A stretch of DNA of 64,000 nt from Lepisosteus oculatus (Eukaryota; Chordata; Actinopteri; Semionotiformes; Lepisosteidae), in NCBI RefSeq assembly GCF_040954835.1, contig NC_090696.1, forward strand, positions 72,167,722 to 72,231,721. The letters are read 5' to 3'. Below, piece by piece: positions 1 through 64,000 of the stretch. The notes beneath the pieces are model-generated. The model saw only the letters and a list, made by a program, of their open reading frames with translations. It had not been told where the DNA came from and did not search any database. The translations under genes were made by a program, and so were the position numbers. Every line of letters starts with the position of its first letter. Within the stretch, counting starts at the first letter, position 1.

Positions 1-119
1 CCAGCTGGTGTACGGCCTGCCGGGGGATTTTGATCAATTTTTCATTTAGACCAGCGAATCGTGGCCAGTGAGCATAACTGTCCCCCTTTTGCCTCTCCCT
101 TTTCTCCCCTTTCTTTCAG

Positions 120-208
120 TGCGCCCTTGAAAGCGTCGCAGGAAGCGCGACACCCGTGGGAGAGCAGAATCGCGGTTTCGCCTTCCGCTCTGTCCCGCGC
201 GGAGCCGA
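120..208 (+). other. ppm1k: 5' UTR part of the first PPM1K coding exon
   Basis: A long pyrimidine tract (about 81-116) ends in a CAG at 117-119, a strong splice acceptor. The exon holding the start codon therefore probably begins at 120, after an untranslated first exon that lies to the left of this window. The 89 bases before the ATG at 209 would be 5' UTR. The acceptor is seen directly; the upstream exon is inferred. Confidence 0.55.
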
Positions 209-3200
209 GTGATGTCAGTAGGCGCACTGATCAATCTGCTCAGGCCCGGCGGATTGCAAGTGCGGAGCCGGGCGCTGTTGACGACGTCCAGGCGCCTGCA
301 GGAGGACAGGCATCACTTCCACTGCGTTTCCCCCGCCAGGCTCAGCAATTCCAGGTTCGACCCGGATGGCAGCGGCCGCCCCACCACCTGGGATGCCTTC
401 GGGATCTGGGATAACCGGATCGACGAGCCCATCCTGATGCCCTCCAGCATCAAATACGGCAAGCCCATCCCCAAAGTGAGCGTGTCCAAGGTGGGCTGTG
501 CCTCGCAGATTGGCAAGCGCAGGGAGAATGAGGACCGCTTCCAGGTGTCGCAGATGACCGAGAACGTTCTCTATTTCGCAGTGTATGATGGGCATGGGGG
601 GCCAGTGGCTGCCGACTTCTGCAACAAGTTCATGGAGAAATACATCCAGTAGGTCTCCTACGCTGACGCGCCTTCTTGATTGTTTTTTTTTGTCCCCTCC
701 TTCATTTAATTTTGGTGTCCTCGTACGTTTCCTCTTCAACGTGAATCAGCAGGAGCAGATGTGTCGCTGATTGCTGTTCTAGTCCTCCCCGTCGCGTGAA
801 ACCTGAGCTTTGTTAGTGGGCCTGAAGGAAGGTTCCTGAGAGATGGTTAAAAGAGGAAAAGCAATACAGTGTAGGTCGCACCACTTTTTCCTATAATGAG
901 CATCAGAGTCAAAGTGAAGCCCAGTTCCAGGCAGCTGTCTTGTTTGGAATTTGTCTTGCAGTATGTGTGTTACTATTCTACACAGACACAGTGTGTGTGA
1001 GAGTGTGGTACTGCTCCTCACAGACACAGTGTGTGTGAGAGTGTGGTACTGCTCCTCACAGACACAGTGTGTGTGAGAGTGTGGTACTGCTCCTCACAGA
1101 CACAGTGTGTGTGAGAGTGTGGTACTGCTCCTCACAGACACAATGTGTGTGAGTTTTGTCTTGCTTGTATTGCTCTTACATGCAGTATTTTACTGTGTTC
1201 TCATCCCACTGGTGTAGGTGTAGGTGGTGTACTCCCATAGAGTTGTGCAATGCGCTTGGACAGTTTCATTTCTGACTGGTAGAAAAGATTAGTTCAGTCT
1301 TAGGGCACATGACCATTCCACCTGAGATTTTAGACATTTTTCTTAACCAGTACTTATATATATATATTCCAAGATAATCTAGAAAGACAGGGCAATGCAA
1401 AACATTGTAGAAGAGATTTAAGATGTGTGTGGCTCAGGCTAGGGCTCAGAGATTGGTGAACGGATTCACTCCATGCTTGTGCAGGCTGTGTGAGAGGAAT
1501 GGAACAGTATTCTACAAGAAAGGGCAACCTGCTGCCAGAAGCATTCACTGCATATGCACAGTTTGTATTGCTTGCAACAGTGTGCATATAGACTCCTATC
1601 CTGTCATTTCCACAGAAAGACTCCTGGCTGATGATAAATATTAAACAGACCAACGAATTAACCTGTGGCACGTCTGTTCAATAAAATGTCAATGCAGTGC
1701 AATGTTTTTGCCATTTTCTTCATAGTAACTATGTGAATTTGCTGCAGTTATAAGTGATGTTTCTTTCGAAGTTCAGTATATAATGAATTTCCATCCTTTG
1801 TTCTTATTTTCCATACTCTCCATGTTGTACGTCTATTCCATTAATAGCCGTAGAAACTGGAGTATGCCATTAACATAGTCAGCACTTCTATATGTTGGAA
1901 ATAAACAGGAAAATGTCTGATATAGAAATACACGGTTCTCTATTTTACAGCCTTCTGGGCTGGCTCAGAATGTGAATCTTGGTGTGATGGATACGCCTGG
2001 AATAAAAACTGCTCCTCGCACATTTGTTGGGATATTTTATTTACTTGTGCATGAACCTTTGCCATTTTAGAGATCTGGTAGCAGAAGAGGAGAATCTGGA
2101 GGTGGTTTTGGCCAAAGCATTCCTGGAAATTGATAAAGCCCTGGCAAGACACGTGCACCTCTCTGCTGATGGTATGTATGAAGAAAAGCATCTTGCTACT
2201 GTGACGAATGAGTTGGTAAACCCACAGTTAGGAAAGAAATGTTGTGTCTTATAGTTTGGTGGTTTATATACACATGCAGTAATCTGATATATGAATGAGA
2301 ATTTATCTGGTAGTTTGCAAGGGGTTTTCTGGCTGCTGTGAACTAAAGGCTCTATGTAGCCTTTAAAACCTGATTCAGGCCACCGTCATTTCATTCAACA
2401 GTTTACATTGCTGCAAAAATATCCTCTTTAGTAGTTTACAAAAATAATGTTCTAACAAATCTTAAACTGCTGATGTCATACAGCAAAGCAAACTTGTATT
2501 CACAGTCTGCAGTACGAGCAGACATTGGCAGTACAACTGTGTTGCGCTATGTCTGGCTGTCACGGGAGACATTCCTGTAAATTTTGAAGGGGAGGGTAGA
2601 TGATTTAGCCAATAAAAAATAATACCTTTTTTACCTACTTTACGTTTATATCAAAGATAAAAAACTGATGTTTCAGTCATTAGCAAAGGTTCCCTCGGAA
2701 TATAGAAAGCTATTCCAGCTAAAATGTCAAAATGGTTTTTCTGTAGGGATTTTCAGTAAACGTTTTAAATTTAATCATGGCATTAAAAACAGCTTATTCG
2801 TAAATAATTGCATCTGTTTTAAAGAAAGAAGGATACTGTGTTTTTTATTATCCTGCCACAGTGTAGCACTGTGTAGCTATGGGATACAGGGTTACTCAGT
2901 GTCATGCAGTAGAAGAGCACTGTGCTGGAATGCTCTTGCAATGCTTTTTGTGCTTAACAACTGGTTGAGAATGTTCCTTTGTCTAACCTTGCAATCCCTG
3001 TGATTTGATTTTAATTAGAAGCGTTTATGTTTACACTTAAAGCTGATTCTTTCGAACTGCAGAGTTAATATCTCTTATGACTCTTAACACATGATAGGAA
3101 TGAATGTGCTACTACAGTTTACATATGGAAATATGACACTACAGTACACAGAGATTTCTTATATTGGGGATATCTGTGACATTTCTGTACCCACTTTCTT

Positions 3201-6200
3201 TTTTCTGTTCAGTTTGTACATTGAAACCACATTGACTCAATTATCCTGACATACTGTACATTTCACAGATACTACAGTATGTCTGCATTGAACTGTACAT
3301 AAAGATCAAGCACCATTTTGTCTACTATACATAGTTTATGAAAGATACATGGTCTTTAATTTTTGCTTGTTTTTATATGGATATGTTCATAATAACTTTC
3401 TAAAGCTTAAAATGAAGCACAATGCACTAGTTTCAGACAGTCCATACTTCTAAAATACTATTTTTTGGCTGATAAAAGACAAATACATCATTTATTTACG
3501 TAGTGTGTTAACTGAATTGTTGTTGTTATTATTTCATTGCTGTTTTATTCTCATGTCACTACTGACACAACACTGTACCCTAAATTCACTCCCTCTGGCT
3601 TTGCAACAAAACAGACTAAAGTGATCTATACTGGTGTTGCTCCTAATGATCTAATAAGCAGCAGCAGGCAGAGAATGGCTAATGCAAGGGTTGCCAACTA
3701 AGGGGTACAAGTCCTGAGAATGTCCTTGTGTGGCGTGATGGACTGTTAGGCACTCGTAGCTCTCTGAAACTTTAACAGATGGGTTTGTGTCTTGTGCGTT
3801 TCCCAAACACATCAAAGCCCAATTTCGATCATGTTTATTGTTGCTTGGTCAGGAGTGTTAAGTGCACTCCATTTCTGATTTGCATGGTTGTGGAGAAACA
3901 ATACGGCCAACAGCCACAATTTCTTCCCCCTAATGCACTTTTCTGAGTTACAATACAATAAGTAGCTTCGTGCTGCTTTTAGGGGGTCTCATGAGTCTCC
4001 AGTCTTATTATAAAGAGCGCTGGGTAGATCTTACTTGATTTTTAGATTAAATTATTGAAAATAATATACTCCTTCTTAAATTGGAGCCAGCCTCTAAAGT
4101 TGTAAATGTTTTCCATGGAGACTGGATTTAGGACAGGGAATTAGACTCTCACGAGAAATCCTGTAAACAATACTTCCACCTTGGAAAGCCTGTTACGAAC
4201 CTCTACTGCACATCCGCCCTCAGGAGAGTGCTGCTGCAGGCAGCAGATGGGAAATCGATCTTCCTCCGCACTCCGGAGAAGTTCTGGGGGGGTTGGCAAC
4301 CCTAGTAGTCCTTCTTTGGCAGCTCTTACTACCCCTGTGTTAAAGATGTTTTTTAAAAATCTTATTTTACTAATTTGTCTAAAATGTTTGGCCGGAATCG
4401 GCGCGTGAAATTTCCTATTTGCCTCTGTGTGCGTGTTATTTGTAGCAGAGCTGCTGACCAGCTTACAGTCTCTAGAGTTGGAGGCCACGGACACTTTTTT
4501 GGTGGGCTTCAGTGGGAGGAGAACTGCTTTATTTTGTCCCAGGTGAAGGAGTCCAGCGGTTCCTAACCTGGACTACTGGAAGGTTCCTCATCTTTTCTCT
4601 CTCTCACACTGTAGTTGAGATGACACATGCAGTAGTAAATGCCCAGTGAGTGTTAAGATCTTTCTTAAACAACAAAAAAAAAGCCATTAGCTTTCTAATA
4701 CCAACTGTCAAGCAAATGATAAGTTTGATAAAAGTACAGTAATTGTCTTTTTATTTTCTTTTAAATTATGCAGAATCCTACTTTTAATCTGACTTGGCAC
4801 TGTAGTTGTACTGCGACTCTTGTTGTCATAGAAACTGCCACTCTGCTGTGTTCATGCATGGAGAGTTCTGATTGGCAGCTGCTGCAGTGACTATCTCCTC
4901 AGAGGAAGTGAAGGCATTTCCAATGGCTTCGAAATCCACGACTCCCCCATACCTGTAATTCAGCCTTGACACCGTATTTTGTCTTCAGTTTCCCTGGTGT
5001 TTTGTTGAGAATGTTTGTGTGCCAGATCCCCTTGACAACTCTGTCGTCTCCATGTAAAGATTATGGAGCTGTCTTGGAAACAACTGAAAGGCAGTAGAAC
5101 ACTTATCATTTGATCACGTCAGCACTTATCATCATCAATTCAACTTGATGACTAGATTCACACAGCTTAGAGCAGGCCCTTGACATACATCTGGAGACAT
5201 ATTGTTCACACAAGGAAGACGGCACAATAAATTTAATCCAAACATTTCTCATGTCTGTCCGCAATATTCTATACAATTGCCCAACAGGCCTGTGTGCTTA
5301 CAATATGCTTTATACTTGGTGCATAATTTACCTCAACACTAGAACATTATATCATCCCCTTTGAACTAATCATTATAAGACAGCATCATGTAAAATAAAG
5401 TAGAAGGTATAATGATAATACCATAATACCTAAGGTTCTTGGAAAACTGAAAAAAACTGTTCTTAGTTGCTGTCCAAGGGGTGTGCTATGAGTCATTGTA
5501 TTGTCCAGTATTGTACATCTATCCATCCAGTCTTGACACCCTGTGAGCTACATTATTGTCAGCTTCCATTCGCCTGCTCCACCCCACCTTTGGACCACAA
5601 CTTTTGGAATTAGTCTGTCCTGCTGCATAAATGTAACTACAGTACATGTTACCGCTGTTTTGTCTGCAGTGAGACATAAACTGGCTTATTTTTATAAGGA
5701 GACATGAACTCCTTCCAAACTGGCACTGGCAGTTTCTATGACACTAGTAGAAGAGTGACAGTTTAGATGAGTAGTTGGATAATTACGATGTCTTGCAAGA
5801 GACCTGTTGCCCTGGCTGACATTTCTCCTTCTGCTCCCTCTCTTCCCTTAGGTCTACTAAGCAAGAGTGGGCAGTTTTATTGCTGATGTTAATGCTGTGA
5901 AGTGACAACGAACAAAATGGATAATAATGTTGATCTAAGAAGGAAGGCTCATGTTTCAGTTTTGGCCTGCTTCACTGAGAAAATTAGCTTGATAGTTTCT
6001 AGTAGTACCTTATAAAAAGGGCTTGCCAGAAAAAAAAAAGTGGTCAGCAGTTTTTGTGGCAGCCTAACTAGATTCAAGACAAACTGGTAATCCAGCACAG
6101 CATGGTGTGGACATCCGACCTTTCTTTAAACCTTTAACAGTATCGGTAATCAGAAACAAATTATAAATTATTTAATGGTAGGGCATATTGTAAAATACTT

Positions 6201-9200
6201 CAGTATCACTTTTTCACCATGAACAACATCTATTATACATAATGTAGCGAACTCTTGTCTGAGGCTTGATTGCCACTGATGTGATTTAAGATACTCATCA
6301 GTTTTATTGGGTAGCTGCTAAATTCCTGTTTTAAGGAAATTCTCCTCCTCTTCCTTTCTTACTCAGTCTGATGCTGTGCATTTTTCCTTTGATGGGGTTA
6401 TCTACGTTAAGACTCACTGTATGTGCTGAAGGAAGTAAGACATTTTGTATAGGTGTTAGGTTACTTTTTAGGGGTTCTAAAATATTTTTATAGCCCTCCA
6501 AATCTGCACAGCTCTTTAATATCCAGGTCACGACAGGCAGTGTTCATTCTAGGTTTTCACAAGGATAATAAATCCCTTGTAATCTTAATAAGGAGTAAAT
6601 GTGTCTTTGCTTTGTGTCCATTATAAAGCTGTTACCCTCACGCTGGTGGGTAATATTCTTATTTTAATCAGTCATTGATTTTTTCAATGTGGCCTAACTA
6701 GAGCATTCAGCTACATTAATGTTATAGGTATGGTGCAGTACCATATTTCTTAGTTAAATGGGCCAATTAACATCCTGCAGTAAAAACGCCTGCTCTTAAC
6801 TAACTTATACAGTTATATCTTTGCTTTCTTTTTCTAAAATTCAACACCTTAGTGATTTTGTTTTCTTAACATAGTGTAACCCACATTTTTCTCACCATCC
6901 TTCCACCTGTTTTACATCAGGGTTTAAAGATGCTACCTTTCCACTTAATTACTTAATTCAGTAGTGTGGCGAGTTCACGATATTGGAAAGCAGATAAATC
7001 TTTTGAAAAGTAGTACGTTCTAATGAAAGGGTTAAAAATAGAGGACAATTCAACTTCAACTGTTGTTTGCCATCACTGTGCATTAATTTGCTGTGATGGG
7101 TCTGAAGGACTGAGTTATTAATTTGATCAATAAGTGGCAGTATTCTTTCCCATATAACACCCCAGCCGTTCCACAATTGTTTTAATACCTAACACTAGTA
7201 CATTTATCAAAGAAAAGCTGATTTGTCAGTCTGATTATCTAATTGAATTACCTTTTCAATAATACCCCCGGAAACCAAGGCAGGAAAGTCCACACTAGGT
7301 TCTGCACTGCACTAGGCCTGAGTGCCTGTAATTTCCGGGCCCACTTATTTAGTTTAAAGCGCAGAACTGGAGATGAACTCTTTGGGAGGAAGAGATGCGA
7401 AATGATCAATCAGCTCACGATGGCTCCTTGTTGTAACACGGCTGCACCTGTCCCAAACCCTGGTGTAAACGTTTCCTTTCAAACCTTTAGGCCACCCTCG
7501 AGGTAGTGTGCATGCATTCTTTGCCTCTTGAATTAAGAGCTCCTCTGAATCTACTTTTAATCTGTTAACACTCCCTCGACCCCCGCCCCTCCCTCCCCCA
7601 GCCCTCGTTTTGTTTGGTCTCGTTTTTGGTTGTGTTGTCTCTTGGCGCGGCTCTGACAGAGCTGTTTGAGGCCGTGCTGTTGCGCCCCTGCTGGAGCGCG
7701 GGCAGGCCCCCCCCCGCCCCCGCTGACCGGCCTGCGTCTCTGCCTCCAGCCTCCCTGCTGAGCGCTGGCACCACAGCCACCGTGGCCCTGCTGCGAGACG
7801 GGATCGAGCTGGTGGTGGCCAGCGTGGGGGACAGCCGGGCCCTGCTGTGCCGCAAGGGGAAGGCCTACAAGCTGACGGTGGACCACACTCCGGAGAGGAA
7901 GGACGAGAAGGACAGGTCGGGGGGGGGGGCGGGCGTCCCGCCTTGGAATTCGTTCACGGCCGACCCGCAGGGGCTGTGGGGCCTTCGCCGCCGCAGCGAT
8001 TTAAAGCCTGTGTTTGTATCCAGCTCTGCCAGGGGATGTGGGGAGTTAGGGCACAAAATCGGGGCCGAAGGCACGGGCACAGCAGGATGCCCGCTGGAGC
8101 AATAGGGTGCTTGGGAAGCTGAAGGCAGGAGAAATAATTAACCCAAATCAAAATGAACTGCACAGCCTCTAGAACCGCCTCTCGGGAGGCAGATCTACGC
8201 TGCCTTGCGTGTATTCAGGCCCTGAGTGGCTTTTTTTCACATCCTGCTGCTTTAGAGCTTGCAGCAGTGATGCTTTGAAATTGCAGTCAATATTTTTTAT
8301 ACTCCCAGCCGATTATACATATTCAAAATTTAAAAAAAAAGTATGAAGCCACTATATCATTAATGTGGAACAATCACAACGGCATTGTATTCAAATCCTC
8401 TGCGGTGGCAAACCTAAATTTATCTTAAAAATGTACCTTAATGAGCTGCACAATAGCTGAGTGGCCTCTCTCCGTGTGCAATAGTAATGATTCACATGAT
8501 TTAGCAATAAATACACCTGTCCCTGTAGAATGCAGCATTTCGATGACATGTTTCTTGCAATTACAGCAGCAGTGTTCTTTTTCAAGTCACCTAACTGAAA
8601 AGACATTACACTCAAATAACATATTTCCTGAGGTATACAATGGCCTTACAGTAACACCCATCTTTTTATCTATATCTCTCATTTGCAGTTGTCTTTCTGG
8701 GAGACACTGCGCTCTAGATCAGCTTTATATGAGTAAGCAAATGTTGTCTGAGTACAGATAACTTTACAGTGCACATTAACGCAGTTCTCACAATTTTAGT
8801 CCTTGAGTGGTTTAACCCAAACGCTTTAGTCCTCTCTGAATGCATGTAAAACATTTGCGCTTGCATAGTCTTCATGCTTTTTGAGTTTTTGAGTCTTACA
8901 ATTTGTAAGAACAGTGACAGAGACTTTATCTCTGATTCTCTTCTGAGATGTTAGACTATTTTGCTGTTCTTTGTTGTAAAAATACATGCCCCCATTTCTA
9001 AAGCTGCACGCTAAGTTTCCTGGAATATTCCCCAAAAAAGACAGTGTCACTGGTAAATTAAACTGAAAGATCTAAGCAAATTCTGACCATCTTCATATTA
9101 TTTTAGTATTATGAGACAAAGAAAAGTTGTGAACGTAATGGGGCAATTTTGGAAATGAGAGTTGGAATCTGGAAAGGATGGGTTCAGTTCAGTTTGTCAA

Positions 9201-11456
9201 ATGCACAAAGTGCGATGAGATGCTTACTTGCAAGCATGCTCCAATACAAAGACATCAAGGAAACACCAAAACGTAAACACAGAACAGAACAGCCGCCGCA
9301 ACAACAATAAAGTTAAATAACATACAACTTAAACACAAGTCAGCACGAACTGTGCAAAAAAAATCAACCCATCAGCATGGGTCAGTGTTTGAGGCAGAGA
9401 TTACTGATCTGGCAGCCTGCAGTTTTTCTAATGTGCGTCGTTGTATTCTGTTATTTAGGATAAAAAAGAGTGGTGGCTTTGTGGCCTGGAACAGCCTTGG
9501 GCAGCCTCACGTCAATGGCAGGCTGGCCATGACCCGAAGCATTGGGGACTTTGACTTGAAGCGTATAGGAGTGATCGCGGAGCCTGAGACCAAGAGGATT
9601 ACGGTGAGTCTTACGTGTGCTTGGTGGGGAGTATGTTTTCTCTGCTGGGGTTTCTCCTGATATTAAGGCAGCTTTAGACAGCTCACATTCTTGCGGCGAA
9701 GGTCACGCTAACGCTGGTGGTTCCAGTCTTATCGCTGGCCGTCACGGCCCAGAAGAACTCAGATTCGTGTTTCACCTTGGAGTTGTATTTTTTCGACTTG
9801 GTAATATATTAATAATTGCATACTGTACATACAGACGGGTCTCACTTTGTCCACATCTAAAACCCAGCACCCGCTTGGGTGACAGGTGGCAGCCATTATC
9901 TGCCAGCAGCCCCAGTACACAGCAGAACAGGTGGCTCAAGTGAGAAACTGCTTCAGCGGCTCAGCTAAGGAGGAACTTTAGGCAGGCAAGATTGTGTGAG
10001 ATCAGAATGGGAAATTTAGCCAGGACAACAAGCAATCAAGACCTTGATTTGGCACCTCCTACAGCACAGTGCCTTTTCACCATACTTGGGCATTGGTTTG
10101 GAAACACTGATTCTTCGGGAGCAGTGCCAGCTACACAGCATCAAGCTGACTTTCCTCTAGAGATCTCCCATCCCAGTACTCGCTGAGCTCAGCCTTGTTT
10201 CTGAGATCTGACAAGATCAGGCTCCAAGTTGGAAATGCTGCTGTCACTCCTGAGTTTAATATTTATCAACTTTTTTGATGGATGATAGTTATTTCAACGT
10301 TCGATGCATAGTGCATGTTGTCATCTGCCGTTACAAGAAAGGAGAAAAACAAACTGAATTGTGAGTGTGAGATTGTATTATTTTTCCATGGTGGCTTAAG
10401 GATAACTAAAGTAGGACGTGATTTTTAAATCTCTTCAGCTGCATCATGCTCACGACTCCTTCCTGGCACTGACCACAGACGGGATCAACTTCATCATGAA
10501 CAGCCAGGAGATCTGCGATGTCATCAATCAGTGCCATGACCCCACAGAAGCCGCTCAGGTTATCTCTGAACAGGTGAGAGTGAGTAAGCCCAGGTTCCAA
10601 GACAGCTGTTCCGCACGACTTGTCCTTAACTTCAAAATTCATGTTTCAGTTCAGTAATCTTTCTGGTGCACACACTTTAAGGATGGAATTAGCACTTTGG
10701 TAATCAGCTTTACAACTGCATGAGAAGATCAAGAACTATATACTATATACTGTACTATATACTATATACACTGTCCACTACACTGTTCATTGCCAAGCTG
10801 CATGCTATTTGGCAAGCCAACCTGTGCCTTACAAGAATCTTAGCACTGACTGGAGAAGTGTTCTGTCTCTCACTGACAGTACTGCAAGCGCCAACAGGCA
10901 GCTGGCCAACTATCCCAGGGTGCACTGCTGTACAGCAAGCTTTTGTTAGCCGGGCCATCGCAAGCTTCTCTGCCCCATTGAGTGAGACGCAAGAGGCTTA
11001 GTCAGTTGTGAGCTGCTCAGCTTATGACGGAGCTCACGCCAAAACCAGTCAAGTCTAGACTGTGGGGCTTACAGTCAATGCCACCTTTAATGATTAAGCC
11101 ATTTGTACACGACCTTTGCACATGATAGATGTATTGATGTATACTCGGCATTTAATGTGACTGACAACTTGAACCTCATGTCACGTCTGATACGTAATGA
11201 TATGACCTGATCGATGTTATTGGCTGTTGTATCTGATGTAATAGTTAAGGGGAGGGGAAGTAACCCCTGAAATTCAAGGCCCAAGTTCCTGCCAGGCTCT
11301 GGTTATGTCTGTTCCCTCTCCCAGGCCCTCCAGTATGGCTCGGAAGACAACAGCACCATAATCGTCGTGCCGTTCGGCGCGTGGGGGAAGCAGAAGGGCT
11401 CGGACGTCAGCTTCTCCTTCAGCCGGAGCTTCGTCTCCAGTGGAAGATGGGCCTGA
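209..11456 (+). CDS. ppm1k: PPM1K, mitochondrial PP2C-family protein phosphatase
   Basis: Coding exons are 209-648, 2071-2171, 7750-7915, 9459-9603, 10439-10573 and 11325-11456. They join in frame to 372 codons plus stop, the length I recall for mammalian PPM1K. The N-terminus ([14 protein letters not shown], then Arg-rich) fits a mitochondrial targeting peptide. PP2C signatures appear in order: [14 protein letters not shown] (about residue 126), [32 protein letters not shown] and [13 protein letters not shown]. The metal-binding Asp residues of YDGHGG and TTDG are present. The known role of this family member is a Mn/Mg-dependent Ser/Thr phosphatase in the mitochondrial matrix. It dephosphorylates the branched-chain alpha-ketoacid dehydrogenase E1alpha subunit and so activates BCAA breakdown. 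Donors and acceptors are canonical; intron 1 is phase 2 (donor GTAGGT inside codon Q147). No frameshift or missing key residue is seen. The start choice rests on similarity to the family N-terminus. Confidence 0.96.
649..2070 (+). other. ppm1k: PPM1K intron 1
   Basis: This 1.4 kb intron carries a 38-bp minisatellite (listed separately). Apart from that I see only AT-rich sequence without recognisable genes. Confidence 0.85.
981..1153. repeat. 38-bp tandem repeat, about 4.5 copies
   Basis: The unit begins CACAGACACAGTGTGTGTGA and ends GGTACTGCTCCT. Copies start at 981, 1019, 1057, 1095 and 1133, the last one partial and with a G-to-A change. Full copies are virtually identical, which suggests recent expansion. 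It lies in PPM1K intron 1. Confidence 0.97.
2172..7749 (+). other. ppm1k: PPM1K intron 2, no gene recognised
   Basis: This is the largest PPM1K intron at 5.6 kb. It is AT-rich with many TACAGTA/TACTGTA words. The open frames inside it are short and lack splice context or recognisable motifs. I see no RNA gene and no clear transposon. Confidence 0.8.
7916..9458 (+). other. ppm1k: PPM1K intron 3 with a possible LINE-tail remnant
   Basis: The donor AG|GTCGGG is followed by a GC-rich stretch to about 8100, then AT-rich DNA. Around 9180-9345 there is a run beginning GTTCAGTTCAGTTTGTCAAA and containing AACAACAATAAAG. It resembles the 3' tail region of the LINE at 55157-56693, but the match is only suggestive. 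Confidence 0.6.
9604..10438 (+). other. ppm1k: PPM1K intron 4 carrying a 5S-like repeat
   Basis: About 830 bp, largely occupied by a dispersed repeat (roughly 9970-10250) that includes the 5S rRNA-like block listed separately. Nothing coding is seen. Confidence 0.7.
10161..10230 (-). repeat. 5S rRNA-derived block inside a dispersed repeat
   Basis: Read on the minus strand this stretch contains GAGCCTGATCTTGTCAGATC, then CTCAGAA, then AGTACTGGGATGGGAGA. These align with the vertebrate 5S words GCCCGATCTCGTCTGATCTC, CTCGGAA and AGTACTTGGATGGGAGA. The middle (A-box/IE region) is rearranged and the ends do not match 5S, so it is not a functional 5S gene. The flanks (such as CACCTCCTACAGCACAGTGC on the plus strand near 10046) look like the rest of a 5S-headed SINE or composite repeat. 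Confidence 0.55.
10574..11324 (+). other. ppm1k: PPM1K intron 5
   Basis: About 750 bp. The only structure seen is a short ACTATATACT-type repeat at roughly 10735-10770. Confidence 0.75.
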
Positions 11457-14347
11457 AGTCCCGGGTGACACACAACCTTCGTGCAATATAATCTGTATGC
11501 AGCGCACTACGCAAGCGGAGCACTGACAAGGAACAATTGTTAAGACTGAGGAAGCACTGTTTGTGAGCTATAAGAAATATGCCTGCAGTAATGAGCCAGC
11601 AGAGCAGGGAAGTGTACGCTAAAGGGATGGTGTACGCTAAACTTTTGGTAAAAAGGGAGATTACTTTATAATAACAAGGTTTGAATACCCATTTTTTTTT
11701 CTCAAACTGGGAGTCCTGAACGTTATCGCTTCCTTGGATCATGAGATTCAGACAGAAGAATTTTACACACGATGCAATTATATTTTCCTCCTTAAAATGA
11801 AAAACTGTTTATTTACCTCGAACACGGCAATTTCAGGGCTTTTGTAGCAGCAGCACCACTAACCTGTCAGACCACATGCCGGTGGTGGGTTTTACCCAGA
11901 AGCACTTTTCCACAAGTATGACTGAAGTGCGAGAGATTTGTTATTTGTTGGGAAAGGCTGGAGACTGATCTCTCAAATGAATGTGCTATTACCTCAGTGG
12001 CAGTAAATGCTGGTCTTGCATTTGGGGAAAATACCATGCACCTGATACAATCTTGAGGGTAGGAGATTAAAAATAGAAAGAAAAGCTCTCTCCCATGTTT
12101 TACTGAATTTTTGCTTCCCTCTTTTCACTTGATTAACTGTACTCCACAATAGTAAACTGAAGATTGCTTTGAGTAGTGCACCACATCATCAAATTGATCA
12201 GTTGGAAGCCTTTTTATCTGGGGGTTTAGTACTTCAATAACTTGCCTCTCTACTCCCTTCTGTGGTGATACATATAAAACAGTCGCCACAAAATGCTAAA
12301 AACTGGTCATTGGGTTCAGAAACCTTAAGAATATTTTAGTAAAAAGGTGGGTCTTTTGCAGTTTTATGCTGAATGCATTCCAAGAAAAACAGACTTCTTA
12401 TGGAAACGCACAAAAATGAAGAAGCACAGTCTACACAGACTTAGGATCAATTAGAACGGTATGTAGAAGGTGTGATACAGTGGAAATACACAGTGGGTTT
12501 GTAATGAGAGCTTTTTAAAAAGTATGAATATGTACATAGGAATTTTTATTCTGGGCAGTCATTTACATAAAGTAATTGCACAGTCCTAATTGTCCAAAGT
12601 GCTTTGCATATAGATCTGTGATATTTATATAGTATGTACTGTATATATTAATATTTATATATTTTATTTTGTCACTAGCCAAAATGCTGCTGTTTTAGTA
12701 CAGTATTTTTGTATGTATGAAAGTCCCTTCCATTTTAAGTTGCAAGAAACAAAAAAGAGCTGGATACCATATTGCTAATGTACAGTAAGCTTGCTGTGTG
12801 GAAATAGCATCCTCAACATTTACTTTTTCCTCTGTGCTGTGCTTCACAGAGGCTTTGTATATCCTACATACACACAAGTCTGGCTTTTACAGATGTGAAA
12901 GCATGAGCAAAAGCATTTCATCAATAGCCATGTGTGTTTGAGTGTAGTATGTCTCATAGGATGAACTGTAGTCGACCTTTTCTTCACCCATTGAAATAAT
13001 CCTGTACATCATACTTCATGGGATTTAGGGCTACATCCCATACCACCTATCTTCATTGTGAAGCTTAACATTTCTCCACTTGTCAAGGGTGTGCGTGCTG
13101 AGGCTAATTTTCTTTTCACTGAGATGTCACCAAGAGTGCTTAATTTGCTTGCTTGTGTAACAGGCCTTGTCAGCATTTATTTTATTATTTTTTGTCCTGT
13201 TAATGTGAATTCCTCTATTCCAGTCTGCTAACTAACAAGGAGGTGTGGTACAATGGCCTCTTGTTTAGAATCATTATTATAGTTCTTATGTTCTTTGTTG
13301 TGTTTTGAATTAGTGTTCGAAAAACCTTACTGCACATAAAGTGATAATTAGTCTTTAATACTCTTTAGAAGTGCCGTAGTTATTTTGCACGTTTGTCCAC
13401 CCAATACTTATTTAAATGTGCTTCCACTGACAGCACATATCAGCACAGCTGTGGTGAATGTCTTGGGCAATTTTCTTTGCTTTTACATTGACTTGTGAGA
13501 AGAGAGGACACAAAAGATAGAAGCAGGCACCTGAAGTGTTCCCTCACGATGTGCTGTTCTAGAATCAGCAGGTGGTTCTTCCAGATTTGTGTTCCAATTG
13601 ACGTGACTGACTTTGAGGATTAACCTCATCTCAGAGTTGTCAGTGTCAGGTACTGTAAATGGCCCTTCTTATCCAAGATGTATATGTTTTCGGAGCTATA
13701 CTAGTATCAAACGGCCATAAAATCCCTGTCCTAATCTAATATGCTTTATTTAAATATACAATTCTGCACATCTGAAAGAATGAAGTTTAAGACACCAGTG
13801 TGCTCTGGAGAATATATTTTGTTAGGGAAAACGTTGCACATCGGCAACAGAAAAAGTGAAATACAATCCAAAATCATATTTTTTGGAAAGTATTGATAAA
13901 CCAGTTCAACTAACCTATGTATACCATTTGTAGTAACTGGGGAAAGTGTTTTCCCATTTTTTTTTCTCTTTCAGACAGTACTACTGAAAAATTAAATCAA
14001 CAGTAACATACTTTAATATAAAAATATTTTTATTATTCATTTTCTCAACCAACATATAGGATGTATAGTACTAGTCAAGAGTCTCTTGTGCCTTTCCATG
14101 TGCCCTGACATAACACACTTTTATTCTCTTCTGTCCCGTTTTCAATGTGCTGTAATGTGTTCTGTTGTTTTGTTACGCCTGTGGAAGGATTGTAGCAGTT
14201 TGCACCTATTTTCTAATTGTGAAGATCAATGACGCCGATTGTTGTGACTCACTAAGAAATTCTCTTCTTCAGGAGAATTGTGTGTATAAAGTATATCAAT
14301 TGATACTTTGGAAGTTGTCTGTTTGATTTAGTATTTCTCTTAATAAA
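11457..14347 (+). other. ppm1k: Probable PPM1K 3' UTR
   Basis: AT-rich sequence without introns or coding potential follows the PPM1K stop. The first canonical AATAAA I find downstream is at 14342-14347, followed by a GT-rich stretch. That would give a 3' UTR of about 2.9 kb. An earlier cleavage site using ATTAAA-type signals (for example near 12066) is possible. The extent is inferred. Confidence 0.4.
14342..14347 (+). terminator. ppm1k: Candidate PPM1K polyadenylation signal
   Basis: AATAAA in the context CTTAATAAACTATTC, with ATTGTGATC and later GTCTATAACGTGT downstream as possible GU-rich elements. No cleavage evidence is available. Confidence 0.4.
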
Positions 14348-15687
14348 CTATTCTTAAAATACATTGATTGTGATCAATTTTATTGAAAAGGTCTATAACG
14401 TGTACCATTTTTTTTACCAGACATTTTATTTCCAGAGTTTCATTTTGTGGACATTAAGCTCCTTTACAGTTTTTTTTCCTCTGTAAAAACTGTAAGGTAG
14501 TCTTGGTGGTCTTCATCACACAAAGAGACATATGCAAACTAAATGTTGTCCATTCAAAGAAAGCATTGGAATGCAACTCAGTTAAGATGGAGAAGGATCC
14601 GTAAGAAATAGAACTATGAGAAAAATGACAGGGATCATAGAGAAAATAACATAGTAATGCTGCAAAATGAAAATATTGTGAAATAATATATGAGGAAAAG
14701 AAAAGGTGGCTGAGGGAAATAGCTGAAAGATAAATATAATATAGATATCATTATTATAAGTAAATAGATTTTGACATCTGGATAGCAGTGTGATCAGGCG
14801 GAGGTGCTCATTGCAATCAAACATTCTGCCACTAGATGGAGCCATAGAGCTAGTCTGCCGGTTTACAGGCGTAAAATATGCTAATTTGCTTTTTTCCCCC
14901 ACAAAGACAAGAGACTTCTTTAGAATTTAGAATTCTATAGATTTTGGACTCGTCTAAGTAATTGTGTGCACCTCATTTAGGCTTGCACCACCGTGCCACC
15001 CAAAATCATCATCACAGTATGTGATGAGGTGAAGAAGAAGCAGGATTTCTAGGTTGAAGTTGAAGAAGTGGGTCTAGTGACGGCACGTTTGGGCACTGGG
15101 TCCCCTGCAGGGCTGTAAGAGGGGAAGAATAAGAGCAGAAGCAGGCGAGCGGGTTCAGGGGACCTCCCCGAGGACGAGACAGGAGCATGAAGTGGAGAAG
15201 CCTTGCGTGGGAGCAGCAGGGCGATAGTGATGCCGTAAAAGTGAGTCACGGAGCTTTGGATAAGCAGGGGAAGAGAGGTCACCGTTACTAAGAGACGAGG
15301 CAGGGGAGGGCAGCAGAAAAACAAACACTTCAGACAGGGACCGAGCGTAGTGGTTTACAAGATGGCAGGACAGTTCCATGTCTTGCACGTCCTGTAAATA
15401 ATAAGACAGTGTGAGTGTGTGTCAGAGGAGAGATGAGCTAAGGGGTGTTATTTTAAGACCAGCTTTAATTGGTCGTCTCCCTGTGACGGAATTAGAGGGG
15501 CAGCAGCTGTGATAAACGAAGGCTATTTTGTCAACATCTCTCCTAAATACTTGATAATGCAGCAACGTTTCTATAGACTACTGGTTCCCAATCCTGCTCC
15601 AGGTGACCCACAGACCCGCTGGATTCCTGATCCAGCCAAGACCTCAGATACACAACCAAACCCTTCACTGACTTTAATAATAACAAC

Positions 15688-15688
15688 G

Positions 15689-15757
<69 letters not shown>

Positions 15758-15758
15758 G
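15688..15758. repeat. (ATT)n microsatellite
   Basis: About 23 uninterrupted ATT/TAT units, preceded by TAATAATAACAACG. It lies next to an AT-rich repeat element and is likely polymorphic. Confidence 0.98.
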
Positions 15759-15924
15759 TTGTTTTAACTGTCGTATTTTGTAAGTGAAATAAAATCCCCA
15801 AACTTCCCAAAGTAAGTCTTCAGTTATTTCATGAAGGTGGGCTGGAATGAAAACCAGCAGATGTGTGCGTCACCAGGACTGGGAGCCACTGAATTAGACT
15901 CATTAGCCAGTATCCACTTAATTA

Positions 15925-16180
15925 TAATAATTATAATAATTGCTTACACTTACTGTACACTCCACAGGTAATGGGGACTCCCCTCCACCACCACCAATGT
16001 GCAGCATCCATGACTCTGTCCTGTAGCACCACACACTACTCTGTTCACTGTAGAGTCCCTTACTGATCGCTGCACAATCCATTTCAAACTGACTTGCAGT
16101 TGAAGAAACCTCACCAACTCCCCCAGAACCCCAGAAGGTTGTCACATTGGTTCTAGATGGGTATATAGTCATTTCATTTC
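15925..16180 (-). repeat. Dispersed repeat ending in TAAGTGTAAG-AATTATTAT, copy 1
   Basis: On the minus strand this shares the words GGTGGTGGTGGAGGGGA, CCCCATTACCTGT and GTAAGCAATTATTATAAT with the copy at 53985-54300. The 3' end runs into an ATTATA-rich tail. This terminal region is shared by a widespread fish non-autonomous repeat. The family name is not known to me. Confidence 0.6.
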
Positions 16181-17453
16181 AACAACTGAGAGCAGTGTTC
16201 TTTCTCTTTCAGTCTGTGGAAGGCCAAGACAAGTTCCAAGCTGATTTCTTAATGAGCTAATTCAGCCAGTCACCCACTTGAATGAACACTTTAAATGTTG
16301 TGACACCCTCTGCAGAATGACTACACAACAATTGAACAGAACTCGACAAAAGTTTAATTCATTCCAAACGGGATTTTCTCACCCTGCTTCTTGAATTGGC
16401 TAATCGGAAATCGAATCTTTAAGAACCACTTGGTAAAGATGAATGAGTTTTCAATCAGCTTGAAGAAACCCAAAGGTATAGGTTTAGAAGTAATATTTTT
16501 AACGCATAATAAGCAGGACAATATCATGATTGAAGGCACATACTGTAATGTACAGCAACTATTTATTTTATATACTGTAGTTATTAGTACAAACTAGTAT
16601 GGATTGTTTTTAAAATAATTTAACATTGTTCCTAAGACAAGTGTTTCTTCTTCTTTGGCAGTGCAGAGTTTGGAGTAAATTTCCCGTTTTTTTGATAGCA
16701 TTGCCCATTCACAATTTGACATTAAAATAATATGTACTATATATGCCATACGGTAGCATACTGAAATTGCACTTGTCAAGTTCTGTGATCTTCACACACA
16801 TGACATGCTACAGTACATTGGGTGCAGAGAACAATGATATTATTTACATCAGTTTGTTCGGCCAACGCGATCATGACCATGTTCTTATTTCCAACATTTG
16901 TGAGGGTAATTGTCTAAATTTCCTGTTATTTTAAAGCATAATTTACTGGTAAATACACTCCATAGGTTATGTATAATATTGGAGTTTGGTTGTATTCACG
17001 AGAACTTTGCGAAAGATACAAAAGGTTTTCATACTGTACTTTCGAATTAATTATAATAAATGGAAAAATGGAAATACAAATTGCCAACTGGACTGGATCA
17101 GATTAGACGTGTGAAGTCGGAACACTTCCCCCTACACTCTGTGTTTTACACTTTCTGCAGTATCTTGCTTGCTCAGGCTGCTGTGACAATTACAGATTAC
17201 CGGAACGTTTTTTTTAAAGCTAAATGTCTTCAAATTAACATATAAAAACGATTTATTGTAACGCCATAATTTATCGTAATTTCACAACAGTGCCTAATTT
17301 TAAAAAAGCACAATTCTTCTTCAATCCATGAACATTTTTTTTTTACTTAATCCTAAATCCACTGAAGTGAAATTTAATGGAGCGCACGGATGAATGACAT
17401 GTGTGACTCGGATAAGAGAGACGATACCCTTCTACCCACTTCGTAATAGGTGG

Positions 17454-17460
17454 TATAAAT
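17454..17460 (+). promoter_or_regulatory. abcg2: Candidate TATA box for ABCG2
   Basis: TATAAAT in the context GGTGGTATAAATGTGCAG. It lies about 30 bases before a plausible transcription start (around 17485) and about 120 bases before a strong splice donor. It is the only well-placed TATA-plus-donor pair I find upstream of the ABCG2 coding start. Confidence 0.35.
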
Positions 17461-17484
17461 GTGCAGACAACCATAAACTAGAAT

Positions 17485-17576
17485 GCAAGCAAGTCTAACA
17501 CCCAGAAGTGGTCTTTCCAAGGACAGCGATAAGCATTTAGGAGCGAGCACCAAGTTTCTTTTTCTTCTGAAGAAGG
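17485..17576 (+). other. abcg2: Candidate untranslated first exon of ABCG2
   Basis: The stretch ends GAAGAAGG|GTAAGT, a near-consensus donor at 17577. The first coding exon has a strong acceptor (T-rich tract ending GTCTCAAAG at 19354) 16 bases before the ATG. Splicing 17576 to 19355 gives a 5' UTR of about 110 bases. ABCG2 in other vertebrates also starts with an untranslated exon. The left boundary is a guess from the TATA spacing. Confidence 0.4.
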
Positions 17577-19354
17577 GTAAGTCTGAGTTGGATTCATTAA
17601 AAGCACATACGTAATAATGAGTAATTATGTTATATTGCTAAATTCCTTTTACGTTTATTACGTCTAACGTTTTAATTATTTTGTGTGATATACGAAACAA
17701 CGTTATTTTAAGATGTGGTACCTTATTACTGTTATTTTGTGGGTTAGAAAATGCTGTCGGGTATTAAATCTCACATGTGCGTAGATTACTCGCAGCATTT
17801 TAAAACGCAGACATTGATAAAAGTTTTCATTAATTTTAGGTCTGTATGAATAAATCGCAGGTTTTGGTGGGGGGAAAAATGTTCCTTTATTAAAAACGCA
17901 CAAAGGTTTATTTGCACTAATCCATAAAACACCTGGCTTGTGTTGTGCGGTTATCACCAGAGGCGTTATCTCACACTTTATTTGAACATTTACTCCACAA
18001 TTACTAATTATTAATTAATTCTTACGTTAAATTAATTGATTTGTGTGCAAAACAAGAAAAACAACAGAGACGAATACGTCGAACCTTACAATTACACTAT
18101 TCTACAAATGTAAAAAAAAAAACTCCAGCTCCTTTCTGACCTACACTTGAGGTGTGAACCTGAGGTCCAGTTGGAGTTCATCCTCAGTACAGTTAAGTGC
18201 AAATAACTCATTCTGTTCTGACCGCTGCTTTTACTGGAGGAGGATGTGATTTGGACAGTTTGGACACGAATAAAATCCTGATATTTTGCCGATTCTTAAT
18301 TTTACAAAAATATTAGGAAACACGCGTTATACGGTCATATAGTCTGCTTTTAAATAAGCATTTTGGACTGTAATAGCACGATTTACTGTCGCATGTTGGA
18401 AGAAAACCTTTTTGGAATGGAAGGCCCATTCACAAACAAGGTTGTCTTACAAAACAAACAATGATCTGTTCATCGTTTTCCCTCTCCTATAAATTCGTCT
18501 GATGGAGCTGATGAAGGAATTGTTCAAACACGTGTTTAGTATACTTTCCACAATCTACATGCAGTAATTTAATTACGGGTACTTTTTAGATAAACGGGTT
18601 TGTAGTGGCTGTGTGTTGAGGCCCGGTGAGTTTGGGCCGGTTCTATGTGATTCTGACGAGGTGGCGCCAGTGGAGATTCTTCATGGAAATAAAGGTGCTG
18701 TTTCTTGTGGTGGGAGATTGGGTATCTACTCCTGCCGAAAGACAACTCTCACGTCGTCTTTTGCTCGTGTATTCAGGGATGGTTATGAAGGGGCAGCCCT
18801 GTGTGCGGTCTGTTAAAGAGCTCTGTTTGCTGCCTGAGTTCTTTATTTTCTAACTCGCATATTGTGCTGAACCCGTGAAGCCTCAGCTAGCATCCTGAAA
18901 TGTGTAGTTTCACCACAGTTTTTCCTAAACTGGCTCTCAAAACGTAAAATAAACTTTGTTTGGGACGTTTCAATCCTTTGTCTACGAGCCTGACATAGGA
19001 CATCTGACTATTTTTTATGGCAGCCACCAGGGCATTTTTGTACAGTACTTGGTTTACATGATGATGATGATGATGATAATAATAAGCAGCTCAAAGTGCT
19101 TTACAAACCAAGCGTAAAAATAAAATTTAAAAATTAAGAGATATACTTTCAGTTGTAAAGGAAAACACCGTAATACAGTAAAGCAACCTAAATGTCAATT
19201 TATGCTTGAAAAAGAAATACATAAACATTAGGAAAGTCGTAATAAAAGGACAATAAAAGATAAATAGAAAGAACAAATAACTAAAACCTGAATTAAAAAG
19301 ATATGTTTTCAAATGTTTTTGAAACATATTTGTCCATTTTTTTTTGTCTCAAAG
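17577..19354 (+). other. abcg2: Probable ABCG2 first intron
   Basis: AT-rich. Two overlapping short open frames at 18613-18853 lie in a slightly GC-richer patch, but they show no domain or splice support. A GATGAT/AATAAT run sits at 19057-19086. No gene is recognised. Confidence 0.5.
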
Positions 19355-19370
19355 GGAGTAACCCAAGAAG

Positions 19371-22300
19371 ATGGCTGATAGGATTGATCACTCCGCTGTC
19401 CGTGCATCAGATGGCGTCAGCACCAACGGAACCTGTGAAATAAAGATGTCCCCTCAAAACACAAAGTCCACTCGAGGATCCACAGTGAGCTTCCACAACA
19501 TCCACTACAGGGTGAAAGTCAGGAGTGGACCCCTGTGTAAAAGGAAGACCACCACAAAGGAAATCCTAACAGACTTGAAGTAAGTGTGTTTTCACCATTA
19601 TATCGCTTTGATGCACTCACAACCAAAAAACAAAAGACCTAAAGCAACACAGATGCGGTCAACATAATTGTCTGTGTTAAAATCAACACACAATAATAAT
19701 ACAAAAATACATTTTTTTAACACAAGAATGTGCTGTTTAATTTTTTTTACATTTCATTCCAAAATATTCTCCCAGTTTCATGGGTGACCAGAAATCCCCC
19801 ACAGAGCTCTTCAGTCTTCAATTTAAATCAGGTTTGCAGTGTTACTCTGCTGCAGTGTCTCACCTTCACCTCTCCACTTGTGTCTAGATTTTCTATGCCT
19901 GGTTAGGTTTTTGTTTTTCGACCATTATAGACGCATTTGATTTTGGAGTTAAAACTCCATGTCTTTTTAAAAAAAAAAAACTCAAGATATATGGCTGGGA
20001 AGATTTAAATGTTCGTATTTGCTGTTCAGATAACCTGAATGACTTGGCAATGATGTGTGCCTGCAGGCCCGGCATAAGAAGGCCAGTGTTCTTGTCTCTA
20101 TCTCCCTCTTTGCCTGAAGCTCCAGCCTGACCTAATTCTCACCTTTTCTTTTCTTCACCTTTGCCACCCCACCACTCTCCCTCTGAGGAAGGCACAGCGG
20201 CTGAAACATTGTGCCGTTTTACAGTACACCCACCCAATTCCTTATCCGCTTATCCAGTACAGCATCACGGGAGAGCTGGAGCCTAACCCGGCTAGCAATG
20301 GGGACACAAGGCGAGATACAGCCTGGATGGGACGCCAGTCCATCGCAGGGCTACTTTTTACATTTCTATGTAAAGTCCGTCTCTACTTCTTCATTTATAC
20401 TGTGATGGTAGACTGACGTGCTACAGTGAGATTTTAAGAAAACCACATGAAATGTGCAGCTTGACAGAAATATTAATACTAAGAAAGATACAGGAAGACT
20501 TTCTATAAAAATATAAAAATTAATGTTGGATCATGAGTATTACATAATTATGCCTTATGTTACTAAATTAATTTATTTCAAGTATTATTCAGGAAGCAGT
20601 AGTGGCCATTGACACCTATACTGTGTCATATCTTACAATAGTATAGACTAAGACATAAGCAAACTGCTGTTGGACCACAACCTGGGGTCTTTATTTTCCA
20701 GTGTATCCTCACACTCTTCCTTTACCCCTGCATCATGTGTGTGACGATCAGCTTTGAAAACTGGCTGCCTTCTGAACTGTAGGTTGTACACTCTCTGGCA
20801 AAAGACAGTTAAGATAAGACTTTACTTTCTAGTTTACCCAGGAAGCTCAGTATCACCAGAACTCCCTGCTGGCTTGAGTTACGTAGAGATATTATAAAAG
20901 CCAGCAACACAGTATTTAATCACAGTATTAAATCGAATCTTTTTCAGAACATGCGACCTTTTAATGAGTACTGAAGGATTTTCTTAAATATGGACTTGTA
21001 AAAACCAGTGAGTTGTGAGGAGGCTATTTTAACAACATGACTCGGAGCTGCAGGTGTAAACTGAGGGGAAACAACTGTTTTTGGATATACACTTCGTGAT
21101 ATTACCAAGAAGAGAAAGTTGTAGCTGTGGTGTTCATGGTGAAAAAGCTTATCTAACAGAAGACAGAAGTTACAAGGCATTAAAAACACACCCAAAATTC
21201 AATATGCAAGTTGCTTTCCTCTTCAAGTATGAAAAGGCTGTACATGGTGAATTGTTACATGTGATGATATGTTCATTATTTTAAAGGCACACACGCATCC
21301 CATTTGGACTCCTGTGTTTTATAATAATGCAGGCAGTGCCATGTAGGGTGACTGCTTATCTTCATGTTCAGATAAGCAGCTGAGAATCCCTTGTCTCACT
21401 GTACACATGCCATTGCTCTGGACACGTGTTTTGTCTGAGCGCAAGTTGAATTGCCAGAATTATGTAGTCAGATAGTACAAAGGTAGCTCTATTTGGAAAG
21501 CATAGTCGCATTTGTGGTTTCAGGCAACTAATGCACCAGCAGTCTGGAGTCATGATGAGCCTTCATTCTACTACAGCCCCAAAGCTTTCATTGCATGTGC
21601 CCTCATTTATTCCAGCCTATTTTAAAAAATAAAATATCTTTACTAATCACATTTGTTAACGTCATGCATGCCAAAGTAAGAAACACATTTTCATCTTTAC
21701 AAAATCATGCAGTCCCTGTTTTTCAAATGTCCTGTAACAGAAGTACAGTTTTTAACCATATTGCATCAGGCTGATTCTATACTTGTTCCCACTGAATGTG
21801 GTTTGTGTTGATAGGTAGAATGCAGTCTATACCCTCCAATGCAAGCAGAATACATACAGTAGTATGTCTAATATGTATCAGCATGTAGATGTAGATTAAT
21901 CTTCAATTTGCTTCCTCTCACATGACATCATTGCATTCACTTTGCATATAAATAGTGGCAATGACCATACTCTGTTAATTAAGAGAGAAATAACAGTAAC
22001 TTCCTCATAAATAATGCTGTACGTGCACCCTCTGATGGAAATATTAAGAATATTAAATAGCTGAACTTAAGTGTTTATCTCCTGCTTTCTGTTGGTCTGG
22101 TGCCTTATTCTCTTACAGAACAAGTTGTTTTAAAGCACAAGATAGAAACAAAAAATGGATTACATTATCTGGAATATTGTTGTTTTGTGTGGTCCTGAGA
22201 AACAAGAAGCTTCTAGACCACTCTTAACAATAAGCAATTGATTAGCCCAGTATTTTCTTGTACTTGACATTTCTTGACATGCACTTGACATTTCCCAGGA

Positions 22301-25300
22301 AAGAATAAATAATTCCACACAGGTTTTCAGCCTCTTTTCATAGTGTTAATTATATGATATTAAGCATGGTTTCTTGGCTATAATCTCTTTGATGAAAACT
22401 GTAGCACAGACTGCCAGAGAACAGAATTAAAACAGTCACGTGATGAACTTTAATGCTTTTATTCATAAGTTTGAGCCTTTAGCTATTGTTTTTCAAAAAT
22501 GTATTTGAAAAGGCTAGACGTGTTATGATAACTATATATATAGAATTAGAAGAATTTATAGAATTAGAAGTACTGTCTAGTAAAAGTACAGTTGTAAACA
22601 GAAGCTGTAAACGAATTCCTAAAAATAATTAAACCAGTAATGCTAATATTTTGTTTTTAATGCTCTGGCTGTCAAAGAATGTCACCTGCACTAAAGGCTT
22701 AAAAATGATTTCTAAATTCCGTTGCCGTTTATCACTATCTACTGTATACCAGTTTAAAATCTTTTATATATTTTTAGATTGCTTCCTACAATTCCCTAAG
22801 TTAGCAATAAGTGGTTTTCATGTTATCTACTGTATGTGTTATGTACAGTAATTAATGTAAATGTATTAATTTCCTGAAGTGTATGTTTGTATTTAAGAAG
22901 TTAAAGTTTATATTATTAAGCATCACCTGAAATTTGGAAGTTAGGTTTTGGAGGATAACTTTGTGGTTGAAATGGAAATTTTGACCATTTCAAACAAAAT
23001 TATATTCTTTTTTAATCCATTGCTGTTAAGCTAGAAGCTAGGGCATAAAAAGCACTTTTCTCTGACTGGAATTCTGAAAAACCGAGAATTTTAGTTTTTA
23101 ACTTAAAAGAATTCAAATTTTTCCCATTTTTATTGCAGTGGGATCATGAGGCCGGGTCTGAATGCTATTCTTGGAGCTACTGGCAGTGGGAAGTCTTCGT
23201 AAGTATTGCTGATGCGGATTCAACATATAATCAACATTTTGCGCTGCTGATTCCAGTGGTTTACAGTTGTAAAATAACATGGGATCTTATCTGTCTGTTT
23301 TCTGTTGTCAGATAGACCAAACAGTAGTGCTTTAAATGGGAGATAGTTAGTATGCTGGCCAGACATGCAGAAATGAAAACAGCTAGATTTATACATACTG
23401 TAAATAGGCATTTAAATGTTTTTTGAAGAAGAATGCACACATTGTGGCTTCAGTTGCCAAAACTTCACTTAGACCCTATAAATCTAAGCATTTTTAAAGA
23501 CCCTGTTAAAAAGGTGCATTTCCAGATTTTATGTATTAGCCTTGCAACAGTCTGGTTATTTCTGCATATTGGTGATACAGTGGACTTCATTGTGAGCAGA
23601 ACTCCCCTGAAACTGTGTATCTTGTACAGCATGTAGGACGCAGGTTTGTTAGACCCCATGATATATTTTTAAATGTTAAACCTGCAGCTAAATACTCCGT
23701 TACTGTGTTCTTACAATGTGCAGAGGGCCTAACTACATAATCCCGGTGCTGTATGGCCGATGCTCTTCTGCAAGAGTTCTGTGTGCGCAGAACGAGTGTG
23801 AGCCTGGTGTTTGTTCTTCTCTAAGGTTTCTGGATGTGCTGGCAGCACGGAAGGACCCATCGGGACTCTCTGGGGAGGTGCTCATCGATGGAGCCCCCCA
23901 GCCTCCCAACTTCAAATGCATTTCAGGCTACGTCGTTCAGGTGTGTATATTATAAAGCAACCCTCAGAAGCACAGCAGTGAAACTAATAGGCCTGTATTA
24001 GTACGCAGCTCTTGGAGAAATGTAGCCCTCAGCATTGCTTTCACAGCATGCTTCTAACTGAGAACAGGAGACATGAGAGGACCTGATAAAAGTCATCAAA
24101 TGTCTTCAATGTCCTGCCAGCCTGCCACTTAGCAGTCTTCTTCAGCTGAACCCCGCAACATAAACGCAACACAAATTGCAGAAGTGCAATTAAAACTGAG
24201 AAGCGGGGGCACGTCTTTACCTACAGTGTTGTGGGAGTCTGGAACAAGCTACCCTGCTGTGTCGTTGAAGCCACGACCCTGGATTACTCCTGGAAACAGC
24301 TGTATGAGATTCTCGGAATAGTGAGCTATAATGGGCTAAATGGGCATAATGGCCTCCCCTCGTGTGTTCGTACGTTACTAACATGAGACCATTTGAAAAC
24401 ACGTGGATTATAACAAAGAGATCAGGTTAATGTCCGCACTTCTTATACATCGTGGCATTAAACCTTTACTTTTTTTTTTCACTAGATCAATGTTCAGGCA
24501 AATGGCAACACCAAATCTTAATTCAATCCTTTTGGTAAAAACCTTTGTTTTTAAAAGATTGTGAGCAGTGAGCGCCTTCCCTCGCTGGTCCTGGTTCTCA
24601 GTCCTTAGCAAGGAGCCCATTGGGTCAGCCGTCCTCGGTGCCCGCCTGTCCCGTCTCCCTGTAGGCCTGTGCTACAGTAACTGCCCGCTGCGTTTCCCCA
24701 GGACGATGTGGTCATGGGGACTCTGACGGTGAGGGAGAACCTGCAGTTCTCCGCAGCTCTGCGCCTGCCGAGATCAGTGAGCGAGACGGAGAAGGTGCGC
24801 AGGGTGGACCAGGTCATCAAAGAGCTGGGCCTCACCAAAGTGGCAGATTCAAAGGTGAGACAAATGATGTAACTCAGCGCCTCCGCTTGATGCAATTTGT
24901 ATTTTGTTGAAGCCATTACACATTGTGTGGAAGCAGCCATTTTCTATTTGAGCTGTATTTGAAAGTGTGGGCTTTTAATCCCTGAGAGATCCGGTCCTGT
25001 GGGCAGTATACTGTAGTATACATTGAGTCACCATTAAATCATCAATTTCTTGGAACAGTTTGTGATACATTAAGCAGGTGATGTGAAAGACTAAACAATT
25101 TAGAGAACATTTGCAACACAGATTTGAATATCCATCATCCCTCAAAGATCAGTTTCCTTAATCGAAGGAATCAGATGGCAAGGTTATGTATTAATTGCAT
25201 GTGTAAGTGTCTGCGCTGTTTCCTGAATTCAGGTTGGAACCCAGCTGATCCGGGGAATTTCTGGAGGAGAACGAAAGAGGACCAACATTGGAATGGAGCT

Positions 25301-28300
25301 CATAATTGACCCCTCTGTGCTGTTTCTAGACGAACCAACTACTGGGCTGGACGCTAGCACTGCTAATTCTGTCCTGCTTCTGCTTAAAAGGTATTGCACT
25401 TTGTTTCTGTTGGCATTGTATGGTAAATAATTACAAAATGAGGAAACAGATGCTGAAACAAGGGCAACAATTACATATTAACAGCGATGTGCTATAGATC
25501 CCAGAGATGGCTGAAATCGAAATCTGGAAAAATAATAGGTAGAAATGTTACAGGTTAAACAGGTTAAACCTTGTAACTCACATACACAAACTAGTGCAGT
25601 AAATGACCAGGTTTACTGAGTGATGCCAGTTGTAATCCTGTAGTACGCTTTGAACTTGAATCCGTGATGTTTCAATCCCCACTGTGCTTTTTTTGCAAAA
25701 TGGAAGCATTTCATTAAAAAAAATATATGAAAGTGTTTCTGTAGCAGTTAGACTAACTGTAACAATTAGACAAACTTGGAAAGAGTAGCCATGAGGATCT
25801 ATAATTGCCCGCAATGCCTTTGGGACCTCACCTTTGCTATGCACTTCCTGATATTAAGTGTTGCAGGAAGGCATGCTTGCCTTCAGGATGGAAGTGTGGT
25901 AGAAAAGAGTCAAGAATACAATGTTGAGTTCCACATCGGAGTATATTCGCACGTGAAATAACAAGAGCTGATAACACCTGGTAGATCAGTCGGGATGTTA
26001 TTGTGGGTAAAGATTCCTGCTGTCAGGCCCTCTACAGCTAGAGGGCGCTCCTACTCTGTCCTGTTCCTACTGTAGTTCCCCTGTGCTTTGCTTGTCCTTC
26101 CGGTGTGTCTCTGTCTGGGGCTATATATTTCCGGGTCACCCTTTCCTCCTCACTCAGCATTGAGGGTTTGGATGTCTTGAGACCCGCCTAGCACCAGTTC
26201 GTCTCCTCTGCGGCCTGATGGTATGGGTTTCTCCCTGACATCGTCTGACCTCCTGAGCCCAGGCTAACCCCCATTTTGCCGCCACGCATAGGGTCTTTAT
26301 TGCTCTCCTGGCCATTCCACGGCATGCCCTTCCCGACATTTGTGACAGTAGTTATTTGAGCAGATGCATGGAATATGTAGTACAGGAGTAGGAGTCATAT
26401 TATGAGACCCTGAAGAAATCACAGTGCTGAGGCATACCAGTGCTTTCTGGCAAATTAAGGAAACGTTATCTTTTGTTTAAAGAAACTTGTTTGCGCTTCT
26501 TTCCTTAGAATGGCCAGCCATGGGCGAACAATCATTTTGTCCATCCATCAGCCCAGGTACTCCATCTACCGTCTGTTCGACAGCCTGACCCTGCTGGTCA
26601 GTGGCAAGCTGGTTTACCACGGGCCAGCGGAGGATACTCTGGACTACTTCGAAAAAGCTGGTGAGACTGCTTTGTATTGAGATGAACGCAGGGCTTGAAA
26701 AAGGTGCTACATCTACAGAAAAGGTGTTAGAATCACACCAGACCTTTTATTACTCAAATACATTTCACCACTGTACACGAACCACACGTTGAGTAGACCA
26801 GAGTTATTCCTGGATTATATTAAACTTTAAACCCACCGACCAATGGCAGCTTCTAAGAATGTTACTGAGTTGCAGCCCTATGTTTGCCTTATTTCGTATG
26901 CTTTACCCAGTTGAAAGGCTTTTTTTGCCTGAATTTGCAATTGCTATGTTTATCATTGTTGTTTTTTTTTTAATATTGACCTCTGTAACTTGAAGAAATG
27001 TACACTTCAAAGGTCCCATCTGGCTTTAGTTGGGATGGCTGAAAGGCTCAATGGAGAGGAGAGCTGACATCACCCTAATAACAGCAGTAATAATAAAAGT
27101 ATGTGGCGTGGTGACAAGGCAGTAAGTACTGCTGCTTTTTGACGATGGATAATAATCACATATTTTATGTATTAATCGTCCATATCGTTGTATACAAGCT
27201 AGAATCCCAGGTAGAGTCATAGTGACTACATGTTCAGATATTTGTAGAGCAAAGGCTTGTCGTAACATGGCGGCTTTGTGTGAATTTTCAATCGAACGTA
27301 GGGTATGCATGCGAGCCACACAACAACCCCGCAGACTTTTTCCTGGATGTCATCAATGGAAACTCAATTACAGCGGCGTTGACCAAGATACGCAACTCTG
27401 AAGGTACTGGTTTCATGGAGAGTGCTCCATTTCTGTAACTGTAATAAATCTTACATTTTGTTCTTCCTTTCCTGATGATAATGTATTTTATTAGGTGTGA
27501 AAAGGGCATCGCATGCAAAGTGTAGAGAAGAATGGTGGCAGCAGCTTTGTCCAGTGACTTCTCGAGCCAGAGTGTCACCCCCTTTTAAGCAGTAACATCT
27601 GGGGATGAACCCTCTGGCTCAAAAAGTCAATGAAAGCATTACCTATTATAACTTTGGAACAAGTAATAGGTTTATTCCATGCTGAAAAAAAGAAGAAAGA
27701 GAACACAACGTTTCGGCCGTGGAGCCTTCTTCAGGTTCTCCATGGACGAAATGTTGTGTTCTCTTTCTTCTTTTTTATTACTTGTTCCTTTGCAGCCTAC
27801 GCATGCTGACGCAGCTACCCACCTGAACTATTATAACTTTGTCACATTAGGGTGGGCAATATTGAAATGACCTGGAAAAATATGCTTTTAGAGGCAGGTT
27901 GTTTTTGTTAAATCAGTTTTCTGAATTGCAAGGAGGTTGATAAGATAATGATAAGAAAAGAAGAGTTCTGTAGCTGTCAAGTGAGATGGAGTGTTTAGCT
28001 AATAAAGCTAATGAAGACTGTTGAGTGTGTTCAATGGAATGGATGAACGATCACTGCATTTAAAAATTAAGGGCCATAAAGCTCGATCTGGTTTATGGAT
28101 GTATGCAAACCAGGTCAAAACATGTTATCTAAGAATGGAACAATTAAAACAAGACAGATTGGGTCTCATGGTGAAAATACCTATCTGTTCTCTGCCTTTG
28201 ACCGTTTTTTTATTTCCTAGACTATGAGATTGAGGATCAAACCACTACCAGGCAGGGTATCGAAGACCGCTTGGTGGAGGAGTACCAGAGTTCTGCTTAC

Positions 28301-31300
28301 TACAAAAACACCAAAGTCGACCTGGAAAAGATCCTTCAAGGGAAGCAGCACATTTTGCGGCCAACGTCCCGAAAGATAACCTATGCCACATCGTTCTTTC
28401 ACCAGCTGAAATGGGTGTTGAAAAGAACATTCAAGAACCTGATGTTGAATCCGCAGACCTCTGTGGCTCAGGTAATATTGTAAATGTTGTACTGCAGTGG
28501 GCCAGCAACAGTGCCTCTTTTTTAATACACAGAGGCATCAAGGACTAAGGTTTAAGTGTGATGTACTGCAATTGTCATAGTTGTTTATATGAATATTACA
28601 ATGATTCATTTCAGTCAGCTGAAGTTAAATTGTCCATTAATGGTACCACACAGTCAGTTTAAAGTAAATATGGTAGTTCCATGCAAACAAGAATCTTTCT
28701 TTAATAAAGCAGGTACAGACGTGTTTGTAAGTGCTCTTGGGGGCAGTTTGAGGTAAGACACATATCTGTAAAAAATAAAATGGCTTAACTTATCTAAACA
28801 TATCTACAGCAACTGGGGCATGGCTTTTGTTAGAGAGATATTATTTGATTGCCGCAATTCTCAGAAAGTTTGAGTGCTAATTAAAATGGGAATGACCTTA
28901 AACTCCCAGCATTGTGGAGCGGATTGCTGTTTAGCACTGAATGCTTAAAATATGTTTAGTCGTCTGTCACAGTAATTTAACAAAGACCCTTCAAAGGGTT
29001 GGTGAATAAAAGCCAATCTATTTTCGACTCCATCACTAATGACCTTATGACAGGAATTAGCACGGAAGTGATGAACAGAAATCTTGAGTTTAATTGCTGT
29101 CCTGTTCTTTCATTTCATGAACCCACTTTGTACTGGGAGAGCTTTAGAGCCCCATTAATGACCTCTTGCCATAAAATGCCATCAGTGGTACTCAGTTCAA
29201 GAATTATTAACTGCTAATTGGTCCAAATAAGCCTTCATAATCTTACTTGAGCAGCTTGTGTGACTATTGTGACCTTGGTATTGCCTTTTTCAACAGGATT
29301 TTAAATGATATCATATCCCAGCTTATACCATTAAAGCCCTTAGTGCTTTTGAAGGCCAAGGTCATATCACATGGCTCCATTAAGACCCCCTGACCTGGCT
29401 GGGGAGCCACATGAGGAAATACAGCCTTTTACATAGGAACCGGTTGACCTTATAAGCTTAGCCTTTCCACTCTGGGAACTGGCTGGTATTTTTCCACTTC
29501 AGGCGGCACTGTAAATTTGCCTCATACTGGATTGTTTTCGCTTTTTAAATAGAGTAGTGGTGTTTTCAATTAGAAAGAAAAAAATCAGAAAAAACTCAAA
29601 CACGTGCATTATAGTGAATTTTTCAACCTCTGAGTATTGTTCAGAACCACAAGTTTATTAGTGAATTATGTGTTTTTTTCCATTACAAAAAAATGTACAG
29701 ATGTCATTTGTGATAAGAGGAGGACACTTGGCTTGCTGGTGTAGTTCCTAGTCATTTACTTACCAGACATTTATTGAAAGAGCCCAGACAACTAAACGCT
29801 GGTCTCCGTTTATTGCCGCTCTCATATCCTCAAAAGCACTTTTAATACTGGCATGTGCTTACAGACCTTTTTTTCTAAAAGCGCTTGAAATTGTTTAATA
29901 TTAAAGAGACAAGCCATAGTTCCGTCATCACATACGGAATCGATTATTATGCGATTACATAGTTCTGTATAACCCAATCCAAGTTCCATAATTGCATGAT
30001 GCTGTAATGATGCATTTCTGGCCTTGTATTGATTGTTGCTTTGACAGCTGTGTTTGATTGTAGGCCCCGTCCTCTTCCTTTGTGTTTTAGATTGGTGTCA
30101 CGATTTTCCTGGCTCTAATAGTGGGCGCTATATTCTTCGGAATCAAAGACGATCAAAGTGGGATCCAGAACAGGTATGGTATACATTCTTTATTTAGCAC
30201 GAAAGGTAGATGGTTTAAGAACTACAGTTTTTCACAATAAAGCTACATCAGAGCTATTTTTACATAAGAACACACAGGCTACAATTTTCTACATAGTGTT
30301 GTGGAACACTAAAGCATATCTAAGTGGCATTAAATATCGTTACAAAGTGTATGAAATTGCAAAGAATTTTGTCTTGTGCTCATATATGATTGAAGTTTGA
30401 TGGCAGTTTATAGGATGGACAATTATGGATTATATGCCTCTTCATTGAATTTTCACTGTATGAAATGACATGTTGTTAAATTTGTTTTAGCCGCTCTAAA
30501 GGAAATTAAAACCAGTATTTCATCATCGAACTGCCTAATTCAGTTTAAGGGTTTAACTGTTGGAGAATTACTAGAAATACACTGGTATCTTATTGTCTTT
30601 ATTAGATCAACACCATTCATTCGCCAAAAGAAGGATTAGTCCTGCTGTTTCCAGGTTTCCAAGGTCGCAGGTTTCTAAGTGCCATGTAAAAATGTACAGT
30701 TCTTGACTTGTATTTTGTGTTTTTTTGTATCTCATACAAATGTGAATTTGCGACTTCTCGTAGCTTGAAAAGTCTGTGTGGTCTTGCAGTAGGTTGCCAT
30801 TGACAACCTAGTCAGCTAGTATAAGTAGATACAGTATACAGTTGTGCTTAGAAGATATAACGTATATAATATAGTTAAATAGGTATAAAATCTGAGACAA
30901 TAGACAATTTTTTCACAAACAAATTTTTTCAATGTTATTATTCAAGATTTGTTTTTTCCTTTCTCAGAACTGGAGCGCTGTTCTTCATCGTTACAAACCA
31001 GTGTTTCAGCACTCTGTCTGCAGCCGAGCTCTTCATTACAGAGAAGAAGCTTTTTGTGTGAGTAGCACAGATGTGCCTGCTGAATGAAAAGAGGACATGG
31101 GGCTGCTTTGTTGATACTCTTACAAGGGCCGGTGTTATTGTGTTCCTGTGGGAGATGCCCTACTGTATGTAGGATTGCTGTTCAGAGATCTTCACACATG
31201 CAATAGTCAACAAGTTGACGTTCAAACAAAAGATCCTGGGTGAGTTCTGGCTGTGTTGAAAGTATAGACAAAACAAGCAAAAGGCTTCTCTGTTCATAGC

Positions 31301-34174
31301 CTTGCACTGACTACACAAACAAGGTTCAGAGGCTATCAGTGCGCTTTGCTGTTCTGCTTTAACTACTCTGTGACCAAACCATGCCAGCTCAAAATGAGAC
31401 AAACCCCCACCAACTCATTCCTAGAGTTACAGCTCACCCCATGTTCAAATCCGAAATACAACGGCTCCCTTATAAAAGCTGTCTGTAAATGAGACGTTTA
31501 CATCATGTTCGGACTCTTCATGTGAGTCTCTGGTAGCCCCTTTCTCACCTGCGTTCCTCACCGGAGTCCCATGGGGCAATCCGCTACAATACCAGCCCTG
31601 ATATGGCTGGATCAGGAACACGGCTCTTTTTTTCTCGCAGGCATGAATACATCAGTGGGTATTACAGGATTTCTGTGTACTTCCTGTCGAAGATAATGTC
31701 TGACATCTTCACCCTCCGCACAGTTCCAGCCATGGTCTTCACTTGTATCGCCTACTTCATGCTAGGTAAGCAGTCTTGTTCACCGTGTTACTGCAAGTGG
31801 TTGTCATGTTCCTCTGCGGTGCTTTAAGTACTCAATACTGTAAACGCTTCTCGTCGTTTCTGGTTCATTACAATACCAAGATAACTTGCGTGTTTGTCGA
31901 CCGAGTGTAGATCTTTTTGGAATTACAGTGGACACAATGTTCTCATTAACCACTTGTCCAGGCAAAAGCACACAACTTAGGGGTTTTTGTTTATTGATTA
32001 GAGCACACGATTTTATCATTTAAGCTGCTGTATATTTTTAAATATACCGGAAAAAAAGAATAGTTTACACCACAGAGTGCAAGAAGGGAAATAGAAAACA
32101 CGTGTTTCCGTTATTATAAAAAATAAAATATAAAACAATGTTTAGTAACAAGCAGCAAAAGGAGTACAAACTGGGTTCTTCATGATTTGTGATCTTAAAA
32201 TCATTTTGTTTGAGATGCTTCCAACATTATTAAGATTATTAAGAGATTATTAAGGAAGGAGTCTTCTTTGGATTGTGCTATATGTCATCAGCTTATTCAG
32301 TGCCATAGTAGAGGACTGCATTGGATACAGTCTATTTTCAATTGTTTATAAAAAATATTTGAATACAATGTAGTCTACTGAACACTATATTTTCAGTGCT
32401 ATATTTTCAGTAAAGGCCTGCATTAATGAATAGGCCTTCTTGTAAATAACCTACTCAGCCGTGTGTTTCCGTAACTACAAAGTAGTCTGTTTTGATCAAT
32501 GCAGTTATGCAGTGTGGTACTGTGTTTCGATTTGTGCGTCCATCTCAAGCTGTTTCTCATTGAAACGTTGAAATTTCTTCATCTGAACATGGTGCACAAA
32601 GTGTGACGACTCATTTTAAATGGGACCTGGAACTGAACATCACCTTCTTGCAGGTACATAGCAGACGTCTTACCAGTTGCTGTGTGATGCTTGTTTTTCT
32701 CCACTCAGGCTTGAAGCAAACAGTGGCGGCCTTTTTCATCTTCATGCTGACCGTGACGCTGGTGGCCTACACGGCCACAGCCATGACCCTGGCCATGTCT
32801 GCTGGGCAGAGTGTGGTCGCCGTGGCCAACATCTTCATGACCATCAGCTTTGTTTTCATGATGGTGAGGAAAAAAAACGGGTTTCATAGTTTTTTCATAC
32901 ATGCAAAAAAAAAAAAACAACCCACATTCAGACACATTCAGTCCCGTTCGGATCCGTTCTTTATAACCAGCCATAATAAGGAAATTCTGTTGTAGATTTT
33001 TACATTCACGGTTTTTAAATTCACTTTTATTATTATTATTTTAACTTAATCAAGGTACTTTGGGGTACATTTGGGTACATATGGGTACAGAGGAATAGCA
33101 ATATAATTAAGAGAAAGAAATTTACAGTGAAAACTGGGAGATGTGGATGTCAATCAGTGCAGTCCTGATGAAGGATTATAGCTGTCAGGGCAGACAGCGT
33201 GTGGAATCACTGGTGTAGTTCAAGAAGGTGGGTTTTGAGAAGGTGCCAAAAGGTGATCGAATCCTGTCTCTTGCGCTTCTCCTTGGATTAGATCTTCTCT
33301 GGTCTTCTTGTGAACCTGCCCAGCATTATGGACTGGCTAGCTTGGTTTAAATACCTGAGCATTCCTCGCTATGGAATGGCAGTAAGTATAGACTTATTAC
33401 AAAGTATAAGTATATTTACAAGGTGTAAGTGTGTTTTCACGTATATGTACTGTATTGCTTACAGAATATTGATTTTTTTTTAAATCGTAATTGGTAAATT
33501 CCATTAATTTCTTATCAAAGGCTAGTTATACTGTACATATCCCTAATTCATTAAATGTTTAGTGAATTTCAGTTTTAAGATTTTGGAAGTCATTTTAAAT
33601 TATTTTCCTGTTGCAGCAGATTCAGTCTGGTACTTACATGATGTGCTGTAGTTTGTATTTTTGTAGAACTTCTTTATTGAAGGAACATACAAAATGTGCG
33701 ATTACAATTCTGTCTGCCAAAAAGAGGCAATTTAAAAACCTGCTACAGTAAATGATTGCTCACAATGATCAACTCTTCCTACCGTGATCTTTCTTTTCTT
33801 TCGTTATACAGGCTCTGCAAGTGAACGAATTTGTTGGTCTAAATTTCTGCAACGACACTCTTGTTGTACCTACCAATCCTTCCAGAATTGATATCAACTG
33901 TAGCTACCGTTTCCCAGGCTTTCAGTAAGTAATTCCACTTGAAATGAGGATATTGTTCTTTTAATCATGCATATAACAGGTAAAAATAATAAAAAAACAA
34001 ATGTAACACCTGTGTTTCAATATCAGGTGTACAGGAGAAGAATTCCTGGAAAAACAAGGCATAGACTACAGCACCTGGGGTCTGTGGCAGAATCACGTGG
34101 CTCTGGGGGTGATGACCCTCATCTTCCTCAGTATAGCTTATCTAAAACTGCGCTTTATGAAGAAGTTCACCTAG
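19371..34174 (+). CDS. abcg2: ABCG2 (BCRP), half-size ABC exporter
   Basis: Coding exons: 19371-19579, 23139-23198, 23826-23940, 24702-24854, 25233-25390, 26509-26660, 27302-27403, 28221-28471, 30091-30173, 30968-31057, 31641-31765, 32709-32863, 33292-33381, 33812-33924, 34027-34174. They join to 667 codons plus stop (human 655). The order is ABCG-type: N-terminal nucleotide-binding domain, then six membrane helices. Walker A is GATGSGKSS (residues 82-90), the signature is ISGGERKR (188-195), and Walker B is [12 protein letters not shown] with D212 and catalytic E213. HQPRYSI carries the switch His. R484 in TM3 matches human R482, a substrate-specificity residue. In the third extracellular loop C594, C611 and C620 match the human cysteines C592, C603 and C608. 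The family forms homodimers that pump urate, porphyrins and xenobiotics out of cells. A lineage paralogue such as abcg2a is possible, since I cannot count copies from one window. Confidence 0.95.
19580..23138 (+). other. abcg2: ABCG2 intron after the first coding exon
   Basis: 3.6 kb of AT-rich DNA. It contains one dispersed repeat at about 20165-20345 (listed separately) and no credible coding or RNA gene. Confidence 0.8.
20165..20345 (+). repeat. Two abutting dispersed repeat fragments
   Basis: The left part (CTGAGGAAGGCACAGCGGCT, then GAAACATTGTG) matches the loop-side core of the fold-back elements listed elsewhere. The right part (CTTATCCGCTTATCCAGTAC through GGGACGCCAGTCCATCGCAG) is a repeat I recognise as common in fish genomes. 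I cannot name its family with confidence. Confidence 0.55.
24180..24400 (+). repeat. Dispersed repeat (GTTGTGGGAGTCTGGAACAA family), copy 1
   Basis: The stretch runs from GAAGCGGGGGCACGTCTTTA through GTTGTGGGAGTCTGGAACAA to GGGCATAATGGCCTCCCCTC. More decayed relatives with the GGCTGGATGAGATCC-like and GATGGGCCAAA-like words occur at 36150-36290 and 37440-37580. It lies in an ABCG2 intron. Confidence 0.55.
26021..26347. mobile_element. Possible solo LTR in an ABCG2 intron
   Basis: A 327-bp GC-richer block starts TGTCAGGCCC and ends TTTGTGACA, giving TGTCA...TGACA ends as in many Ty3/gypsy LTRs. It contains a TATA-like GCTATATATT near 26118. No clear target-site duplication flanks it, so a decayed copy or another kind of repeat is equally possible. 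Confidence 0.3.
27655..27788. repeat. Fold-back (palindromic) element, copy 1
   Basis: The left arm starts GGAACAAGTAATA, runs through a GA-rich tract and ends AACACAACGTTTCG. The right arm starts CGAAATGTTGTG and is a near-perfect inverse, ending TATTACTTGTTCC. The right arm lacks the segment opposite TTTATTCCATGCTG. The loop holds GTGGAGCCTTCTTCAGG. Shared flank words (TTTGCAGCCTACGCATGCTG) follow at 27789-27808. It lies in an ABCG2 intron. Confidence 0.85.
28472..33811 (+). other. abcg2: ABCG2 introns 8 to 13, nothing recognised
   Basis: Apart from the exons at 30091, 30968, 31641, 32709 and 33292, this stretch is AT-rich intronic DNA. I see no gene, RNA gene or clear transposon in it. 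Confidence 0.75.
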
Positions 34175-34348
34175 ACCAGACCAGCTCATCGAAAGGATCT
34201 GTACTGCACTTGCTGACTAATGTTTCCACTAAACAGAAGAATATGACGATTCACAAAATCTGTAAGCTAGACGATCACACTTCGGTAACATTTCTGTTTC
34301 CTCGTGCTTTTACATTTTACTGCACAATTGCCAGTGACATTCTAGGGG

Positions 34349-34354
34349 AATAAA
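34349..34354 (+). terminator. abcg2: ABCG2 proximal polyadenylation signal
   Basis: AATAAA 175 bases after the stop codon, followed by a T-rich stretch (CCTTTTTGTTCG). It is a good candidate for the short mRNA form. Confidence 0.55.
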
Positions 34355-34965
34355 GCCATTTCCTTTTTGTTCGATGAACGATTGTTAAAGTGTAAAAATG
34401 AGCACATTGTAAGAGCAACATTTTCCTTTTTGTGCAAATTACCGTTTAGTTGTTTTTTTTGTATTTGTTCTTATGCTGTTCGTTATAGTTAAATGGTAAT
34501 CATTAGGAAGTACAATGGTTAATGATGCAGGCCAGTCAATTGCCATTTGAACGTCAAAACTAACTTGGATAAAACCTGAAAGCTTCACACGTATAATCAT
34601 TTTCTTTAATTTAATAGTATGTTCAACTTACTAATTTATTTTAATCATTGTATTTGTATGATAGAATATATAATTTGAATTCATTATTAAACTAAAAGAA
34701 TATGACAGACATTTTTTAAACTCTTGTATAAAAGTTCTTGAGAAAAAAAAAAGATTTTTAAAATAATCTGTCTGTGAAAAGAATTCTGTTCAGTTAAGAT
34801 ATATCAAGAAGCAGAAGCCACAGAAACATCAGCACCCAACCCAGAACAGAGTTCGGGAAACCCTGTGTCAAGTCACTGCAGGCAGCCTCCACGTACATAG
34901 ACTTTTTTAGTACATTTGTAGATGTACTATTGTTAACATTACAAATTTAACCGGAGTTAAAGCAA

Positions 34966-34971
34966 AATAAA
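34966..34971 (+). terminator. abcg2: ABCG2 distal polyadenylation signal
   Basis: AATAAA with ACCTTGTGTGATAAAG downstream as a GU-rich element. It would give a 3' UTR of about 0.8 kb. Confidence 0.5.
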
Positions 34972-35011
34972 TGTCTGAAAGAAAAACAAGAACCTTGTGT
35001 GATAAAGATTA

Positions 35012-35017
35012 TTTATT
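35012..35017 (-). terminator. pkd2: Candidate distal PKD2 polyadenylation signal (minus strand)
   Basis: On the minus strand this reads AATAAA in CATAATAAATAATC. If used, PKD2 would have a 3' UTR of about 3 kb that ends within tens of bases of the ABCG2 distal site. Other TTTATT words lie closer to PKD2, so its use is speculative. Confidence 0.3.
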
Positions 35018-36149
35018 ATGAACTCAAGTGATCCCATTAAGCTGTGTTCCTTTGTCAGTTTAGTAAAAGAAAGCAATATACTGTATTACAAGATGTCCCA
35101 ATAGAAATCCAGTAAAACACAACACTGTTTTATATAACTCAAAGAAAAAGGTCAAAGTAAAAAATTGAGACTACAATTGTGTTATCACCATAAGTGTATA
35201 ATACTTTAAAAAGCATTCTTTATCTTTGATAATTACAGTGTACAAAATTCTTTAAAAAGACTACAAAATACCATACTGACTGGTACAGTACACAATGAGT
35301 CAAGCAAACATGGATATCCCATGAAACTAGATGCACTTCAAAATGAAGTTTGTTATAAGTTACAAAATTACAGGCATATGGACAATATGTCTATAAGGAA
35401 TACTTTTATAATTAGCCGGGCAGCTAAATAAAACAGTTCTCTAAGAGCACGTGTGCAAACAAAGAAAGAGAAAGGCATATCATTTGCAAAAGGCCAGTTA
35501 CTCACAAAGCTCAAGTCAAATGAAATGACTTTCTCCAAAAAAAAGTGACAAAAGGTACAAAGGGTAACACACGACCAGCCCCACTTGCGTATACTTGGGT
35601 GGTAACAAAAGCTGCTCATATTCCACAATTGCAATTCCAGCTGTTTTGGAGACAGGATTCAAGACGCAGAATGCAGTGATTACACATGGCAGGAACATGA
35701 TATACAACCTTACAATTTTCAACACAGATATAAAAAGGAAGTATGACGTTGAGTTATTGGTGAACCACAATGCACGTACTCCAACATGTTTCATTTGAAC
35801 TGGCACAAAGTTAGGATGCCTGATGAAACTGAACCACCTGTACTTTTTAAGAGACACTCTGGAACTGTAACATACTTGATCTGAGTCAGACGCCCACAAG
35901 TTTATAGTAAAAAAATCCTCTTCTGCACTGCAACTCATTTTCCACTTGCATCTTGAGCCAAATATTTCAGTCTCCCCTGGCTAATACACTCATAATATGA
36001 CCTCTGTCACAGGCGCTTATTATAAGTTCATTTAATTGAGCTATTGTGTTCAGTCATGATTTTAACAGGATATATTTTACTATATATTATTTACTATAAA
36101 CACTGATGCATGTCTGTGTACATGCACATTAAACCTTAACAGAGGCAAC

Positions 36150-36290
36150 AGCCCAACAGCGCTGTTGAAGCTGATAACCTTCAAGCTGCTTCCGTCAACA
36201 AATGGATAGATGAGATCCTCTATAAACTACACCACCTAGATGGGCCAAACAGCCTCCTCGCATTGGCAAACTTTTCTCATGCTTCAAATC
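36150..36290 (+). repeat. Dispersed repeat (GTTGTGGGAGTCTGGAACAA family), copy 2, decayed
   Basis: Retains GTTGAAGCTGATAACCTTCA, AATGGATAGATGAGATCCTC and GATGGGCCAAACAGCCTCCT. These correspond to the second half of the copy near 24300. Confidence 0.45.
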
Positions 36291-37439
36291 GATTGCAGTC
36301 ATCAGTTTTTGCACTCCGCCATGACTAATCCTACCCGGTTTTAAATTTGAGTAATATTATAGAGCCTCTCTTTCGGAGAGAGCTGTTGGCACGATCCACA
36401 ACGGCAGGACAAATGGTGTTGCCACCTCTGGTTGTACATTGTGTGCAAAACTCTCTCTTGTACTGAGCAATTAGAAACACTTCACTTAAAATGTGATAAT
36501 GCATCACCACGAAAGCCTTCTACTACAGATAACATTTAAGCCACAAATACATTCTTCCTTACAATAATATTAAACCTCTCCCCTGTCATCTTGCAGTCTG
36601 CCATGAAGAACATTCAGCCTACTGCATTTCTTTAAAAACAGCAACAAGCATAATGAGAAACTTACACTGCATTTGTGTTTCAATTTTAAGCAAAGTTCAA
36701 TACAGAAGATTATGTCAAGCACAGCAATTTCTAAACAAAAGTTTTGATAGTAATCCACTAGTTTGAGTCTGTGATCAATTGCTTAAATGACACCTAGGAT
36801 ATAATGTATGTTTATTATATATTATTACCTTGAGTTTCACTGTGCAGAAAAAAAAATATTTGTTTATATAAAGCCAAAAGTAGTACTTGAACCTCTTCCA
36901 CTTTAGAGAACAAGCCTCAAAGGTGAGTCACTAGAGACACCTGGAATGACCTGTGTTTACAGCAGCACTGAGTGTCAAGACCTTTCGCATGCAACGAATG
37001 TAAGTGAAAAGCAGGGTTCATCATAAGGCTGTCGTTGGCACGCTCAGAACAGCGGCAATTCAGGGCACAAAGCACCGTTTCTAGTACGAAGATATTTTCC
37101 TTACAGTTCTGAGACTTAACACGAGTGCAAGTGATTCAGTTCCATCCATATTCTCCAGCTGACACACGCCTGGGCACACAGCTTCAAGGTGAAAGAAAAA
37201 GAGCAATTGACGTTTTGAGAATGCGTGCAGCACAGAGGGCAACAGGGCTAAATTGTGAACCCTCCAGCTTCAAACTTGGCCATTGCCTTTAAGGATATTA
37301 AAAATTCCCAGAAGTACTGACAAAACAAATCCTAGGGACTTCTTCAGGATAAGCAGTGAATCATGAAAGAGAAGGTGCAGGTTGAAACTGTAGGGGAGTG
37401 CATTTCAACATGAGAAAATGAGGCAGATCTCCACAAGGC

Positions 37440-37580
37440 GTCCTATCGACCCAGCTGTGTGAACACTGATACCCAGGCGTCTTTCAAGAAGTGGCTGGAT
37501 GAGATCCAAACATCCATTATCTACCAGTTCCCAAAAGGCCTGAATGCCTCTATGTGAAGGGGGTTTCTGAAATACTCGAA
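37440..37580 (+). repeat. Dispersed repeat (GTTGTGGGAGTCTGGAACAA family), copy 3, decayed
   Basis: Retains CTTTCAAGAAGTGGCTGGAT, GAGATCCAAACATCC and AAAAGGCCTGAATGCCTC, matching the other two copies in order. Confidence 0.45.
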
Positions 37581-38065
37581 TAGTGATTTGTTCAGCAGAA
37601 ACATGTTCTAATAATATTAGGGGAACTCGGGGACTTTTTTAAAAAAGATATTTGAGAAAAGGTAGGCTGAACAAATATTTTAAGTTTCACTGCAAATTAT
37701 CCAACTGATTTCAGGACCACTTAGTCCTTTGGACTGTGGCTGCCTCTTCTTTTTACAACCACTTGTAAAAAATACAAATAAGTAGGATAAGTCATAAGTG
37801 CAGCACATTGCTCTACCTCCTCCTTATATCTCCCTCATCTCTGGTCCAAAAAAAACTCTTGGTCTGCATTCACCTTTTTAAGGTTACTTTTTCCAGACAA
37901 TATCCAATAAGATCAGGAAAACATGTGGACCTCGATAAAGAAAAGCTTTCGAGACGGTACCTTTCCGTACTTTCATAAAAAAAGGACACGAAGCGACGCG
38001 CTCCTCCTCCTACTTTAAATAAACGTCGCACCTCGCGGTCCGGCTCTGCAGCGGCGGCGCCCCCC

Positions 38066-50110
<12,045 letters not shown>

Positions 50111-50130
50111 CCTGCCTGCCGGCGCAGCAG

Positions 50131-53100
50131 CTCCGCATTTAACCTCTATAATGAAACCGCGGTGACTTTTTTTTTTTAAAAAAATGAAACGCTTCAACTT
50201 TTTTTTAACTTATATTTTTTTCTCCCCCGCGCACCCTGACTTGAGCAGCGTTTTGATTTCAATTAAATTAAAAACAAAAAACACCCCGGAGAGTTTGGAC
50301 TACACTTTCCACGTTTGTGCCTCCTGTAGTTTTCTTCAGCTGCAGAGGGGTCGTTTCTCCAAGACCACACCGACACTTTCGTAGGCAGCCCTGCTATGAC
50401 AGCTGTTATCTCCGACGGTTTTCTTTTCTGCCGGACGCAATAGCCCGAATAGGCAGCAGTAATTTAAAACTTCAACAAAATCAGGTTGAGTGGGGTTTTT
50501 TTTTTACCAATCGGTTGAACCATAGCAACGACGGAGAGGCGAAATAGCAACTTAACCGCAAATCCTCATTCAGCGATAACTTGAGTTTTATTTTACGCGC
50601 ACGTTTTACGTCCTCTTATACAGCAAATAAAAACCAAAAAAAGAAAAGTCCGACGTATTACGTTTTCCTCTTTTTATCTACATCCAGTTTGTACTTTTAA
50701 TAGGTAACAAAAACAATCCCTTCTCCCGAACCAGCCATCTTGTTCTCGCTTCCCAAAATCTCAGCGTCCCATTTGCTGGGATCGGGTTACAGTCAGACTC
50801 GCCCTGACGTAACAGCATCGCTGGCCGGCAGCTCCTTTAATTTCGGAAAAGCAAAGTTAACACCTTTAGCAAGCAGTGCACACTCTACATCCTGTGTAAC
50901 GGAGAGCTCCGTGGTGCTACGTACATTAAACGCTCAGTTCCGACATTCATGGTTTATTTATTTTTTTGTCATTTCCATGCAACTTCCTGGGTTTGCAAAA
51001 TAAACGGGCTTACACCAGGACGAACCTCACCTCCCACTATCACATGGTCAGAAAGCTCTGTAATTGTTGTCTGAGTTTGAAAGTTTTTTTTTTTATTTGG
51101 GGAAAAATGTAATATTTTCCTTTTTTGTTATTACCACATCTGTATGCTATTAGGTGCTCTTGAGCGTAATTCTTCGGAAACACAAGATCTGCTAGTATTT
51201 CCAGCATTAAGTGGTTTAACAGGTTTTTTTTTTTGCGAAGTCCAATCTACCCAACAGCACAATAGCTGGGTAGTCTGAATGCACAGTTTCTTAAATGGGC
51301 AGATTTTACAGATTACAGCGATTTATTCTTTAAACAAGGAGGTACATTGCGTAACTATTTATGCATGTTTGTCTCCGCTGCTAGGCAACTTCACTACTGC
51401 AGGCCGGTTCTCTCCAGGGATGGGATACCAGGGCCCTGTTAATAAAACTGGCACAGACCCTTAACACCCCCGATCACATGGCATTAAAAACAAAACAGAA
51501 CGGTTTATAGGTCTTTTTTTTTTTTGCTAAATCGATTAGCACAAACGCAACTTGAGGGTAATTAAGGCCTTAATCTCTGCTTTGAAGAAAAATAGCTTTC
51601 AGGGTTTAAAACATACGGGCCAGGTTTGAAGAAACGCTCTCCCGACCGATAGTCGTAAGGGGAAACATGGCTCCGATTTAAAGTCTCGAAAAAGGCTGAG
51701 CGCTAGCATATTGTATGCAACGCGCGTTTTAACGATTTATGCAGTGCTTCTTCACTGTCCTATTCCCAATGAGCTAGATTTACTCCAGAGCTGACGCCAG
51801 GGATAGGCGATGCGGTCTCCCACAGCTACAGTATGTCATTTTCTTGCAATAATAATAGCTGTCAAAAAAAAGAGAAATGAACAGATTCTCTCAGTCTTCC
51901 GATTAATACAATGCCTAAACAATGGAAAGCGGGTCATATTTTTCTTTTCTTCAGTTAAGAAATGAACGCACTGATCTGTCAAGTCCCTCTGACTTTTACT
52001 TAATTAAAATGCTTGCAATGAGCTGTCGGGAAAGTTTAAACGGTATTTTCTATAACTCTTTTTGGACTCATTGGAGTCAAGAAAGACAAGGACACACGGT
52101 TTAAGCTGTGATGCAGGTATGCTTTGATAACTGTATGTAAAGGTATGTCTAACAAATTGTGTGTGGTTGGGAATATGTTGAAAAGAAACCTCATCAGTAA
52201 CACACCAGGAAAAGTTCCTTTTCTGCACCACCGTGGTGCATAATGACGTCATAACGTGAAACATCATACTGGATTACATTCATTGTTTCTATTCTATTCT
52301 GTTCGAAGTTCGGTTTATTCATATTCAAGAAATTGCTTTTTTATCGTGCAATTGTACAGTACCATGAAGTTTGTTTGCATTTGGTCAATGCAGATAAACG
52401 CCATATTTATTTATAGTGAAATAATCATTTCTAATATTTAATATTTTGGATATGTTAAAGACAACAAATTAAATTAAAAAACATCTACAAATTCATTCCA
52501 TGTGGTGGCGCTGCTAGACAGACTATTAATAATAGTTCTTTTATCTGGAAATTGGTTATATAAAATAAAATACATAAATCTCACAGGCATGCTGCTGGTG
52601 GTTGTGCTCTTGTTGTGTGGGGAACCACTGAATGATATGAAAATTTATTCGGTTGTCTTTTCAGATTAATTGCAGGTCTGGTTTACTGCAGAGACACCTG
52701 TAAGTTCTTTTCAAAAAGTGTTTCACTTGTTTGGCTGAACCCTAATGAAGACGAAGTAATTAATTTGAATCAGGTTTATTTGTTGGCTTCACTCAACTGG
52801 CTGAGGTGAGGATGAGGAGGAGGGGTGTGAGAGATGAAGGTGTGAGTGGGTAAGCTACAATCCTCATACTTACACAGACATGTAGGCAGCCAGAAAGGGT
52901 CAAGTTAGGATTTGACTTCCTCCTGACCTTAGCACCTTTATTATCTGGATGCACCTTTCCATGATGCGTTTGGGTGGGGGCAGTAGTTACAGAATCACTT
53001 CCCAAACGTCCAGGTCTCTGTATTTTATTTTGGAAACACAGGCAAATTCTGCACACATCCTCCAGTTTCTTGAAATGAAGGAGAATAAGTGGTCCTAAGG

Positions 53101-53984
53101 AGGTATTATGTCCGTTCTTCTATGTTTCAGCAATATTTCTATTATAAATCACAGGTATCCCAGTAAAGAATGAGCAGACAATGAAAACCTTTGCTCGTGA
53201 GCAAGTATTTCTTCATCTGTCTCCACTGTACCTTAGACCTTGGCAACTCTGCAGTTGTTGTCTAAACCTGCTTCTTGATTGCATAAGTATTATTTTCTTG
53301 AAAAAGAGTTTGTAATAATTCAGATCTGAAAACCAAAAAATAGCATCTCAGATCTAGCTGTTTTTAGTAATGTGTACAGTGTTGTGTATCTGAATATAGA
53401 TAGAACAGCTCAACACTTAAACTGACAAACCTTATGTCCATACTCAGACATTCAGTAGGTCTGATCTATGTGAAGGTCTCTGTGAAAACAGGCAACAAAT
53501 TTTTGTCTCTGGGCTAACTTGTCCTTATACACCCTGAGTATAAGGTACGCGATTTGTTATTGTGCAACAAAACAAAAGATGAAGGGAGTTTTAAAGACAA
53601 AGAGCACAACAACAATGGGCAACCTGAACATTATATCAGTAAGAGTTAATGTGCAGGTATCAACCACTAGATTTAGACAATAAACAATGTGCAGAAGGAA
53701 AATCACATTCATTAAGTCTTCGTTAGTTAACTGGAATCTGTGTCTCACATTTTACAAATGTAGGCCAGATTTCTTTCAGGGTTGGGAGAGCGATGTATTC
53801 ATTTATATTTTTAGTTCCTTTCCCCCAGAATTAGACTACCAATAAATATGAGTGTGTAAAATAAGGTTAGTTCACTTCAACAAGTCCTTGTTGATTTTTA
53901 AAGTTAATTCTTACTTTTGCCAAGTTCATAATCCCTTAACTGTGTGGTAAACATTCACCTAATCATAACTGCCTTGATGCAAAT
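50131..53984. other. Intergenic DNA upstream of PKD2
   Basis: AT-rich spacer with no convincing gene on either strand. The PKD2 5' UTR and promoter must begin at its left edge. I recognise no transposon here. Confidence 0.7.
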
Positions 53985-54300
53985 CTTAATGGGGTTTCAG
54001 GAAAACATTGGCCAATTTGGCTGGGGTGTAACCCGGCATCCTAGCCAAAATTCCTCCTGGCCTTTACCAATCATGGTTTCCTAATAATCCCCATCTATGA
54101 ACTGGCTACATTACTCTGCTCTCCTCCCCACTGATAGCTGGTGTGTGGGGAGCGTTCTGGCGCACTATGGCTGCCGTCGCATCATCTAGGTGGGGTTGGA
54201 CATTGGTGGTGGTGGAGGGGATCCCCATTACCTGTAAAGAGCTTGAGTGGAGTGTCCAGAAAAGCACTATATAAGTGTGAGGAATTATTATTTTCTCTGG
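53985..54300 (+). repeat. Dispersed repeat ending in AAGCACTATATAAGTGTGAG-GAATTATTA, copy 3
   Basis: The best-preserved copy. Blocks in order: TTGGCTGGGGTGTAACCCGG, GCTGGTGTGTGGGGAGCGTT, CTGGCGCACTATGGCTGCCG, GGTGGTGGTGGAGGGGATCC, CCATTACCTGTAAAGAGCTT, then the AATTATTATT tail. It is widely shared in fish genomes as I recall; I cannot give the family name. Confidence 0.65.
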
Positions 54301-54609
54301 TTATCACTTGTGTGAATAAGGCCATTCGGCACCTGCAAATTAAATAACCTATGCTTCACTTTGTAGCAGTTCCTTTCTTTACCTTCAGTACACCCACCTT
54401 CAGGTTTTTAACCTATGAATTGTGATTGTCCTGTGGGTTGATGCTTTTGAAGTTTTTGGGTTGAAATGATTTTTTCTGGGTCCTATACGTGATCTGTAAT
54501 AATCATAATTATTAATCTCTCATGCTGTCTTTCATTCATAAATTCAGAATGACCAACTTGCGATTCCAAACGTGTGGGTATGAAGAGAGTGCACTATATC
54601 AAGTAGGTA

Positions 54610-54758
54610 CAGTAGCTGAGGCAGCGTGCGTAGGCTGCAAAGGAAAAAGTAAATGTTTATTCCAAGCTGACAAGAAGAGAAAAAAGGCTCACCAGTCGAA
54701 ACATTGTGTTTCTTTTCCTCTCTTTTCAGCATGGAATAAACCTTTAATTGTTCCTTTG
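54610..54758. repeat. Fold-back (palindromic) element, copy 3
   Basis: Left flank GGCAGCGTGCGTAGGCTGCA, then AAAGTAAATGTTTATTCCAA, GCTGACAAGAAGAG, the core AGTCGAAACATTGTG, and the right arm TTTCAGCATGGAATAAACCT ending TTGTTCCTTTG. The arms are more decayed than in copies 1 and 2. Confidence 0.75.
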
Positions 54759-55156
54759 AGTACAGTGTACGATTGATTCCATAACGTTTCAAAAAAGCCA
54801 AAAGAATTGGCTTGTTTTAAAATACAACTACAAGATGAGGTAAGGCTAAGGTGTGGTCATAGAGTAAGTGCCATTTGATACATACGAAGATGTTCTTATT
54901 ATTGTGGGTTCTCATGCAAGTATTCAGGGTTCTCAAGGCAAGGCTTTCTCCACTTGAAAGTATTTTACCTGACTAACCTGTGGCTTCAATTTAGCTGGAG
55001 GACACGTGATTCAGTCTTTTTAAACACACGTTTGGGCACATGCATGTAAATGCGAAAGTACAGGTGGTACCTGTATCAGTAACTCTAGGAACAAGCTCCG
55101 AAGAAAAACATCACACCCTTTTAGAGCCACATTGCAATTTAGCTTCAGAATTCTTT

Positions 55157-56693
55157 TGAACTTGAACTTGAACTTTATTGCCATGTGTAACCGGTACATG
55201 TACTGGTACAATGGAATTCTTACTTACAGAAAGTCTCTCGATTGTTAAAACAAGTGTAAAAACACAAAGTGCAGACAGTGCATCAAGACAATATACAAAC
55301 AAACAGTAGACAATGTACAAGTAAACAAGTAAACAGTTTGAATGTAAACAATGCAGACGTGTAAACAATGACTGAATATGTGCAATAAATAAGAAATCAT
55401 AATGAGGTAGAGGGTATAGGTGTGATCCGAGGGGCATGGCTAAATGTGTTCGCCAATCACGCTGCTTGTGGATAGAAGCTATTGAGGAATCTGGTGGTAC
55501 TGTAAGTGGCCATATGCTCTTATATCTCTTGCCTGAGGGCAGTGGGGTGAAGAACTGATGCCCGGGGTGGTGACTGTCCTCTGTGATGGCCAGAATTCTA
55601 CCACGGCAGCGGTCCTCATAGAGCTGTTTAATCTCGGTGAGACCACAACCGATGATCTTCTGGACCATATTGACCATTCTCTGCAGTGCCTTTTTTTCTT
55701 GAGAAGACGTGTTGCTGTACTACTCGGTGATCCCGTTGGTGAGGATGCTCTCGATGGTGCAGCGGTAGAAGTTCACCAACACAGGTACTGGCATCCCCCA
55801 TCGCTTGAGGCACCTCAGGAAATAAAGGCGCTGCTGAGCCTTCTTCAAGATAGAGTCAGTGTTCACAGTCCATGTTAGATCTTTATTCCCAAAAACCTAA
55901 CTCCCAAAAACCTAAAGCTGGTGACTGTTTCCACTTCCGTTCCATCAATTCTGAGTGGGCTGTGAGTGTGTGGCCTGTGTCTCCGAAAGTCCACTATTAG
56001 CTCTTTCGTTTTATTTACGTTCAAGTCGAGGTTATTGCTATGACACCACCTAAGCAGCTGTACAACTTCATCCCTGTAAGTGGACTCGTCATCATCGCTG
56101 ATCAGGCCTATTATAGTGGTGTCATCGGCAAACTTAATGATGCGGTTGTTGCTGTGTCTTGCTGTGCAGTCGTGAGTGAACAGGGAGTACAACCTTGGAC
56201 TCAGACAGCAGCCTTGTGGGGTTCCAGTGCTCAGGGTGAGTGGTGTTGATGTTTTATTACCTATCCGCACCACATGTGGTCTCTTGATTAGAAAGTCCAG
56301 CAGCCAGTTGCAGACAGAGTTGCACAGTCCTAATCCCCCGAGCTTTATCACCAGTTGACTGGGTATGATGGAATTGAATGCTGAACTGTAGTCCACAAAC
56401 AGCATTCTCACATACGAGTTCTTAGTGTCCAGGTGTTCCAAGGCTGTATGTAGAGCCAGGGAGACAGCATCATCCACTGATCTGTTGTTCTTGTAGGCAA
56501 ACTGCAAGGGGTCCAGGGACTCTGTTATGGAGGAGTTGATGTGTGACAACACCAGCTTCTCCAGGCATTTCATCACCACAGATGTAAATGCTACTGGGCG
56601 GTAATCGTTCAGGCATGTCACTTTTGCCTTTTTGGGGAGTGAAACAATAGTGTTTTTTTTTAGCAAGTGGTTTTTAAAGACAAGCTGCTGCAA
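55157..56693 (-). mobile_element. 5'-truncated LINE, CR1/L2-like reverse transcriptase
   Basis: A minus-strand frame at 56693-55875 encodes a typical LINE reverse transcriptase: [66 protein letters not shown], the catalytic FADD in [12 protein letters not shown], and FRFLGV. The frame then breaks (stop near 55875, near-duplicate words around 55890-55915), and the C-terminal part continues in other frames down to about 55560. The 3' end has ACTTTATT preceded by repeated CTTGAA words (a CAAG-rich tail on the minus strand). The 5' half, including any endonuclease, is missing, so this copy is dead. Clade placement is from the RT motifs only. Confidence 0.85.
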
Positions 56694-56959
56694 ATCATCA
56701 AGTTTCCAAAGTTACACCTATGGTGTGTTTCTGATCAATTAAGTGGAGAACAGAAAACCCACATTGAACTTTAAAATTTGAACATTGGTTGTTCAAAGAT
56801 CTCTAACAAGTTAGTTAAACAAAACCCACCTTTTCTAAATCTATATCATCACCTTAAATGTAATCCCCTAGTTGAGTGTTAATTATTGTTTCCATAATCA
56901 AATGCCTGATACAAGTTATATTTATTGACCTATATTTAAATGATCCAGTTTATTGTGCA

Positions 56960-57046
56960 GCTGTATGGATGGGAACTACATGAACAATTCTGCAGTCCAT
57001 GGGTACAACACCGGACATGAGCAGCTGTTGGAGAAGTTGCATCAGT
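56960..57046 (-). pseudogene. Small remnant of a reverse-transcriptase frame
   Basis: The minus strand reads QLLMSGVVPMDCRIVHVVPI, which resembles the VVP-x-DW-K-x-x-x-VVPI segment just before the RT domain of LINEs. It lies about 270 bp beyond the truncated LINE. It may be a displaced piece of the same element or a different one. Confidence 0.4.
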
Positions 57047-57049
57047 GCC

Positions 57050-58799
57050 TTTGGACAATATGTCTTGTCACAAATATAATGAAAGTCCTATTATGAAATA
57101 TAAAATGTGATTTCATCTGACGAAATCGGATGAGATGACCCTGACGCATCCTGATGTATGCACTGGTCAACAAAATAATCCCTTCACTCTACAGCACCAA
57201 TTCCCTTGTGTCAAGAGCCTAGAAAACAGTAACCTCCCGTGGGCGGGAGTTTCATGTGGTGTCTTCTATTGTGTCAGGATTTACAGATAAAGTTTGTAAC
57301 AAAAGTAAAGCTTTGAAGAAATCGCCTATCGCAACATAATTCAGCAGTGCAGATAATAAATAGGCCTTTTGGGTGTATTTTGAGTGAAGGACTTAGTTGT
57401 TGTAAAACTCCCCATCGTTCCTCAGGATAATTCGCTCTCTGATGGAGCAGACTCATGCCTGTAGCCACAGGGTGTGTCGAGCCATACTTCTCCTTTTGCT
57501 CATTAGAGCTGTGCAGACTTGCCTCTCCCCGAAGGGAGGAGTAATGCTATCAACTTATCAACAGGCGAAACAAAAGGTAAAGCTTTTTTCGACGATAAAG
57601 CCTAGTATTCTTCTAAATGCTGTGGCTAAATAGTCTACTTGACTGCTTCTGAAGCTTTGTTAATTGTAACAATCTGAATCCCACTACTTCTAATTTGTTT
57701 TGCATGTATTGAACGTGCACATGTATTATATCGGGGTTTTTTCAAAACTGAATTTCGTTATCGGTTGTCTATCTTTCCAGTTCTCGTTCTGTTGAATCAC
57801 TGACAGGTCCACATTCTGCTCGATCAAGAATCCATCGTACCCGTGGAAGGCTGGCTTGGCAACCCAGGATCTTCCAACACACAGGTTACCTGACTGATGC
57901 CTCCACTATTTTTATCGGTTTGCAAGAAGTTCTGCTTAGTTCTCCAGTGAAAAACACACAAGGTTCACATGACTGGAATGTGTTTTCAGAGGCTACAGCA
58001 TCAAACTCTGTAAAACAAAGTAAATCTCTGGCCTGCCTTTTCTGGAGATACAGTATGACACTGACTGAACACTTCTGTATTAAACCGACACATTGTCTGC
58101 TAACAAACAACCTGCATCAACTAGAGTCTATTCTTGTTCAGTACTGAAAAATCAGAAAGTATATCAAGTCCGTCATTACATACTGTACAGAAGTGTCCAT
58201 TACCAGTAGACTAGTGCCTTGGTAACTCAAAACTCATAGTTCAGACTGGTAACTCATAGATCTTGGTAGCACAATGTTGGCATTAGCGGGATTGATCATC
58301 TCTGTTTTCAGCCAGTTGGTAACACCGATACAATCTTCCAACGTTGCGTGTAGTAGCAATGTGATTTTACTCTGACATCACTTGCCAACGGTCGCACCCT
58401 CTGTACAGCTCGTACTCATTTCTCTATTGTGCATCCAGGTATCCAGCAATTAATGTCAAATGGATTGATTTAAAAAATTGATTGATGATAGAAATAAGCT
58501 ATAGCCTACAGTACAGTGTGCTCCTGAATATATGTGAATATATACAGTACATAAATCCCTGTGAACAAAAAAAAGCAATATATCTACACAATATCTGAAC
58601 ACTTCTGTAATGAAGATCATTCACGTTCCATATCATAAAGTATAATGACATGGTGCCATGGAGATACTTACCACTGCACCATAGCTCTGGGTTGATTCAA
58701 ATTGATTTGATTCCAGGCTGTGGTGAACGTCTGGGTGGAGTTTGCCAGATCTTGTGCTATCTTGTATTCTCTGGTGCTTGGGCTTCTTCCCAAGGGTGG
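57050..58799. other. Intergenic DNA with a possible small secreted ORF
   Basis: Mostly unremarkable spacer. At 57442-57576 a frame with a hydrophobic, signal-like N-terminus (MEQTHACSHRVCRAILLLLL) runs to a good donor CAAAAG|GTAAAG. A good acceptor lies at 57780, followed by a 122-codon open stretch to 58147, but the frames do not match across that junction. See the findings; I do not call a gene. Confidence 0.4.
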
Positions 58800-59090
58800 G
58801 ATGGTGGCACTGTGGGTAAGGATCTCCGCCTGTGGCTGGAAGGTTGCCAGTTCAAATCCTGAGCTGGCAGAGGAATCCTATTCTGTTGGGCCCCTGAACA
58901 AGCCCCAGCTACTCCAGGGGTGCTGTAAAAATGGCTGACCCTGCACTCTGACCCCAAGCTTCTCTCTCCCCGTCTGTGCGCCTGTGTGTCTCAAGCAAGC
59001 TGCAAGCTGTGACAGCAAGCTGGGGTATGCAAAAAGACAGATTCCTAATGCAAGAAATTGTATATGGCTAATAAAGTGATCTCTCTTACA
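58800..59090 (+). mobile_element. tRNA-derived SINE, copy 3
   Basis: Head GGTGGCACTGTGGGTAAGGA with TCTCCGCCTGTGGCTGG, B-box-like GTTGCCAGTTCAAATCC, body GGCAGAGGAATCCTATTCTG, tail CAAGAAATTGTATATGGCTA then ATAAAGTGATCT. It is 5' complete compared with the other two copies and is the best reference for the family. Confidence 0.85.
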
Positions 59091-59806
59091 TGTTGGTGCA
59101 GTAGGTTGATAGACTACACTGAACAGTCCAGTCCTTGAAAAGGTCTGAAATCATTAACCTGCTCTGTCAGTGGTAGCTCTGCTACAGTGCTGACCCTAGA
59201 ATATACAGCATAAGGAGAGTGCAAGTCAACTTTCTTAGGACTTATTAAAATCAAATTAATTGAATTTTGTTATGAAGTATTAAGTACAGTAATTAACATT
59301 AGTTAATACACAGCAATAACTTTGTAAAATAGGTGTTTTCTGACAGTATTTGAAAAATGTGTGAATTCAATTATCGTTACTGTTGTCAGGGGGCATGACA
59401 ACGTCTAGCTTTCCCTTTTGCTTTTGAAGGTTTGGTTGAATTAATCATTACGGCAGCTGAAACTAAAAATGGCTCACAGAATACCAGTATTTTGATGAAT
59501 GATCATGGTAATCCACCCTTTCTGCACTTCAGTCACTGAGCACAGCACCTTGAGGTTAACACTAACCTGGAAGCTAAAAGCACACATGGAAAGAGAAATA
59601 TCTTCGATTTAATTAACTTCATTTGTTTACATGCCCTAGTTTTTCCCCCGAAGGCCATGATGAAAGAAAGAGTGGAGGTGGCACATTCTTGAGTTCTAAA
59701 AAACCCCAATGTGTTCAGATGAACAAATGCTGGCACTGGGAAGGGGTGTGATTCACGTTAATCATCTTTTAAAAGCGAATTCGCTCTCGGGTCTTCACAT
59801 CAGTTA
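59091..59806. other. Upstream region of the unassigned secreted-protein gene
   Basis: AT-rich. A TTTTAAAAG word at 59767-59775 is TATA-like but only about 35 bases before the ATG, so an upstream untranslated exon is as likely. Nothing else is recognised. Confidence 0.4.
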
Positions 59807-62800
59807 ATGATGGATTTCAACGCCGTTCTGCGAGTTCTGTCCTTCGTCGTTATTTTTACTCTGCTTCCTGCTGCCCCAGAAGGTACAGTACAATTCTGCT
59901 TTTTCACAGAAACACTTGTAGTCTTCCACCTAAAACTGTCATTTTATTTATAATAATTTTTATGCTATGTTAAATTTAATAGGGGGGGGAGGAATCAAAC
60001 TGAGTTGAAAAACCCCACTGAAAAAGTCTGACCCAATATAAAGTTTTCGTCTTTAGTTAAAGGACAAGAAGTTGTCATTTAAAAAAAAGGTTTTCATGAT
60101 TTGCGTTCTATATCTTGTGTTACTCTGTTCATGCATTTAACTCATATACAGTAAGTAGTGATAAAAGTAGTTTATAGTGAGCAGAAAACACGCAGTTTAT
60201 TCAAGTGAAAGAAAACCTAACACTTGAGTGGGAATATTATGTTTTTATTATTGTTAGAAGTAATGTTAATGCAAGGACTACTAATGATAATAATATTCTT
60301 TCAATCTAGTTATATTAATAATTTGAAAGTTTTTATCCTGCTTTTTCCTAAAATCAGTTCTTGTGCATTTTATAGGAAAGACTATCAAAATCTGCAGAAA
60401 GCGTTTACGCCGTGAGTATCAGAAGACTTTAAAATTTGTCTTTCAAATTTCATTCTTTTTACAATTGGTAGCAAGGGTTAAATCTCAAAAGACGGTAGCA
60501 GACCAAGATACAAGAAGAAATGAAGTATCATGCTGAATCTGTTCGATGGGTGTTACTACCTGTGGTGGTTGGTGTCTGTGTGTGCATCACTTTGTGGTTT
60601 CTGTGAGTCGCCTAAATATATATATATATTATGTAATTACATTTTCTGGGCTTGTGGTGCTACAGAAATGTACTGAATCTAATATATTGTTCAAAGAGTG
60701 CTTTTATGACCACAGATGACAAGAGGCTAAACTACCACTAGCTTGATCATTTTACATGTTTGCCATTTTGGCAAAATTGTGTGGAGCTAAAAAATAGTAC
60801 GGTATGTAGAGAGATATTTTAAGACTTTCTGCTGTTGCTTCTACCACGAATTCACTCAAGGGAGTGAATGCTTATGCAATCCTTATGTTTTAGTTTTTTG
60901 TTTTTCTTTGTAAGTTTCTTCACCCACAAAAGTGATCATATTGAACAATAATGTTTTGATTAAAAATGTTCACTTTGAAAGCATATACATCACTTGTTAT
61001 TCAACAAAATGGCACATCATTGGAAAGCACTAAATAAGTCTCTCATAAATTTCAGGATTTAGAAAATGAATCATGATTGTTGAACTGGTCAAAGTTGCAG
61101 TCTCCCTTTAATTTACTAAAATATTAATAACAATATATTACTATATTAAATAAGCAGATGGAAATATCCGATTGCTGAACAGCACAGTTAATTTGTAATT
61201 CAAATTACAGTGCCAATTTGTTATTCAAAATGGGGCTCCAACCCTAGTTCTGGACAACCCAAAATCCTGAAGGTTTGTCATGTAACCTTTAAAATGCTAA
61301 TTCAAAATTTCAAAAGACATAGGACAATTTAATTTGAACTATTAAGCAAGTGATTCATTACACTGAGCAGTTAGATATAATGTACAGTAGAAAACCCTTC
61401 ATTCCCCAAAGGCTAGAGTTCTCTTAATTTGACAAAGTTCTCTCAGTTGGACAAATTAATCACTTAATTGATTAGTAACTTTCAAGTGTTCTCAACTATT
61501 AGCTATAGATGATTTGGGGTGACCTCTAAGACTTACTGTACTGGGGCTCTCAAAGGTACAGACTGGAGACTCGTCATAGAGTTTCAAGGTCCAGATACAG
61601 CTAAAGATATGTTTCTCTAAAAGTAATCCTTCTTACTTTGCTATTATAATTACAGATGTGGCAAAAAAATCTGATCGTGCTTATCTTGCAGGGCTGCAGA
61701 AACGTTCCGAGTATCAGTACTCTTATATAGAGGGCTTTGAGCTGCCTCCAGAAGACGATGATCAAATAATTTCCTGCCAGGTTTATGAAATCACAACCCC
61801 ATCTCCAACTACCGAGGCACCGTCTATGACAGACCAGGATAAAACTGAGGCAGAGGCCAAGACCACAGAGAGCATTCCCATCACCACCACCGCTGCTCCA
61901 ACTACTGCTGCGACAACCACAGCCAAGGCTACAGAAGAACCAAAACCTTCTCCCACACCTCCGACACCTCCCACACCTCGCACTCCTCCTACACCTCCCA
62001 CACCTCGCACGCCTCCCACGCCTCGCACACCTCGCACGCCTCCCACGCCTCCCACACCTCGCACGCCTCCCACGCCTCGCACACCTCGCACGCCTCCTAC
62101 ACCTCGCACGCCTCCCACACCTCGCACTCCTCCTACACCTCGCACGCCTCGCACGCCTCCTACGCCTCGCACGCCTCCCACCCAAGCTCCCCCTTCTGGG
62201 CGTGGCTATTATATGTATCCAATTATTGTAGATCTGGCTTCCAAAAAGATCTATTCTGCAGCCAGTCTTCCAAAAACAGAAGAAAGTTATCAGAGTTCTC
62301 CTCTTGCACCAATACCCGGGGAAGAAGTACCCACAGCAGTTCATATTGATCCAGGAAAGTATCCTTCTTGGATAAACTGGAGCTCCTATGGTGCTTTACC
62401 TGGTAGCAAGAAGGGTGTTTATACTAATCCTGTTGTAGTTGTTGGTAAACCTCCTAATCTTCCGCCACAAAATGCAAATGTCGAGCCTCATGGTACAGGT
62501 ACAGTATTAAAACCCACCCAAAACAAGCCTCCAATCAGACTAAATCCACCAGCGGTATTGCAGCTACCTGGCGGTGGTTCAGTACAGTACTCTCCAAATG
62601 TAGGTTCAGGTAAGCCATTGGTACTGCAGCTACCCTCCACTGGTTCAGTGTTCCATTCAGGAAGAGGATCCCAGACAAGACCTAACCTGCCTTTAGTGAT
62701 TCAGGTACCAATAGCTAGTAGGTCTCAATCAAGAGCTGAAAATCAGGCATCAAAAGGTGGCACTAAAACCTGCTCTTCTGGATCCAGCTCGCCATCCAGC

Positions 62801-63133
62801 TCCAACTCACCATCTAAACCCAGACAGCCAATGATGGTTCAGATTCCAGCTAGTGGTTCACCGTCAGGTGGATCAGGATTCCTGACAAGACCAAATCAAC
62901 CCTCAGTAGTTTGGATGCACAATGGAGGATCAGCAGCTGGTACTCATGGAGCTGGATCCCGGACAGGATCCTATACGCAGGATCGAGCAAACAGACAACC
63001 AAACCCAAGCTCCTATCAGGCACTGCCCCAAGGAACAGTTGTCAAAGCCCCTTTCTTTCGACGTATCTATCCCATCCGTCTTCCTGCACAAACTCTTGGG
63101 ACAGGAGACAAAAAATGTAAAAACCAGCAATAA
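59807..63133 (+). CDS. Unassigned secreted Pro/Thr-rich repeat protein
   Basis: I do not recognise this gene. Three exons (59807-59882, 60376-60411, 61656-63133) join in frame, both introns phase 1, to 529 aa. Exon 1 gives a signal peptide (MMDFNAVLRVLSF, then VVIFTLLPAA); two in-frame ATGs overlap the start. Exon 2 (36 nt) gives a basic segment ending RKRLR. Exon 3 continues with a QKR dibasic site, an acidic stretch (LPPEDDDQ), and a Thr-rich TTTAAPTTAATTT stretch. About 25 TPP/TPR triplets follow (residues about 137-213). The tail, rich in Pro, Gly, Ser and Tyr, has a sequon (NWS) and degenerate repeats around VLQLP, VIQVP and VQIP, and ends KKCKNQQ. Four Cys are scattered. An extracellular matrix or mucin-like role is inferred from composition only. 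It lies next to PKD2, where SPP1 is expected, but on the opposite strand to SPP1. AATAAA follows 165 bases after the stop. The splice sites are plausible by eye; exon 2 is the weakest part. Confidence 0.65.
60412..61655 (+). other. Second intron of the unassigned secreted-protein gene
   Basis: About 1.2 kb of AT-rich DNA. Further small phase-1 exons could be hidden here; I found none with both good splice sites and an open frame. Confidence 0.5.
61950..62190 (+). repeat. Coding 9-bp minisatellite (TPP/TPR triplets)
   Basis: A 9-base unit of the form CCTCCCACA or CCTCGCACG is repeated about 25 times inside the last exon. Variation is mostly at third codon positions and at the Pro/Arg codon (CCC/CGC). 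The antisense strand is also open across it because the unit length is a multiple of three. Confidence 0.95.
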
Positions 63134-63297
63134 GGGTTCCTTAGCAACCTCTTGACAGAAGACACTAAAGAAGAACTGAGGTGTATTTACGTGTATTGCA
63201 TGGGCTGTGATTGTCGCCCCCTGTAAATTCATTAACTGTAATAGTGGAGATATAGAGAGACTGTACAGGACCAGCTACATTATCAGTGAGGATGCAA

Positions 63298-63303
63298 AAT
63301 AAA
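63298..63303 (+). terminator. Polyadenylation signal of the unassigned secreted-protein gene
   Basis: AATAAA in GATGCAAAATAAAGAATCTG, 165 bases after the stop. This supports a short 3' UTR and a real transcription unit on the plus strand. Confidence 0.55.
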
Positions 63304-64000
63304 GAATCTGAATCACCAGTCCCAATAAATTCTCTACCCAAATATCAGAGTACAGAGAACTTAAAGGGCAAGGCCATATGTTAATAATAAGTGGAAATAC
63401 AAGCAGAGATTCGGTTAGAATTGCATCGCTTCATTGGTGTTAATTTTCTTGTAAACCTCTGTGGAGCTGGCAGTGTGTCAGAAGATGAATGACAAGAGCT
63501 CTGCTGGGTGGGCGCATATCTGCGTCAGGAGGTCCTCTTGCTTCTCCCTGCAGTACGTGGGACATAGCTGTCAGCGAAATCCTAAAAAACAATCTGTGAT
63601 CCCAATGGTTTTGATAGAACAAAGTATCTCGCATATTTAATACTTTCACCTTAGAAGGCATGTTAAAAACATAACTATGATAAGGTGTTACAGATTTGAC
63701 TATACATCTCACTTTATTACAGTGATGGTTATGTAAGAAAACGTTTTTGTAATTTACATTGTGACCATGGTTGTTGTGTTTTGTTTTGCGTTACGAGGAG
63801 TTTCCCGAGCTCAGTAGACATTTGCTTTTCTTGCAAATAAATTCTAGAAACTATTCTTTCGAACTCTAAATACAGCAGTGATGTCAAGCTAAAAGTTATA
63901 AAAGCGAAGGTCTGTTTTCATTTAAGAAGGATATCTTATACACAGGAGGGTAGCTGCGCCAGCATGCGTAGTCTGCAAAGGAACAACATTCAGGTTCTTC
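63304..64000. other. Right edge of the window
   Basis: AT-rich spacer. A perfect TATAAAAG lies at 63897-63904 and could belong to a gene beyond the window. From about 63949 the flank of another fold-back repeat begins (CCAGCATGCGTAGTCTGCAA then AGGAACAA) and is cut by the window end. Confidence 0.5.
63949..64000. repeat. Fold-back element, copy 4, truncated by the window end
   Basis: Reads GTAGCTGCGCCAGCATGCGT, AGTCTGCAAAGGAACAA. This is the outer flank of the palindromic family seen at 27655, 41601 and 54610, in the orientation of copy 3. Confidence 0.6.

Follow-up and report, generated by a model that had tools for sequence, protein, structure and literature searches.

Introduction

ODAPH is an enamel gene that lies outside the SCPP family and whose loss leads to human amelogenesis imperfecta. 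The mouse protein is described as a basal-lamina component that holds maturation ameloblasts to the enamel; without it the ameloblasts detach and cysts form (PMC13331816). It is also reported to bind LAMC2 (PMC12273980). In the human gene intron 1 splits the Gly23 codon, in phase 1 (c.67+1 / c.68-2; PMC13331816). The non-mammalian form is described from alligator, Anolis, caecilian, gar and reedfish as having three exons and two introns, both in phase 1 (Liang et al. 2021, PMC7807025). In that account it has a Ser-Ser-Glu-Glu motif, exon 2 encodes a single Cys and exon 3 one or two, and its position, found by synteny, is downstream of CDKL2 (PMC7807025). For the SCPP genes, the same source gives phase 0 for all introns (PMC7807025), and SxE phosphorylation sites are described elsewhere (PMC13331816).

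The locus

Our analysis covered the window (the whole 64-kb stretch of DNA presented here, C1:72167722-72231721 of a 1.2-Gb genome) together with the next 200 kb, giving a locus of 264 kb. The gene under study, which we call gene 1, is near the end of the window. From it towards the window start lie PKD2 (reversed), ABCG2 and PPM1K, recognised by PDB matches; a Pfam scan matched both PKD2 exons and gave none for one PPM1K and two ABCG2 exons. The initial annotation had placed a secreted-protein gene beside PKD2, and this is very likely real.

In the other direction the order is gene 2, CDKL2 on the minus strand (identified by its best PDB match), an ORF that we take by eye, with no Pfam confirmation, to be G3BP-like, then USO1 (identified by Pfam) and finally SCPP-type signal exons. 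Gene 2 and CDKL2 are arranged tail-to-tail. Reading downstream from CDKL2, gene 2 is the next recognised gene and gene 1 follows it, in a stretch where intervening short-exon genes could be missed.

Two other features of the window were noted in passing. A candidate LINE-type reverse-transcriptase ORF, judged by eye, occupies 55875-56711 on the minus strand, about 3 kb before gene 1, and a long trinucleotide array, open in frames that give poly-Thr, poly-Gln or poly-Asn, occupies 49403-49500, immediately ahead of the PKD2 5′ end.

Structure of gene 1

The features of gene 1, in window coordinates, are as follows.

59807..59882, plus strand: exon 1, with the start codon and putative signal peptide; its 3′ end follows the first base of a Gly codon (phase 1)
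60376..60411, plus strand: exon 2, 36 nt, encoding KTIKICRKRLR with one Cys, phase 1 at both ends
61656..63133, plus strand: exon 3, the remaining protein with CQVYEIT motif, Thr-rich zone, array and tail, ending in a TAA stop
61775..61795, plus strand: CQ[IV]xx[ILV]T motif, common with gene 2, with a looser likeness to mouse ODAPH near Cys41
61950..62181, plus strand: 9-bp in-frame tandem array of 25 Thr-Pro-Pro or Thr-Pro-Arg units
62182..63130, plus strand: Pro/Gly/Ser/Tyr-rich tail with four spaced QLP/QVP/QIP repeats
63298-63303 and 63324-63329 (span 63298..63329), plus strand: two AATAAA candidate polyadenylation-type signals, by direct reading

Put together, the exons form one frame of 1590 nt that encodes 529 aa and a stop, across two GT-AG introns in phase 1, which confirms the gene model of the initial annotation. 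A second in-frame ATG is present in exon 1 at 59810. The zones that had been described in the protein are likewise all there: a hydrophobic putative signal peptide (judged by eye), basic segments (KICRKRLR, KK and KR), an acidic PEDDD, the Thr-rich zone, the TPP/TPR array and the Pro/Gly/Ser-rich tail. The protein is basic (pI 10.1), as is that of gene 2 (pI 10.25).

Splice sites are of moderate strength, with the two donors ranking 20 and 22 among 313 GTs and the two acceptors 9 and 10 among 352 AGs in the 5.4 kb scored. At 59767..59774 on the plus strand there is a TTTTAAAA box, a putative TATA-like element, ending 32 nt 5′ of the ATG. A sigma-70 promoter scan found nothing, the model being ill-suited to vertebrate DNA.

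The array holds 13 TPP and 12 TPR units. Within the 9-bp unit six positions are invariant; at two more, both third codon positions, every change is silent, and the one left accounts for the Pro/Arg switch. Variation that is silent save at this one position fits selection on the protein. Past the array the tail stays open for 949 nt (316 codons), a length reached by none of 5000 first-order Markov resamples (longest 224), and is thus more open than chance. Gene 1 is probably a real gene, and the strongest support for this is that a second gene nearby has the identical three-exon, phase-1/phase-1 layout.

The neighbouring gene

L002:4299-7003, about 4.3 kb beyond the window end, plus strand: gene 2, three exons, 356 aa

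Gene 2 has a signal exon starting with MMD, an exon 2 of 108 nt with one Cys, and a long exon 3. Both introns are in phase 1, and intron 1 is GC-AG, with a GC donor. Its protein has an SSEE motif at 304, an RRKR site, and Cys at 60, 92 and 241; exon 2 supplies one of these three and exon 3 the other two. Gene 2 therefore fits the non-mammalian Odaph description, gar included, at every point listed above (PMC7807025).

Kinship of the two genes

About 5.2 kb separate gene 1 from gene 2, and both are on the plus strand, so that the pair is most simply explained by a direct tandem duplication. Besides their orientation the two have in common three exons, the two intron phases, the MMD start, a Gly codon split between exons 1 and 2, a single exon 2 Cys and a CQV motif in exon 3. 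Over exon 3 residues 1-63 the pair scores 60, which none of 5000 shuffles reached (maximum 54). The core segments of exon 3 are also mutual best matches, self-matches excluded, among the 1180 ORFs in the 264 kb that are 60 aa or longer. In six frames of the same DNA the pattern CQ[IV]xx[ILV]T occurs three times: in gene 1, in gene 2, and once elsewhere.

Upstream similarity is modest. For the 150 nt 5′ of the ATG it was equalled by 11 of 2000 shuffles and by 14 of 1000 random local 150-mers, and for the nearest 60 nt by 124 of 2000 shuffles. The TTTTAAAA box precedes the ATG in both genes. A global MAFFT alignment of the two misplaced exon 2, and our kinship claims rest on the other comparisons. 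When the genome was searched with gene 2 as query, gene 1 was not among the matches listed.

Gene 1 could instead be an unrelated secreted gene, mucin-like or Pro-rich, that happens to adjoin Odaph and resembles it in layout by coincidence. Beyond the first ~50 residues of exon 3 the identity of the pair is low; exon 1 and exon 2 similarities are within chance (985 and 1271 of 5000 shuffles, respectively), and the modest upstream similarity also suits this reading. At E up to 10, the gene 1 protein, its first 100 aa and the gene 2 last-exon ORF (three queries) matched no Pfam family, the ODAPH model (PF15848) included. Yet intron phases, exon number, MMD start, split Gly, CQV and orientation are many coincidences to find in adjacent genes, and we consider an unrelated origin unlikely.

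The genes do differ. SSEE, the RRKR site and the GC-AG intron 1 are in gene 2 only, whereas the TPP/TPR array is only in gene 1, and exon 2 has 108 nt in gene 2 against 36 nt in gene 1; the likeness lies in layout, phases, start and the first part of exon 3.

Comparison with ODAPH

Since gene 1 is kin to gene 2, which itself fits the published non-mammalian Odaph, we think it likely that gene 2 is Odaph of that type and that gene 1 is a diverged tandem copy in the same orientation, an ODAPH paralog. This assignment draws on locus, gene layout and the gar description as published (PMC7807025), and not on sequence alone.

With the three-exon, non-mammalian form of ODAPH (C4orf26, PF15848) gene 1 has in common three exons, two phase-1 introns, a Pro-rich protein of secreted type, a CQ(I/V) motif, a signal exon that breaks off within a Gly codon, an exon 2 Cys with further Cys in exon 3, and a downstream locus on the CDKL2 side. 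The phase-1 split Gly at intron 1, present in both gar genes, is a likeness to the human gene also, as that is described (PMC13331816). Gene 1 differs in lacking SSEE and SxE, in having three Cys in exon 3, where the published form has one or two, and in carrying the 25-unit TPP/TPR array. Its 529 aa compare with 130 aa given for human ODAPH (PMC7807025). One defining ODAPH feature, SSEE, being absent, we label gene 1 ‘ODAPH-like’ rather than ODAPH.

Direct sequence similarity to mammalian ODAPH is weak. The CQV segment of gene 1 was compared with the mouse ODAPH segment around Cys41, and 11 of 5000 shuffles reached its score; the corresponding comparison for gene 2 was not significant (950 of 5000), and its whole ORF ranked 43 of 1180. 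The whole ORF of gene 1 ranked 2 of 1180, with a tied top score, and this is no support for ODAPH because the score arises from the TPP/TPR array and not from the CQV site. The ORF that ties with it, at L021:3851-4663 on the minus strand, is a long repeat of Thr-Pro-Ala-Pro type, and the tie is probably due to composition. Searching the gar genome with the Pfam ODAPH model gave four matches, none above the cut-off and none at this locus.

The better shuffle result of gene 1 against the mouse segment (11 of 5000, as against 950) would suit a reversed assignment, with the ODAPH ortholog proper being gene 1 and the derived copy gene 2. We regard this as quite improbable: it is gene 2 that has the SSEE, the three Cys and the CDKL2-side position of Odaph, as far as these are set out by Liang et al. 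(PMC7807025).

The initial annotation could match gene 1 to no family. That view is contradicted by its layout and its locus, both of ODAPH type: an ODAPH-like gene adjoins it, and CDKL2 comes after. Gene 1, a probable tandem ODAPH paralog, should be taken for a relative of a known enamel gene and not for a member of an unknown family. Among the ‘odaph’ literature matches listed, no title or abstract opening mentions a duplicated ODAPH, although there may be a prior report.

Comparison with the SCPP family

Gene 1 had been set in the region of the SPP1, or SIBLING, gene cluster. In part this stands, in that SCPP-type signal exons ending in phase 0 are found ~110-175 kb further on.

173113, 221381 and 236580 (coordinates of window plus 200 kb), all minus strand: SCPP-type signal-peptide exons, phase 0, with MIKVLVLLSALLCAVSCLP, MQSVAVLVCLLGTTLAFP and MRSAIVLMCLIGTTLSMP

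These three, typical by eye, are from five distinct candidates in the 264 kb, in a scan that required phase 0, and probably belong to a P/Q-rich SCPP cluster. Pfam gave no match above the cut-off for seven ORFs judged SCPP-like by eye, so it is the signal-exon scan that speaks for their putative SCPP nature.

The osteopontin model had no match in the gar genome; its controls also had none, and the search is hence uninformative on spp1. To place spp1 we looked for ORFs that carry RGD or are strongly acidic; this gave seven, four of them with RGD. The longest with RGD is a moderately acidic 310-aa ORF at L010:5919-6848 on the minus strand, ~87 kb past the window, with no Pfam match; it may be an acidic exon of an SCPP gene of MEPE or SPP1 type.

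That gene 1 is itself an SCPP gene, whether SIBLING/SPP1-like or P/Q-rich, is highly improbable. Like members of that family (SPP1, MEPE, ENAM, AMBN and the P/Q-rich genes) it encodes a secreted, Pro-rich protein in the same chromosome neighbourhood, near PKD2 and with the SCPP-type signal exons not far off. But SCPP genes have phase-0 introns, as do the nearby signal exons, which were sought and found in that phase, whereas both introns of gene 1 are in phase 1. S-x-E and S-x-D are sites for the secretory kinase, and the gene 1 protein contains neither of them, nor RGD. Its two phase-1 introns and absent SxE lead us to reject SCPP/SIBLING membership, the part of the earlier setting that does not stand. 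The link to mineralised tissue suggested at the same time is plausible.

Proposed role and significance

The role we propose for gene 1 is borrowed from mouse and human ODAPH, and we thus infer by analogy that its product may be a non-phosphorylated matrix or basal-lamina protein of the enamel- or ganoin-forming epithelium. It would be secreted by the epithelium covering teeth and scales, and the N-terminal Cys/CQV module would anchor it in the epithelium-mineral interface. The Thr-rich zone may be O-glycosylated, and the TPP/TPR array may serve as an extended spacer. Having no SxE or SSEE sites, the protein would not nucleate mineral but act as an adhesive or spacer partner that is non-phosphorylated, basic, mucin-like and Pro-rich.

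A more speculative proposal, which we think rather doubtful, is that a second, non-phosphorylated ODAPH was kept by selection in ganoid-scaled fishes for use in the ganoin-laying scale epithelium. The locus would then have split in two, one member being phosphorylated and used in teeth and enamel, the other bearing the repeat and lacking SxE sites.

Gar ganoin and tooth enamel are described as having enam, ambn and scpp5 in common (PMC8423624). In a fish with both enamel and ganoin, an ODAPH duplicate without SSEE would be a natural test of the Cys/CQV module against the phospho-serines, and would also test whether maturation genes are common to ganoin and tooth enamel.
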